From: Chloroflexota bacterium
GTDB taxonomy: Bacteria > Chloroflexota > UBA6077 > FW602-bin22 > CADDYW01
DNA: 64,000 nucleotides
Assembly: GCA_021324795.1 (NCBI GenBank)
Contig: JAJPIK010000067.1
Location: forward strand, 124,001-188,000
Direction of reading: 5' to 3'
Under the pieces are notes generated by a model. That model had not been told where the DNA came from. It worked only from the letters and a program-made list of their open reading frames with translations, and did no database searches. Made by a program: the position numbers and the translations under genes. The number at the start of each line of letters is the position of its first letter. Within the stretch, counting starts at the first letter, position 1. Shown here piece after piece: positions 1 through 64,000 of the stretch.

Positions 1-1
1 G

Positions 2-283
2 CGTAGCGCGGCTCGGTTTCGCCAGCGCTTCTTGGGCCAGGTTGTGCCAGTTCTTTACGAAGGTTCTACGCGTACGAAGGATGGCAGTCTAACCTGGGAA
101 GGCTTAACGGATAACTACTTGCGCGTTCGCGTCGAAAGCGATATTGCTTTGACCAATCAAGTTGTCGCGACGCGCTTGGAAGCATGCGCGGAGGATGGCA
201 TTCGGGGTATCCTCCTCGGTCCGGTGCCTGAGATACGCCAAGCGGGTGCAGACCTGAATATTTTGAGTGCAGCCAGTCGGTAG
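2..283 (+). CDS. C-terminal fragment of a radical-SAM tRNA methylthiotransferase (MtaB/MiaB-like, TRAM domain), truncated at window edge
   Basis: Frame is open from base 2 (RSAARFRQRFLGQVVPVLYEG...); the TRAM-like tail ...GLTDNYLRVRVESDIALTNQVVATRLEACAEDGIRGIL resembles MtaB C-termini; followed by a HIT gene. Confidence 0.6.
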   Translation, partial: RSAARFRQRFLGQVVPVLYEGSTRTKDGSLTWEGLTDNYLRVRVESDIALTNQVVATRLEACAEDGIRGILLGPVPEIRQAGADLNILSAASR

Positions 284-293
284 GAGGTCAGCT

Positions 294-635
294 ATGGCCT
301 GCTTATTTTGTCGGATCGTAAGCGGAGAAATACCCGCCCAGGTCGTCTACCGCGATCCTGAGGTCATCGCTTTTCGTGACATCAATCCCCAGGCGCCAGT
401 CCACCTGCTGATCGTCCCCACGCGCCACGTCGAATCGATTTCAGAGGTGGGCAGCGCCGATGCCCCCTTGCTCGGTCAGACGATCGAAGTCGCGAATGAT
501 CTGGCTCGCCAGGAAGGCATTGCCGAAAGCGGCTATCGTATCGTCATCAACTGCGGCCCCAATGCTGGTCAAACCGTCGCCCATCTCCACTTCCATCTTT
601 TGGGGGGACGACCAATGAGCTGGCCTCCAGGCTAG
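294..635 (+). CDS. HIT-family (histidine triad) nucleotide hydrolase
   Basis: MACLFCRIVSGEIPAQVVYRD...; triad motif GQTVAHLHFHLLGGR; ATG at 294 preceded by taggaggt RBS. Confidence 0.93.
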   Translation: MACLFCRIVSGEIPAQVVYRDPEVIAFRDINPQAPVHLLIVPTRHVESISEVGSADAPLLGQTIEVANDLARQEGIAESGYRIVINCGPNAGQTVAHLHFHLLGGRPMSWPPG

Positions 636-761
636 CTCATTGGGGTTAAGCTCATTCCACTAATTTACACACTTCTCGACAACCTGGTAAAATCGTGCGG
701 CTTTCAATGTGATTAATCGATCCGACCAGATCGCTAGTTGGTGTATAGGGAGGTTGGAATC

Positions 762-908
762 ATGGCCAACAAGAATCGACCCGCACGAATGCAAAAGAAG
801 CCGAAGAAGGACGCCAAACTGAAGACCGTTTCGACGGAAGAAGCGGTACCAATGACCGTCGAGGTCATCAAGCGTAAGCGTAAGGAGCGTCTGCCGGAAG
901 ACGAATAG
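762..908 (+). CDS. Small, highly basic 48-aa protein (MANKNRPARMQKKPKKDAKLKTVSTEEAVPMTVEVIKRKRKERLPEDE)
   Basis: ATG with RBS gggagg; upstream TTTACA-N18-TAAAAT promoter-like boxes; stop overlaps the GTG of the next gene by 1 nt; absent from ORF track because of length. Confidence 0.65.
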   Translation: MANKNRPARMQKKPKKDAKLKTVSTEEAVPMTVEVIKRKRKERLPEDE

Positions 909-2083
909 TGGAGCGAAGGGCCGACCAACTCGCTTGGACGATCCTCCTGGGATCGTTTGTCGTCTTTTGCCTGATCGTCGGCAGCGTGATCGGCGGCGTC
1001 AGGTGGTACTTTGCCCATGCAATGACTACCCGCCCGGTCCGTCTCGACCTGATCCAGGGAACAGCGCTCTGGCTACCCGAGGGCTCACGACAGGAAGTCA
1101 ACGCCGCCGACCGGAGTATGCTCGCCGAGGGGGATCGAGTCCGCACAACCGAAGGCTCGGAAGCCATTCTGTGGTTCTTCGACGGCAGCAACCTTCGTCT
1201 GTGGCCGAATACGACGGTCCAAATCCTCAAAACTGCTACCAGCACCTATCGGCCACTCGACACTGATGAAATTTTGAGCCAGGATCAGGGGCACGTTCGA
1301 TACAACATCGCGCTTCCGTCGACGGATTCACGTCAATTTGAGGTGCAAACTCCGCAGGCGAGCGTCATCTTGCGCGAAGGGAGCTACAAGGTTCAAGTTG
1401 CTCCTGGCCAAACGGTTGTCACGGTGACGTCAGGTTCGGCGACCGTCAGTAGTCAATCGCAAGCGGTCGAGGTTCTGCAAGGGGAATGGGTCACCGCTAA
1501 GGCCAATCAGCCGCCCAGCACGCCCGAGTCTGACGTCCACAACATTTTGACTAATGGCGACTTTAGTCAGGAGCTAGCTGGCTGGCAACCAGGGAATCGC
1601 GCGGTTGAGGACGGCATTCCTGGTCAGATTCAAGTGCGGGAGGAATTGAATCGCCCCTTCGCCGAGCTCTGGCGCGAGGGATCTGACAAGCACGCCGAAA
1701 CGTTCATCCATAAGACGATTAATGAAGATGTCACCGATTACGGTATGCTGCGTTTCGCTTTTCAGCTTCGCATTCTCGAGCAAACGCTGTCCGGTGGTGG
1801 CGACCTGGGCTCCGAATTTCCGTTGAGCGTGCGCGTCCACTATCGTGATAGCTCAGGCAGCGAAGCCGATTGGGTCCACAGTTACTACATCCAGAATCGC
1901 GATCACTTGCCGACTCCGAACGCAGATCAAGTCATCCAAAACCAGTGGACTGATGAAAGCATCGACCTGTTCGATCCCACGGTCGTGTCACCGCGACCGG
2001 CCGAGATCCTTTGGATCGAATTCAGCGCGTCGGGCCACGGGTACCGCAGCGATATCGGTCGAGTCCAGCTTTTGGTGGATTAA
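908..2083 (+). CDS. FecR-domain membrane-anchored protein with C-terminal carbohydrate-binding-like region
   Basis: N-terminal TM; FecR-like LPEGSRQEVNAADRSMLAEGDRVRTTEGSEAILWFFDGSNLRLWPNTTVQI; later LTNGDFSQELAGW typical of galactose-binding-like modules. Confidence 0.7.
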   Translation: MERRADQLAWTILLGSFVVFCLIVGSVIGGVRWYFAHAMTTRPVRLDLIQGTALWLPEGSRQEVNAADRSMLAEGDRVRTTEGSEAILWFFDGSNLRLWPNTTVQILKTATSTYRPLDTDEILSQDQGHVRYNIALPSTDSRQFEVQTPQASVILREGSYKVQVAPGQTVVTVTSGSATVSSQSQAVEVLQGEWVTAKANQPPSTPESDVHNILTNGDFSQELAGWQPGNRAVEDGIPGQIQVREELNRPFAELWREGSDKHAETFIHKTINEDVTDYGMLRFAFQLRILEQTLSGGGDLGSEFPLSVRVHYRDSSGSEADWVHSYYIQNRDHLPTPNADQVIQNQWTDESIDLFDPTVVSPRPAEILWIEFSASGHGYRSDIGRVQLLVD

Positions 2084-4458
2084 GAAGCATCCCGCATAAC
2101 CGAGCGGACGCCCTTGATCCGTTCCAGTCGCGCCAAGATGCGGCTGAGAGTCTGAATGTTAGCGACTTCGAGGGTGGCCTTGATCGTTGCGGTATGATCG
2201 GGGTGGGTCACTGCCGTAACCGAGGTCATGTTGACGCGATCCTCCGCGACGAGGGCCGCGACGTCGCGGAGCAAACCGTCACGATCCCAAGCTTCAAGGC
2301 GGATCACCGCCGGAAAGACTTGCTGATGGACTCGCCCCCACTCGACGTTCACTAGCCGCTCGCGATCGCTCAGATGGACGACGTTGGTACAGTCAGCTCG
2401 ATGTACCGTAACGCCGTTGCCCCGGGTTACGAAGCCGATAATGGCGTCGCCTGGCACCGGGCTGCAGCAGCGTGCGACTCGAGTAAGCAAGTCGCCGACT
2501 CCCATCACCTGGACGGCATGCGCGACCTCGGACTCGGACACGGTGGGCGCAGAAACGGGGATATCGTCCTCGGTCGTCGACTCGCCCCCGGCCAATCGGA
2601 CGACTACCGCTTGGGGATTAAGTTCACCACAGCCGATCGCCAGGTAAAGATCCTCGATCTTGTCGAGTTTAAAGTTCGGTAAAACGTCTTCGAGATGTGC
2701 ATGCGACAGACCGAGGCGGGAAAGCTCCTTATCGAGCTGCTCTTTACCACGTTCAATGTTCTCGGCACGTTCTTGCCGTTTGAACCACTGTCGAATCTTC
2801 TCGCGGGCATGCGCGGTCTTGACGAAGCCAAGGCTAGGATTTAGCCAGTCACGGCTTGGTCCGCGCGGTGTCTTCGAAGTAACGATCTCGACAACGTCGC
2901 CATTGCGAAGCTGATAGTCCAACGCTACGAGTCGCCCATTGATCTTGGATCCGATGCAGCGGTGCCCGATGTCGGTGTGGATGCGGTAAGCGAAGTCGAG
3001 TGGAGTCGAGCCAGCGGGAAGCTCGCGAAGCTCGCCGCGCGGCGTGAAGACGTATACCTGATCACGAAAGACGTCTGATTTGAGCGATTCGACAAACTGC
3101 TGAGCGCTCCCCGACATTTCAGATTGCCAGTCAAGTAATTGTCGGATCCAGGCGATCCGTTCTTCGAACCGCACATCGCGCGGACGCCCCTCTTTGTAGC
3201 GCCAGTGGGCAGCTACGCCAAATTCGGCTTCTCGATGCATCTCTTCCGTACGAATCTGGACCTCGAGTGCGGTGGCCTCCGGCCCCATCACGGTCGTGTG
3301 CAGCGATCGGTAGCCATTCTCCTTCGGTACCGCGATGTAATCACGGAATCCGGTCTCGCCAGTTGGCGTTGGGATCGGCGTCCACTTTTGATGGACCACG
3401 CCGAGGGCCGCGTAACAATCAGCTTCATTCCCGTCCAAGATCACCCGCAAACCGAGAAGATCATGAAGCTGATCAACCTGTAACCCGGTCCGTTGCGTTT
3501 TGCGCCAAATGCTGTAGAGATGCTTCGGACGCCCAACGACCCGTGCTCGCAGGCCAGCCTTGGTCAGATCGGCCATGAGCTGCTGAGACGTTTGCTTGAT
3601 GTAACGTTCACGCTCGGCTCGGGTTATGGCTAGCGCACGGGAAACACGACGGTAAGCCTCGGGGTCGAGATAGCGGAACGAAAGATCTTCGAGCTGCCAT
3701 TTCATTTGCCAGATGCCAAGGCGCGCCGCGAGCGGCGCGTAGATCTCCATCGTCTCCCGCGCGATCCGGGTTCGACGGTCAGCAGACAGTGCCTGCAACG
3801 TTCGCATATTGTGGAGACGATCCGCTAGCTTGATCAACACGACCCGAATGTCGTCGGCCATCGCTAAGAACAGTTTGCGTAAGTTCTCCGCCTGAACAAG
3901 TTGTGCCTTGAGACGGTCCCGCCGACGATTGTCGCCAGTGTCGAGGGGTGAAAGATCGCCGAAGTCAAAACTGCTCAGCTTGGTCACGCCCTGGACTAGC
4001 TGAGTGACTTCTTCGCCAAACTGGTTGCGTAGATCATCGTTCGTCGTTGCCGTATCTTCGAGAACGTCGTGCAGCAATGCCGCGGCAATCGGCACGGCCT
4101 CGAGGTGGAAGTCCGCTAAGATCTGAGCGGTAGCAATACAATGGTTAATGTAAGGCTCGCCACTTTCGCGACACTGATCTTCGTGTGCCAGCCGCGCCAG
4201 TTGATAAGCGCGTTCAACCAGATCGACGTCGCAAGGAGGCAGATAGGTCCGAATCGAGGCGAGCAAGTGGGCGAAGAGGGTACTCGACGAGGCCGTAGCC
4301 ATCGAAGCCCGGCCAGCGCTCTTGTCGAGGGGGGCTTCCTCAGTTACCATCATCTCGGTTGCTGGCAACAGCCCATCCGTCTCAACGGTGGCCGACGTCA
4401 ATTGCCGTTCAGGCAAAATATCACCGCTCAGTATCTGGCTCCCTCGGTCACTTTTCAA
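2080..4458 (-). CDS. rel: Bifunctional (p)ppGpp synthetase/hydrolase (RelA/SpoT family); exact start uncertain
   Basis: HD motif AAALLHDVLEDT, synthetase GFRDYIAVPKENGYRSLHT, TGS VYVFTPRGELRELPAGSTPLDFAYRIHTDIGHRCIGSKING, C-terminal ACT domain. Confidence 0.95.
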   Translation of the reverse strand: MKSDRGSQILSGDILPERQLTSATVETDGLLPATEMMVTEEAPLDKSAGRASMATASSSTLFAHLLASIRTYLPPCDVDLVERAYQLARLAHEDQCRESGEPYINHCIATAQILADFHLEAVPIAAALLHDVLEDTATTNDDLRNQFGEEVTQLVQGVTKLSSFDFGDLSPLDTGDNRRRDRLKAQLVQAENLRKLFLAMADDIRVVLIKLADRLHNMRTLQALSADRRTRIARETMEIYAPLAARLGIWQMKWQLEDLSFRYLDPEAYRRVSRALAITRAERERYIKQTSQQLMADLTKAGLRARVVGRPKHLYSIWRKTQRTGLQVDQLHDLLGLRVILDGNEADCYAALGVVHQKWTPIPTPTGETGFRDYIAVPKENGYRSLHTTVMGPEATALEVQIRTEEMHREAEFGVAAHWRYKEGRPRDVRFEERIAWIRQLLDWQSEMSGSAQQFVESLKSDVFRDQVYVFTPRGELRELPAGSTPLDFAYRIHTDIGHRCIGSKINGRLVALDYQLRNGDVVEIVTSKTPRGPSRDWLNPSLGFVKTAHAREKIRQWFKRQERAENIERGKEQLDKELSRLGLSHAHLEDVLPNFKLDKIEDLYLAIGCGELNPQAVVVRLAGGESTTEDDIPVSAPTVSESEVAHAVQVMGVGDLLTRVARCCSPVPGDAIIGFVTRGNGVTVHRADCTNVVHLSDRERLVNVEWGRVHQQVFPAVIRLEAWDRDGLLRDVAALVAEDRVNMTSVTAVTHPDHTATIKATLEVANIQTLSRILARLERIKGVRSVMRDAS

Positions 4459-4559
4459 GAGTATACTGCAATTGAGGATACAACCGCAAATGCTCCAACT
4501 AGCCTGCCATCCGTGTTAATATTATTCGCGCCAGGAGTTTGAGGGAAGGAGACAAATCG

Positions 4560-5333
4560 GTGTCGGTACACGAGCGCCTGGTGAGCATCGTCGCCTTGGT
4601 GACGATCGGGCTTGGCGTCTCCCTGGTGATCAATCCCCCTTTGGTTTGGGGATTCGTAGCGCTCCTGATTGTCACTACCTGCATTGGCACTGACCAACTG
4701 CTGCGCAGCCAAGCCAAGCCTAATTCATCTAGCGAGCAAACCAACGTCAGCCTGGCCGTTTTTGTCCTGCCGTCGCTAATCGTCCTCGGTGGCTTTTTGT
4801 TCCTCCGTTTGCCGACTTTTTCCCACGGTGTCGCCGTTGCCATCGGCTTGGTGACCACCGCTCTCTTCTTGACAACCGCGTTGTATGGCGAGGCGATCAC
4901 CAGCGATCTATCGACCAAGCGAGCTCGGCAAGCTCGCCTCATCTTGAACCTCATCGCCTACGTCATTGCATTCGCCTTGTTTAGCGCAATCTTCGCCCCC
5001 AAAGTTCGCAGTATCCTCTCGGCAACGGCGATCCTCGTGGCAAGTGGCTTGATCTCGGCTGAGTTGCTTCGGGGGGCCAAGCGTCCTGAATCCCATCCCA
5101 TCTACGTCGCGGCAATTGCGCTGAGTGTCGCCCAGGTCACCTGGGCGCTCAATTACTGGGTTCTTGGAGCGCTAACGGGCGGAGCAATCCTTCTTCTTGT
5201 CTTCTACACTATTACCAATATCATCCGTTCCCACCTGAATGGGACGCTCGCCCCCGGTATTCTGGGCGAGCACCTCGCGGTCGCCGGCATGGGCATGCTC
5301 GCGGTCATTGTCGGAGGTCTTTGGCTGCGCTAG
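4560..5333 (+). CDS. Multi-pass membrane protein of unknown function
   Basis: Hydrophobic protein with several predicted TM segments; GTG at 4560 follows ggaaggaga RBS. Confidence 0.7.
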   Translation: MSVHERLVSIVALVTIGLGVSLVINPPLVWGFVALLIVTTCIGTDQLLRSQAKPNSSSEQTNVSLAVFVLPSLIVLGGFLFLRLPTFSHGVAVAIGLVTTALFLTTALYGEAITSDLSTKRARQARLILNLIAYVIAFALFSAIFAPKVRSILSATAILVASGLISAELLRGAKRPESHPIYVAAIALSVAQVTWALNYWVLGALTGGAILLLVFYTITNIIRSHLNGTLAPGILGEHLAVAGMGMLAVIVGGLWLR

Positions 5334-5447
5334 TTTTTCGAGTGGGACGGTCAGTGGCATAGAACTTGCTAAAAAGGGGCACATTGTAGACCTGGTTGAC
5401 GGATGCCTTTGCGTAGCCGAGTCAGGACGACTAAACCGAATTACCCC

Positions 5448-5476
5448 TTGATAACCGGTTAGCAAATCCGTACAAT
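5448..5476 (+). promoter_or_regulatory. sigma70-type promoter for TPR gene
   Basis: TTGATA-N17-TACAAT. Confidence 0.6.
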
Positions 5477-5519
5477 TCTTCGCATTCTCTTCAAGCAGAT
5501 TGGCAATTGAGGAGCACAG

Positions 5520-6335
5520 TTGAGACCGAACTTTGAGACGGAGGATAAGAACAAGCTCCGTCGACGCTGGGTTGATCAAGCAATCGCGCTGGCGATGCAA
5601 AATCGCTGGGAAGAAGCAGCCAAGGTCAATCAGTCAATCCTGGATATTTTCCCCCAGGATACCGACGCATTGAATCGGCTTGGCCGTGCTTTGACTGAGT
5701 TGGGACGCTACCGTGACGCGCGCGACGCATATCAGAAGACCGTGCAGTTGGACCCAACCAACACTATCGCGCGGAAGAATCTCTCGCGCCTGGCAACACT
5801 GAAAGTCGAGGAGGCTCCGCCATCAGCCGAGAAAGTCGATCCACGCATGTTCATCGCTGAGACGGGGAAAACTGGTGTTACCAGTCTCTTCCACCCAGCG
5901 CCGCGCGATATCCTTGCCAAAATGGCTGCGGGCGACCAGGTTCAGTTACGCCCGGAGGGGCGCGCCCTTCGAGTCGAAACTATGCGCGGCGAGTTTCTCG
6001 GGTGGGTTGAGCCCAAAATCGCACAACGACTGGTTGACCTGATGCGAAACGGGAACCGCTATACCGCGGCGGTGATGGCCAACGAAGAGGGTAACCTGCG
6101 CATCTTCATTCGTGAGACGTACCAGGATCCGAGCAACGTCGGGAAGATTTCTTTCCCAGTTCGTGCCGAGGGACAAGGGATTCGGCCATACACCCGCGAA
6201 ACCCTCCTGAAGTACGAACTCGAGGAAGAGGAAGAATTAGAAGCCGAAGAAGCAGAATTCGGTGTCGACCACGAGGAGGAGCTCGAAGAAGCGCTCGAAT
6301 CAGTCGACCTCGACGAAGAGCATACGGCTGAGTAA
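5520..6335 (+). CDS. TPR-repeat protein with strongly acidic C-terminal tail
   Basis: TPR-like DALNRLGRALTELGRYRDARDAYQKTVQLDPTNTIARKNLSRL; tail LEEEEELEAEEAEF...HEEELEEALESVDLDEEH; TTG start with gaggagc RBS. Confidence 0.75.
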   Translation: MRPNFETEDKNKLRRRWVDQAIALAMQNRWEEAAKVNQSILDIFPQDTDALNRLGRALTELGRYRDARDAYQKTVQLDPTNTIARKNLSRLATLKVEEAPPSAEKVDPRMFIAETGKTGVTSLFHPAPRDILAKMAAGDQVQLRPEGRALRVETMRGEFLGWVEPKIAQRLVDLMRNGNRYTAAVMANEEGNLRIFIRETYQDPSNVGKISFPVRAEGQGIRPYTRETLLKYELEEEEELEAEEAEFGVDHEEELEEALESVDLDEEHTAE

Positions 6336-6372
6336 GGCATCCAGATTGCCATCAGGGAGGTGAACAAATCTC

Positions 6373-6401
6373 TTGGTAAGATTGTCGTCTCGATGTATAC
6401 T
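6373..6401 (+). promoter_or_regulatory. sigma70-type promoter of Lys-rich microprotein gene
   Basis: TTGGTA-N17-TATACT. Confidence 0.6.
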
Positions 6402-6411
6402 GTGACCATTC

Positions 6412-6432
6412 ACTGATCACTGATCACTGATC
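6412..6432 (+). repeat. Three perfect tandem copies of the heptamer actgatc in the 5' UTR
   Basis: actgatcactgatcactgatc read directly. Confidence 0.9.
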
Positions 6433-6453
6433 GCTTTGGAGGAGGTGAGCTTC

Positions 6454-6537
6454 GTGGGCGACAAAAGTCCAAAGGCGACCGAGAAAAAGAAGAAGCAGAA
6501 GGACACCAAGAAGGCCGACACAGCAAAGAAGAAATAA
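6454..6537 (+). CDS. Lys-rich 27-aa microprotein MGDKSPKATEKKKKQKDTKKADTAKKK
   Basis: GTG start with strong ggaggag RBS and promoter; MGDKSPK start recalls small Lys-rich proteins annotated in Actinobacteria/Chloroflexi. Confidence 0.75.
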   Translation: MGDKSPKATEKKKKQKDTKKADTAKKK

Positions 6538-6545
6538 CCCCTGAC

Positions 6546-6583
6546 GTTGCCGGGAACGGGGAAGTTCGCCTGTTCTCGGCAAC
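6546..6583 (+). terminator. Hairpin downstream of microprotein gene
   Basis: gttgccgggaac ... gttctcggcaac, 12-nt arms with one mismatch; no clear U-tract. Confidence 0.4.
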
Positions 6584-6607
6584 ACCGATCTGCCGCATCT
6601 GCTCCAC

Positions 6608-7600
6608 TCAGGATGTTTCGATCGTCTCCAGCTTGACCAGGGCCATCAGTGCGACCACTGCGATCATTCCTGCCACGGTGTAGGCTTCTTTCATTGTCGC
6701 GTGGACCAGCATCGTCGCGATAATCCCCAGGGCTCCACAGGCCAGATAAAGCGCCATGACCGCTTCGCGGTGTGTCCAGCCGAGCTGGACCAGACGGTGC
6801 GAGATGTGGTCCTTACCGCCTACCAGTGGATTGACACCACGGCGAAGCCGTGAAACGACCACGAGCGTCGTATCGAAGATTGGCACCCCCAGGATGAGGA
6901 CAGGGATCATCCAGGTCACCAAATCGGTGTTGTCGAATTTTAGCTTCAGTCCAACGGCCGCCAGGACGTAGCCAATGAAGAGGCTTCCGGAATCACCCAT
7001 AAAAATCGACGCCGGGTTGAAATTATAGTAAAGAAAACCCAAACAAGCCCCGAGCAAGGCTGCGGCCAAACTCGCGACGAGGAATTGGCCACTCTGGACT
7101 GCCAGCAACAGAAAGAATGCTGATGCGACGGTCGCTACCCCCCCGGAGAGTCCATCCATGTTGTCGACCAGATTCATCGCATTGGTAATCCCGATGATCC
7201 AAAGCAAGGTCAAGGCGCCATCGATGATCAGGCTCGGGAAAATTTGCACGCGAATCCCAGTCCACATCAGCAGGCCTGCCCCGACAAGCTGGCCGGCGAG
7301 CTTGACCAACGGCGGGAGCTCTGAGCGATCGTCCCATAGCCCGAGAAAGGATACGACCGTCGCCCCAACGAAGATACCGATGAGCTGGGCAACGTAAAAA
7401 CGATCGCCGAACAGAATCAACGCAATCGCGCAGCCGAGATAGATCGCTATTCCCCCCAGGAGAGGGGTCGGCGTCTGATGTGCTCGACGTGAGTTGGGTA
7501 TCGCAACCATGCCAGACACGACCGCCAACCGGCGAGCGACCGGCGTTGCCGCCATGGCGACGATCAGAGCAACCAAGAAGATCAAGACAAACGGGAGCAT
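6608..7600 (-). CDS. Undecaprenyl-phosphate sugar-1-phosphate transferase (MraY/WecA-like glycosyltransferase family 4)
   Basis: Polytopic; ARRAHQTPTPLLGGIAIYLG, NLVDNMDGLSGG, FMGDSGSLFIGYVLA, PIFDTTLVVVSRLRRG. Confidence 0.93.
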   Translation of the reverse strand: MLPFVLIFLVALIVAMAATPVARRLAVVSGMVAIPNSRRAHQTPTPLLGGIAIYLGCAIALILFGDRFYVAQLIGIFVGATVVSFLGLWDDRSELPPLVKLAGQLVGAGLLMWTGIRVQIFPSLIIDGALTLLWIIGITNAMNLVDNMDGLSGGVATVASAFFLLLAVQSGQFLVASLAAALLGACLGFLYYNFNPASIFMGDSGSLFIGYVLAAVGLKLKFDNTDLVTWMIPVLILGVPIFDTTLVVVSRLRRGVNPLVGGKDHISHRLVQLGWTHREAVMALYLACGALGIIATMLVHATMKEAYTVAGMIAVVALMALVKLETIETS

Positions 7601-7602
7601 CG

Positions 7603-10602
7603 CTATGGCTTAGCTTGCTGATAGGCGTTGATCAACTGCTGGAGCGACGACGTCTGATCAGACGGAGCGTACTTCAGCGCTTGCTTAGCCGCAGCGACGG
7701 CAGCCAGGCCATTTCCTTCTTGAGCGTAGGTCAGGGCCAGGTTTCGCGCCGACAGCCAATCGGTCGGATCTTGTTGGAGAAGCTGAACATATTGCTGCTC
7801 GGCGGCTTGAAGGTTACCCAAGCGAGCCAGGAGAAACGCGTAGGAGGCGCGCACTTGACGCGGAGCCCCTTGCCGGACGAGCTGCTGGTAGCGATTAGCT
7901 AACGTCTGGGCCTGCTTATCGGCGATGTATTGATTCACCCGCGTTTCGAAGCTCGCATCAGATAGCGCCAGCGGATCCAGGCTCAGTGCCTTCAAGTGTT
8001 CTTGCAGTGCTTGCTCATCCTGGTGCTGTGCGAGATAAACGTCACCGAGGACGACGTGCGTCAGAGCGTATTCTGGATCCAAAGCCACCGCACGCTGAGC
8101 GTGGCCAAGGGCGTCACCGGTATTCCCTGCGTCGAGCGAGGTCATCGCCCATTCAGCAAAAAGCTGAGCGGAATGTGGGCTCAGCGTCGTCGCGAGCCTG
8201 TACTCGCTCGATGCGTCGGCGAGCTTGCTCTTATCCTGAGCGTCGCCCCAGAGCCGATAAAGGCGAGCGAGGTTTGCGTAATGGTCAGGATTCAATGGCT
8301 CGAGGATTTGCGCCTCCTTGAGCACCACTTCGGCAGCATGGAGCGCGTCGACCTGCCCCATTTGGCTTACGGTCGACGGAGTCATCGTCAAAAGTGACGC
8401 CAGCGACGGTTGAAACGGTGGGCTCATTGGCGTCGTCGGCGCGCGCTTTGCAACTTCGAGATAGGCGCGACCAAGGAAGAGATAATAGTACGCTTGGGTA
8501 GGCGCAAGGCTGATTGCTTTCTCGTAAGCGTAAGTACTATCAGCATACTGGTTTTGGCCATCGAACAGCGTGCCTTGCTTGTGATATACGTCGGCGGCGA
8601 TCTGGTTCAAATTTAAAGCAATTGCTACAAGTGCAACCAGACCAGCGACGGCGATAACCCAGCCAGTCCGAGGGCGAGAAACGGTGAATGGTGGTTGCCA
8701 TCCCTCGATCCAAGCCCAAGCAGGCAATGCTAGGGCAAGCCAGAGAAACGTGCCATAGGTTAACACTCGGGCATCGGACACACCAGCCATCGATAGGAAG
8801 AGCTGGCCAACGACAAAGACCACAATATAGGCAAGGATACCAATGAACCGACGCGATTCCCCAAGCAATACTGGCGAGCTGGCGGCTGCCAGAACGACCG
8901 GCGGGCGCGCAGCGCGTTTCACCGGCTTCCGATTGCGCGCCGAAGCCGGAGATCCGCCGGCAATCGGCATTGGTACAGTTCGCTTCCAGATGTCCTCACT
9001 CCGCGTGGCGAGTACGACCAGCAAGGCTAAGCTGAGCCAAAAGTAGGTTTTGGTCGACACAATTGCGATGCCCGTCTGCGTTTCAGCCACATGCCCGCAA
9101 AGCACCGCCATGACACCGGCAACCAGTGCCGCTTCCCCATACGTCGCGCTCTGACGAAAGATTCGCCAGGCGAGAACAAGCGCCCATACGAGCAAGGCCA
9201 GATACGCGGCCAAACCCCCAATACCTTCCATCACCAAATGATCGAGCAAATCATTGTGATTGCGATCAGGCGAGGCGTTTCGCGATTCGAGGTCGCCAAG
9301 TGCCGGCGGATACACCTTGTTGTAGGCTTCGTGCATCGTTTCAGGGCCATAACCGACGACCAATCGAGCCACTCCGAGAGGATCAGGTTGAAAGCCAACG
9401 TCTGGACGAGTGGTTAACAACGCGTACGTTCCTTGCCAGATCAAGACACGAACGCGACCCGTCCCATCGTTAACGTCGCTCAATTGCCCCAGTCGGCCAA
9501 TGTACGGCACACTTCGAAAACGAGCAAGTGGGGAACTCGGCAAGTTGAACACGACGAGCAGTACACCGAGGACCACGAATACTTCAAGAGTAACAGTCAG
9601 GAGTTTTCGCGCCGCGGGGGTACGCAGCTCAATGAGGACAATAAACACCAGCGCGCCGACCAGGAGACCAAGCCACGGACCACGACTCTGGGTCAAAAAG
9701 ATACAGACGACTTGCAGCACCAGCAGACCAGCCATGGCGATTGCTTCCGCCCGCGCTAGGCGGCGGCTGGACAAGACACGCGGCTGCGTCGCCACGAGAA
9801 CTGTGAAGACGCCGATGACGCCGGTCGCGATCCACCAGATCCCCAATATCGCCGAGTGCAGGATCAGCAGACTAGCGAGGAGTACGTTTTGGACGACGAT
9901 CAGGGTGGCCCAGCCAGTAACAACCTGGCCAATCGGCTTACCCTCGGGCGTGGCCGGATCCCGGAGCCGTTGCAGTGCCGTGACCAGACGCACACCGGTG
10001 AAGGGAACGACCATAATCAGATAGGCGGCAAGGAAGATCGCGTTCCCCATCGTCGATGTGACGCGAAAGACGACGTCACCGCCCCATGGCAGCGGATCTA
10101 GCTGCAAGTGCTGAACAATGCCGTAGAGCGCGACCGGTACACTGGTCACCAGGACGACGTTTAACAATCGATTGAGCTGCTCGTGGGTGCGCAAATTAAC
10201 GGCGATCAGGAAAAACAAGGCCACGTACGTCAAGAGGGTGTAGGTGCCTTGGAGACGCTGGTAAGAGCCAAACAAGCTGGTGAGCGGGTCAATCGACGTC
10301 ACCGTCGCCAGCAGCTCGGCGAGAACGAAAAGAGCGGTCGGGATCAGCAGTGGATTAGCGGTACACCAGCGGCCCCATAATCCAGGGGAATCGGCGTGCG
10401 CGGTTGGCCGGGCTGGTGCCCGTTCGGCGAGCACCGCCAATTGTGCCACTAACATGACCAGAACAAGACACCGAAGCAGGGTGATCTTGTCCGGTTCGAA
10501 TACTCGGCTACTGTAAACGTCGAAATAGAGCGGCACCGTGACGAGCGCGACAAGCCACCCGGCTTCAATCAACCGCTCTGAAAATTGCTGCAGCCTACTC
10601 AT
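7603..10602 (-). CDS. O-antigen ligase-family membrane protein fused to C-terminal TPR repeats
   Basis: Polytopic N-half with Wzy/O-antigen ligase signature region (NRNHNDLLDHLVMEGIGGLAAYLALL); C-half TPR repeats. Confidence 0.85.
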   Translation of the reverse strand: MSRLQQFSERLIEAGWLVALVTVPLYFDVYSSRVFEPDKITLLRCLVLVMLVAQLAVLAERAPARPTAHADSPGLWGRWCTANPLLIPTALFVLAELLATVTSIDPLTSLFGSYQRLQGTYTLLTYVALFFLIAVNLRTHEQLNRLLNVVLVTSVPVALYGIVQHLQLDPLPWGGDVVFRVTSTMGNAIFLAAYLIMVVPFTGVRLVTALQRLRDPATPEGKPIGQVVTGWATLIVVQNVLLASLLILHSAILGIWWIATGVIGVFTVLVATQPRVLSSRRLARAEAIAMAGLLVLQVVCIFLTQSRGPWLGLLVGALVFIVLIELRTPAARKLLTVTLEVFVVLGVLLVVFNLPSSPLARFRSVPYIGRLGQLSDVNDGTGRVRVLIWQGTYALLTTRPDVGFQPDPLGVARLVVGYGPETMHEAYNKVYPPALGDLESRNASPDRNHNDLLDHLVMEGIGGLAAYLALLVWALVLAWRIFRQSATYGEAALVAGVMAVLCGHVAETQTGIAIVSTKTYFWLSLALLVVLATRSEDIWKRTVPMPIAGGSPASARNRKPVKRAARPPVVLAAASSPVLLGESRRFIGILAYIVVFVVGQLFLSMAGVSDARVLTYGTFLWLALALPAWAWIEGWQPPFTVSRPRTGWVIAVAGLVALVAIALNLNQIAADVYHKQGTLFDGQNQYADSTYAYEKAISLAPTQAYYYLFLGRAYLEVAKRAPTTPMSPPFQPSLASLLTMTPSTVSQMGQVDALHAAEVVLKEAQILEPLNPDHYANLARLYRLWGDAQDKSKLADASSEYRLATTLSPHSAQLFAEWAMTSLDAGNTGDALGHAQRAVALDPEYALTHVVLGDVYLAQHQDEQALQEHLKALSLDPLALSDASFETRVNQYIADKQAQTLANRYQQLVRQGAPRQVRASYAFLLARLGNLQAAEQQYVQLLQQDPTDWLSARNLALTYAQEGNGLAAVAAAKQALKYAPSDQTSSLQQLINAYQQAKP

Positions 10603-10731
10603 GCGCCGGGCGCCGTCCTCTTCCGTCCAACCGTTGACCAGGCGCGACGCCGGTCCGGATTCGAAGCCGCCCTTACGCTACCATGTCGCTCGTGAAAATT
10701 CAAACTGTCCACCGGAATGACCGGCGGTAGC

Positions 10732-10995
10732 TTATGCCCCGGCAGCTGCCCCGGCCGGCACTGCGTCCTTCGGAAGCATTGGTGTTAACATGCGGTAGAG
10801 AGCCATCGTGTGGCTACAAACGTTCCAGCTTGTGAAAAAGTCACAACTACAGTGCCATTGCCCGTTCGTATATGAAACAACGTGCTCGTCATTCTCACCG
10901 TGGAAAGTCACTTCAAACTGGTTGAACTTAACTCGCTCGGGCTCCTGGGCGTAGCGCTTTGCCTTCTCAATTTTGCCGATCAAGCTTGAATGCAT
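10732..10995 (-). CDS. SWIM zinc-finger domain protein
   Basis: MHSSLIGKIEKAKRYAQEPERVKFNQFEVTFHG...WHCSCDFFTSWNVCSHTMALYRML (CxC...CxH); ATG at 10995 with gaggga RBS; alternative in-frame GTG at 11115. Confidence 0.85.
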   Translation of the reverse strand: MHSSLIGKIEKAKRYAQEPERVKFNQFEVTFHGENDEHVVSYTNGQWHCSCDFFTSWNVCSHTMALYRMLTPMLPKDAVPAGAAAGA

Positions 10996-11022
10996 CGCAA
11001 CTCCCTCAGTGTATTCTGGCAG

Positions 11023-11067
11023 AAAAAAGCAAACGGGCACCAAACCACGTCGTGACCTGGTGCCCGT
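11023..11067 (-). terminator. Strong intrinsic terminator/attenuator upstream of SWIM gene
   Basis: Minus strand ACGGGCACCA-15 nt-TGGTGCCCGT (10 bp perfect) then TTGCTTTTTT. Confidence 0.85.
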
Positions 11068-11141
11068 TCTCGGATGATAAGCTGACCCGGCCGCCCTTTG
11101 TTCGGCAGCACGCACTCGCTCACCTCCGTTGCATCGAGCCG

Positions 11142-11170
11142 ATTATACGCCCTACCGGAGCGGTTGTCAA
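11142..11170 (-). promoter_or_regulatory. Perfect consensus sigma70 promoter
   Basis: Minus strand TTGACA-N17-TATAAT. Confidence 0.9.
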
Positions 11171-11184
11171 ACGATCAACCAAGC

Positions 11185-12246
11185 TTAGGAACGCGACAAA
11201 GCCTCTTTCAACACATTGATCGCTTCGATCTGGGTCGGATCCACGCGGTTGAGCATCGCTAGATAGTACGAGGCGTAGTCACCAAGATAGATGCTGCTCA
11301 TGACCCGCTCGAGGTCGCTCTCACCTTCGCCTTCGACCATGGTGTGACTGATGCCAAGTCGGTCGAGAAGCTGTGCGGTGATTTGCGCGCGCCGCTGAAT
11401 TCGTGGCGGACTCGCCGCCGTTCCAATCAGGATCACTTGGAGAAGTCGACGGAGCTCGGCCGGGTGCTCGAATCCGACGACGGCATTGTGATTGAGCTCT
11501 GGCAGCGCTTCGAATAATCCCCAGCTCTTGGAGTTCTCGTTGAGCTGATTTTTCCAGCGTTGGGCGACGACGGCGTACGGTCCGCCCCCGTAAATGACCG
11601 CGAGACGGCCGTGGAGGCGTTGGGCAAGCCTCTTGGCCGCATTTTGCGACGTTGGAACGTCCGGTCCATAGGTGCTACGCAAGCAGCCGAGCAATTTGAT
11701 CGTGCGATCGACCTCAGCGGTGAGATCATCCAGATAGCCAAGCCGAACTAAGACCGCGAGCGGTAGGGAAAACAGGTAGCCAAGCGCGGCTCGCGGCTGC
11801 GACGCATACTGGAATTGAATCAGTGGCACGCCATGCTGACGGGCAAGCTCACCGAGCGCACCACCGGACGTAATGGCCACGAGCTTCGCACCGCGATCGA
11901 GCGCAGCACGAAAACCGGAAAGTGTTTCTTCAGTGTTTCCGGAATGACTGAGCGCCAATACCAACGTCTCAGGACCGACAAAGCCAGGAAGTCCGTAGTC
12001 CCGCCATACGGTGAAGGGTACTTTGAGATCCGCTTGGGTCACTCCGCGAACGACGTCGGCACCAACTGCCGATCCCCCCATCCCAATGGCAACGATTGAG
12101 GTCGCTTGACGATGTGAGTCAGGCAGGGGCACCTTCCTGGCAAGATTCCACGCCGCTTGGACCTGATCCGGTAACTCGGCGATGCGGTCGCCCATCTGCT
12201 GTGGGTCAGCCGACCGGAGTGCCACTAGGTCATCCAGGTTAGGCAT
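11185..12246 (-). CDS. Bifunctional phosphoglucose/phosphomannose isomerase (SIS domain)
   Basis: SIVAIGMGGSAVGADVVRG, LALSHSGNTEETLSG, NQLNENSKSWGLFEALPELNHNAVVGF. Confidence 0.93.
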   Translation of the reverse strand: MPNLDDLVALRSADPQQMGDRIAELPDQVQAAWNLARKVPLPDSHRQATSIVAIGMGGSAVGADVVRGVTQADLKVPFTVWRDYGLPGFVGPETLVLALSHSGNTEETLSGFRAALDRGAKLVAITSGGALGELARQHGVPLIQFQYASQPRAALGYLFSLPLAVLVRLGYLDDLTAEVDRTIKLLGCLRSTYGPDVPTSQNAAKRLAQRLHGRLAVIYGGGPYAVVAQRWKNQLNENSKSWGLFEALPELNHNAVVGFEHPAELRRLLQVILIGTAASPPRIQRRAQITAQLLDRLGISHTMVEGEGESDLERVMSSIYLGDYASYYLAMLNRVDPTQIEAINVLKEALSRS

Positions 12247-12275
12247 TAACGTCTCCCGCTGTTTTCGTCCACGAA

Positions 12276-13703
12276 TCAAACGCCAGCGATCGCTTTGCCA
12301 GCTTGGAGCAATTGCTGAACCCTGGCCAACGACTCGGCCTCGGCATAGATCCGCATGATTGGCTCGGTACCACTGAAGCGCACCAGCAGCCAGCTTCCAT
12401 CCGTGAGCATGATCTTGAAGCCGTCAGCACGGTTCACCCGCTCGACCGGTGTTCCGACCAGAGTGGTTGGCTCGGCCTGGGCGAGCCGGTCGAGGATGAC
12501 TGTTCGCTCGGCCGGATTGAAGTGAACGTCCAAGCGGTCGTAATAGTGCGGGCCGACCTTACTGAACAAATACTCGACGAGCTGTGACGGTGTCTTGTCG
12601 AGCTTGACCATCATATCGAGCAAGAACAAGCCCGCGACAATGCCATCGCGCTCTGGAATGTGTCCCCGGAAAGCGTATCCACCGCTTTCCTCGCCGCCGA
12701 TGAGTGCATTGGTTTCGATCATTTTCGGCGCAACGTACTTGAAGCCAACACCAGTCTCGTAAACCGGCACGCCATACAGCTTTCCCAGCTTGTCAAGCAT
12801 CGAACTAGTGGAAAGCGTTTTGACGATCGGGCCCCGCAGGCCGCGAACCTCGAGCAGGTACAGGGCAAGCAAGCTGTAGACCCGGAGCTGATCGATGAAG
12901 TCACCGTGCTCGTCGCAGACCCCCAAACGATCGGCATCCCCATCGGTCGCCAGTCCGACACTGGCCGACACGGCCTTCACCGTTTCGAAAAGCTTACCAA
13001 GGTTTCGCGTGATCGGCTCCGGATTGATGCCACCGAACCAGGGATTACGCTCACCATTGATCTGAATGACTCTGATCCTGCTCCCGCCGAGCAGACTTGG
13101 AAACCAGCCAATGCCAGCGCCGTACATCGCGTCGACGACGACTTTGAATGGGGCTTGCCGGATCGCCTCTAAATCGACGAGCGACGCGAGGTGCCGAATG
13201 TAGCTATCCGAAGGATCCAGCGCGACGATCAACCCGCTCTTTTCGGCCTCCGAGCGGACTATTGTTGGAATTCCCTCCGGTCTGACACCAGCGATGAGTT
13301 GCTCGAGCTCGGCAATGGTTTCCGGCTCAGCCGCTCCACCGTAGTCCGAACGGACTTTAAAGCCGTTATATACAGGAGGATTGTGACTGGCGGTGATGGT
13401 AACGCCCCCGGCCGCCTTTTGAACCAGAATCGCGTAGGAGATCACCGGCGTAGGCTCAGAGCGCGTGCATAGGTAAGCACGCACACCGGCACCAGCCAAG
13501 ACTTCCGCGACCGCGGCCGCGAAATCTTCCGATTCAAAGCGCATGTCATAGCCGACAACGACGCCACGATCAGCAATGCCTTTTTTTTGGAATAGTTCGG
13601 CGATCCCGCGAGCACAACGCCGAACATTATCGAAGGTATAATCCTCGGCGATGATTGCTCGCCAGCCATCAGTGCCAAAGATGATCGGCTTATTGCTCAT
13701 CAC
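12276..13703 (-). CDS. Phosphoglucomutase/phosphomannomutase family phosphohexomutase
   Basis: IIFGTDGWRAIIAEDYTF, TASHNPPVYNGFKV, DGDADRLGVCDEHG, RFSGTEPIMRIYAEA. Confidence 0.96.
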   Translation of the reverse strand: MMSNKPIIFGTDGWRAIIAEDYTFDNVRRCARGIAELFQKKGIADRGVVVGYDMRFESEDFAAAVAEVLAGAGVRAYLCTRSEPTPVISYAILVQKAAGGVTITASHNPPVYNGFKVRSDYGGAAEPETIAELEQLIAGVRPEGIPTIVRSEAEKSGLIVALDPSDSYIRHLASLVDLEAIRQAPFKVVVDAMYGAGIGWFPSLLGGSRIRVIQINGERNPWFGGINPEPITRNLGKLFETVKAVSASVGLATDGDADRLGVCDEHGDFIDQLRVYSLLALYLLEVRGLRGPIVKTLSTSSMLDKLGKLYGVPVYETGVGFKYVAPKMIETNALIGGEESGGYAFRGHIPERDGIVAGLFLLDMMVKLDKTPSQLVEYLFSKVGPHYYDRLDVHFNPAERTVILDRLAQAEPTTLVGTPVERVNRADGFKIMLTDGSWLLVRFSGTEPIMRIYAEAESLARVQQLLQAGKAIAGV

Positions 13704-14783
13704 TCACTCTTTCTTTGAAAGCGTCGCAGCCGAGGTTGTCGCCAGGCGTTGTCTCCAATAATCGAGCAGGTCGCTCATGGTCTTGTAAAACGGAATCTCT
13801 GGCTGCCAGCCTGTCTTCGCCTGGAATTTGCTTGGATCCGACCAGAGCAGGGTCACATCTGAGGGGCGCAGCCGCGAAGGATCGACCCGTATTTCAACTT
13901 TTCGGTGCGTCAAAGTAAGCAAAACGTCGAGCATCTCTCCGACCGATCGACTCACACCCGTTCCGATGTTGTAAACGTCGCCCGGATCACCATGCTCCAG
14001 CGTCAGCCAATAGGCTCGAACCGTATCACGGACGTCAGTCCAGTCGCGTCGGCTTTGCAGATCCCCAACTTCGATGACCGGTGGCTTCAGGTCGCGCTCA
14101 ATTTGTGCAATCTGCAAAGCGAACGAACTCGTCACGAAGTTCTCGCCGCGGCGTGGCCCGGTATGATTAAAGCCACGCGTCACGATCGCGCGCAGACCAT
14201 AGCTACGATGATACTGCCAAGCGAGCAGCTCCTGTCCGACTTTGCTCACCGCGTATGGACTGAGCGGACGCAGGGGATTCGTTTCTTTCATGGGGACTTC
14301 GTGCGGATAGACGAGACCGTACTCTTCGCTGGAACCGGCGACATGGACGAGTGGATCGATCTCAGCCTCGCGAATCGCTTCGAAAAGGTTGACCTGGCCG
14401 ATGACGTTGAGCTGGAGGGTCTCCGCCGGCGAGTCCCACGATGCCGGAACAAAGCTCTGCGCTGCCAGGTGAAAGATGCGATCCGGGCGCAAGCCAGCAA
14501 TCAAGCGCCGCATTGACGACGGGTCGCTGAGGTCGCCCAGGATCAAGTTGAGATGGTCTGGCCGGGCTTCAGCCTCGATACGGCTCGCCAATTCCGCGGC
14601 CGAGCGAACGTTGCCGCCCCCGGCGATACGCGTCACTCGTCCTGCTTCGATCAAGTCGTTGAGATTATCCATCCGACTGCGCCACCGATAAATACCGAAC
14701 ACTTCGACCCCGGGCAGGGATAATGCGTATTCGGCGAGATGGCTACCAGCCATTCCGGTCACATCGGTAATGAGCACCCGCAA
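13704..14783 (-). CDS. gmd: GDP-mannose 4,6-dehydratase-like SDR
   Basis: LRVLITDVTGMAGSHLAEYAL; VHVAGSSEEYG; SPYAVSKVGQELLAWQYHRSYGLRAIVTRGFNHTGPRRGENFVTSSFA; TTG start with ggagag RBS. Confidence 0.85.
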   Translation of the reverse strand: MRVLITDVTGMAGSHLAEYALSLPGVEVFGIYRWRSRMDNLNDLIEAGRVTRIAGGGNVRSAAELASRIEAEARPDHLNLILGDLSDPSSMRRLIAGLRPDRIFHLAAQSFVPASWDSPAETLQLNVIGQVNLFEAIREAEIDPLVHVAGSSEEYGLVYPHEVPMKETNPLRPLSPYAVSKVGQELLAWQYHRSYGLRAIVTRGFNHTGPRRGENFVTSSFALQIAQIERDLKPPVIEVGDLQSRRDWTDVRDTVRAYWLTLEHGDPGDVYNIGTGVSRSVGEMLDVLLTLTHRKVEIRVDPSRLRPSDVTLLWSDPSKFQAKTGWQPEIPFYKTMSDLLDYWRQRLATTSAATLSKKE

Positions 14784-14825
14784 CCTAGCTCTCCTCTCGC
14801 AAAACTCGTTCGTTCTTCCTGGTAC

Positions 14826-14885
14826 CACAGCACCGCTTCCTTCGCTCCGCTCAGGGCAAGCCTCTTAAGGTCGCTCGGAACGACA
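14826..14885. repeat. Possible dispersed intergenic repeat remnant (cttccttcgctccgctcagggcaagcctcttaaggtcgctcggaacgac)
   Basis: Non-coding, resembles widely dispersed tcgctccgctcagg...ggaatgac intergenic repeats; recognised from memory only. Confidence 0.4.
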
Positions 14886-14932
14886 AACAGCAATGGTAGT
14901 ACGAAGAGAAGGTGAACGTTGTTCTTATTCGG

Positions 14933-15907
14933 TCAATCTCCTGCTTGCCCCGAGCGATCAGCGATCTTCTGTCGCCACTCTTCAAGAATGTCTCGCAGGC
15001 TCTGCTCGAAAGAGATCGTTGGCCTCCACGACAGGGTACTTTGGAGGCGATGGGTGTCGCACTCGACGACTGGCACGTCCGACGGGCGCAAAAGCGCTGG
15101 GTCAACCTGAACGTCGACTGGCACTCGTGCCAAGCTGATCAGCGTATCGAGCGCATCTCGTATCGATCGGTTGCTTCCCCCACCAACATTGTATACCTCA
15201 CCGACGGCTCCCTGTCGGAGCAGGCCCCAATAGGCTCGAACGGCGTCACGGACGTCGGTGAAATCACGCCTCGGCTCGAGATTTCCGACCCGGATGAGCC
15301 GGGGGCGCAATCCGACCTCGGCTTCGGCAATCTGCCGGGCAAAGCTAGGAATGGCGAATCGGTCTCCTTGGCCCGGGCCAATCAGATTGAAGGCACGGAC
15401 TCGGATCACCCCTAATCCATAACCGAGAAAGTATTGTAAACCAAGAAAGTCTTGAATCACCTTGCTCAACGCATAGGGGCTATCCGGTCGCAGCGGAGCG
15501 TCTTCGGTCAGAGGAAGCTCGTGCGGGGCAACCGCACCGTATTCTTGCGAAGAGCCGGTGACCAATACCCTGGATCGAGGCGCATGCACAGTTAAGCTTC
15601 TGAGAACGTTGAGCTGAGCGACTAGATTATTCACGAGTGTTGCTTGGGGATCCTGCCACGAATCGGATACCGACGACTGCGCAGCGAGGTGGACGACCAA
15701 ATCCGGTCGTACCTCGCTGATCATCCCGTCAGTAAACGCACGATCAGTGAGGTCGCCGACGTAGGTACTTACCGTTCTCTCTGGCCACTCCAGTGAGAAC
15801 GCATGCCGACTTGTCCCGGCAATCCTGAGGTCAGGTTCCGACCGCAAGAGATCGAGTAAATGCCTACCGACGAATCCAGTCGCGCCAGTGACGAGTATCC
15901 GTGTCAT
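14933..15907 (-). CDS. rmd: GDP-4-dehydro-6-deoxymannose reductase-like SDR
   Basis: MTRILVTGATGFVGRHLLDLL; VLVTGSSQEYGAV; SPYALSKVIQDFLGLQYFLGYGLGVIRVRAFNLIGPGQ. Confidence 0.83.
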   Translation of the reverse strand: MTRILVTGATGFVGRHLLDLLRSEPDLRIAGTSRHAFSLEWPERTVSTYVGDLTDRAFTDGMISEVRPDLVVHLAAQSSVSDSWQDPQATLVNNLVAQLNVLRSLTVHAPRSRVLVTGSSQEYGAVAPHELPLTEDAPLRPDSPYALSKVIQDFLGLQYFLGYGLGVIRVRAFNLIGPGQGDRFAIPSFARQIAEAEVGLRPRLIRVGNLEPRRDFTDVRDAVRAYWGLLRQGAVGEVYNVGGGSNRSIRDALDTLISLARVPVDVQVDPALLRPSDVPVVECDTHRLQSTLSWRPTISFEQSLRDILEEWRQKIADRSGQAGD

Positions 15908-15929
15908 CGCCTCCTCGGGGGCGCTTGGC

Positions 15930-17144
15930 TCACAAGCCAGCGTCGCGTCGCAGCGCCTCGGCCTTATCGGTCACTTCCCAGGGCGCATCAATGTCGTTTC
16001 GTCCAAAGTGACCATACGTCGCGGTGGGCCGATAGATCGGACGGCGAAGGCGCAGATTTTGAATAATCGCCGCCGGTCGCAGATCAAAGTGAGCCCGGAT
16101 GAGTTCGGCAATCGTCTCTTCGGGGACTTTGGCCGTCCCAAACGTCTCGATCATCAGCGAGACGGGATGAGCAACCCCGATCGCGTAAGCGAGCTGGATC
16201 TCGAATCGGTCCGCCAACCCGGCCGCGACGATATTTTTCGCGACGTACCGCGCGGCATAGGCGCCGGACCGATCAACTTTCGTCGGATCCTTCCCGGAGA
16301 AGGCGCCACCGCCGTGTCGGGCCATGCCCCCATAAGTATCGACGATGATCTTACGTCCGGTCAAGCCGGCATCCCCCATGGGTCCACCAATGACGAACCG
16401 ACCGGTTGGGTTGACGAGAAAGCGCGTCCGGTCGTCGAGTAACTCGGGTGAGATGACTTCGCCGATCACCATATCGATGATGTCACGCTCGATTGTCTTG
16501 GCGTCGACGTCTTCGTCGTGTTGCGTAGAAACGACGACCGTATCAACCCGGACCGGGCGCCCATACTGGTATTCGATCGTCACCTGCGACTTGCCGTCGG
16601 GGCGAAGATACGGCAAGATACCGTCTTTGCGAACCTGAGCCAGGCGTCGACAGAGGCGGTGAGCGAGAGAGATGGTCATTGGCATCAACTCGGGGGTTTC
16701 GTTGCAGGCAAAACCGATCATCATGCCTTGGTCGCCCGCACCGATGCGTTCCATGGCATCATTCGTGAGCAAGCCATCACGAGTTTCGAGCGCGTGGTCG
16801 ACGCCCCTACTGATGTCCGGAGACTGCTCTTTGATCGAAACCATGACGCCCGCCGTCTCGTAGTCGAAGCCGTAATGGGCGTTGGTGTAGCCAGTTTCCT
16901 TAATCGTCTGGCGGATCACCTTGGGCATATCGACGTAGCAGGAAGTGGTGATTTCACCCATCACCAGAATCAAGCCAGTCGTCGCCGCGGTTTCGCAAGC
17001 CACCCGAGCATTTGGATCTTCGCTGATGATCGCGTCTAGGATCGCATCAGAAATCTGGTCGCACAACTTATCCGGGTGCCCTTCGGTCACCGACTCGGAG
17101 GTAAACAAGAGGCGCGGGGACGTCATAAAGGTGAGGTTACTCAT
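15930..17144 (-). CDS. metK: S-adenosylmethionine synthetase
   Basis: [86 protein letters not shown]. Confidence 0.98.
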
Positions 17145-17225
17145 TCTCCTTCGTTTCCTTTCTTCTTTCCAGAACGTTACACATGTCCTGCCCAATCACT
17201 ATAAACAGATGAGATTGGCGGGCAA

Positions 17226-17260
17226 CCCTCACCCTAACCCTCTCCCAGGGAGAGGAGACT
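17226..17260. repeat. Dispersed-type palindromic intergenic repeat (ccctcaccctaaccctctcccagggagagga)
   Basis: Matches the familiar CCCTCACCCTAACCCTCTCCC...GGGAGAGG intergenic repeat; hairpin cctctcc/ggagagg. Confidence 0.65.
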
Positions 17261-17273
17261 TCGGAGGAGCAGA

Positions 17274-18548
17274 TCAGGTCCCAGATTCCCAAGATGCCAA
17301 GTACTTCCTTTGTTCGTCGGTCAGCTCGTCGATTTCGACGTTCATTGCCCGAAGCTTCAAACGAGCGATTTCACGATCGATCTCGGTCGGCACGACGTAA
17401 ACCTGATTCTGTAGCTCGCTCGCGTGCTGGCGAAGGAATTCGGCACTCAACGCCTGGTTGGCAAAGCTCATGTCCATGACCCCAGCGGGATGCCCTTCAG
17501 CCGCCGAAAGATTCACTAAACGTCCGTCAGCAAGCAGATAGAGGCGGCGCCCGTCAGTGAGACGGAATTCCTCGACGAAATCACGCACCATTCGCCTTCC
17601 TGACGACATTTCCGCTAGGGCCGGAATATTGATCTCGTCGTTGAAGTGACCGGAGTTAGCCAGCATGGCACCGTCTTTCATCACGGCAAGCTGAGCCCGG
17701 TCAACGACGTTGACGTCGCCGGTCGCGGTGATGAATACGTCCGCTCGCTTCGCGGCCTCGACGCTGGGCATCACCCGGTAGCCGTCCATCAGCGCCTCGA
17801 GAGCACGAATCGGATCAACCTCGGTCACAACGACGTTTGCCCCCAAGCCACGCGCTCGCATGGCAATCCCACGACCACACCAGCCGTAGCCAGCGACGAC
17901 GACCGTACTGCCGGCGATCAAAAAGTTCGTTGCTCGAATGACACCATCCAGCGTACTCTGCCCCGTTCCATACCGGTTATCGAAAAAGTGCTTCGTCGAA
18001 GCTTCGTTGACCGCGACAATTGGGTAACGAAGGACGCCATTCTCTTGCATGCTCCGCAGACGGACCACGCCGGTTGTTGTCTCTTCGGTGCCACCAAAAA
18101 CCGCGTCGATCAGACCGGTCGTATCTCGATGGAGGGCGCTCACGAGATCGCAGCCGTCATCCATCGTCATATTGGGTCCGGTCGATAGCACGGCGTTGAT
18201 GTGTCGGTAGTAGGTATCATTGTCTTCGCCTTTGACCGCGAAGGTAGAAATTCCGTATTCCGAGACGAGCGCAGCCGCGACATCATCTTGAGTGGATAAA
18301 GGATTGCTCGCGCACAACGCCAGATCTGCACCACCGGCTTGCATGGCTAGCATCAGGTTGGCGGTTTCTGTCGTCACGTGCAAACACGCCGCGATTTTCA
18401 CTCCGGCGAGCGGCTTTTCCTTGGCAAAGCGTTCTTGGATCAAGCGTAGGACCGGCATCTGAGTTGCCGCCCACTCGATGCGCAACCGCCCGTGGGCGGC
18501 TAAGCCGAGGTCCTTAACGTCGTGCTTGGGCAGTGTATTGATGGGCAT
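17274..18548 (-). CDS. ahcY: Adenosylhomocysteinase
   Basis: [87 protein letters not shown]. Confidence 0.98.
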
Positions 18549-19473
18549 CGATGAGTCCCTTCTCCCACTCTGGTTCTATCTGAGTAAACGACACGAGTTC
18601 TCTCAGGCGTCGATCGACCTCTTCGGGCTGCAAAGCGACCACGCGATCGACGCTAAATGACTCGATGGTGAAGGAGGCGACGACCGAGCCGTGAAGAACC
18701 GCGCGGCGAATAGCTCGCCAGGACCAATCCGGTGAGTTGGCGAGGCTACCAATGAATGCCCCGGCAAAGCTATCCCCGGCCCCGGTCGGGTCACAAACCT
18801 GCTCTGACGGGTAAGCCGGGACCGCGAAGTATCCGTCCTGCGCGTAAACTGCGCAGCCGTACTCACCTTTTTTCACCACCACGGCTCTTGGTCCCAGGTC
18901 GAGAACCTGACGAGCCGCCGCGGTCAAATTCCGGTTCTGAGCGTACTGACGGAGCTCGGCTTCGTTGACCAGCACCACGTCAACCGAACTCATGACTTCG
19001 GTCACCACATCACGCTTCGAAGCGATCCAGAAATTCATCGTGTCCATCGCCGTGAAGCGCGCGCCGCGAATCTCTTTGACAACCCGGAGCTGGAGCTCTG
19101 GGTCAATATTCGCTAAAAAGAGAACTGGCGTATCGCGAAAGTCGGCCGGAATCTTCGGGTCAAACTGAGCGAAGACGTTGAGCTGGGTCTCGAGGGTCTC
19201 TGCCGAGTTGAGGTCATCCCCGTAGCGGCCTACCCATCGAAAAGTTCGACCGGGCACGATTTCGAGACCACGCAGGTCGACGCGCCGCTCTCTGAGCATG
19301 GTCAAGCCACGTTGAGGAAAATCATCGCCGACTACCGCGACAAGCCGAACTGGCCCATATAACGACGCGGCTAAGGAAAAGTAGGTGGCAGATCCGCCCA
19401 CTGCTTCGGTGACCCGACCAGCCGGCGTCTCAACCGTGTCAAGGGCGACCGAACCTACCACGAGCACACTCAT
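18514..19473 (-). CDS. PfkB-family kinase (possible adenosine kinase role)
   Basis: [14 protein letters not shown]...[30 protein letters not shown]; first gene downstream of SAM-I riboswitch and overlaps ahcY. Confidence 0.9.
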
Positions 19474-19740
19474 TCTGCTCTTTATCTCCTTCTCGCTCTT
19501 CCGACCCTAGCCATGTTTGGGATCACCCCCTTATCGCCCCACCAGCGCGAGAACACCACAAGATCTGGCGAGCGGCCGGTGGGAATGTCTCGGGAAGTCC
19601 AAATGCACGTCGCCTCGCGGCGGCCACGCGAACTTGGGCAAGTTTCAGACCGTTCGCCCGGCATACTGCCGGCTCCGGTCCGATGGGGTTCCCCCGGCGC
19701 CACGTAGAGGGGAACGGCGAAGCACAGATGAGCACCGGGC

Positions 19741-19924
19741 AAAAAAAATCTTCTCCCGTGATGAGAGAAGTCGTTCCCCTTAGGTCTCTCATCTCCCGGA
19801 ACCATTCGGGTTCCGTCGGAATTAGCACCGCACCTGCTGCCACGATCATCTGGCGTCGATCTTTGCAAAGCAGGCCGGTTGCCGGGCTTCGTCGGGCCGG
19901 TCCCTCCGCCTCTCTGGATAAGAG
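19741..19924 (-). promoter_or_regulatory. SAM-I (S-box) riboswitch with expression-platform terminator
   Basis: Minus strand CTCTTATCCAGAGAGGCGGAGGGACCGGCCCGACGAAGCCCGGCAACCGGC...GGTGCTAATTCCGACGGAACCCGAATGGTTCCGGGAGATGAGAG; P1 CTCTTATC/GATGAGAG; antiterminator ATGAGAGA/TCTCTCAT; terminator CTTCTC/GAGAAG plus U-tract. Confidence 0.97.
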
Positions 19925-19950
19925 CGGCATCGCCTATTCAATTCGCGAGG

Positions 19951-19980
19951 AGTATACCACGCAGCCAAGCCTCGCCGCAA
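19951..19980 (-). promoter_or_regulatory. Promoter of the SAM-riboswitch operon
   Basis: Minus strand TTGCGG-N18-TATACT just upstream of the aptamer. Confidence 0.65.
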
Positions 19981-20016
19981 CGTGGAAGTATAGTTAACGT
20001 TGTGGCGACGTTGAAA

Positions 20017-20544
20017 TTACGTGTACCGGATCAGACTAACGATCGGCACGCCATCGCCTACCTTCTCTCGACCGTGGAGGTAGAGAAGCTCGATGAGGAA
20101 GGCAAGGCCAATGACTTGGCCTCCAAGTCGCTCGACCAGCTCCATTGTCGCCTGAACAGTACCTCCAGTCGCCAAGAGATCGTCAACGATTAGCACACGC
20201 TGCCCGGGCTCAATCGCATCTCGATGAATCTCGAGCGTATTCTGACCATATTCGAGCTCATAGGAGGTGCGAATCGATTCAGCCGGCAAGCGTCCGAGCT
20301 TTCGTACTGGAACTAACCCGGCGTCTAGCTTATAGGCCAAGGGCGCAGCGAAGAGAAAACCCCGGGACTCCATGCCGACGACGATGTCAACCTTAATATC
20401 GGAGAAAGGCTCGGCTAAACGATCGATCGCCTCATGGTAAGCGACCGGATTCTTAATCAAGGTTGTGATGTCTTTGAAAAGAATTCCCTGATTGGGAAAG
20501 TTAGGAATGTCGCGAATGTACGATGCGAGATCGATATTCTTCAC
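20017..20544 (-). CDS. apt: Adenine phosphoribosyltransferase
   Basis: IPNFPNQGILFKDITTLIKNP; GMESRGFLFAAPLAYKL; VLIVDDLLATGGTVQATMELVERLGG. Confidence 0.97.
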   Translation of the reverse strand: MKNIDLASYIRDIPNFPNQGILFKDITTLIKNPVAYHEAIDRLAEPFSDIKVDIVVGMESRGFLFAAPLAYKLDAGLVPVRKLGRLPAESIRTSYELEYGQNTLEIHRDAIEPGQRVLIVDDLLATGGTVQATMELVERLGGQVIGLAFLIELLYLHGREKVGDGVPIVSLIRYT

Positions 20545-20643
20545 CTTTCCTCCTCGGATGCCAAGTCTGGGAATCTCGACACTCGATCATAAGCTAGGTA
20601 TGATGAAAACAGACTACATGGACTCGCGAGCCGAGGTGATGCG

Positions 20644-20907
20644 ATGAGCGAACCTACGCCCAGACCAGAGACCCAACCGCTATCCGGTGAAACCACCAGC
20701 CAACGGCGCTCGACCGGTGCACCGGTGCCCTATCTGGCGCGCCTGCTCTTTCCGTGCTTGTCTCCGGAGTTCTTCGCGCATATGAGTAACGCTCAACGCG
20801 AGGTATTGCTCGCTCTCCGCTCCCTCTTGGACGCGCGGATTGCCGCGTTGGAAGAGGCCAGCAGCGGCAATCGCCAGCGTAAAGCTCAACGTATCAGCAT
20901 CGAATAG
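20644..20907 (+). CDS. Hypothetical 87-aa protein
   Basis: ATG ORF in a gap with no competing gene; ends just before terminator. Confidence 0.55.
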   Translation: MSEPTPRPETQPLSGETTSQRRSTGAPVPYLARLLFPCLSPEFFAHMSNAQREVLLALRSLLDARIAALEEASSGNRQRKAQRISIE

Positions 20908-20924
20908 CCTCACCCCTTGGAAAA

Positions 20925-20953
20925 GAGAGGTCGGAGAACATCCCCGACCTCTC
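20925..20953 (-). terminator. Intrinsic terminator of leuS (possibly bidirectional)
   Basis: gagaggtcgg-9 nt-ccgacctctc perfect 10-bp stem followed on minus strand by TTTTCC. Confidence 0.8.
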
Positions 20954-20959
20954 CGGGGA

Positions 20960-23401
20960 CTAGCGACGCGTCACGATGTTCAGGAGCTTCCCAGGCACGT
21001 AGATGACGTTGGCGATGGATGCACCATCGATGTAGCGCTGTACCCGGTCGCTATTCAGGGCTAAGCCTTCGACCGCGTCCCGCGTGATATTGACCGGCAC
21101 GGTCAACTTCTCGCGGACCTTGCCATTCACCTGGACGACGACGGTGACCGTCTCCTCGGCAGCCAGACTCTCTTCCCAGACCGGCCAGGGCTGTTGGTGA
21201 ATGCTATACGGCAACCCCAAGCGATACCACAACTCTTCAGTGATGTGCGGCCCGATCGGTGCCAAGAGCAACAGGAGCGAGCGAATCGCCTCTTTCCAGG
21301 CAGGCGTTCCGACAGCGCGTCCTTCAGCATAGGGAGCCAGCGCGTTGGTGAACTCCATCAATGCGGCCAGCATCGTGTTAAAACGGAAGCGCTCGACGTC
21401 GTCGGTGACCCGGGCGATCGTCCGATGAGTCAGCCGCCGGATTTCGCGCTCATCATCCGCAGCACTGCTCTCGGGAGCCTCGGCATCCTTCGTGTCCAGG
21501 ACCATCGACCAGACCCGGTTAAAGAAGCGGTACAGGCCATGAATACCACGGTCGCTCCAATCTCCACCTTGATCCCACGGTCCGAGGAACATCAGGTAAG
21601 CGCGAACAGTATCGGCACCTAAAGTTTCGACGAAGTCATCTGGATTGACGACATTGCCTCGCGACTTGGACATTCGTCGGCCACCCGAAATAACCTGCCC
21701 CTGGTTGAACAACCGAGTGAATGGCTCGTCGAAGTTGACCAGGCCGAGGTCGCGCAACGCCTTGACAAAGAAGCGCGCGTAGAGCAGATGCATCGTCGAG
21801 TGTTCTGCTCCACCGACGTACTGGTCGACCGGCATCCAAAATGCGGTTTTTTCCGGATCAAACGCTTCGTACCAGTCGTGAGGGCTGCAGTAGCGCAAGA
21901 AGTACCAGGACGAATCCACGAAGGTATCCATCGTATCCGTTTCGCGCTCGGCCGGACCGCCGCACTTCGGACAGGTCGTGTGCAAAAACGTCTTCGACAA
22001 GCGCAAAGGCGACTCGCCGGTTGGACGGAATTCGACGTCGATCGGCAGCCGAACGGGTAACTGATCTTCGGGGACCGGTTGCATTCCACAAGTCTGACAG
22101 TAGACGATTGGAATTGGCGCCCCCCAGTAGCGCTGCCGCGAAACTAACCAGTCACGCAGCCGATACTGAACGCGGCGTTGACCCAAGCCGTGCTCCTCGA
22201 CAAAGTCAGCAATCGCATCCTTGCCGGCCGTCGAAGTCAGGCCGCTGAACTGTCCCGAATTGACCATTGTGCCCTCACCAGTGAAGGCGCAGCTCAATTT
22301 CCCACCGGACCACGCGGGTGGTGCGATTACCACCTGAATCGGCAGGCCAAACCTCTCGGCGAACTCGAAGTCGCGTTGATCGTGAGCCGGAACAGCCATG
22401 ACTGCGCCAGTTCCGTAAGATTGCAACACGTAGTCAGCGATCCAGATTGGCACCTTTTCCTGGTTCAAAGGGTTGATCGCATAGGCTCCGGTGAAGACAC
22501 CAGTCTTCTCGCGACCAGCCGCTAGGCGCTCGATCTCGCTCATTCGGCGCGTGGCCTCGACGTAGTCATCAATCGCCTGACGTTGCTCGGGCTTGGTCAA
22601 TTGCTCGACCAACGGATGCTCCGGCGCCAGCACCATGAACGTGACCCCGAAGATTGTATCGGGGCGGGTCGTGAAGACTGGAAGATCTGCTCCGTTTTCG
22701 GTCTTGAAGACGATCTCAACGCCAACGCTCTTACCAATCCAATTAGTCTGCATGACCTTGACTTTCTCAGGCCACTCCAGACCGTCAAAGCTCAGCAGCT
22801 CCTCCGCGTACTTCGTGATGCGGAAAAACCATTGATCCAGATTCTTTTTGGTGACAACCGTGTCACAGCGCTCGCACAGGCCCTCGATGACCTGCTCATT
22901 GGCCAGAACCGTCTGGCAGGATGGGCACCAGTTGGCTGGCGCCAGAGCTTTGTATGCCAGGCCAGCCTTGTACAATTGCAAGAATAGCCATTGGGTCCAC
23001 TGGTAGTAGCTTGGCAAACAAGTGGCGATCTCCCGGCTCCAATCGAAGCTCACTCCCATCGACCGGAATTGGCGGTGCATGCGATGAATATTGCGGATCG
23101 TCCAAATCGCCGGATGAATACCACTCTTGATCGCCGCGTTTTCGGCCGGCAAGCCAAATGCATCGAAACCAATCGGCTTCATAACGTTGAAGCCGCGCAT
23201 GCGTTTGTAGCGGGCGTGGGCGTCGGCCGGGGTGAAGGCATACCAGTGGCCAATGTGAAGATCACCCGAGGTATACGGGAACATGTCGAGCGCATACCAC
23301 TTTGGGCGATCGCTCTTTTCGGTCGCCTTGTACAGCTCGTCCGCTTCCCACTGATCTTGCCACTTCTTTTCGATGACCGGCGCGTCGTACTTCTCCGCCA
23401 C
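20960..23401 (-). CDS. leuS: Leucyl-tRNA synthetase
   Basis: MFPYTSGDLHIGHWYAFTPADAHARYKRMRGFNVMKPIGFDAFGLPAENAA; RMSKSRGNVVNPDD; start assigned to GTG 23401 (VAEKYDAPVIEKKWQ). Confidence 0.98.
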   Translation of the reverse strand: MAEKYDAPVIEKKWQDQWEADELYKATEKSDRPKWYALDMFPYTSGDLHIGHWYAFTPADAHARYKRMRGFNVMKPIGFDAFGLPAENAAIKSGIHPAIWTIRNIHRMHRQFRSMGVSFDWSREIATCLPSYYQWTQWLFLQLYKAGLAYKALAPANWCPSCQTVLANEQVIEGLCERCDTVVTKKNLDQWFFRITKYAEELLSFDGLEWPEKVKVMQTNWIGKSVGVEIVFKTENGADLPVFTTRPDTIFGVTFMVLAPEHPLVEQLTKPEQRQAIDDYVEATRRMSEIERLAAGREKTGVFTGAYAINPLNQEKVPIWIADYVLQSYGTGAVMAVPAHDQRDFEFAERFGLPIQVVIAPPAWSGGKLSCAFTGEGTMVNSGQFSGLTSTAGKDAIADFVEEHGLGQRRVQYRLRDWLVSRQRYWGAPIPIVYCQTCGMQPVPEDQLPVRLPIDVEFRPTGESPLRLSKTFLHTTCPKCGGPAERETDTMDTFVDSSWYFLRYCSPHDWYEAFDPEKTAFWMPVDQYVGGAEHSTMHLLYARFFVKALRDLGLVNFDEPFTRLFNQGQVISGGRRMSKSRGNVVNPDDFVETLGADTVRAYLMFLGPWDQGGDWSDRGIHGLYRFFNRVWSMVLDTKDAEAPESSAADDEREIRRLTHRTIARVTDDVERFRFNTMLAALMEFTNALAPYAEGRAVGTPAWKEAIRSLLLLLAPIGPHITEELWYRLGLPYSIHQQPWPVWEESLAAEETVTVVVQVNGKVREKLTVPVNITRDAVEGLALNSDRVQRYIDGASIANVIYVPGKLLNIVTRR

Positions 23402-23419
23402 TCTTGCCTTACCTCGACG

Positions 23420-23454
23420 AAAAAACAGCCTTCCACCAGCATTTGGCGGAAGGC
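23420..23454 (-). terminator. Terminator-like hairpin in the leuS leader
   Basis: Minus strand GCCTTCCgCCA-aatgc-TGGtGGAAGGC followed by TGTTTTTTC, upstream of leuS start. Confidence 0.75.
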
Positions 23455-23471
23455 CCAACCTTTCATTTATG

Positions 23472-23501
23472 ATTGTAGCAAAATTGAGCCTATTTTGGCA
23501 A
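23472..23501 (-). promoter_or_regulatory. leuS promoter
   Basis: Minus strand TTGCCA-N18-TACAAT. Confidence 0.6.
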
Positions 23502-23548
23502 GCAGTAGACCAATCCTTTTCCTCCAGGTTGTTTGAAAGGATGGCTAA

Positions 23549-24301
23549 GTGGTTAACACTCCTCACTCAAACGAGACCTTTCGTGCCCTGCTGGATGGCG
23601 CGCGCGCGCTTGGCCTCACCCTTTCTCCGGAAGAACTCGATCGCTTCGCCCGCTTTCAGGATGTGCTACTCGATTGGAACCAGCGGATGAATCTGACGGC
23701 GATCACCGCACCAACCGATGTTCAGGTAAAACATTTTTTGGATTCGTTGACAGTGCTCGAGGGACTACCCGGGCCGGTTCGCAATGGCGAGCAATCGGCG
23801 CGATTGCTGGACGTCGGAGCAGGGGCTGGCTTTCCCGGCATTCCCCTCGCCATCGTTCGGCCGAACTTGCAGGTCGTACTGCTCGAAGCTACTCAAAAGA
23901 AATGTCGCTTTCTTGAGCACGTCGTGACGGCGCTCAATCTTTCCAACGTTCAAGTCGTCTGCGGACGTGCCGAGGAGATTGCCCATCGCCCTGACCAAAG
24001 AGCCGCTTACGATGTCGTCGTCGCGCGCGCCTTGGCCAACCTCGCAACTCTTGCCGAGCTATGCCTGCCATTCGCCCGCCTGGGCGGTGAAGTAATTGCC
24101 CCAAAGAAGCTGGGCATCGAAGCTGAAGTCGCATCGGCCGCCAAGGCGATCAACACACTCGGAGGGAAACTCTTGCCCCCGCTGATCGTCAGGCTGCCAA
24201 TCCTCGACGAGGAGCGTCAGTTGATCCGGATTGCCAAGGTTAGACAAACTCCAGCCACCTATCCACGGCGCGCCGGAGTTCCGGCAAAATCGCCCTTGTA
24301 G
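23549..24301 (+). CDS. rsmG: 16S rRNA (guanine(527)-N7)-methyltransferase
   Basis: NLTAITAPTDVQVKHFLDSLTVL; LLDVGAGAGFPGIPLAIVRPNLQVVLLEATQKKCRFL. Confidence 0.96.
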   Translation: MVNTPHSNETFRALLDGARALGLTLSPEELDRFARFQDVLLDWNQRMNLTAITAPTDVQVKHFLDSLTVLEGLPGPVRNGEQSARLLDVGAGAGFPGIPLAIVRPNLQVVLLEATQKKCRFLEHVVTALNLSNVQVVCGRAEEIAHRPDQRAAYDVVVARALANLATLAELCLPFARLGGEVIAPKKLGIEAEVASAAKAINTLGGKLLPPLIVRLPILDEERQLIRIAKVRQTPATYPRRAGVPAKSPL

Positions 24302-24322
24302 GCGAGATTATGTTCAGTATGT

Positions 24323-24655
24323 TCAGTAAACATTTTCATTCTGCTCCGCACCGCCCGACACCGCTTTAGCAAGCCAGATCTGCTCTTCCTGACGCACCAG
24401 TTCCAGGTTGCGATGGCTCTTCATGATCCGAAAAGCGTGCTCGGCAACGCTCGGAAATGGCACGTTGTCCTTCGCCGCCTGCTTTGCGTCAGCAATCATA
24501 TGCGCCGCTTCGCCAGGCGTGATCAGCTTGCTCGACTGCCCGTGATTATTGAGCCAATTGATCAGATCGTGCCAACCAGTCGGACGCGCGTTCACGAAAA
24601 CGTCGCGCACGTCCACTTCTTCGTAGTCCTTAGAGACTTTGCGTTCCGGCATCAT
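24323..24655 (-). CDS. Hypothetical 110-aa protein
   Basis: ATG preceded by GAGGTAGAGGGA RBS; no recognisable domain. Confidence 0.6.
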   Translation of the reverse strand: MMPERKVSKDYEEVDVRDVFVNARPTGWHDLINWLNNHGQSSKLITPGEAAHMIADAKQAAKDNVPFPSVAEHAFRIMKSHRNLELVRQEEQIWLAKAVSGGAEQNENVY

Positions 24656-24864
24656 TCCCTCTACCTCACGAATGAATCACCAAAGGCATTCACGATTCTG
24701 TTCCCAGCCGGCCGCCGCATCCGGGGGAATGATCCAAGATCGTACCGCCCAACTGAGGCTTTCGCGCAGCGCGGGTTGACTCCGGAGCCACGACCGGACC
24801 AAAACTGCGCCGACCAAGGCGACGAACACTGCGATTATCACACGTTAGAATCCGAGCGTCGTCA

Positions 24865-26490
24865 TTACAAATCTCCACTTCGCGCCATGGTGGCAATGTA
24901 GTCCGCCGTACGCGCCGCGATTGCCGAAATCGTGATCGCCGGATTCGCCGATCCTTGGGTGACCATCACGCTACCGTCGCAAATCCAGAGGTTGGGTACG
25001 TCCCAGCTCCGGCAAAACTGATCGACGACTGACGTCCGCGGATCATCACCCATGCGGCAGGTACCAACCAGGTGCGCGTAGCGATTCACATAGTGCGTCT
25101 CGACTGCTCCCGCTGCTTCCAGTACATCCTTGGCGCGTTGCACGCCGGCGCGGATCAATTTCAGGTCGTTCTCGAATAAGTTGAAGTGAGCATACGCCAC
25201 CGGGATGTCGTACTGGTCGGTTTCAGGGGCAACACTCACATAATTGCGCTCATCGGGGAGCAGCTCGCCCAGGACGCCGATCGCGGCGTAGTGATTGTAC
25301 TCTTCCATTAAGTGGCGGAGATTCCAACCAAATGGCTCGCTCTCTTCGGTAAGCAGGTGGGCCATCGCGATTGGCAGCGGCGAAACGCTTTGCAAGGCAT
25401 AGCCGCGCACAAAATCATTGCGAGGATCGGTCTCGTAGAACTCTTCGGTTTCGGCGCAGGCAGGCGGAGCTTTGTACTGCCGGATCATCGTTGGGAATCG
25501 TCCCCAAACGACCTGACCAGCTTGAGCCATGAGGCGTTTGCCGACCAGGCCACTTGAGTTCGCGAGGCCGTCGGGAAAGCTTCCCGAGCGCGAATTCAGT
25601 AAGAGGCGAGGAGTCTCGATCGCATAACCCGCGACGACGACGTGCCGCGCTTTCTGCTCCGCTTCTTCGTACTTTCCCTCGTCCATAGTGCGGAAGTAGC
25701 GGACGCCAGTAACCCGACCATCGCTGTCGAGAGGAATTTCGTAGGCCATGCATTCGGCACGAATTTCGGCGCCATGATCAATCGCATCCGGGATGTGACT
25801 GACTAGAGTGGAATGCTTCGAGCCCACCTTGCATCCTTGCAGGCAGAAACCGCGAAAGATGCAGTGAGGTCGTTTGCCAAAAGTCCCGGCGGTGATCCCG
25901 ATCGGTCCCCCCGGCACGACTGGGATACCAAGCTCGACACAGCCGCGAATCAGGGCGTGGCCGGCCGTCCCTGACTGGAGTGGTGCGTAAGGATAAGAAT
26001 GTGGCTTACCCCACGGAAAGTACGCCGGGCCCGCGACCGGATACTCACGCTCCATCGCCTCATAATAGGGCTCGAGATCTTCATAGCGAATCGGCCAGTC
26101 GTCGGCAACTCCGTCGAGACTGCGTACCATGAAATCCGACGGATGCAGTCGCGGACAGAACGCCGCGTAGTGAACAGTGCTTCCGCCCACGGTCTTCCCC
26201 GAATTGTTCGCGCCGAGCTGTAGTGGCTCGTCTCCCCCGGTGATTCGCAAGTCGTTCCAATAGAGTGGTCGCGCGCCGGCCTCGTCGCTGACCATATCGC
26301 GCTCGGAATCCATCCACTTACCCGCCTCCAGGCAGACGACCGAGAATCCTTTGCGTGCCAGGCGCTGGGCAAGCACACCACCTCCGGCCCCGGTGCCGAC
26401 GATGCAAAAGTCGACTGGCTCGTTCTGCGGGTACGCTCGCATCTCGACGTCTAGAAACCAATCCGGGGACAGATTAATCTGAAGTCTCAT
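24865..26490 (-). CDS. GMC-family FAD oxidoreductase (gluconate 2-dehydrogenase large-subunit-like)
   Basis: DFCIVGTGAGGGVLAQRLARKGFSVVCLEAG; C-terminal GTCRMGDDPRTSVVDQFCRSWDVPNLWICDGSVMVTQGSANPAITISAIAARTADYI. Confidence 0.95.
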   Translation of the reverse strand: MRLQINLSPDWFLDVEMRAYPQNEPVDFCIVGTGAGGGVLAQRLARKGFSVVCLEAGKWMDSERDMVSDEAGARPLYWNDLRITGGDEPLQLGANNSGKTVGGSTVHYAAFCPRLHPSDFMVRSLDGVADDWPIRYEDLEPYYEAMEREYPVAGPAYFPWGKPHSYPYAPLQSGTAGHALIRGCVELGIPVVPGGPIGITAGTFGKRPHCIFRGFCLQGCKVGSKHSTLVSHIPDAIDHGAEIRAECMAYEIPLDSDGRVTGVRYFRTMDEGKYEEAEQKARHVVVAGYAIETPRLLLNSRSGSFPDGLANSSGLVGKRLMAQAGQVVWGRFPTMIRQYKAPPACAETEEFYETDPRNDFVRGYALQSVSPLPIAMAHLLTEESEPFGWNLRHLMEEYNHYAAIGVLGELLPDERNYVSVAPETDQYDIPVAYAHFNLFENDLKLIRAGVQRAKDVLEAAGAVETHYVNRYAHLVGTCRMGDDPRTSVVDQFCRSWDVPNLWICDGSVMVTQGSANPAITISAIAARTADYIATMARSGDL

Positions 26491-27172
26491 CCAGTCGTAC
26501 CTCGCGCACTTCCCAGGGTTCCGGGTAGCCGTGATTCAGAGCAAAGTAGCCCCGAGGATAGGCTGGGCCGCCGAAGCCGATCTCGTCCCAGGCCGTCGGA
26601 TGGGCATAGTAGATCGAGGTCATCTGACGGAGAACGATGTAGATCCAAAAACGCCGTGGGGGCAAATTTCGCCAAACTTCACCCGGTGGCTGGCCTCCAG
26701 CGATTGTGCGCAGCACGTGGTCTTGTTCATCGGGTCGTAGCAGGATGAACTGCTGTCCATAGGACGCGATGGCGACTTCGTCGATTCCCAGCAAGCCGAG
26801 TCGCCAGGCCTCGTCATCCGGCGGCATGTCATCGAAGCGCCAACCGTCAAGCAATCGCAAGTAGCAGCGCTGATCGATCCATGGAGCGATGGGAATTCGT
26901 TTCTCTGCCGGTCGATCGTCCTGCGGTAAGACGCGGGCCGCGAGAGCCTGAAGCGTTTGAATCTCGTGCGGTTTGAAGAAGCGAAACGCCGGCACCTGAT
27001 TGATGCGCGTCATGATCACCTGGCGCGTCGCCTCGTCCCAATGCTCTTGCTGATCAAGGACGTGGAAGCCGGGATAAGCGACGATTGGTCGCTCCACCGG
27101 GCGTTTTTTTGTTGCTTGCACCAAGGTCGGATTGGCGAGTGGGTCGTCTCCAGCGCGCTGACTCATCACCAC
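26474..27172 (-). CDS. Gluconate 2-dehydrogenase subunit 3-family protein
   Basis: FKPHEIQTLQALAARVLPQDD...; overlaps GMC gene; characteristic partner; no obvious Tat signal. Confidence 0.8.
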   Translation of the reverse strand: MVMSQRAGDDPLANPTLVQATKKRPVERPIVAYPGFHVLDQQEHWDEATRQVIMTRINQVPAFRFFKPHEIQTLQALAARVLPQDDRPAEKRIPIAPWIDQRCYLRLLDGWRFDDMPPDDEAWRLGLLGIDEVAIASYGQQFILLRPDEQDHVLRTIAGGQPPGEVWRNLPPRRFWIYIVLRQMTSIYYAHPTAWDEIGFGGPAYPRGYFALNHGYPEPWEVREVRLDETSD

Positions 27173-27609
27173 CGCTCCCGTCGGACAACTGAGGCGACGA
27201 TGCCGAGCAAGCCAACACTACAGAAGAGCAACGGAGCAAACAGCGGCGGTCCCATGGTGAAATTGAACCAGAAGTTGCGAAAACCGCCGGCCATACGGCT
27301 GACTCCGCGCAAATGTAAATAGAATCCGAGCACACCATCAAAGAACGACGCTACCGCGGTGAGTGGCAGGACAGTACGGGCTACTCGCTCACTGTAGAGC
27401 GCGCCAATCCCGGCTCCGGCCACGAACGGCGTCAACCACACTGGCGTCCACATCACCCGCTGACAAAAGCTGCCCCGGAGATGCTCGAAAAACGCCTCTC
27501 CACCCGCGATAACCACGAAAATTGCCGTGGTGAGAGCAAGGAGACGCTGGAAACGCCCATGCGCAAGATCACTGCGCACGGAGTCAAGACTGGCAAAGGA
27601 AGAATTCAT
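27166..27609 (-). CDS. Small four-TM-type membrane protein, paralog A
   Basis: MNSSFASLDSVRSDLAHGRFQRLLALTT...FFEHLRGSFCQRVMWTPVWLTPF...YLHLRGVSRMAGGFRNFWFNFTMGPPLFAPL; ATG at 27609. Confidence 0.75.
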   Translation of the reverse strand: MNSSFASLDSVRSDLAHGRFQRLLALTTAIFVVIAGGEAFFEHLRGSFCQRVMWTPVWLTPFVAGAGIGALYSERVARTVLPLTAVASFFDGVLGFYLHLRGVSRMAGGFRNFWFNFTMGPPLFAPLLFCSVGLLGIVASVVRRERW

Positions 27610-27659
27610 CGTTTCTGTCCGTTTTCCCGGGTGGCCGCCCGAGCTTTCTCGAGAATCCG

Positions 27660-28199
27660 CTACCACGAATTTGGTCGCCGCTCCGGTTGAAGCGCGGAAG
27701 CAAGCAGTCCAAGAATCCCAACACTTAGCATGAATAGCGGTGCGAAGATCGGCGGACCCATTGTGATGTTGTACGTAGCGAAGCGGAAACCGCCGGGCAG
27801 CCGACCAACTCCTTTGAGGTGATAAATGAAGCCGACAATACCGTCGACAATGATCGCCAGAGACATCCAGGGGAGAACAGCGTGTGCTACCGCTCGGTTG
27901 AAAACGCTGAGCAAACCAGCCACTACCATCGGCGGCGTCAAAAGGACCGGGGTCCACATGAGCCAATCATTGTAGGCTCCGCGCATATGCTGGACGTAGG
28001 CTTCGAATCCTGAAACGAGCGCCGAGAATGCCGCCAAAATGCCGAACGTACGTTGCAAGCGGCCGTGCCGCACTTGGGAAACTGCCCATGCGGCGTCACG
28101 ATCGAGATGAATGCGTGGAGCAGAAGAAATGATCGTCGCCGTAGCGGCCTCCGAGGGCACCCGACAACGTTGGAGAAAAGGAGATCGGGCGCACGTCAA
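27660..28199 (-). CDS. Small four-TM-type membrane protein, paralog B (tandem duplicate of A); exact start uncertain
   Basis: VRHGRLQRTFGILAAFSALVSGFEAYVQHMRGAYNDWLMWTPVLLTPP...YHLKGVGRLPGGFRFATYNITMGPPIFAPL. Confidence 0.75.
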   Translation of the reverse strand: MTCARSPFLQRCRVPSEAATATIISSAPRIHLDRDAAWAVSQVRHGRLQRTFGILAAFSALVSGFEAYVQHMRGAYNDWLMWTPVLLTPPMVVAGLLSVFNRAVAHAVLPWMSLAIIVDGIVGFIYHLKGVGRLPGGFRFATYNITMGPPIFAPLFMLSVGILGLLASALQPERRPNSW

Positions 28200-28256
28200 T
28201 AATTATGTACAGCAAAAGTCGTACCAACGAGCGCCCGATCAAGGGGGAATAAGAAG

Positions 28257-28958
28257 CTAGAACTTCAAACGCTTGAACGCTTCGGCGTACTCGAGACCGT
28301 GATCCTTCCCAGCCTCGCGCAGCCCCTGGCGTACCCGCTCCTCGAGCGTGTCAAGGCGCTGCTCAACTTGACTTCGGTGATTCTTGAGCGCCGCAATCCG
28401 CTGATTGACAGTCTCGGAAACGTCCTCCCAGTGATCCGGGTCTTGCGCCCAGAAGAGATAAGCCTCCTTGACTCGCCAGGGCTGTCGCTCGCCTAGCAAT
28501 TGCTCTGGGAAGATATACCACTCCCGAGCCGCGAAGATGGCATCAAGAGCGGCTTGCCCAGCCGCCCGATGATCGGGATGTAATTGATAATGACGCCAGG
28601 GATCGATAGTAAGGACGACATCCGGCTGCCGCTCGCGGAGGATTAGACAAAGTCGCCGACGCAGCTCGAGCGTATTCTCCAGAACGCCGTCCGGATAATT
28701 CAAATAGATAACCTCTTTGACACCAAGTACTGTGGCTGCCGCGCGTTGCTCCTCCTCGCGTCGCCCAGCGATCTGTCCCGGACGGACCGCGGCGTCGTGC
28801 GAGCCCTTGTCACCACTTGTCAAGAGAAGGTAGGTAATCTCACGTCCCATCGCCGCCCATTTGGCAACCGTACCGGCACAGCTAAATTCTGGATCGTCGG
28901 GATGAGCGGCGATTACCATCACCCGGCGGATTTCTTCGGCGCGTTCTTGTTCTGACAT
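28257..28958 (-). CDS. PIG-L/LmbE-family deacetylase
   Basis: RVMVIAAHPDDPEFSCAGTVAKWAAMGREITYLLLTSGDKGS; LHPDHRAAGQAALDAI. Confidence 0.95.
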   Translation of the reverse strand: MSEQERAEEIRRVMVIAAHPDDPEFSCAGTVAKWAAMGREITYLLLTSGDKGSHDAAVRPGQIAGRREEEQRAAATVLGVKEVIYLNYPDGVLENTLELRRRLCLILRERQPDVVLTIDPWRHYQLHPDHRAAGQAALDAIFAAREWYIFPEQLLGERQPWRVKEAYLFWAQDPDHWEDVSETVNQRIAALKNHRSQVEQRLDTLEERVRQGLREAGKDHGLEYAEAFKRLKF

Positions 28959-29067
28959 TCGTCGCCTCTCTTGTAACCTGTATTGTTGTGGAGTACGAGA
29001 TCGGGTGCGTCAGGGCATTACCTGCATCGCCTCTCGGTGCATAAGCAATACTACTGCGCCGGTTTGT

Positions 29068-30267
29068 TTATCCGGACGAAAGCGCAAGCTGAGCGAGGAT
29101 CTCGGCAGCTCGTGCGACGTCGCTCAAGCGCACGTGTTCATCTACCGTGTGCGCCAGATCAATACTACCCGGTCCGAAGACAACAGATGGGATTCCTCCC
29201 GCGCTCAGCTTACCCGCATCAGTGCCAAAGCTTACCCCAGCGATTGCCGGTCGGCCGACAACTACCGTGGCTGCTTCGCAGAGCTGCCGAACGATTGGCG
29301 CACCGCTCGGAGTCGACAAGCTAGGATCGACAACGAACGGAGGACCGAGCTCCACAGCAACGTTAGAATTACTTCTCACCACTTGCTTGATGACATCCAT
29401 AACTTCCGACGTCACTGATTCGAGTGTCTCGGTGGGAATCGTTCGTCGGTCGATCTCGGCGACGCAGAGGTCAGGAACCACGTTCACCGCCACGCCACCA
29501 TGGATAGTGCAGACGCACAGCGATGGCTGACCAACCAAGGGGTGATTGCGTTTCTCCAGGCGCGCCGCCAGGTCGCGGCGGAGCGCCACCAAGACTTCGA
29601 CCATGCCGTCGATCGCGTTCGTACCGAGCGCAGCGCGAGAGCTATGTGCCGACTGTCCTCGCGTCGTCAAGCGCCAGCGAATGCACCCTTTGTGAGCGGT
29701 GATGACTGACAATTCAGTCGGCTCACCGACCACCGCCGCATCCACGGTCGGTAATTGACCTGCCTGAATCGCCCGAACCAGCTCGATTACGCCCCGCGCC
29801 TGATGCTCTTCATCAACCGTCGCAGCCAGGACTAGCGATCGCGTCGGTGGCCTGCCACTTTCTACGATCAGGCGTAGCGCGATGAGCATCGCGGCCAGGG
29901 TACCTTTGACGTCGCACGCCCCTCGGCCGTAAAGCCGTCCATCGGCAATGCGTGGCTGAAAAGGATCCGGTGGGGCTAACCAGCCCGGGACGGTATCCAT
30001 GTGACACTCAAAAAGCAAGCAGCGCCCCGCATCTCTGCCTTCAGCCCGAAGCAGAATGTTATCTCGTCCTGGGAGTACCGATTGACGTATTACCTTCAGC
30101 CCAAGGTCACGGCCGTAGCGCTCAACGTAGTCGGCGACGCGGCCTTCACCATAGGGAGGAGACAGGCTCGACTCGTGGAATGGATTCACCGAAGGCAGAG
30201 CAACCAAGTCGGCGAGAACTGAAGCAACCTCGGCTTCCGATACCTGGTAGCGTAGGTTAAGGCTCAC
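29068..30267 (-). CDS. M20-family metallopeptidase / ArgE-DapE-like deacylase
   Basis: CLLFECHMDTVPG; GRGACDVKGTLAAML; VDEEHQARGVIELV; GVSFGTDAGKLSAGGIPSVVFGPGSIDLAHTVDEHV. Confidence 0.95.
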   Translation of the reverse strand: MSLNLRYQVSEAEVASVLADLVALPSVNPFHESSLSPPYGEGRVADYVERYGRDLGLKVIRQSVLPGRDNILLRAEGRDAGRCLLFECHMDTVPGWLAPPDPFQPRIADGRLYGRGACDVKGTLAAMLIALRLIVESGRPPTRSLVLAATVDEEHQARGVIELVRAIQAGQLPTVDAAVVGEPTELSVITAHKGCIRWRLTTRGQSAHSSRAALGTNAIDGMVEVLVALRRDLAARLEKRNHPLVGQPSLCVCTIHGGVAVNVVPDLCVAEIDRRTIPTETLESVTSEVMDVIKQVVRSNSNVAVELGPPFVVDPSLSTPSGAPIVRQLCEAATVVVGRPAIAGVSFGTDAGKLSAGGIPSVVFGPGSIDLAHTVDEHVRLSDVARAAEILAQLALSSG

Positions 30268-30500
30268 CGAGCGCTCAGCGAAAGGAGCATGTCTGCTGTC
30301 TATCTTTTTTGCTCATGACTCACGTTCGTCGGTTTCCAGACTCACCATACCACGACGATCGCTAATGATTCAACCAATTACAGAGCTGATCAACGGACTC
30401 GACCATGCTGGAGCGGTCAGAATTCATCTGCTACAATTTTGCCACAGTTGAGATCGCGTGGTTGTTTGTTGGCAAGGAACCTGGCTAGTTAGAGAAGAAA

Positions 30501-30941
30501 GTGACGGACGACGCATTACTGATTCGGGCAAGTGGTGGAGCTTACCGTCGGTGCTTTGCCTGCGGCACGGAAAACCCGATTGGCCTTCATCTCCGCTTTC
30601 GTCGGGAGGAAGGTGGAGGAGCACGCGCGGAGTTCCGCCCCCGTCCAGAGCATCAAGGGTGGGATGGCATTCTCCACGGAGGGATTATCATGACCCTGCT
30701 AGACGAAACGCTGGCCTACGCAACGCTGTTTGCTGTCGGCCCGGCGGTCACTGCCGAGATTCACGCGCGGTTACGTCGGCCGGCGCCCCTCGAGCAAACC
30801 TACGTTCTATCGGGAACGGTCGAGCGCGTTCGGCTCGGCCTGGTCAACGCCCATGCGACGATCCTCGACGAATGCGGCCAGTTGATCGCCGAGGCAGACG
30901 GCAAGTTCATGGCCGTCCCGAACGTAGTTCAGAATATCTAG
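30501..30941 (+). CDS. PaaI-type hotdog thioesterase
   Basis: RRCFACGTENPIGLHLRF; HQGWDGILHGGIIMTLLDETLAY. Confidence 0.88.
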   Translation: MTDDALLIRASGGAYRRCFACGTENPIGLHLRFRREEGGGARAEFRPRPEHQGWDGILHGGIIMTLLDETLAYATLFAVGPAVTAEIHARLRRPAPLEQTYVLSGTVERVRLGLVNAHATILDECGQLIAEADGKFMAVPNVVQNI

Positions 30942-30974
30942 CGCGTCAGTTCGGATGATGTGATATAATTAATT

Positions 30975-31430
30975 ATGGACAAGGCCGAATTCAAAGTCAT
31001 CGCCCAAAATCGTCGCGCACGGCACGAGTACTTTATTCTCGATACCTACGAGGCCGGGTTGGTCTTGACAGGTACCGAGATCAAGTCGTTGCGGGCCGGC
31101 AAGGTAAGCTTGCAGGAAGGCTTTGCGCGGGTCGATAAAGGCGAGGCGTGGCTGGAAGAAGTCTACATTGCCCCGTATGAACAGGGCAGTTGGCTTAACC
31201 CGCCAAGCAAGCGTCGACGCAAGCTGCTTTTGCATCGCGGCCAGATCCGCGAACTGCAAGAGAAGACGAGTGAGAAGGGCTTGACAATCGTGCCTTTGCG
31301 CCTTTATCTGAAACAGGGACGCGCGAAGGTTGAGCTTGGTGTTGCCCGAGGTAAGCACCTGTACGACAAACGTGAGTCGATCGCCGAACGCGACGCTCAG
31401 CGCGATATCGAGCGGGCGCTGCGCCGTTGA
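30975..31430 (+). CDS. smpB: SsrA-binding protein
   Basis: NRRARHEYFILDTYEAGLVLTGTEIKSLRAGKVSLQEGFARVDKGEAWLEEVYIAPYEQGSW; adjacent to ssrA. Confidence 0.98.
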   Translation: MDKAEFKVIAQNRRARHEYFILDTYEAGLVLTGTEIKSLRAGKVSLQEGFARVDKGEAWLEEVYIAPYEQGSWLNPPSKRRRKLLLHRGQIRELQEKTSEKGLTIVPLRLYLKQGRAKVELGVARGKHLYDKRESIAERDAQRDIERALRR

Positions 31431-31445
31431 TTGTTATTCCTATGC

Positions 31446-31801
31446 GGGGATGATTGGTTTCGACGGCGGAGGAAGGTTAGCAGTAGCAAGCCGAGATGCC
31501 GGATGGTCACTCGTAAAACACCGGCAAAACAATAACTGCCAACAATCAAGAATTGGCCCTCGCCGCCTAATTAGGCGGTGACGTCTGCCTCAGCCTCACT
31601 CCGATGGGCTGAGAGCGGGCGCTGAAATGTCGGAGTGCTCTCGAGGTAGCGCGGACGAGCCTCGAGCTAAGACTAGTCCGATAGTCTAGCTGGACCCCGT
31701 CAGCGGGGGCCGGCCGGACGAAACCAAATCGCTGACTAAGCTTGTAGGTGACTGCTGGCTCATTTCGTCGGACCCGGGTTCGACTCCCGGCATCTCCACC
31801 A
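31446..31801 (+). ncRNA. ssrA: tmRNA; tag ANNQELALAA* at 31538-31570
   Basis: 5' ggggatgattggtttcgacgg and 3' gggttcgactcccggcatctccacca; acceptor GGGGATG/CATCTCC; tag GCC AAC AAT CAA GAA TTG GCC CTC GCC GCC TAA. Confidence 0.97.
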
Positions 31802-31813
31802 AAATTGAAAGTC

Positions 31814-31856
31814 GAAGGGCGGTGAGCGCAAGCGTTCATGCCGTCCTTCTTTGTTT
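31814..31856 (+). terminator. Intrinsic terminator after ssrA
   Basis: gaagggcgg ... ccgtccttc then ttgttt. Confidence 0.75.
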
Positions 31857-32001
31857 ATCGACTACAGCGCGGAACGATTTGAAAGGGTGGGACGCTAGGT
31901 TCTCTTGCTGGCCTGACTTTTGCTGCACTCAACCGGTTGAGCCTCACTGCCATCGACTCACGACCACGATGCGGCTAGGGGCACCGCGTCACGGGAGAAG
32001 C

Positions 32002-33867
32002 ATGGTGAGTACCCTACTGCAGAGTGTGAAATACATGGAAGCCGCGCGCGAGGAGATCAAGCGCCCGAGCTTCATGACCCAGCTTTTCAGCGGCGAGCCG
32101 GATTTCAGCCTCCTCGCTCCGTACCCACTCCAAACGACTCAAGATAAGCTCGTGGGCGATCAGATCTGCGCCCAGGTCGCTACTTTCCTCACCGGTAAGG
32201 TCGATCCCGCGGAGATTGAGCGCACCGGCAAAATTCCGCGTAGCGTGCTCGATGGCCTGGCCAAGCTCGGCCTGTTTGGCATGAATATTCCCCAAGAGTA
32301 CGGTGGTCTTGGCCTTTCCCAAACCAACTACAACCGCGTGCTTGCCCTCATCGCGAGCTACTGCAATATCCTGGCGCTCCTTCTTTCGGCGCATCAATCA
32401 ATCGGGGTGTCGAAGCCCATTTTGCTCTTCGGCAACGAAGAGCAAAAACGCACCTGGCTTCCACGGATCGCGGCCGGAGCGATCTCGGCGTTTGGTCTCA
32501 CCGAGCCGAACGTGGGCTCCGATCCGGCGAATATGTCTACCACCGCAGTACTGAGCTCGGACGGCAGTCATTACGTCATCAATGGGGAAAAGCTCTGGTG
32601 CACGAACGGAACGATCGCCGACGTGATCGTGCTGATGGCCAAGGTGAACGGCAAGATCACCGCGTTCGTGATGGACATGACAACTCCAGGCGTTGAGGTC
32701 CAACAACGCTGTGAGTTCATGGGCTGTCGGGGCATCGAGAACGCCTGGATTCGCTTCACCGACGTCAAAGTACCGGTCGAGAACGTCATCGGCGAAGTGG
32801 GCAAAGGACTGAAAATGGCCCTGACCACGCTGAATGTTGGGCGAATCTCCCTCGCGTCGGTTTGCCTCGGCATGGCGAAGCAGGTATTCGCGCCGGCCGT
32901 CGAATGGTCAACGCAACGTCAGACCTTCGGCAAACCAATCGGCGAACACGAGCTCAATACCCAAAAGCTCGCCCGCATGGCGGCTGACATCTTCGCGATG
33001 GAGGCGATTACTTACCTAGTCTGCGGGATGGTCGATCGCGGTCAATCGGACTTCCGGGTCGAAGCGGCGGCCGCCAAGCTGTTCACGTCGGAAAGCCTCT
33101 GGAAGATCGTCGACGCCGCCATGCAGATTCGCGGCGGACGCGGCTATGAGAAGGCCGATTCGCTCCGCACGCGGGGTGAGAAGCCGGTACCAATCGAGCA
33201 AGTTTTCCGCGATGCGCGGCTCTATCTGATCGGCGAGGGAGCGAGTGAGATCCTCAAACTCTTTATCGCGCGCGAAGTTTGGGATCCACATCTCAAGCGC
33301 ACCGCGAAAATGTTCAGCAGCGGGGGGATTGCAAAGCTGCGCGAGGCGGCCAAGGTTGGCAGGTTCTACGCCGAATGGTACAGTCGGATAGTCAAGCCGC
33401 AAAGCGATCGCGATTTCAGTTGCCCGGGTGTCTTCAGCCGAGCCGCGATCGAACAGCTTCGCTACGTTCGGCGAACGAGCCGGCGACTCAGTCGCGTCGC
33501 CTTCTACGCGATGTTGCAACACATGGCAACCCTCGATCAGAAGCAAGCGCTCGTTTCTCATCTAGCCGACGTGGGGGTCGATCTCTTTGTGATCACCGCG
33601 GTAACTTTGTACGCCGAGGTAACCCCGGGCAGTGCTGAGCTCAGTCGGCAAGTTTTTCAAGATGCGCGGGCCCGGATCGATACCCACTTCCGGGCAATTC
33701 GCGACGGCCGTGAGGATGGCACGACCTGTCTCGGCCAGGACGTTGTGAAAGGTCGCTACGACTGGCTCCTCAACGGCAGCCTCGCCGAAGCCTGGCTGAG
33801 CGAACGTTCTTCAGCTGTCCCCCAGACGATCGATGCGGCTGCCGAGAGTCCAATCGCCGCGACTTAG
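32002..33867 (+). CDS. Acyl-CoA dehydrogenase family protein (VLCAD-like length)
   Basis: FGLTEPNVGSDPANMST; MQIRGGRGYEKADSLRTR...FRDARLYLIGEGASEILKLFIA; start ATG 32002. Confidence 0.95.
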   Translation: MVSTLLQSVKYMEAAREEIKRPSFMTQLFSGEPDFSLLAPYPLQTTQDKLVGDQICAQVATFLTGKVDPAEIERTGKIPRSVLDGLAKLGLFGMNIPQEYGGLGLSQTNYNRVLALIASYCNILALLLSAHQSIGVSKPILLFGNEEQKRTWLPRIAAGAISAFGLTEPNVGSDPANMSTTAVLSSDGSHYVINGEKLWCTNGTIADVIVLMAKVNGKITAFVMDMTTPGVEVQQRCEFMGCRGIENAWIRFTDVKVPVENVIGEVGKGLKMALTTLNVGRISLASVCLGMAKQVFAPAVEWSTQRQTFGKPIGEHELNTQKLARMAADIFAMEAITYLVCGMVDRGQSDFRVEAAAAKLFTSESLWKIVDAAMQIRGGRGYEKADSLRTRGEKPVPIEQVFRDARLYLIGEGASEILKLFIAREVWDPHLKRTAKMFSSGGIAKLREAAKVGRFYAEWYSRIVKPQSDRDFSCPGVFSRAAIEQLRYVRRTSRRLSRVAFYAMLQHMATLDQKQALVSHLADVGVDLFVITAVTLYAEVTPGSAELSRQVFQDARARIDTHFRAIRDGREDGTTCLGQDVVKGRYDWLLNGSLAEAWLSERSSAVPQTIDAAAESPIAAT

Positions 33868-33873
33868 CAGATC

Positions 33874-33897
33874 GCAAATCAAAGTTCTTTTGATTGC
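33874..33897. terminator. AT-rich hairpin between convergent genes
   Basis: gcaaatcaaagttcttttgattgc inverted repeat. Confidence 0.45.
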
Positions 33898-33926
33898 TGC
33901 GTAAGCGGCCCGGGGCGCCGGGACGG

Positions 33927-35165
33927 CTATTCTTCCTCGGTGTCGATCGCCCGACGACAGCCTTCGACGTCATCCGGATCGAGGACTGGCCGATCGACCG
34001 CGATCATCTCGGCATTGAGCAAGCCAGCCCCGGTCAGGAACAGCACGATCTCCGCGTCCGGATCCACCTGATGGGTCGCCAGGAGTCGGCGCAAGCCAGC
34101 GAGGGTGGCTCCCGCTTCAGGCGAGACGAAGACACCTTCGCGGGCCGCTAGCTCATGCATCGCCGCCACGATTTCGTCGTCGCCGACGGTGAGCGCAGTG
34201 CCTCCGCTGTCTCGGATCGCTTGCAGGATTAGATAGTCACCGATTGCCGACGGCACACGCAAGCCGCCAGCGATCGTTTGCGCGCCAGTCCACGGCTCGG
34301 CCTGGTTCTGCCCCTGTTCGAAAGCACGCACGATTGGTGCACACCCCGTCGCCTGAACACTGATCATCCGTGGTCGCTTCGAGTCGATCCAGCCCATTGC
34401 CTCCATCTCGGTGAAGGCTTTCCACATGCCAACGATGCCGGTTCCGCCACCAGTTGGGTAGATGATCACATCCGGAAGCCGCCAGCTTAGCTGCTCGGCG
34501 AGTTCGTAGCCCATCGTTTTCTTTCCCTCGGCGCGATACGGCTCTCGTAAAGTCGAAACGTCAAACCAGCCCCGCTCGCTTCCTTCGCGACGGACGATTC
34601 GCCCACAATCCGAGATGAGCCCGTGCACGAGGAAGAGATGGGCTCCGTAGGCAACGCATTCGGCCTGGTTCATTAATGGAGCATCTTCGGGCATAAAGAC
34701 GTAGGCAGGCATCCCAGCACGGGCGGCGTAGGCGCTCATGGCGCAGGCCGCGTTACCTGCCGAAGGGGTCCCCAAACGGCGGGCTCCCAGTTCTTTCGCG
34801 CGCGACACCGCGACTGTCATCCCACGCGCTTTGAAGCTACCAGTCGGATTGACGCCTTCGTCTTTGATGAGAACACGCCGACAGCCAAGCGCCCTGCTCA
34901 AGCGGGGAGCTTCGAGCAGCGGAGTCCAGCCTTCGCCGAGGCTGACGACATTTTCCGGGTCGCGGACTGGTAATACCTCGGCATAGCGCCAGAGTGAGCC
35001 GCGGCGACGCGCAAAATCATCCGGCCGCACGGCATCGCGTACTCGGGCCAGGTCATACCGTGCGAAGAGCACCTTGCCACAACTCGAACACACAGTATGC
35101 AGTTGATCGGCATCGTAGGTCGCTCCGCAAGCGGAGCATTCCAGGTGGTCGAGAAAACCTTTCAT
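33927..35165 (-). CDS. thrC: Threonine synthase
   Basis: N-terminal CSACGATYDADQLHTVCSSC; KDEGVNPTGSFKARGMTVAVSRAKELG; SAGNAACAMSAYAARAGM; PTGGGTGIVGMWKAF. Confidence 0.93.
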   Translation of the reverse strand: MKGFLDHLECSACGATYDADQLHTVCSSCGKVLFARYDLARVRDAVRPDDFARRRGSLWRYAEVLPVRDPENVVSLGEGWTPLLEAPRLSRALGCRRVLIKDEGVNPTGSFKARGMTVAVSRAKELGARRLGTPSAGNAACAMSAYAARAGMPAYVFMPEDAPLMNQAECVAYGAHLFLVHGLISDCGRIVRREGSERGWFDVSTLREPYRAEGKKTMGYELAEQLSWRLPDVIIYPTGGGTGIVGMWKAFTEMEAMGWIDSKRPRMISVQATGCAPIVRAFEQGQNQAEPWTGAQTIAGGLRVPSAIGDYLILQAIRDSGGTALTVGDDEIVAAMHELAAREGVFVSPEAGATLAGLRRLLATHQVDPDAEIVLFLTGAGLLNAEMIAVDRPVLDPDDVEGCRRAIDTEEE

Positions 35166-35262
35166 CATTCCTCTTAAAAGAACGTTTCGGCGTCTGCTCA
35201 GCATTGACAATCGGCAAGCCGCCCCGGTATCCTCTCAATGACATCACTCTTGAATGTGGAGA

Positions 35263-35364
35263 ATGCCTTTGAGTTCAGTTGTCAAAAAGCGCCGCAAGAA
35301 GATGAACAAGCACAAGCATCGGAAGCGGCTGAAGCGTGAGCGCTGGCAGCGACGCCACGGTTAG
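35263..35364 (+). CDS. 33-aa AURKAIP1/COX24-like (bS22-type) ribosomal microprotein
   Basis: MPLSSVVKKRRKKMNKHKHRKRLKRERWQRRHG; matches the xSVxKKRRKKMxKxKHRKxxKRxRxQRR pattern; RBS atgtggaga; missing from ORF track. Confidence 0.85.
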   Translation: MPLSSVVKKRRKKMNKHKHRKRLKRERWQRRHG

Positions 35365-35427
35365 ACTTGCTACCGCTACGAGCGCTCTGCTCGTGGATCA
35401 TCTTGCTCAAAAATTCTGACCTGAGCG

Positions 35428-35462
35428 GACTGGCTGGATCGGTAGATCGAGTCCAGCCAGTC
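35428..35462 (+). terminator. 11-bp perfect inverted repeat downstream of the 33-aa gene
   Basis: gactggctgga-13 nt-tccagccagtc; weak U-tract. Confidence 0.5.
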
Positions 35463-35804
35463 AATGTTGTTATCCCTGTTCCCCGGATTAGTTATTCGTC
35501 GACGACCGGATGTTCGAGTAGGCCCAAGCCCTTTACCTCCGTCCTACGTCATCCCCTGCAGGCAAGTACGGTCGATAGTTCCTCCTTGGATGTAAGTGAC
35601 AACGCTGTCCACCGCTGCGTCCGTGCGGTCGATTATTCATAAGACTCGTGCTGGGTGACGCGAGCATTGTAGCTAACCGATTGGAAGACGCCAAGAGGTA
35701 CTCCTGAGCCTGTTCCAGCGAATAACGACTAAGCCGTGTCGTAAAGGGTATAATGGACGCGGTGTCAGTTCCGTGGATCTATCAAGAAGCGAGGACTCGA
35801 CAGC

Positions 35805-36689
35805 TTGAACCAGCAATCGCAACGCTTCCTGAACAATCTCGCCTCGATCCACACTCATAGCCGCTATTGCGATGGCCACGGTGAGATCTACGAGTACGTC
35901 GAGGCGGCAATTGCCGCCGGTCTCTCGGCGTTTGGCGCTTCCGGGCACGCGCCGCTACCATTCCCTTGCGAGTACGCGATGCCACTGACTAGTGTCGATG
36001 CCTACTGTGCAGACGTCCGCTTGCTCGCCGCCCACTATGCCGACCGTCTGCCGGTGTTGCTTGGGCTCGAGCTGGATTATCTCCCAGGCTTGAGTGAGTT
36101 CTACGAACGAGAATTCCTCTTGCGCCACTTTGACTACTACGTCGCTTCTGTTCACTACGTCGGCGAACTCGGAACTGAGCCCTGGGCCTACGATGAAAGC
36201 GACATGGCTTTTCGCCGGGAGGTCAAGCGACGCCACGGCGGTGATGCCCGGCCAGTCGTCGAGAATTACTTTCAGCGCGTTCTCCAAATGGTCGATGAAC
36301 TCAAAAGCTGGCCGGTGCCAATCGTCATTGGTCATCTCGACCGCATCGCCCTTTGGAATCGGAATGACTGTTATTTCCCGACTAATGACGATTGGTATCT
36401 TGGCATAGTCGACGAGGTTCTGACTGCGATCTCGCGCACTCCGCTTATCATCGAGCTAAACACCTCCGGCTGGTCGAAGCCCGCCGAGGTCTCCAATCCC
36501 GGCCTAGCAATTCTGACCCGCTGTGCCGCCAAACAGATTCCAACCATCGTTAGCGCTGATGCCCATCGACCGGCGAACGTCGCTGCAAACTATAGACGAG
36601 CGGTTCAGCTTTTAAAGCAAGCCGGCTACCGAGAAATCGTCGTCCCTGGGAAAGGCGCTTGGAGCACCCGACCTTTGCTCGGAGAATGA
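35805..36689 (+). CDS. PHP-domain phosphohydrolase (histidinol-phosphatase-like)
   Basis: ASIHTHSRYCDGHGEIYEYVEAAIAAGLSAFGASGHAPL; VIGHLDRIALWNR; IVSADAHRPANVAANY. Confidence 0.88.
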   Translation: MNQQSQRFLNNLASIHTHSRYCDGHGEIYEYVEAAIAAGLSAFGASGHAPLPFPCEYAMPLTSVDAYCADVRLLAAHYADRLPVLLGLELDYLPGLSEFYEREFLLRHFDYYVASVHYVGELGTEPWAYDESDMAFRREVKRRHGGDARPVVENYFQRVLQMVDELKSWPVPIVIGHLDRIALWNRNDCYFPTNDDWYLGIVDEVLTAISRTPLIIELNTSGWSKPAEVSNPGLAILTRCAAKQIPTIVSADAHRPANVAANYRRAVQLLKQAGYREIVVPGKGAWSTRPLLGE

Positions 36690-36722
36690 ACCGTCGCGTC
36701 AACGCGGAAAGGGACGGCTAAC

Positions 36723-39491
36723 GTGGTTATCGTTATTGTCGTCGTCGCAATCATCGTACTGATAATCCTGGGTCCCGCTGCCGCGAGTGTTTACACCGAC
36801 TGGCTCTGGTTCCAGAGTGTTGGACAGGCAGCCATCTTCACGACCGTTCTCTCCTCTGAGATCAGTCTGTTCGCCCTCGGCGCCGGTGCCTTCCTCGTCC
36901 TGACTATGCTCAACCTCTTAATTGCCCGGACAATTGTAAGCCACGTCGGCGAGTTACCCCTCGCTCGTGAAGGTGTTTTCACGTACATCGCGCGCATGCA
37001 GGCCAAAGCAGCCGATCGACGAGTAACCTATAGTGCGCTGCTGACGACCGCCATAATTGCCTTCTTTGAAGGAATCTTCGTCGCGTCGCAGTGGCCTGCG
37101 GCACTGACATTTCTCCATCAGACGCCTTTCGGCACCCAGGATCCTCTATTCGGCCTTGACGTCGGATTTTACGTCTTTACCCTGCCGATTCTTCACCTCA
37201 TCCAGGGTTGGTGTGTCGTATCTTTAATCCTTATCGGAGGGATCACCGCCGGCTATTACACCTTTCGCTCGTACGGCTTCAGCTTCCAAGGCTCCGACGT
37301 AGCAGCGCTCGCCGCTGTCCGAACCATTCGGCTGCACTTCCTGATTCTCGCGGCGCTGTTCGCGCTCCTGCTCGCCTGGGGCTATGTGCTAGGTACCTAC
37401 GACCTGGTCTACACGCATCATGGCGTATTTACCGGTGCGGGCTATGCGGACGTACACGCCGAGCTTCCGGCCTTACGCATCCTCGCGGTGGTCGCCATCG
37501 CGATGGGAGCAGCTTTTATTGTGACTGCTTTTCGTAAAGGCTACGCGTTGGCGGGTTTAGCGGTCGCAGTTTGGATCCTCGCGGCAATTCTCGTTGGCGG
37601 CATTTATCCTTCAATCGTGCAGCACGTCGAAGTTCAGCCATCCGAGCTGGCACGCGAATCGCCATACATTCAAGACAACATCGCGATGACGCGCCGGGCC
37701 TTCAATCTTGATCAGATCGACGTGCAGTCATTTCCTGGCGAGGCATCGCCAGCACCGGGCGTCGTCGAGCGGAACCCACAGACTTTTGGCAATATTCGCC
37801 TCTGGGATTACCGTCCGCTCTTAGCTACCTACAATCAAGTTCAGACGATCCGCCTCTATTACGACTTCAACGACATTGACGTCGATCGCTATCGGATCGG
37901 TGGAAAGTATCAACAAGTGATGCTCAGCGCCCGTGAGCTGTCCCCGTCCAAACTGCCGGCGCAGGCACAGACGTGGCTGAACCGGCATTTGCAATTTACT
38001 CACGGCTATGGTTTGGCGATGAGTCCAGTGAACGAAGTCACGCCAGAGGGATTGCCTCAGTTCATCGTCAAAGATATCCCACCGGTCGGTGACGTCCCGA
38101 TCACCCATCCCGAAATCTACTTCGGTGAGTCGGATACCGACTACGTGATCGTCGACACCAGCGCCGATGAATTCGACTATCCGCAGGGGAACCAGAACGT
38201 CTACGCCAAGTATCAGGGGACTGGTGGGGTTGTCTTGAACTCAGTGTGGCGAAAGCTTGCCTTTGCTCTGCGGTTTCAAGACACGAATATGCTGCTAACG
38301 AGCTACCTTTTGCCGAACAGTCGCATTATCTATAACCGTCAAATTACCGACCGCGCTAACCTGCTCGCGCCGTTCTTACTCAAGGATTCTGACCCTTACC
38401 TCGTCGTATCCGGTGGGCAGCTCTATTGGTACCAAGACGCTTATACCTATACCGATGCTTTTCCTTATTCCACCCCCTACAACAATGGCATAAATTACAT
38501 TCGAAATTCAGTAAAGATTGTCACTAACGCCTACGATGGAAGCATTCATTTCTACGTATCGGATCCAAGCGATCCAATCATCCAAACCTACGAGAAGATC
38601 TTCCCGACTCTCTTCCAGCCATTAGCAGCAATGACGGCGGATCAGCAAGCGCATATTCGCTACCCAGAGGAACTGTTCCTCATCCAGTCGGAAATGCTCC
38701 GGGCCTATCATATGCAAGATCCACAGGTTTTCTACAACCGCGAAGACCTCTGGGATATTCCGCGCGATGGTTCCTCGGGTAGCACCCAGATGATGCAGCC
38801 CTATTACGTCGTGATGCGCCTGCCCGGTTCGTCGCGTGAAGAGTTCCTCCTGATGCTACCGTTCACCCCTTCAGGTAAAACGAATATGATTGCTTGGCTG
38901 GCCGCCGAATCGGACGCACCCAATTATGGTAAGATGGTCTTATTCCAGTATCCGAAAGACAAAGTCATCTTTGGTCCGATGCAGGTCGAAGCCCGCATTG
39001 ACCAAGATCCGCAGATCTCAGCGCAGCTCACCCTCTGGGGCCAACAAGGCTCGCAAGTTATCCGGGGAAATCTGCTGGTCTTGCCCGTCGAAAACTCGAC
39101 ACTGTACGTCGAGCCGCTCTTCCTCGAGGCGAGCCAGAGTCAAATTCCCGAGTTCATTCGGGTCATCGTGGCGACTCAAGACAAATTAGTAATGGGCGTA
39201 TCCTTGAATGATGCCTTGCAACAGCTCTTTGGCCAGGGCAATCAGACCTCAGCTCCGGCTAATCCATCGGCGAATCCGTCGACTCCAGTGACCAGCCCTC
39301 AGCAGCCCGCCACTGGAGCGGTCGCACCCGCGGCGAACTTGGCATCAATCTCTCAACTCGTCAAGTCGGCACAAAGGCACTATCAGAATGCACAAGCTGA
39401 CCTCAAAGCAGGGAATTGGGCTGGCTATGGTCAAGAGCTCCAGGGGCTGGAAGACGATCTGAACCGCCTCCAGCAACAAACTGGGCAGTGA
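36723..39491 (+). CDS. UPF0182-family membrane protein
   Basis: DWLWFQSVGQAAIFTTVLSSEISLFALGAGAFLVL; QPSELARESPYIQDNIAMTRRAFNLDQIDVQSF; NIRLWDYRPLLATYNQVQTIRLYYDFNDIDVDRYRIGGKYQQVMLSARELSPSKLP. Confidence 0.95.
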   Translation: MVIVIVVVAIIVLIILGPAAASVYTDWLWFQSVGQAAIFTTVLSSEISLFALGAGAFLVLTMLNLLIARTIVSHVGELPLAREGVFTYIARMQAKAADRRVTYSALLTTAIIAFFEGIFVASQWPAALTFLHQTPFGTQDPLFGLDVGFYVFTLPILHLIQGWCVVSLILIGGITAGYYTFRSYGFSFQGSDVAALAAVRTIRLHFLILAALFALLLAWGYVLGTYDLVYTHHGVFTGAGYADVHAELPALRILAVVAIAMGAAFIVTAFRKGYALAGLAVAVWILAAILVGGIYPSIVQHVEVQPSELARESPYIQDNIAMTRRAFNLDQIDVQSFPGEASPAPGVVERNPQTFGNIRLWDYRPLLATYNQVQTIRLYYDFNDIDVDRYRIGGKYQQVMLSARELSPSKLPAQAQTWLNRHLQFTHGYGLAMSPVNEVTPEGLPQFIVKDIPPVGDVPITHPEIYFGESDTDYVIVDTSADEFDYPQGNQNVYAKYQGTGGVVLNSVWRKLAFALRFQDTNMLLTSYLLPNSRIIYNRQITDRANLLAPFLLKDSDPYLVVSGGQLYWYQDAYTYTDAFPYSTPYNNGINYIRNSVKIVTNAYDGSIHFYVSDPSDPIIQTYEKIFPTLFQPLAAMTADQQAHIRYPEELFLIQSEMLRAYHMQDPQVFYNREDLWDIPRDGSSGSTQMMQPYYVVMRLPGSSREEFLLMLPFTPSGKTNMIAWLAAESDAPNYGKMVLFQYPKDKVIFGPMQVEARIDQDPQISAQLTLWGQQGSQVIRGNLLVLPVENSTLYVEPLFLEASQSQIPEFIRVIVATQDKLVMGVSLNDALQQLFGQGNQTSAPANPSANPSTPVTSPQQPATGAVAPAANLASISQLVKSAQRHYQNAQADLKAGNWAGYGQELQGLEDDLNRLQQQTGQ

Positions 39492-39538
39492 TGGCTGTCC
39501 GAGAACACATGTGGTGTCTCTGTCCCCCAAAGGTACGG

Positions 39539-39567
39539 TTGTAAGGAACCGGCGCCGCGCATATAAT
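39539..39567 (+). promoter_or_regulatory. sigma70-type promoter
   Basis: TTGTAA-N17-TATAAT. Confidence 0.65.
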
Positions 39568-39637
39568 ACGTCGGCTGGTTTCAAGGAGTGTCTGTTGGAG
39601 ATCCATCAGATAGTCGTAGAGGATAGAGGCCCACCGC

Positions 39638-41941
39638 ATGCTGCGACGCATCCTGCTTACCACGTTTGCCATCGGAGTGGCCGGCTTAGGAGCATTGTTA
39701 CTCAAACGTCTGCGAAGCTCTGCTGACGTGACGGGCTCCAGGGACAGCCAGAGTGCGAAATGCCTCCCCGCCTTCACCGGAGCTTCAAATCAAGGTCTTC
39801 GATCAGCCAGTTCCATCGCGAGCTTGGCGACACCAAAAACGTCCATCTATATCGATCTTGATGGCATCGGACCGGTAACCAGGGGAACGAGACGCGAATC
39901 TATTTCGGCTATGCTCGGCCTCGGCGTTTGGGCAGGCGCGGTACTCTTGGCGTTTATCGCCCAATATGAGCTCACTCCCCTCAAACAAATCGCTCCGGCC
40001 GGTATCCTTTACGCGGCGGCTGCGATTTTGTTGGTCGTCGGAGCAGCGCTGATCGATCGACGGTCCCCCCTACCCGATCCGATGCAGTACGTGGGCCCTG
40101 GCGATGCGCTGTTGATGAAGGACCGGTCGACTTGGCGTCGCCTCGGGGGAACTATCGGGATTACGCTCGGGCTGCTCCTGACCGCTTCTTCGGCGTACAC
40201 CCTCGCTGTCCAAAATACATCGACGACCGCTTTACCACTTTGGATTTTGGCCCTCTGCGCATTGGTCGTTGGGGTCGGGCTTTTCACCTCTTTTCCTTGG
40301 AGACTCCCTCGTAGTCGACGGTCGGCACTCGAGCTGGCAGGGGTTATCGCACTCATTGGTGTCGCCTTCGCTTTTCGCTTCTGGAACCTCGTGGAAATAC
40401 CGCTGGACGTTCACGGGGATGAAGGAGCAGTAGGGATCGCCGCGCGGGAAATCATTAACGGCGACGTGAAGAACATCTTTGGCCTTGGCTGGACGAGTCA
40501 GCCACAGCTCAGCTTCGCCACCGCGGCCCTGTCTTTAAAAGCTTTTGGAAACGACCTGTTCGGCCTTCGCATGGCATCGGTAATCCCGGGATGCCTGTCG
40601 GTCGGCCTGCTCTACGGAGTCGCGAAACGCCTGTTCTCGGCGCGCGTAGCGACACTAGCGGCGATTCTCCTCGCCAGCGCGCAAATGGCGAACCACTACA
40701 GTCGAATTGGTAACAACTATATCCAGGCTCTATTCGCCAGCTTGCTTCTCTTCTATTTTCTGCTGCGCGCTCTCCTGGACCGACACTGGCTCGACTATCT
40801 CCTGGCAGGATTCTCGGTCGGGCTCACCTTGAGCGTGTACATCGCAGCGCGCTTGACACCGGTCCTTTTGGTTCTCTATGTCTTGCACCGCGCCATCAGC
40901 GAGCGCCAATTTGTGCAGCGGCATTGGAAAGGGCTGATCGTCTTGGTGGTGGGTGCTTGTTTGTTCATGGCGCCCCAAATCGTCTTTTACTCGCACGACC
41001 CGTCGCGAGCTTTGGATCGCACGTCAGGTGTCTTCGTGCTGCAACCAGACAACCTCGATCACGAGTACGGGGTCTACCACGTCCACTCCGCTGCCGACGT
41101 ATTGCGCATGCAAGCCATCAACACCATCGAAGCGTTCAATCTGCGCGGCGAAACAAGCTTGCAATATGGACAATTAGGTCCGCTGCTCGATTTCTGGTCG
41201 GGCACGCTCTTCGTGCTTGGGGTGGCGCTCGCGACAACACGCATATGGCAACCCCGTTATTTTCTGCTTGCGATGTGGCTCTGGCTCACCTTGCTCCTGG
41301 GATCAGTCATGAGTGTCGACGCCATGTTCTCACCGCACATCGTCGCGCTGCTTGGAATCCTCGCGATTTTCCCGGCTCTGATTGTCGACACCGGCTGGCG
41401 TGGACTGGCAGATCGCTTCGGCAAGTGGGGAGGGAGGATGGGGTTGGCGATAGCAATTGCCTTTGCGCTCGTTACCACTTATGCCAATTATGTTGACTAT
41501 TTTTTCGTTCATACCAGTACAATGGAGTCTCCGGGATTTTTCACCGTACTCGCTCGTTACATCCTGACCATTAATGATCGCTACCGCGTTTATCTTCTCG
41601 CGGATCAAGATACGTCGCTTCGCTACGACACCACTCAGTTCCTGATTCCGCACCTCGACGGCGTCGACGCGCGAAATTTTCCGCTCCATCTCCCCTTGGA
41701 TCGCATTCCGGCTCAGAAGGGGGTCATTTTCATCGAACGCAACCGCCAGGATCCACGATACGCGGCGATCAAAGCGCAGTATCCTCGCGGAATCGAGCAA
41801 GCGCACCCTAATCCTACCGGTTTTATCGAGTTCTATAGCTATCAGGTCGAGCACGCCGACCTGCTGGCCGCCGATCCACAGGCATACATCGATCACACTT
41901 CGATACCGGCGGTGGACCTCAATCAGCTTAGCCCTCCATAG
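39638..41941 (+). CDS. Glycosyltransferase family 39 (ArnT/PMT-like) membrane protein
   Basis: AFAFRFWNLVEIPLDVHGDEGAVGIAAREI...QPQLSFATAALSLKAFGNDLFGLRMAS; polytopic. Confidence 0.88.
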   Translation: MLRRILLTTFAIGVAGLGALLLKRLRSSADVTGSRDSQSAKCLPAFTGASNQGLRSASSIASLATPKTSIYIDLDGIGPVTRGTRRESISAMLGLGVWAGAVLLAFIAQYELTPLKQIAPAGILYAAAAILLVVGAALIDRRSPLPDPMQYVGPGDALLMKDRSTWRRLGGTIGITLGLLLTASSAYTLAVQNTSTTALPLWILALCALVVGVGLFTSFPWRLPRSRRSALELAGVIALIGVAFAFRFWNLVEIPLDVHGDEGAVGIAAREIINGDVKNIFGLGWTSQPQLSFATAALSLKAFGNDLFGLRMASVIPGCLSVGLLYGVAKRLFSARVATLAAILLASAQMANHYSRIGNNYIQALFASLLLFYFLLRALLDRHWLDYLLAGFSVGLTLSVYIAARLTPVLLVLYVLHRAISERQFVQRHWKGLIVLVVGACLFMAPQIVFYSHDPSRALDRTSGVFVLQPDNLDHEYGVYHVHSAADVLRMQAINTIEAFNLRGETSLQYGQLGPLLDFWSGTLFVLGVALATTRIWQPRYFLLAMWLWLTLLLGSVMSVDAMFSPHIVALLGILAIFPALIVDTGWRGLADRFGKWGGRMGLAIAIAFALVTTYANYVDYFFVHTSTMESPGFFTVLARYILTINDRYRVYLLADQDTSLRYDTTQFLIPHLDGVDARNFPLHLPLDRIPAQKGVIFIERNRQDPRYAAIKAQYPRGIEQAHPNPTGFIEFYSYQVEHADLLAADPQAYIDHTSIPAVDLNQLSPP

Positions 41942-42030
41942 AGTAGTCAATAGGGTAAATCAGCAAGACCGGCTCGGGTATAAATCCTGCGGCGTCGGCC
42001 ATCGGATTCTGTTGGCGGCAAGCAGATGCC

Positions 42031-44520
42031 ATGCAAACGAGCATCCAAAACCTCATTCTATCGCTGCAGCTACTTGATGGAAGGCCTGCTCTGCGTTTCC
42101 GCACCGAGTTCCGTAGCTTCGAGTGGAGTTACGGCGAACTATTTCGCCTCATTCGGTCCACCGGTGATTGGTTAGCACGGCAGGGCATCCACAAAGGCGA
42201 TCGCATTGTCTTCTGGGGCCCCAACTCGCCTATGTGGGTCGGCGCCTTCCTGGCAGCATTAGCAAGCGGAATCGTTGCCGTGCCGCTCGACCTTCATAGC
42301 GCCCCGGACTTCGTCGAACGGGTTCTCGACGAGACAAATGCGAGGCTTATCCTGCGCGGTCGTTTTCAGCCTCAGATCAGCGGGCAGCGCCGATCTTCCA
42401 TCTTCGAAGAGCTAGAATGGGAAACGCGCCCGGGGCAACCGGAGCGGACTGACTGGCCACGGATTGATCCAAGTGACCTTGCCGAGATCATCTACACGTC
42501 AGGTACGACCGCTCGGCCCCGCGGAGTCATGCTGACCCACCAGAATCTTGCCGCGAACTTGACATCAATTCAGTCAATCGTTCCCCCCGAGCCATTCTAC
42601 CGCTTTGTTTCGCTCCTTCCTCTCAGCCATGCTTTTGAACAAATGATTGGATTGCTCTTGCCACTCAGTCGTGGTGGTGAAGTTATCTACCTGCAAACGC
42701 TCAAGCCATCGTCACTGGTCGAAGCGCTCAAGGAAGAGCGACCGAACGTGCTCGTCGTCGTTCCTCGTCTTCTTGATCTGCTCCGCAGTCGAGTGCAGAC
42801 GAGTCTTCCAGAGACAGCCTACACGGTCCTGTCCAAATCGGCGCCGATTCTGTCGAAGCTGCCTCCGGTCCTGCGGCGAGGTATCGTGTATCCTCTTTTG
42901 CGTCAGTTTGGTGGTCAGCTTCGTTACGTGGTCGTCGGTGGTGCACCGCTTGACGTCGGTCTGGAGCAGTTTTGGGATGCTCTCGGAGTGCTTGTCCTTC
43001 AAGGCTACGGTCTCAGCGAGGCCGCTCCGGTCGTCACTGCGAACACGTCAACTTCTCATCGCCTTGGCTCGGTTGGGAAACCGGTAGCCGGAGTGCAAGT
43101 TCGCATAGGAAAAGACGAAGAGATCCTAGTGCGTGGCCCGAATGTCACTCCTGGCTACTACCAGCGGCCCGATGCCACGGCGGCCGCCTTTGTCGATGAT
43201 TGGCTACGAACCGGAGACCTGGGAGGGTTTGACCAAGACGGCTTCCTGTATATCCATGGGCGACAAAAGGATCTGATCGTCACTCCGGCGGGGTTGAAGG
43301 TCTATCCAGAGGACGTCGAGGCCGCGCTCAACCGGCAACCGGGCGTGCGCGACAGCGTCGTTCTCAAATGGAACCAACAGATCTTCGCGGTCCTCTTGCT
43401 CGATCCGTTGGCGGCAGTCGATCCTCGGACGATCATCGACCGAGCAAACCGACAGCTCAACCCAGTGCAACGGATCCAGGGATGGAGCGTCTGGCCAGGG
43501 GCAGACTTCCCGCGCACACCGACGCTCAAAGTCAAGAAGTACCTGATACGCGAGGCGCTCGCCAGCAATGTAGCCGCTCCGGCCAACCCGATTCGTTCGA
43601 CTAGCCGGATTGCGACTATTGTCCATGGTCTGGCGCCTAATCGGCCAGTGACGCCAAGCGCGCGGCTCGGACTCGATCTCGACCTGTCGTCGATCGATCG
43701 ACTGGAGCTGATTACCCTGCTTGAAGAAGAGTTTCACGTCGACCTCCCGGAAATCGAAGTGACCGGCGAGACGACCGTTCAACAGATCGAGCAACTCGTC
43801 CAATCCGCGCCGCGCCAAGCACCTTGGCGCCCTCGACGCTGGCCGCTCTGGCCGCTACTGGTCAGCCTGCGGGATCTTACTCAACGCTGGCTGATCTTCC
43901 CTATCCTGCGAAGGATCACCCCGCTAGCTGTTCGTGGCCACGAGTACGTGGCGACTCTTACGCCGCCAGTCATCTTTGCCGGAAATCACGTGAGTCATCT
44001 CGATGGGCCGGACGTCCTGATGGCGCTACCAGACCATTTGCGGCGGCATACCGCCATCGCCGCGTTGGCCACGTTCTACTATCCGCCTGCCACTAACCGG
44101 TTTGAGAAGGCCTTGCACGCGGCAATTTTCGATCTCGCGACGGTCTTCTTCAACATCTTCCCCGTGCCGCGGGAGGGCGGTTTTCGCGACAGCTTACGCT
44201 ACGCTGGCTATCTCGTCGAGCGAAACTGGAACGTGCTGATATTTCCGGAAGGTACGCGCAACCCAGCAGGCCACTTGCAGGAATTCCGCGAGGGCATTGG
44301 ATTACTCGCTAGCGAGCTGAAAGTTCCGGTCGTTCCTTTTTACATCAAAGGGACGTTTGAAGTCTTGCCCCGGGGTGCCTGGATGCCTCATCCTGGGGCA
44401 GTCACCGTAACCTTCGGCCCCGCGATGACTTTCCCAGCTCTCTCACCATGGGAGATCACGCGCCAGATTGAGCAAGCCGTGCGTAGTCTTGCCGAAAAGC
44501 AGGTCGTTCGAACCGCTTAA
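42031..44520 (+). CDS. AMP-dependent acyl ligase + acyl carrier-like domain + PlsC acyltransferase fusion
   Basis: IIYTSGTTARPRGVMLTHQNLAANL; LGLDLDLSSIDRLELITLLEEEFHVDLPE; FAGNHVSHLDGPDVLMALP and IFPEGTRNPAGHLQEFREGIGLLA. Confidence 0.93.
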   Translation: MQTSIQNLILSLQLLDGRPALRFRTEFRSFEWSYGELFRLIRSTGDWLARQGIHKGDRIVFWGPNSPMWVGAFLAALASGIVAVPLDLHSAPDFVERVLDETNARLILRGRFQPQISGQRRSSIFEELEWETRPGQPERTDWPRIDPSDLAEIIYTSGTTARPRGVMLTHQNLAANLTSIQSIVPPEPFYRFVSLLPLSHAFEQMIGLLLPLSRGGEVIYLQTLKPSSLVEALKEERPNVLVVVPRLLDLLRSRVQTSLPETAYTVLSKSAPILSKLPPVLRRGIVYPLLRQFGGQLRYVVVGGAPLDVGLEQFWDALGVLVLQGYGLSEAAPVVTANTSTSHRLGSVGKPVAGVQVRIGKDEEILVRGPNVTPGYYQRPDATAAAFVDDWLRTGDLGGFDQDGFLYIHGRQKDLIVTPAGLKVYPEDVEAALNRQPGVRDSVVLKWNQQIFAVLLLDPLAAVDPRTIIDRANRQLNPVQRIQGWSVWPGADFPRTPTLKVKKYLIREALASNVAAPANPIRSTSRIATIVHGLAPNRPVTPSARLGLDLDLSSIDRLELITLLEEEFHVDLPEIEVTGETTVQQIEQLVQSAPRQAPWRPRRWPLWPLLVSLRDLTQRWLIFPILRRITPLAVRGHEYVATLTPPVIFAGNHVSHLDGPDVLMALPDHLRRHTAIAALATFYYPPATNRFEKALHAAIFDLATVFFNIFPVPREGGFRDSLRYAGYLVERNWNVLIFPEGTRNPAGHLQEFREGIGLLASELKVPVVPFYIKGTFEVLPRGAWMPHPGAVTVTFGPAMTFPALSPWEITRQIEQAVRSLAEKQVVRTA

Positions 44521-44579
44521 GACAATTTTCTCAGCGCATAGCTGGTCTTTATTGCAGCGATCATTTAGACTCCCAATAT

Positions 44580-45482
44580 ATGGCAAAACTTCTCTTGATC
44601 GCCGAGATCCAAACGCGGATCCTGAACTGGTACGCCGAGAACCGCCGTGACCTGCCTTGGCGCGGACGGACCGATCCGTACGAGATCCTGGTCTCGGAAA
44701 TTATGCTTCAGCAAACCGGAGTGGAGCGAGTCGCAGAGACATACCAGCGTTTTCTCGATCAGTTCCCGACCTTCGCCTCGCTGGCCGCGGCGCCTCGTGG
44801 CGACGTGTTGCGGGCCTGGGCCGGCCTTGGTTACAATCGACGTGCCGTCTATCTCCACGAATGCGCCAAGCTCGTTGTCCGCGACTACGACGGCCAACTC
44901 CCCAGCGCCCCAGAAAAGCTTCGCCGTCTGCCTGGCATAGGTCCCTACACCGTCGCGGCAATCCAAAGCTTTGCCTTTGGCGCTGAAGCAGCGGCACTCG
45001 ATACCAACATACGCCGGGTCATCGGCCGCGTCGCTTTTGACGAGCCTCCCAGCGATCTTGATCTCAATGAGGTCGCGGGCCGGCTCCTACCAGCGGGACG
45101 GAGCGCGGAATGGAACCAGGCGCTGATGGACTTTGGCTCGCTCCAATGCACTGCCCGTCGGCCGGCCTGCGTCGTCTGCCCGCTCCTTGACCTTTGCGCG
45201 GCTGTCCAACAGTTCTCACCCCGAGCTTTCGAACGAAAGGTGGCCGAGCGCCCCGAGCCATATCTCGGCTCGCGACGATACTATCGAGGAAAGATCGTCG
45301 CTTTCGTCCGCGAGCTACCGCCTGGCCAAACCGCGTCGCTCGACGCGGTCTTGGCAGCGGTCAAGCTCACCGACGATGGCCACGACCGAACCTGGATCGA
45401 GTCGCTCGTCCGCGACCTCGAGGCAGAAGGGCTCGTCAAGCTTGCCGGGGGCGATGAGTTACGGATCGCCGTCCCGACCTAG
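44580..45482 (+). CDS. mutY: A/G-specific adenine glycosylase
   Basis: RRDLPWRGRTDPYEILVSEIMLQQTGVERV; LPGIGPYTVAAIQSFAFG; Cys cluster CTARRPACVVCPLLDLC. Confidence 0.93.
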   Translation: MAKLLLIAEIQTRILNWYAENRRDLPWRGRTDPYEILVSEIMLQQTGVERVAETYQRFLDQFPTFASLAAAPRGDVLRAWAGLGYNRRAVYLHECAKLVVRDYDGQLPSAPEKLRRLPGIGPYTVAAIQSFAFGAEAAALDTNIRRVIGRVAFDEPPSDLDLNEVAGRLLPAGRSAEWNQALMDFGSLQCTARRPACVVCPLLDLCAAVQQFSPRAFERKVAERPEPYLGSRRYYRGKIVAFVRELPPGQTASLDAVLAAVKLTDDGHDRTWIESLVRDLEAEGLVKLAGGDELRIAVPT

Positions 45483-45547
45483 AGGGCGAGGCAGACCGAT
45501 TTGGCCGGGCGGCGGGCCCCTTCGACCTCACCTGCTCCGGTCACCGT

Positions 45548-46267
45548 TCAGGGGATGCGGCTCACCACGACGTGTGCCAATTTGACGAGGGCATCTTCGC
45601 TGGCGGGAGGTCCCTGGTCGCTATTGCTCTGGCCGACCTCCACGATATCGTCGGGAAGAAGCACGACGACCGACCGTTCGATGATATCCTTGGGGTCCAA
45701 TCCATGGCTCTCGACGAATGTCGCCTGCTGGCCGAGACCGGTGACCGTCGTACAGTGGTTAGAGCCTTGGTTCGGGCCACCGCACAACGTCCCGAGCATA
45801 CTCTTAAACTCCTCGGTCCCGCTCACCCCGTAATCCTGCACGTGCAGGCGCGCGCCATTCGTGAGCTTCCATTCGCATGCACTGCTCGTCTGAGTCCCAT
45901 TCGCCGACACGCCAACGCCGAGCGCGGACTGGATCTCGGCCGCAGTCGCGAGCTGGCAGAGATTGACTTGGCTCGCTTTGGCCGGGGCAGCACCCGGTGT
46001 CGTCGCACCAACTGCGGTTGGAGCAGGCGCGACGGTAGCCGTCGCGTTCGGACTGGCCGTGGTCGAAGCAGATGCAACCGTGGCCGTTACTTTCGGGCTA
46101 GCCACTGTCGGAGCAGACGCGAGTGTGGGCGATTGAGGGGGAGATTGAGGCGTTGGCGCTGCGGCCGTCGGGCCACCGCCACAGGCGCTCACGAGGCCGA
46201 CCGCGAGGAGCAGCAGCGCAATCAAAGATCGTGGATGTCCCCTCTTGACCAAGGAAAACCCTCTCAC
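45548..46267 (-). CDS. DUF3558-like lipoprotein
   Basis: Lipobox LLLAVGLVSACGGG; Ala/Thr/Pro-rich spacer; NLCQLATAAEIQSALGVGVSANGTQTSSACEW. Confidence 0.75.
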   Translation of the reverse strand: MRGFSLVKRGHPRSLIALLLLAVGLVSACGGGPTAAAPTPQSPPQSPTLASAPTVASPKVTATVASASTTASPNATATVAPAPTAVGATTPGAAPAKASQVNLCQLATAAEIQSALGVGVSANGTQTSSACEWKLTNGARLHVQDYGVSGTEEFKSMLGTLCGGPNQGSNHCTTVTGLGQQATFVESHGLDPKDIIERSVVVLLPDDIVEVGQSNSDQGPPASEDALVKLAHVVVSRIP

Positions 46268-46418
46268 TAGGAAAAATCCTCCTTGTTGCCAAATTGGTCA
46301 GTGTCGCTACGTCGCAACGTCCCTGCCGCGGCGACGAAACTGCCGGCAACTATTCACTCGGTCGACAGTATGCCATTTTCCAACTGACCTGTCAATGTTC
46401 AGACAACGAATCTACGGT

Positions 46419-48086
46419 TCAAGCCAGCTCTTCGGCTCGATAATATTGCTCGTGAATGTGAACCAGCGCGCGTGGCTGCCGCTCGACCAGATCGCCAAAT
46501 TTGAGTGCTTCGACCTTTTGCGCTGGCAGCGATGGTACCAGACATCCTGCGGCTTCAGCTTCGGTTGGGAAGGCCAACCAGAGTCCTTCCCCATCCCGAA
46601 TCGCATACAACTGGGCGCTCTTGCTCATGGTTAGCCGCGGCTGTGGCTCAGTGTAGAGGCGGATCCTCTCCTCGGTCGCCCCTGCGGCCCCCATGAAGTC
46701 GACGAACGCCGTGTGCATCTGCTTCGCCACCTCGGGGCGTTCAGAAATGACGTTTCGCTCCTGCTTCGGATCACTAGGGAGATGGTAGAGCTCCCATCCT
46801 TCTAGTCCGGGCAAACAGACCAAAGCCCATTCTTCCGATGTCACCGTGATCGGCTCGCCAATTTGATCGCCACCGGCCCAGCCGTCGAATTGCGCCGCTT
46901 CGCGTGCCCCCGCTTGTTGAGCGGGTGACTCGCCAGCACCTCGACTAAAACGACCGGAGAAAGCGTATTCTCGGATCATGGCCGATTTACCTTCGATCAA
47001 CGGCCAGAGCGATCGCCCGTGTAAGCCACTCGGAACCTTGACGTCCAGGAACTCGAGGATCGTCGGCAACAGGTCCGGGTGCTGCGCGAGGCCAGAAATC
47101 CGGCGCCCCGCACCAAGACCCTGGGGATGGCGGATCATCAGTGGCACACGATTGGTGACTTCATAAAGTCGGCCATAGGGCCCGGTTGGCTTGCCTTGCA
47201 GATCGTGATCGCCAAAAAGGTGACCGTGGTCAGTCAGGTGGACCAGTAACGTATTCCGATCGAGGCCGAGCGTATCGAGCTTCTCCATCAGACGCCCGAT
47301 CCAGCGATCGACAGCCGTGACCAGGCCAGCATACAGCGCTCGTACATGATTGCGCTCGGCCGCTGACATGTAATCGCCGCGACCGTAGCGGGGATAGATG
47401 ATCATATCCCCCCGGTAGCCTGGCTCCGCGTAGCGCTCGAGATCGAAAGCAGGAGCGTCAAATGGCTCGTGCGGATCCCACATGTCAACCCAGAGAACGA
47501 AATTGTCCCGGGTTCGATTCCGCTCCAGCCAGTCAAACGTCGCCGACAGGGTCCGTCCGTGCATCCAATCTCGCTCGTAAACGCGATTGGCGGTATTTCG
47601 CAGATACAGCTTGGTCGCCGTCACATTTTTCAGTTTGTGCGGAGCGGCTGGGAGAGCAGGGTCAATCGGATCGACGTTGTACCGATCTCCGTGTTGACCA
47701 CGCATGAATTCAATCCCAGCGAAGCCACGTGTATAGTTGTAGGAGTCATTCCCAAGCATCGGCGTGTCGTAAATCAGCATCGGCACTTTGCCGGCCGCCC
47801 GAACAATCTCTGACAAGACGATGTCGCCGCGCTCCAGTGGCTGCCAGCCTCGCGTCGGAAAGCCGTAGCGGCCGGAGAATAGGTCGTAGCGACAAGGAAT
47901 GGTCGGATAGGATGCGCAATAAAAGCGGTCGAACACCGCGGACTCCGCCGCCAGTCGGTCGAGGTTCGGCGTGTGAATGAAGGTCTCGCCCCGGTGACCC
48001 GAGCGCTCCCATGGCGGCGGCAAGCCATAAGCAGCAACGTGGTCGCGACGGAGAGTATCGTTCATCACGATGATCACGTTTGGCAC
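46419..48086 (-). CDS. Sulfatase-superfamily (alkaline-phosphatase fold) hydrolase
   Basis: NVIIVMNDTLRRDHVAAYG; SYPTIPCRYDLFSGRYGFP; HLTDHGHLFGDHDLQGKPTGPYGRLYEVTNRVPLMIRHP. Confidence 0.9.
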   Translation of the reverse strand: MPNVIIVMNDTLRRDHVAAYGLPPPWERSGHRGETFIHTPNLDRLAAESAVFDRFYCASYPTIPCRYDLFSGRYGFPTRGWQPLERGDIVLSEIVRAAGKVPMLIYDTPMLGNDSYNYTRGFAGIEFMRGQHGDRYNVDPIDPALPAAPHKLKNVTATKLYLRNTANRVYERDWMHGRTLSATFDWLERNRTRDNFVLWVDMWDPHEPFDAPAFDLERYAEPGYRGDMIIYPRYGRGDYMSAAERNHVRALYAGLVTAVDRWIGRLMEKLDTLGLDRNTLLVHLTDHGHLFGDHDLQGKPTGPYGRLYEVTNRVPLMIRHPQGLGAGRRISGLAQHPDLLPTILEFLDVKVPSGLHGRSLWPLIEGKSAMIREYAFSGRFSRGAGESPAQQAGAREAAQFDGWAGGDQIGEPITVTSEEWALVCLPGLEGWELYHLPSDPKQERNVISERPEVAKQMHTAFVDFMGAAGATEERIRLYTEPQPRLTMSKSAQLYAIRDGEGLWLAFPTEAEAAGCLVPSLPAQKVEALKFGDLVERQPRALVHIHEQYYRAEELA

Positions 48087-48221
48087 GGGAAACCTCGCAT
48101 GCTTTCCTTAGTCAGGCGCTATTCTAGCACACATGCCGTTCACGTCTTTAACTGAATTAATGATGGACGATCTAGCATCGGGGCCATACGATCAACAATA
48201 TAACTGCGGACAGGGTGACAC

Positions 48222-49256
48222 ATGGCCCAGTTAGACATTACTCAGTTACACATCGCTAATGACCTTCGTGCGTTCCTCGACTTTTGTCTCGACCAAAACC
48301 GTTCGCATAAGACAATCTCGACCTACGAGCAAGTCCTCGGAAATTTTGCCCAGTGGCTCACGCAATCGTTCCCGGAGATCAAGAGCATTCGTGACATCGA
48401 ACGTCGCCACGTTCAAGGCTATGCTCGTGCCCTTCGACTACGGCAAGACTCGCACGGCAATGAGCTCTCGGTGCGGACTCGTGCGAAATACCTCGCGACG
48501 ATTCGCAGCCTGCTCAAGTATTACGCCGTGGAAACTGACGTGTCGGTTCTGCCCCGTGATAAAGTCACGCTTCCCCGCACCGGCGACCACCTGCCCAAAG
48601 CAGTGCCGACTCCCGAGGACGTGGCTAAGCTTCTCGCCAAGGTCCCCACCGATAGTTTTGTCGGTCTACGGGACCGTGCCATTCTCGCGCTCCTCTTTTC
48701 GGCCGGGCTGCGTGTCGCCGAGCTTTGCGCTTTGGATCGCTCACAAATCCGCGAAGAGAGGCTGGGCAGTGAGCCAGTTCTCGAACTCAGCATTGTGGGG
48801 AAAGGACGACATAGCCGCATCGTCTTCGTCAATAGCGCCGCCCAGGCCTGCCTGCGCGATTATCTCGCCGCGCGGCGGGACGACGACCCGGCTCTGTTCG
48901 TCCATACCCACCCCGGGAAAAAAGCCGAGGCGGGCGGGACGGTGAGTGCCCGGCTCACCCCGCGCACAGTTCAAGAAATGGTCCGTCGCCTGACGATCAA
49001 AGCGGGACTTGCCGAGCGTCTGACACCACACGCGCTGCGGCATGGGTTCGCTGTCGATCTGTTGCGCGGCGGCGCAGATCTGCGAACGGTGCAAGATCTT
49101 CTCGGCCACCGCAGTGTCACGACAACCCAAGTTTACACTCGGCTGACGAGTCAGGCGCTGCGTGAGGGATACTTGAAACGTCTTTCTTTACGGGCGGCCG
49201 ACAGAGATGCCACTACTGAACCTGAATCGTCCCCAGAACAATCCGATCACCAGTGA
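48222..49256 (+). CDS. Tyrosine recombinase (XerC/D-like)
   Basis: [70 protein letters not shown]. Confidence 0.92.
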
Positions 49257-52089
49257 CCTTCCCGTCGGCGTCCTGGACCGGTAGACGCTGGCCGGTACTC
49301 GGGTTGTACATCCCAACTTCGATGGAATACATTCCGGGGGCAAGATTAGACGGCAGTGCGAGATCGTAGTAATCAGTCACGTACTCACCTTCAACCCAAC
49401 CGGTCGTTGGGTCGTTTCCATTACCTGGTGGATGATCCTGTTGAGCAACGATCTGGTTGCGTGAATCAAGCGCGTGGGCGAAGACGGTGTATGCGGTCTC
49501 TCCTGAATTGCCTTTGGCTCGCCAATAAAGAGTCAACCGTAGATGGTCACCCGGTTGGGGAGTAGGGTTACTGAGGTCGTAGCCAATCAGGTTGGCAAAG
49601 CTCCCCAGAGTGACGTTGAGCGAATGAGCAACGCTCGCCGGCGGCGTGGTCACAATCTGGCGTCCGATCACGTTAATCGTGCCGACATCGGTAGACACTC
49701 CCTGAGGTGTAGGCACCGGCTGGCTTTGCCCGTCCGGCAGGACCGCGACCAGGACTCGCGTCGGGCCGGGTGGCACGTCCACTGGCACGATAAATCGCTC
49801 CCGCTCACCGACCAACTCACCAGCATGCCATTCATTCGGTGGATAGCGGCCTCGGTTGGGCAGGGCATCGAGCACCGTCCGCTGAAAGCTACCATTTTGA
49901 AGCTGAACCTGGACGTGAAAGTCGGTCGGGCGTTGAGTGATCGGGAGCCACCATAATCCCAAATCAACCTGACTGCCTGGCCGGACCTGGGTATCATCGA
50001 TCTCGACTCCCACCAAGCGTAGCAAAGACTGGAAGTCGACGTTTCGGGGGCCGGGCAAGGCCACCTGGGTGGGGTCGATGTTCGTGGCCGCGGGTAGGAC
50101 GGTGATCTTGGCGAACTTAATTGCCGTTCCTATTGGCACACCGCCCCTGAGGACGTTGAGGTCTGCACCGACTCCCTGACCGTAGACACCTAATTCAAGA
50201 TCATACGTCCCAGGAGGCGTACCCGGTGGGACCTGAAAGGAGAGCTTGCCACTGACTACCTGCCCGATCGTCCAACTCGTCGTCGGATAGGTCTCGGCGG
50301 CTGGGCGTCCATCGTGTCGCCACCAGTAGAACGTGCCATCGGTAATCCGAAGAGACACGATGTAGTCACGCTGAAGCGCCGTAATCGCCTTCCAGTAGAG
50401 GGTGACCTGGCCGGACTGACCGGACTGAATCGTCTGAGTTGGCAGGTCGTAGCCGAGCAGTTGTAAACGGTTTCCGAAGTTCACGAGTTCCGGAATTGAT
50501 GGAGTCGTCCGGACCGTAAAATCCGGCTTGCCATCAATCGCATAGAGGCGGAGCTCGAGTCCGGCGAATCCCCCATTCACCGGCAAGCGTGGATAAGCAT
50601 TGTCGAGCGCTTGCCGAACGTAACCAGTCGGATCTGCCCAGTCAGGGTTCCAAAGGAGAAGCCAGGCGCGTTTACGGCCAGTTAGGGCGCGGTTTAGCAT
50701 GGCCGCGCCGGCTTGGACGTTCGTCCCTGGCTGAATTGCTACCCAGGGGATGTTGCCATGCGAGTAGTATTCGAATGCCTGCCGCGTGTCCATCATCAAT
50801 AGGACGACATCGCCGGGCTGATAGTGTTGCTCGATGTAATCAATCGCTCCCCGGTTGTCATCCTTGCGGTAGCCCGGCCCGTAGTAGACCTGCCAGAGCT
50901 GGCTGAACGTTGCCCCGACCAGGGCAAGGAAGATTACCGTGCTGGCCAGCATACCTGACCAACGAATGACTGAAAGGCGAGCGTAGCGCGTCCGATCCGC
51001 CAGCACGACCAGGCCGTAACCGAGTGCCAGGTAAAATGCGGGGACGATCATAATGAGATAACGTTCGGTAAACTTCGGATTCTGTACAAGCAACGCGTAC
51101 AGGCCTAGAAACGGCAGGAGCAAGTAGGCAAGCAGGTAGAACTCTCCCTGCCCATGGCGTAGCGCCTGTCGAACCATCAGCAAAATGCCGATGCCCAGTA
51201 GGCAGCCGATCACCACCGCAGCAGCTACGAGGTTCCCCAGGGCAGCGAATTGCCCCAAGGCGAATGCCCCGAAGATGTGCCCTAGGACGTAGGTGAACGA
51301 CAGTTCTCCTTTCCAAAAATCCGGTACTTTAATCATCCGCTCGATCTGCAAGTAGGCAAAAGGCAACCAGGGAACGTAGAGCAGTCCAACAAGCACCATG
51401 GCACCAATGGCTTTGCGCGCGACAGGATTGCCACGTAAGAGGAGGCTAAACACGACGAGGCATTGGAAAACGACGACCAAACCGCCAAAGTACTGAGAAT
51501 AAAGCATCGCCGTGGTGAAAATCACGTAAGCCCACCACCAGCGCGGCTGTCGACTCGTGAGCAATTTCCAGAGCGCATGACTCGAAAACAGCGACATCGT
51601 CGCAAGCAGGGCATACATCCGGGCTTCTTGTGAGTAGTAGACCATAAACGGAGAAAACGCCAGGAGAAAGGCGCCAATCAAGCCGATCACGATTGCCGCT
51701 CTCGAGCTGATCGGAGACTTCGGTCCGCTAGCCTCACTTTCGCGCCCGACCGTTGAGTGAAAAAGAGCGCGACCGAAAATGTAGGTAGCCGGCACGGCCG
51801 GTAACCCACAGAGCAAAGAGAGGTACCGGATGGCGAACTCGGAATTCCCGACTAGCCGCATCCAGAAATGGAGCAAGAGGTAGTACAAGGGAGGATGGAG
51901 ATCCTGATAGACAAGAGTAGGAAGAAGCTGGCGAACCGGCTGGGCCGCGAAGATGGCGCTCAAGGCTTCGTCAAACCACAAACTCTGGACGCCAATCTTC
52001 CACACGCGCGCCGTGAATGCCAGGAAAATCAGGATGACCAAAAAGTCTCGCGGCCACGCGAGCCGTCGGAAATTGTCCACTTTGGCCAC
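49213..52089 (-). CDS. GT39-like polytopic glycosyltransferase with large C-terminal beta-rich domain
   Basis: [59 protein letters not shown] 52089 with gaggag RBS. Confidence 0.88.
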
Positions 52090-52102
52090 GGCTCGACGCT
52101 CC

Positions 52103-53305
52103 TCAAAGGATGGATTGATAAAGGCGCAGATTTGCAAGGGCGATAGCATCCCACTGGAATGAGACCGCCAAGCGAGCCACGCCAGCCGAAAGCCTTGACC
52201 GCAGGCTAAAATCTCTGGCAAGTTGCTCGATAGCCTGCGCGAGTTGCTCCGGCGCCTCGGTTGGAACGAGTAAGCAATTCTCCCCGGAGACGAGGGTTGG
52301 AAAACCCCTCGGCGCATTTTGATTTTGTGGGATCGTCGTAATCACCGGTAAGTGCTGCACGAACGCCGCGATCAAGGTACCGTGACGCAGCGAGGCACCA
52401 TCTTTGAAAGGCAAGACACAAAGGTCGGCAGCACGAAGATACCCGGCGACGTCTAAGGCGCCGACGTATCCAGTCCAGCCGATTCTGCCACGGAATTCTG
52501 GCTGGTCGAGGCGCTGACGGATCGTATTCACGTAGCGCCATTCCGAGTTTCCCGTGTCTCCCGATGATGCTCCAATCATCAAAAGTCGCACTGCCAGGCC
52601 CCGCTTTACCAATTGCTCGAACGCTGAAACCAGGGTATGAACGCCTTTACTCGGGGCAAGGAAGCCAAAAAAAGCCAACAGACATTCATCGTCACGAACT
52701 CCCAGGCTTTCACGCCAAGTGCGTCGGTCATAGGTGGTCGGCAGCTCGGCCGGAATATTGCTGCCAATCGGGATGATTCTGAGCTGTCGTCGGCCCCAGG
52801 TCCACCGAGTCGTCTCACTCGTCACCCGACCAGCGAGTCTCTGAAAATCCTCCGCCGTCGTGGTAATCACCGCGTCAGCTCCGGCGCCAAGAATCCAGGT
52901 TGCCAGGTGACGGATTGGCCCGATCTTCGGCAACAAGTATGGTTGCTTGAGATCGTGATACGTGACAACCGTTCGTGTTCTTGGCCGGCGGAGGCGGTTG
53001 ATCCATGGCACGAGATTGACGCCAATCTTCATATCAAAGGCACCAGTCTGATACTGAATGTGCAGAACGTCCGGTTCCAAGATATCGAGCTGCTGCACCA
53101 CGTCGCGCCAGAGATCGGCCCCCCATGACTTGAGCGATGGATAAACACGGACCGCGCTATCTTCGCCGCGCGGCGTCGCCCGTTCCGACGTAAGCACCGA
53201 CACTTCAACGCCGTGACGGGTGAGACCAGCGCCAAGCAGCGCAGTATAATCGGCAACTCCTCCGCGTAACGGCGGGTATTCACCGGTGAGCAAGACAACG
53301 CGCAA
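52103..53305 (-). CDS. Glycosyltransferase family 4
   Basis: MRVVLLTGEYPPLRGGVADYTALLGAGLTRHGVEVSVLTSE; LAFFGFLAPSKGVHTLVSAFEQL; DLCVLPFKDGASLRHGTLIAAFVQHLPVITT. Confidence 0.95.
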   Translation of the reverse strand: MRVVLLTGEYPPLRGGVADYTALLGAGLTRHGVEVSVLTSERATPRGEDSAVRVYPSLKSWGADLWRDVVQQLDILEPDVLHIQYQTGAFDMKIGVNLVPWINRLRRPRTRTVVTYHDLKQPYLLPKIGPIRHLATWILGAGADAVITTTAEDFQRLAGRVTSETTRWTWGRRQLRIIPIGSNIPAELPTTYDRRTWRESLGVRDDECLLAFFGFLAPSKGVHTLVSAFEQLVKRGLAVRLLMIGASSGDTGNSEWRYVNTIRQRLDQPEFRGRIGWTGYVGALDVAGYLRAADLCVLPFKDGASLRHGTLIAAFVQHLPVITTIPQNQNAPRGFPTLVSGENCLLVPTEAPEQLAQAIEQLARDFSLRSRLSAGVARLAVSFQWDAIALANLRLYQSIL

Positions 53306-53332
53306 AGATGTCCTCCCAGGTCGGGGAACTTA

Positions 53333-53430
53333 GAGCTTGCACGGCAACCGTACCACCGAGGCACAAAGAACACAGAGACGCACTTGAAGCATTCATGAAC
53401 TCCTCTGTGTCCTCTGAGCCGCGATAGTGT
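53333..53430 (-). repeat. Dispersed-type intergenic repeat element
   Basis: Minus strand GCGGCTCAGAGGACACAGAGGAGTTCATGAATGCTTCAAGTGCGTCTCTGTGTTCTTTGTGCCTCGGTGG; spurious translation GSEDTEEFMNASSASLCSLCLGG is typical of a repeat family seen in several phyla; CACAGAG/CTCTGTG arms. Confidence 0.7.
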
Positions 53431-54391
53431 CGTGACTGTCCGGTTGATATCGATATCCGACTAAATGCCGGAGCTGATGGCTTGCCACTAGGAAGTGTGA
53501 ATGCAATCGCTCTCGGCGAAGGGCGACACGATGGCCAACGAGCAGCTTCCCGAACTCCGCGACCGCCTCGACAATCGTGAACGCTAGCAGACACAGACGT
53601 AACGCCCGGCCAACATCGGCGCCAAAGTGCTTCTCATAAAGACGACTCTTACTTTCGAGGAAGTTCTGGCTCCGCTGTATGCGATTTTGTTCGCTGCTCC
53701 GTCCTTCGTGGTGGATCACAACCGCTGACGGAAGGTAAACGATACGCCAACCAGCTCCCTGAGCTCGGTAGCACCAGTCCAGCTCTTCCGAATACATGAA
53801 AAAGCGTTCGTCGAAGCCACCGATCGCATCGATCACCTCTCGGCGGACAAGTAAACACGCTCCGACCAACCAATCGACGTATTGACACTGGTCATCCGAT
53901 TCATTCGCCCGATAGTAGCGCCTCAACGGCGGCAAACCCGGCAACCAACGCTGAATAGGCGTACTTTCGACCAGTCCGGTCAGAGGAGTCGGGAAGGAAC
54001 GGCGGCTAGATTGAACACTGCCGTCAGGAAACTGAAGCCGTGGTCCGACAATGCCAACGCGTGGATGGTTGGCCAGATACTCGAGCATCGCAGTGAGCGC
54101 CCCTGGACGCAGCTCAGTGTCTGGATTTAAAAAGAGCACAGTCTGGCCAGTCGCAATTTCCAGCGCTTGGTTGTTTGCCGCCGCGAAGCCAGGATTACGA
54201 TCATTGGCGATGACCCGCACCACGGGAAAATGCTCGTGAATCGCGTCGACTGTACCATCAGAAGACGCGTTGTCGACGACGAGAATCTCGGTATTTAGCC
54301 CGGCTAGCTCGGCCTGAACTGTTTCTAAACAGCGACAGAGCAAGTCGCGGACATTGTACGATACGATAATGACCGATATGGTCAGCGACAC
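53393..54391 (-). CDS. Glycosyltransferase family 2 (rhamnosyltransferase-like)
   Basis: ISVIIVSYNVRDLLCRCLETVQ; EILVVDNASSDGTVDAI; VLFLNPDTELRPGALTAML; GFDERFFMYSEELDWCYRAQGAGW. Confidence 0.95.
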   Translation of the reverse strand: MSLTISVIIVSYNVRDLLCRCLETVQAELAGLNTEILVVDNASSDGTVDAIHEHFPVVRVIANDRNPGFAAANNQALEIATGQTVLFLNPDTELRPGALTAMLEYLANHPRVGIVGPRLQFPDGSVQSSRRSFPTPLTGLVESTPIQRWLPGLPPLRRYYRANESDDQCQYVDWLVGACLLVRREVIDAIGGFDERFFMYSEELDWCYRAQGAGWRIVYLPSAVVIHHEGRSSEQNRIQRSQNFLESKSRLYEKHFGADVGRALRLCLLAFTIVEAVAEFGKLLVGHRVALRRERLHSHFLVASHQLRHLVGYRYQPDSHDTIAAQRTQRSS

Positions 54392-54521
54392 CCCTGGAAC
54401 CTTCCCGTCGCTTGCCGATAATCAGCGCTCTGAGTATACTGAATCTGAACCCAGTACGCGAATGTTTGACCGGTCCGGCAACTCAGCTTCGTCTGACTGT
54501 TGGTCGAAAGGGTGTATTTCT

Positions 54522-55382
54522 ATGCCTGAGCCGCTCGTGTATCTCAATGGTGAGTTCCTCCCCTATGCTGACGCGCGAATTCCCGTCGAAGATCGCGGGA
54601 TGCAATTCGCCGATGGCGTCTACGAGGTTGTAAGGTACTACCTGGGACGTCCGTTTCGGATGGCAGATCACCTTGCCCGGTTGGTCAGATCGGCCGAGGG
54701 AATCGAGCTCCCCCTGCCGCCGCTCGATCTAATCGAGCAGGCGATGAATCAGCTTGTCGAGCGCCAAGGCATGTCCGAAGCCACCGTTTACCTACAGATT
54801 ACGCGTGGCCCGGCCCCTCGTTTGCACGGATTGATCGACCATCCGACGCCCACGGTGATTGCGATCGCTCGACCGGCGAGCACAACTCGTCCGCGCCCAA
54901 CCCTGCGCGTGGTCACCGCTAGCGACGATCGCTGGGCCCGCTGCTACCTCAAAACGACGATGTTGCTGCCGAACGCTTTAGCTCGGGAGCGAGCCCGTCG
55001 ACTGGGCGCTGATGATGCGATCTTTCTGCGCGACGGCTTTGTGATGGAAGCTACGTCGTCGAATGTATTCCTGGTCAGGCAGGGACGATTGCTCACCTCA
55101 CCTTTGACAAACTACATCCTGGCCGGCATCACCCGTGGTGTTGTGCTGGAGTTGGCTGCGCAGATCGGCATCCCCGTATCCGAAGAACCAATTCCGGCCC
55201 ATTGGCTCTACCAGGCCGACGAAGTCTTCCTCACCGGTACGAACACTGAACTGGGACCGATTATCAGCGTCGACAGTCGTTCTGTCGGCACTGGCCAACC
55301 CGGGGCGATTTATCAGCGATTGCTCGAAGCATTCGATGCGCTTACCCGGGCGTCACAGCCGCTCTCGGTGCGGTCAGGCTAG
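54522..55382 (+). CDS. Class IV aminotransferase (D-amino-acid transaminase-like)
   Basis: VYLNGEFLPYADARIPVEDRGMQFADGVYEVVRYYLGRPF; CYLKTTMLLPNALARERARRLGADDAIFLRDGFVMEATSSNVFLVR. Confidence 0.93.
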   Translation: MPEPLVYLNGEFLPYADARIPVEDRGMQFADGVYEVVRYYLGRPFRMADHLARLVRSAEGIELPLPPLDLIEQAMNQLVERQGMSEATVYLQITRGPAPRLHGLIDHPTPTVIAIARPASTTRPRPTLRVVTASDDRWARCYLKTTMLLPNALARERARRLGADDAIFLRDGFVMEATSSNVFLVRQGRLLTSPLTNYILAGITRGVVLELAAQIGIPVSEEPIPAHWLYQADEVFLTGTNTELGPIISVDSRSVGTGQPGAIYQRLLEAFDALTRASQPLSVRSG

Positions 55383-55398
55383 CTTGCGAACGGTCCGA

Positions 55399-57843
55399 GT
55401 GACGACTGCCGCCCGGCCAAGCTTGCCCGCTTTCGTCTGGCGGGTGCGCAAGCTGATCTGGTGGCGGCGAGGCAGTAGCGAGATCACGGATCGGTCGTCA
55501 TTCGGAAGCACTCCATCCACGATTCGCCATCTCCGGCTTGGCGTTCTCGAAATACTTTCCCTTCTGATCGCGGCCGGTTTGGCCCCGCTCTTTTATTGGC
55601 GTCTTCTCACCACTAACCCAGAAGACGCTGCGACGCTGCCATCTGGCGATTTCACTGATCTTAACTATCCCTATCGCCGCTGGGTTGCCGAGCAGCTCGC
55701 TCGCGGCGTTGAGCCCTACTGGAATCAATTCGTTTCCGCCGGTCACTCGGCCGTGGGTGACATCCAGTTCCGCATCTTCTACCCACCGGAAAACTGGCTC
55801 GCTTCGCTCGGCGGGAGTAATTTTTCCGTCCGGCTGTTCGAAATTGGCGTCGTCGGGCACATTGCGTTCGCAGTGGTTGTCACCTACCTGCTCGCCCGGC
55901 GCCTCAGCCGAAGTCGGGTCGGCGGCCTCGTCAGCGCCGTCGTTTTCGGCTTCGGCGGCTATCTCAGCGGTTTTCCGGTTCAGCAAACCAACGTTCTCGA
56001 AGCGAGCGTCTGGTTACCATTCGCGCTCTTGTGCGTTGAACTCGGGACTGATTACGGATCGCCCGCCGGCTTCGCGGCGGGTGCAGGGGCACTCGGGTTG
56101 TCCGCGCTAGCTGGACATCCTCAAACTTTCCTATACGCTCTGATCACGACGATATGCTACGCTCTTTACAAGAGTTGGTGTCATGGCCGCATTCGCCTGA
56201 CGCCGCTGCTTGGCACCATTCTCATCGGCCTTGGGAGCGTCGCGCTCGCGGCGATTGCCCTGCTTCCAGCGTACCTTCACCTCGCCCTGACCGACCGGGC
56301 GACCGCGGCTTACGACTTTACCAAGGGCGGTTTCGCCCTGCACGAGATCGTCGGTATATTGTTTCCCTCCTCGATCGGCGGCGCTCCTTTGTACAACGGC
56401 ATCTTTACCTGGTTTCTTGTCGCGATCGCCCTGGTCAGTCCGTTCCGGCGCTCGAACAAGGTTTTCTGGTGCGTGTTGGCTGTTATGGCGCTCCTTCTTT
56501 CGTTCGGGGCGAACACGTTTCTGCAGCCGGTCTTTTACTTGGTGACAGATAGCTACAAGCTCCACGACCACGAACGCGCCGTTTTCTTATTCGATTTCGG
56601 GGTCGCAATCCTCGCCGGTTACGGAGCCGCTCAGCTCGCGGCGTCGGCCGACGTATCACTCGCCTGGCTACACCGGGCGCTACGCTGGCCAACCGCTGCC
56701 ATCGTCGCGTTCTTCGTTCTTTTCGTGGTCGACTTCGCCAGCACCACCGGTGCTCAGGGTACCCTGCTCGCCTTCGCCGATCCAATGGTATTTCTGACGC
56801 TCGTCTTCAGTCTCAGCGTCGCGATTCTCTGGCTGCGCGAGCGTGGTCTGATCTCACCGGCAATGACCGGCCTGCTGGTGATCGGCCTCGTCACTCTCGA
56901 TATCTTTTCTGTCGACTGGCAAGCTAACCTTCGCCCCGGACCGCCGGATCAGTTGCTGGCGCCAACCCCGATCGTTGATTACCTCGAGCAATATCCGACC
57001 GGCTTATTCCGCATTGCGAGCGAAGGGCTTCTCCCCGGCGACGGTAATGCTGGAGCGCTTTGGCGCTTGGAAGACGTGGTCGGTAACAGTCCACTCGAAA
57101 CCAAGAGCTACAGCGATTTCACCAAGCTCGTTCCAGAATGGACGCGCTGGCAGGTCTTGAACGTCCGCTTCGTCGTGACCAAGCGTAAGCTCGACGATCC
57201 GCGGCTTCAACTCGTCCGAAATGATGGCGACGTCAACCTCTATGAGATCGATCAGAAGGATCGTCTTCCCCGGGCCTACGTTGTTGATCAATTTGTCGCC
57301 GCTCCTAGCCATCAGATCGCCTTGCAGGCCGTCCAGAGCGTCAATTTGCACACCACCGCGATCGTGGAAGGCACCCTTCCGGACTGGCTCATCGCCAGCC
57401 AACCCATGACCACCACGATCAACTCGTCTATCCACCTCGTCCAATTCTCTGATTATCAGGCCAACACCGTCACGGTGAAAGCCGATCTTGCGCAATCCGG
57501 CTTACTCGTGCTCAGCAACGTGGACTACCCCGGTTGGCACGCTAGCGTCGACGGTACGTCGACTCCTATCTTCGAAGTAAACGGCATCGTTCAAGGAGTA
57601 GCCTTGAAGGCCGGCCTCCATACCGTTCAGTTCACTTTCAATCCGCCAGGCCTGATCGAAGGACAAGCTATCACCAACCTCGCGCGAACTCTCCTCCTGG
57701 GTATCGCCGGTCTTGAAATCCTCGCTCGAATCGTGCTCGGCTTGGAAAAGTTTCGACGGCTCGGTCGCCACCGGCCAAGCTACCACCATCAGCCGAACGA
57801 ATCCACTGAGCTCAGTAACCTTACAATCGATCCCTTTCCTTGA
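55399..57843 (+). CDS. YfhO-family polytopic membrane protein
   Basis: GDFTDLNYPYRRWVAEQLARGVEPYWNQFVSAGHSAVGDIQFRIFYPPENWLASLGG; C-terminal LVLSNVDYPGWHASVDGTSTPIFEVNGIVQGVALKAGLHTVQFTFNP. Confidence 0.85.
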   Translation: MTTAARPSLPAFVWRVRKLIWWRRGSSEITDRSSFGSTPSTIRHLRLGVLEILSLLIAAGLAPLFYWRLLTTNPEDAATLPSGDFTDLNYPYRRWVAEQLARGVEPYWNQFVSAGHSAVGDIQFRIFYPPENWLASLGGSNFSVRLFEIGVVGHIAFAVVVTYLLARRLSRSRVGGLVSAVVFGFGGYLSGFPVQQTNVLEASVWLPFALLCVELGTDYGSPAGFAAGAGALGLSALAGHPQTFLYALITTICYALYKSWCHGRIRLTPLLGTILIGLGSVALAAIALLPAYLHLALTDRATAAYDFTKGGFALHEIVGILFPSSIGGAPLYNGIFTWFLVAIALVSPFRRSNKVFWCVLAVMALLLSFGANTFLQPVFYLVTDSYKLHDHERAVFLFDFGVAILAGYGAAQLAASADVSLAWLHRALRWPTAAIVAFFVLFVVDFASTTGAQGTLLAFADPMVFLTLVFSLSVAILWLRERGLISPAMTGLLVIGLVTLDIFSVDWQANLRPGPPDQLLAPTPIVDYLEQYPTGLFRIASEGLLPGDGNAGALWRLEDVVGNSPLETKSYSDFTKLVPEWTRWQVLNVRFVVTKRKLDDPRLQLVRNDGDVNLYEIDQKDRLPRAYVVDQFVAAPSHQIALQAVQSVNLHTTAIVEGTLPDWLIASQPMTTTINSSIHLVQFSDYQANTVTVKADLAQSGLLVLSNVDYPGWHASVDGTSTPIFEVNGIVQGVALKAGLHTVQFTFNPPGLIEGQAITNLARTLLLGIAGLEILARIVLGLEKFRRLGRHRPSYHHQPNESTELSNLTIDPFP

Positions 57844-57860
57844 TTAACGCTTTTCGCGCA

Positions 57861-57889
57861 TTGCCTTGCCTAGTCGTCCGTGATAGAAT
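57861..57889 (+). promoter_or_regulatory. pdxS promoter
   Basis: TTGCCT-N17-TAGAAT. Confidence 0.55.
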
Positions 57890-58038
57890 TAAGAGGTAGG
57901 ATTTTACCCGGTGTTCATTCTGGCAGGGGTTAATGTACATGTGGATCCCGCCGGAGCGAGGGCCAAGACCGAAATGGCCTTTCTCATCGGGACAAGCTGG
58001 ACAAAAGATCTGTAGAGAAAAGTTGGGGAGGACCACTC

Positions 58039-58920
58039 GTGGATAAGGGAACCTGGACGGTCAAGAAAGGCCTTGCCGAGATGTTGAAGGGTGGGGTCAT
58101 CATGGACGTCGTCACGCCCGAACAGGCGCGTATTGCCGAGGAAGCAGGCGCCTGCGCGGTTATGGCCCTGGAACGGGTTCCCGCCGACATCCGGGCCGCC
58201 GGTGGCGTCGCGCGCATGAGCGATCCCAAGCTGATTCGAGCAATCTGCGAAGCGGTCACGATTCCGGTGATGGCCAAATGCCGCATCGGACATTTCGTTG
58301 AAGCTCAGGTTCTCGAAGCATTGAAGGTCGACTACATCGACGAGTCGGAGGTCCTTACCCCGGCCGATGAGACCCATCACATCAATAAGCACGAGTTCAA
58401 GGTGCCGTTTGTCTGCGGTGCACGGGATCTTGGAGAGGCGTTGCGGCGAATTGGTGAAGGCGCGGCCATGATCCGGACCAAAGGCGAAGCCGGCTCCGGC
58501 AATATTGTCGAGGCAGTCCGCCACATGCGTGCAGTCATGAGCGAAATTCGCAAACTGCAGAATATGCCGGAAGACGAGCTCATGGCCGAAGCCAAGAATC
58601 TTGGTGCACCCTACGAGCTGGTCGTCGAAGTCGCGCGAACTGGCAAGCTCCCGGTCGTTAATTTTGCTGCGGGTGGTGTCGCGACCCCGGCTGACGCGGC
58701 CCTGATGATGCAACTTGGCGCTGATGGCATTTTTGTTGGCTCGGGGATTTTCAAGTCGTCGGATCCGGCGGCACGAGCGAGAGCCATTGTCCAAGCAACG
58801 ACTCACTACAAGAATCCGGAAATCATCGCCGAGGTTTCGGCAGGTATCGGGGAAGCGATGCGTGGGCTAGAAATCTCCTCGATTCCCAAGGCGGAGCTTT
58901 TGGCGACGCGAGGCTGGTAG
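58039..58920 (+). CDS. pdxS: Pyridoxal 5'-phosphate synthase lyase subunit
   Basis: [60 protein letters not shown]. Confidence 0.98.
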
Positions 58921-58925
58921 CCGCA

Positions 58926-59540
58926 GTGACAATTGGCGTTCTGGCACTCCAGGGAGACTTCCGCGAGCATCTGGAGATGCTCCGGAAAATTGACGTAGAC
59001 GCTTGCGAAGTGCGCTTAGCCGGGGATCTCGAGCGGGTCGACGGCTTGATCATTCCCGGTGGTGAGAGCACGACAATCGGCAAGCTTCTCAGACAATTCG
59101 ATTTACTCGAGTCAATGCGCCAGCGAATTCGCGCGGGTATGCCAGTCTATGGCACCTGTGCCGGCGCGATCGTCCTTTCAGCCGAGGTTCTCGATCGCGG
59201 GGTTGACCAACCCACTCTCGGTGTCATGGCGACGACCGTGCGGCGTAATGCGTTCGGGCGGCAGGTCGACAGCTTTGAAGCTGATCTTGCAATCCCCGTC
59301 CTTGGTCCTGAGCCGTTCCACGCCGTCTTTATTCGAGCACCGATTATCGAGCGGGTTGGGCCTGACGTCGAGGTGCTCGCCGCGTTGCCGGACGGAACGA
59401 TAGTCGCGGTCCAGCAGGGGAATATGCTCGCCACGTCCTTCCATCCCGAGTTGACCGAAGATGGCCGATTCCACCGCTATTTCGCCAGTTTGGTCGACCG
59501 GAGTCTCGCGGCTACCCCCCTAGCTCGTGAGAGTCGATGA
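58926..59540 (+). CDS. pdxT: Pyridoxal 5'-phosphate synthase glutaminase subunit
   Basis: IGVLALQGDFREHLEMLRKI; LIIPGGESTTIGKLL; YGTCAGAIVL; TSFHPELTEDGRFHRYF. Confidence 0.98.
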   Translation: MTIGVLALQGDFREHLEMLRKIDVDACEVRLAGDLERVDGLIIPGGESTTIGKLLRQFDLLESMRQRIRAGMPVYGTCAGAIVLSAEVLDRGVDQPTLGVMATTVRRNAFGRQVDSFEADLAIPVLGPEPFHAVFIRAPIIERVGPDVEVLAALPDGTIVAVQQGNMLATSFHPELTEDGRFHRYFASLVDRSLAATPLARESR

Positions 59541-60487
59541 TTCGGGCGCTTCGGCCCACCGATATCCTTGCCTACGTCGACTTCTGCCGTCAGGTTGCTG
59601 GCCCCCTTGCAGACGGCAAGAATGAGCGCTTGCCACCAATTTCTGCCCTTCGGAGCTTTTGGGGTCACTCCTTAGCCATCGAACCAGGACGAGAAAGCTG
59701 GGTTCAAATTGAGCACGGCCGGATTTCAGGGCTGGTAACGACCAAGCATCGGGAAGGGGTGGACGTCTGGCAGATCGATCAGCTTTTGATCTTGCCATCG
59801 GCCGATGCCGGTCGAACGTGCATGAGACTGCTCGAACATTTATTGGCCGCGGCAGCGGACGAGGGTATTCAAAAAGTATTCTTGCGGCTCACAACGGCTG
59901 ATCCGGCGCTTGAATGGGCAAGCCGGGTGGGCTTTTTCCAATACTGCACTGAATATGTTTACTATCTCGACGAAGTGCCGACGTTCGCGCACCCGGCGGT
60001 GGACTCACATCTGCGCCAGCGACGAGCGTCGGACCATCAAGCCTTATTTCAACTCTATTGCGCTGCGGTTCCGTTCCGCGTTCGTCAAGCCGAGGGTATG
60101 ACCTTGCACGAGTGGAGGTGGACTGATGGTTGGCAAGTCCGTCACTTGGGATTTCCGCTTCCCTTTCGCACATCCCGACGCCAGGACTACGTCGTCGAAA
60201 CCATGCCCCGTCTCAATGGCTGGCTTCAGGTCAACCATCAGGCGCGGCGTCTCAGCATCATGGCAAACCCCAACGAGGCGCCTGACGTGACCGGTTTGCT
60301 CCGTTTCGGCCTGGCCCGGCTTGGGCCAGGCCGAAACGCCGACTGTGTTGCCCGAGACTATCAACCGGAGGTGATCTCTACCTTGGAAGAGCATCATTTC
60401 CGCCAGATCGGGCACTTTGCCTTGCTGGCGCGGGCCCTAGCCGCGCGCATTCCCGAAGTAAAACTGGTACCAATTCGAGCATCATAA
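59537..60487 (+). CDS. GNAT-family N-acetyltransferase
   Basis: WQIDQLLILPSADAGRTCMRLLEHLLAAAADEGIQKVFLRLTTADPALEWASRVGFFQYCTEYVYYL; ATGA overlap with pdxT. Confidence 0.78.
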   Translation: MIRALRPTDILAYVDFCRQVAGPLADGKNERLPPISALRSFWGHSLAIEPGRESWVQIEHGRISGLVTTKHREGVDVWQIDQLLILPSADAGRTCMRLLEHLLAAAADEGIQKVFLRLTTADPALEWASRVGFFQYCTEYVYYLDEVPTFAHPAVDSHLRQRRASDHQALFQLYCAAVPFRVRQAEGMTLHEWRWTDGWQVRHLGFPLPFRTSRRQDYVVETMPRLNGWLQVNHQARRLSIMANPNEAPDVTGLLRFGLARLGPGRNADCVARDYQPEVISTLEEHHFRQIGHFALLARALAARIPEVKLVPIRAS

Positions 60488-60489
60488 AA

Positions 60490-62181
60490 ATGACATACCG
60501 CTCATATCCGCGTCGCTCCCGGTGGGATGATTCCCGACGCGGCGTATTACCTTTCGGACAAAGATCGGCAATCCAAATGGACAATCGTGTCCCCCTGCCG
60601 GCCCTGCCACCGCTTGCACCGGCAACGGACACTCAGCGACAGATCACTGACAACATTGACGCCCTTCTGGATACCCTACCCCTCCGGATCGCCGACCCAA
60701 TCCGGACGATGGAAGACCGTGATAATTTACTCGAGGTCGTCCTCGATCTCGGTCGCCTCCCAGAGGTCCGCTTCCCGGGGCGAGAGGTCGTCGTGACGAC
60801 CGAAGAAGTGTCCGTAGCCGATCTCGATTACGTTGTCTCGCGCATCGGCGAGTTTGGCGAAGACAACCGCGCCGGTATCGAACGGACCCTCCATCGCATC
60901 TCCTGCATGCGCAATCGAAAAGGACGGATCGTTGGCCTAACCTGTCGAATTGGTCGGGCGGTCTACGGCACGATCGCGATCATCCGTGACATCATCGAGT
61001 CCGGACGTAGCACGCTCTTACTGGGACGACCGGGGGTTGGCAAGACAACGATGCTGCGTGAGGTTGCTCGGGTTCTCGCCGATGACTTCAAGAAGCGTGT
61101 CGTCATTGTTGACACGTCCAATGAGATTGCCGGCGACGGTGACATTCCTCACCCGGGAATCGGTCATGCCCGTCGCATGCAGGTGCCTCGGCCAAACTTG
61201 CAGCACGCGGTGATGATCGAGGCGGTTGAAAATCACATGCCCGAGGTTATCATCATCGATGAGATTGGGACCGAGCTCGAAGCCCTAGCAGCGCGAACAA
61301 TCGCCGAGCGGGGTGTTCAGCTTGTTGGCACCGCACACGGAACGAGCTTGGAAAATCTCATGCTCAATCCGACCTTATCCGATCTGATTGGTGGCATCCA
61401 AAGCGTAACCCTTTCCGATGAGGAGGCGCGTCGACGCGGCACCCAAAAGTCGATCTTGGAGCGTAAAGCGCCGCCGACCTTTGACGTCGTCGTCGAAATT
61501 CAATCCTGGGATCGCGTCGCGGTTCATTTGGATGTCGCGATCACCGTCGACGCGATTCTGCGCGGTCATCCGCTGCCCGCGCAGCTTCGTGCCCTGCAGC
61601 CGTCCGGAGAGATCAAGGTCGAGCAGGCAAGACCGGTGTCGCTGGAGGCGCCTGCTCCGACTACTCGCACCGAGCCGACTCCGAGAATGGTCAGCCGACG
61701 AGAGACATCCAACAAGCCGCTCCGGATTTATGCCTACGGGATCAGTCACAGTCGTCTCGACCAAGCGGCACAGGCCCTCCAGCTTCCGGTCGAGGTGGTG
61801 AAGGATCTACAGCAGGCTGATGCGGTTCTCACGCTCAAGAATTACTATCGCAAGCGAGGCACGGCGATTCAGGAGGCCGAGCAAACCGGAGTTCCGGTGT
61901 ACGTTCTCAAGAGCAACACCTTGGTCCAGGTCCAGCAAGGTTTGGCGAGCTTGTTCGACCTGGATGTGCCACCAGATCCGGTCGCGGAAGCGCTCGCCGA
62001 GACCCAGGATGCGATCAATCACGTCCTTTCTGCCGAACAGCCGGTCGAGCTCTCACCACAGAACGCGTATATCCGACGCTTGCAACACGAGATGGCGGAG
62101 AAGTACAATCTCGCTTCACGTAGCGAAGGGCGAGAGCCTCATCGGCGAGTCCGTATTTTTAACGCATCGCGTATGGAATAG
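60490..62181 (+). CDS. AAA ATPase with C-terminal R3H domain (Ycf45/SpoIIIAA-like)
   Basis: STLLLGRPGVGKTTMLREVARVLADDFKKRVVIVDTSNEIAGDGDIPHPGIGHARRM; R3H-like tail RRLQHEMAEKYNLASRSEGREPHRRVRIF; start may be internal. Confidence 0.92.
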   Translation: MTYRSYPRRSRWDDSRRGVLPFGQRSAIQMDNRVPLPALPPLAPATDTQRQITDNIDALLDTLPLRIADPIRTMEDRDNLLEVVLDLGRLPEVRFPGREVVVTTEEVSVADLDYVVSRIGEFGEDNRAGIERTLHRISCMRNRKGRIVGLTCRIGRAVYGTIAIIRDIIESGRSTLLLGRPGVGKTTMLREVARVLADDFKKRVVIVDTSNEIAGDGDIPHPGIGHARRMQVPRPNLQHAVMIEAVENHMPEVIIIDEIGTELEALAARTIAERGVQLVGTAHGTSLENLMLNPTLSDLIGGIQSVTLSDEEARRRGTQKSILERKAPPTFDVVVEIQSWDRVAVHLDVAITVDAILRGHPLPAQLRALQPSGEIKVEQARPVSLEAPAPTTRTEPTPRMVSRRETSNKPLRIYAYGISHSRLDQAAQALQLPVEVVKDLQQADAVLTLKNYYRKRGTAIQEAEQTGVPVYVLKSNTLVQVQQGLASLFDLDVPPDPVAEALAETQDAINHVLSAEQPVELSPQNAYIRRLQHEMAEKYNLASRSEGREPHRRVRIFNASRME

Positions 62182-62185
62182 GCGG

Positions 62186-62809
62186 GTGTTCATCAGCTTT
62201 GAAGGTCCAGAGGGAAGCGGCAAGACGACTCAGGCGCGCCGTCTTGCCGAGACTCTCACTACCGAAGGTCACGAGGTCATTCTGGTCTACGAGCCCGGTG
62301 GTACGTCGATTGGTAAGGCGATTCGTGGCTTGCTCCTTTCGCCAGAAGAAGCACCCAACGAGCGAACGGAAGCGCTGCTCTTCGCGGCGGCTCGCGCTCA
62401 ACTGGTTGAAGAGGTCATTCGCCCGTCCCTTTCGCGCGGTGCCATCGTTATCAGCGACCGCTTCAGCGATTCGACCATTGCTTACCAAGTCGGGGGGCGC
62501 GGGTTACCGCGCGAGATGGTCGAACGACTCACCGCATTCGCGACCGCTGGCATAAAGCCCGATCTGACCTTCTTACTCGACGTCGAGACCACCACTGGCT
62601 TCGCCCGAAAACGGCAGACCACGCCGGACCGAATGGAGCGTGCCGATCTCGATTTTCACGAGCGGGTGCGCAATGCCTATCTGCAATTGGCGAAGAGCGA
62701 GCCGGAGCGAATTGTCCGTTTAGATGCGACTCGGCCAGCGCCGGAATTAGCCCAGCAAATTCTCGAACTGGTCCGCGCCAAACTCTCAAGGGAACCGGCT
62801 GGGACATGA
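62186..62809 (+). CDS. tmk: Thymidylate kinase
   Basis: VFISFEGPEGSGKTTQARRLAETL; SDRFSDSTIAYQVGGRGL; start GTG 62186, longer ORF-track N-terminus is spurious. Confidence 0.95.
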   Translation: MFISFEGPEGSGKTTQARRLAETLTTEGHEVILVYEPGGTSIGKAIRGLLLSPEEAPNERTEALLFAAARAQLVEEVIRPSLSRGAIVISDRFSDSTIAYQVGGRGLPREMVERLTAFATAGIKPDLTFLLDVETTTGFARKRQTTPDRMERADLDFHERVRNAYLQLAKSEPERIVRLDATRPAPELAQQILELVRAKLSREPAGT

Positions 62810-62824
62810 GGGGGATTTGAGGCG

Positions 62825-63154
62825 ATGAGGCTGATCTTTGCAATCGTCCACAGTGACGACGCGCCTGGCTTAATCGATGCGCTTACTCGCCGCGGCTACC
62901 GGGCGACCCGAATCAACACTGCAGGGGGATTTCTCAAAGAGAGCAACGCAACGATTCTCCTGGGCGTTCCCGACGACAGCGTCGACGAGATCCTTACCCT
63001 CATTCGATCGAACTGTCAGACGCGCACCCAATTCGTGAACCCCTTACCACCGGTGATGGAGCCGGGTGAGTTTTACATGCCCTATCCGGTTGAAGTGCAG
63101 ATTGGTGGTGCGACGGTGTTCATTCTCGAGGTGGACCAAGTTTACCCGCTCTAA
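62825..63154 (+). CDS. Cyclic-di-AMP receptor-like (PII-like, DarA/PstA) protein
   Basis: MRLIFAIVHSDDAPGLIDALTRRGYRATRINTAGGFLKESNATILLGVPDD...FYMPYPVEVQIGGATVFILEVDQ; directly after tmk. Confidence 0.88.
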   Translation: MRLIFAIVHSDDAPGLIDALTRRGYRATRINTAGGFLKESNATILLGVPDDSVDEILTLIRSNCQTRTQFVNPLPPVMEPGEFYMPYPVEVQIGGATVFILEVDQVYPL

Positions 63155-63259
63155 ACTCCTCCGGATTATTTACCACGGGTCGGCGAGAGGAGCTTTAGCA
63201 CGGGGCCTTACGCCCCGCTTGGTGGGCAAAGTAGGGATTTCTCCACATTTGCTATGCAA

Positions 63260-63300
63260 AGAAGCCACGAACCTTTTTCGCCCGTGGCTTCTTTCTGTTT
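63260..63300. terminator. Intrinsic terminator between convergent genes
   Basis: agaagccacg-13 nt-cgtggcttct followed by ttctgttt. Confidence 0.8.
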
Positions 63301-63345
63301 CTATCGCGCGGTCGCGGACGTATTGAGACATTGGGCTGAGCACGA

Positions 63346-64000
63346 TTAGCTCTGCCGTAGTTGTCTCAGTTCCTCGAACAGCGCTCGCTCGCGGTGGGTC
63401 AGCCTGGTTGGCAAGATGACCTTCATCTTGGCAAACAGGTCGCCATATCCGGTGCCGTTGGCGCGAGGCATTCCTTGACCGGCCAGGCGGAAGGTCATGC
63501 CGTTCTGCGTTTCCGGCGGAATTCGCAGCGCGACACGTCCTTTCAGTGTTGGCACTTGAACTTCGCCGCCGAGAACGGCCGTCGTGAGAGGCAACGCGAC
63601 CTCGGTATAAAGGTCGTCCTCTTTACGCTCAAACGTGCCGTGGGGGCGGACCGTTACCAGTAAGTACATGTCGCCGGGGGGTCCCCCGGCGACGCCACGC
63701 CGGCCCTCGCCAGCGAGACGGATGCGCGCTCCTGTGCGCACCCCCGCGGGAATACGCACTTCCAATCGTCGCGTTGATCCATCGCCATTGGGAATTTCGA
63801 GGACGCGCGTCGTTCCGAAGTAAGCTTCTTCCAGACTTACTTCGATGGGCTGTTCGACGTCCTCACCGGCGCGAGGCCGCGGTCGAAACCCGGTCCGGCC
63901 GGACCGGCTACCAACACCCCCGAATCCCCCCCCGAGTCCCCCGAAGAGATCATTCAAGATATCGGAAAAATCAGTCGCATTGCCATAGTTAAACTCGACG
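63346..64000 (-). CDS. DnaJ C-terminal domain protein, N-terminus beyond window
   Basis: VEVSLEEAYFGTTRVLEI-type C-terminal domain: PIEVSLEEAYFGTTRVLEIPNGDGSTRRLEVRIPAGVRTGARIRLAGEG; GDLFAKMKVILPTRLTHRERALFEEL; frame open to base 64000. Confidence 0.92.
   Translation of the reverse strand, partial: VEFNYGNATDFSDILNDLFGGLGGGFGGVGSRSGRTGFRPRPRAGEDVEQPIEVSLEEAYFGTTRVLEIPNGDGSTRRLEVRIPAGVRTGARIRLAGEGRRGVAGGPPGDMYLLVTVRPHGTFERKEDDLYTEVALPLTTAVLGGEVQVPTLKGRVALRIPPETQNGMTFRLAGQGMPRANGTGYGDLFAKMKVILPTRLTHRERALFEELRQLRQS

Follow-up and report, generated by a model that had tools for sequence, protein, structure and literature searches.

Gene block and genomic setting

The window, a 64,000-nucleotide stretch of a Chloroflexota MAG, carries a block of four minus-strand ORFs that lie exactly at the coordinates of the original prediction. 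P0001 (27660-28199, minus strand) and P0002 (27166-27609, minus strand) are the twins, two four-helix membrane proteins; P0003 (26474-27172, minus strand) is a Gluconate_2-dh3 (PF13618) small subunit that lacks a Tat signal; and P0004 (24865-26490, minus strand) is a GMC-family FAD dehydrogenase. P0001, an ORF that belongs to no Pfam or NCBIfam family, is nearest to repeat 1 of the fused homologs discussed below, and P0002, defined by its ORF and an AlphaFold2 model, corresponds to repeat 2. A gap of 50 nt separates the two, and the last three genes overlap as had been claimed, P0002 sharing bases with P0003 and P0003 overlapping P0004 by 17 nt. The start of P0001 is uncertain, with a TTG at 28199 and neither an ATG nor a clear ribosome site. 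P0003 as given starts at a GTG (27172); a likelier start is the ATG at 27166, which shares one base with the TGA of P0002.

The block is flanked by leuS/rsmG on one side and on the other by a gene (28257-28958) that, judged from its sequence, presumably encodes a PIG-L family deacetylase. Farther along the window, ARAGORN places a tmRNA gene with the tag ANNQELALAA at 31446-31801. The twins are present at one place in the source genome, the window block. The four genes are real, and their arrangement is far more than chance.

The dehydrogenase and its small subunit

P0004 matches both GMC models well above cut-off: PF05199 at 94.8 bits (cut-off 24.6, E 8.7e-27) and PF00732 at 67.5 bits (cut-off 23, E 2e-18). 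Its best match in the PDB is the FAD-glucose dehydrogenase of Burkholderia cepacia (BcGDH; 6a2u, E 2.2e-47), followed by fructose dehydrogenase (7w2j and relatives, E 8.8e-44). His107 of P0004 aligns with BcGDH His105, the FAD His, and His473 and Asn515 align with His476 and Asn519, the catalytic His/Asn pair. Cys210, Cys216, and Cys220, which form a C-x5-C-x3-C motif (25831-25863, minus strand), align with BcGDH Cys212, Cys218, and Cys222, proven ligands of a [3Fe-4S] cluster in an enzyme whose residue roles have been described (PMC6719666). Each of the 41 GMC sequences compared has the motif. As judged from these alignments, P0004 is a redox-complete GMC flavoprotein with the predicted residues for FAD and a [3Fe-4S] cluster.

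P0003 matches PF13618 at 78 bits against a cut-off of 23.4 (E 9.3e-22), and its sequence supports its assignment as the putative small subunit of P0004. On a plasmid of Deinococcus sp. D7000, subunit 3 and GMC are fused in one 865-residue protein (L097:5446-8043), an indication that the two form a complex. In Granulicella tundricola, the GMC is annotated as two overlapping ORFs (L080:8756-10433) and may be frameshifted. The GMC enzyme is nearest in the PDB to FAD-glucose and fructose dehydrogenases, which make a better comparison than the gluconate 2-dehydrogenase first named. An alcohol or sugar is proposed as the substrate class, as part of the best explanation of the block.

No twin-arginine motif or hydrophobic signal is found near the N-terminus of P0003, and a Tat signal is absent from every subunit 3 examined, both in the window and among clade relatives. 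None of the four block proteins contains a CxxCH motif; the only long CxxCH frame in the window lies at 60494-60793. The block is accordingly as first described in lacking both a cytochrome c subunit and a Tat signal. These absences bear directly on whether the block encodes an ordinary exported three-subunit FAD dehydrogenase, with its cytochrome c gene elsewhere and the twins as incidental neighbours. Subunit 3 and GMC are homologous to those of the classical complex, and a second PF13618 gene does lie elsewhere in the window's genome; nonetheless, no subunit 3 of the clade carries a Tat motif, the membrane gene is strictly linked over five phyla, and the GMCs concerned belong to a single clade. 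An exported three-subunit complex was rejected for want of a Tat signal and a cytochrome c, and this explanation is highly improbable.

The twin membrane proteins

P0001 and P0002 share 45.5% identity over 134 residues (tblastn E about 2e-37), and their alignment contains every motif that the original prediction listed as common to both. The AlphaFold2 model of P0002, built from 51 sequences (pLDDT 93, pTM 0.83), has helices at residues 2-17, 19-46, 51-72, 80-105, 109-119, and 124-141. A model of a fused relative (L005 protein, JAJPGT010000020.1; pLDDT 83) has the same arrangement in repeated form.

Each repeat contains two invariant histidines. The first, at the end of TM1, is His71 of P0001 (QHMRG; codon 27987-27989, minus strand), which aligns with His43 of P0002 (EHLRG; codon 27481-27483, minus strand). 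The second, in TM3, is His127 of P0001 (YHLKG; codon 27819-27821, minus strand), which aligns with His99 of P0002 (G-x2-G-x3-H; codon 27313-27315, minus strand). In the P0002 model, helix 80-105 contains His99, and His43 is at the end of helix 19-46. Within a repeat, the two histidines, candidate axial haem ligands near the ends of TM1 and TM3, lie towards the same side. Both are invariant in all 51 single repeats aligned and in 37/37 two-repeat proteins; in these 37, the TM3 histidine is preceded by glycine at -4 and -7. Glu38 of P0002 is conserved and Asp91 mostly so. The expected conservation of histidines is thus found for the two H-x-(R/K)-G residues in every aligned repeat, but not for the histidine of HGRxQR, which varies and was ruled out as a ligand for that reason.

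Searches of Pfam, NCBIfam, and PHROGs with twin-family members from several phyla assign no family, the few matches being weak or far below cut-off. The suggested HMM search of the twins themselves likewise gives no Pfam or NCBIfam family above cut-off. A sequence profile of the family finds nothing in the PDB better than E 1.1, and Foldseek comparison of the fused and single-repeat models with the PDB gives no match at E<=0.001, hence no convincing match to an unrelated structural family, an outcome that was to count against the prediction. By the same searches of Pfam, NCBIfam, PHROGs, and PDB folds, the twins belong to no described family of b-type cytochromes or quinone anchors. The twins are one family, without a Pfam, NCBIfam, or PHROGs model and without a convincing fold match in the PDB.

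Distribution and gene order

Among 400 Chloroflexota genomes searched, 34 carry the membrane gene, and subunit 3 adjoins it in 31. One of the three exceptions, G236, ends at a contig end; the other two, G088 and G240, have a multihaem cytochrome instead. Most Chloroflexota carriers encode both repeats in one fused eight-helix ORF of roughly 330-380 residues. The window's own family has its two repeats as two separate genes, and only a single half-size copy was found in G127, G276, Frondihabitans, and two Deinococcus plasmids. Immediately upstream of the half-size histidine protein, Deinococcus plasmids carry a small VKOR-like membrane ORF (L081:6625-7014 and L097:4601-4999). The L081 copy matches Pfam VKOR at E 6e-6, just below cut-off, and was rejected as a candidate for the missing twin on account of this resemblance.

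Annotated plasmids extend the distribution to Acidobacteriota, Deinococcota, Actinomycetota, and Pseudomonadota, where the membrane gene is mostly labelled 'hypothetical protein'. Subunit 3 and GMC lie directly downstream in 14/14 of the plasmid loci opened that have an intact membrane gene, which cover these four phyla beyond Chloroflexota; the count includes Deinococcus AJ005, where subunit 3 is unannotated but was found downstream of the membrane gene. Across the five phyla, the order membrane gene, subunit 3, GMC is kept almost always, and the membrane gene hardly ever lacks subunit 3 and GMC, as predicted.

The same linkage emerges from the GMC side. Of the 289 plasmid records that contain a GMC match, the 26 whose GMCs are closest to P0004 (43-57% identity) are all records that carry the membrane gene: 25 of these appear in the membrane-gene list, and the exception, P. 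acidisoli, has the gene on inspection. None of nine plasmid GMCs examined at 40% identity or less has a membrane gene beside it. The sole further record in the plasmid list, Embleya sp. NBC_00888, has only a short fragment (L131:4001-4129), the last 43 residues of a repeat inside an unrelated frame with no subunit 3 or GMC nearby; it is either a relic or an artefact of the assembly. In a maximum-likelihood tree, the 37 partner-bearing GMCs all fall on one side of a branch with support of 96/88, which places the GMCs that have a membrane partner in one clade.

Many loci add further genes, namely a TPP enzyme, an enolase-superfamily protein resembling sugar-acid dehydratases, an SDR, and a GH15 trehalase-like hydrolase. 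The TPP enzyme scores above cut-off against the PRK08273 model (one member scanned). These additions suggest that sugars or sugar acids are oxidized. The window's own genome has its nearest TPP and enolase homologs (45% and 57% identity) at sites unlinked to the block. Elsewhere, a cassette of PRK08273, enolase-superfamily, SDR, and GH15 genes recurs across several phyla (L044, L084, L087, L088, L089, L090, L096, and similar loci), sometimes with an SMP-30 lactonase and a sensory rhodopsin transducer, and is a candidate for a sugar-oxidation pathway that has no name.

Remote relatives and the history of the repeats

The membrane proteins of the two cytochrome-bearing Chloroflexota genomes, P0005 (G088) and P0006 (G240), are remote homologs of the family (hhalign against the family profile, E 2e-12 and 4e-8). 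In the joint alignment, all four histidines occupy invariant columns. Each protein adjoins a cytochrome with eight CxxCH motifs, with no GMC alongside; as a query within the phylum, P0005 recovers only the same family. The pairs of membrane homolog and octahaem c cytochrome (PF13447; L058:7879-10283 and L059:6509-9119) look undescribed too.

Four invariant histidines and multihaem-cytochrome neighbours point to redox work, and it is chiefly these remote relatives that favour electron transfer over transport. Invariant histidines can have roles other than haem binding. The twins might instead form a haem-free quinone-binding anchor, in which quinone, at a site formed by the invariant histidines with conserved Glu/Asp residues in TM1 and TM3, would take electrons straight from the [3Fe-4S] cluster of the GMC. 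Gene order favours such an anchor as much as it favours a haem protein. Also in its favour are the invariant histidines, Glu38 (conserved) and Asp91 (mostly so) in P0002, and the lack of a Foldseek match to any known haem-b protein fold in the PDB; the octahaem neighbours of the remote homologs and the Gly-x2-Gly-x3-His pattern, however, fit haem binding at least as well. A haem-free site is a rather unlikely alternative.

That the protein exists in single-copy, split, and fused forms is consistent with a dimeric unit. In a tree of single repeats, the window's two repeats group together beside the single-copy proteins and apart from other Chloroflexota repeats. The data speak against one duplication in the common ancestor (p-AU 0.03), a value to be read with the caveat that the groups were picked after the tree was seen and that the columns are few. 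Independent duplications of a dimeric four-helix unit would explain the repeat tree, as would gene conversion between repeats. The split state in the window family may be secondary, because the fused relatives G185 and G099 branch beside this family in the GMC tree.

A proposed route for electrons

The interpretation we favour, with a confidence a little better than even, is that a GMC/[3Fe-4S] dehydrogenase feeds quinone through a dimer of four-helix histidine proteins, probably acting as a haem-b or quinone-binding anchor. The block would encode a membrane-attached dehydrogenase in which, by analogy with the BcGDH complex, P0003 binds P0004 and electrons pass from substrate to FAD and on to the [3Fe-4S] cluster within the GMC. 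Conservation and gene order suggest that the twins, each a four-helix unit, pair as a heterodimer, which would be replaced in relatives by the fused protein or probably by a homodimer of the half-size form. On the same grounds, the four invariant histidines might be ligands of b-type haem or part of a quinone site. The membrane dimer could then stand in for the classical cytochrome c subunit and hand the electrons on to quinone. A firm claim of cytochrome replacement was softened, as the nine related GMC loci that lack the membrane gene also lack an annotated cytochrome c nearby.

Topology poses a difficulty. Because both histidines of a repeat lie on the same side, one unit would not carry electrons across the whole membrane. 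Summed over the listed segments, about 8 Lys+Arg lie on the face of the termini and about 5.5 on the histidine face, and acidic residues are commoner on the termini face; these counts weakly favour an N-in orientation that would put the histidines on the outer face. GMC and subunit 3 are expected to be cytoplasmic because both lack an export signal. An outer histidine face fits poorly with a cytoplasmic GMC and counts against the proposed quinone route. Either the topology is the reverse of the weak charge prediction, or the GMC reaches the site another way.

The absence of clear support for electron flow from the charge-based topology leaves some room for a membrane protein outside the electron path altogether, serving as a substrate channel, an assembly factor, or a docking platform while the GMC uses another acceptor. 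In many of the GMC/subunit 3 pairs examined, both the membrane gene and an annotated cytochrome c are missing from the neighbourhood, so dependence on a dedicated acceptor is not a general feature. Against a role outside the path, the four histidines are absolutely invariant over five phyla, and relatives adjoin multihaem cytochromes without any GMC; we consider such a role improbable.

The quinone route through the dimer can be generalized. The membrane proteins might constitute a novel superfamily of membrane electron carriers, each a dimer of four-helix units with two invariant histidines, that work on the quinone side with cytoplasmic GMC/[3Fe-4S] dehydrogenases in many phyla and elsewhere with octahaem c cytochromes, the dimer having become a tandem duplicate independently more than once. 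This broader proposal is tentative, and we hold it with less than even confidence. The narrower idea from which the analysis began, an undescribed module built on GMC and subunit 3, is strengthened by the conserved histidines, the nearly absolute co-occurrence, and the lack of a structural match. Searches of open-access papers, a literature that misses most subscription journals, found no description of the module.

Comparison with known systems

The block represents the FAD dehydrogenase complexes in a variant form, one whose membrane partner is unannotated. In complexes of this group, which are used in glucose sensors, the known electron exit is a cytochrome c. If the membrane protein is the exit, the same enzyme would be wired to respiration differently, in soil bacteria and bacteria associated with plants that together represent at least five phyla. 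The proposed exit is a protein that databases label 'hypothetical' and for which no family model exists.

Like the gamma-alpha-beta FAD-GDH complex of B. cepacia (PDB 6a2u, 8grj), the window block combines a GMC bearing the covalent-FAD His, the [3Fe-4S] cysteines, and the His/Asn pair with a PF13618-type small subunit encoded beside it. Unlike that complex, it has no Tat signal on the small subunit and no multihaem cytochrome c, and it has an eight-helix membrane partner. BcGDH Cys213, which bonds the two subunits of that enzyme, is Ile in P0004, and the cysteine is not conserved. The GMC large subunit is also shared with fructose dehydrogenase (7w2j and relatives), whose known complex includes a three-haem cytochrome c subunit (PMC6472588), whereas the window block has no cytochrome c subunit. 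To the haem-b anchors of fumarate reductase and succinate dehydrogenase, the likeness lies in the proposed role only, the transfer of electrons from an iron-sulfur flavoprotein to quinone; the twins have no Pfam or PDB fold similarity to those anchors and differ from them in being a duplicated four-helix unit with two histidines per unit.
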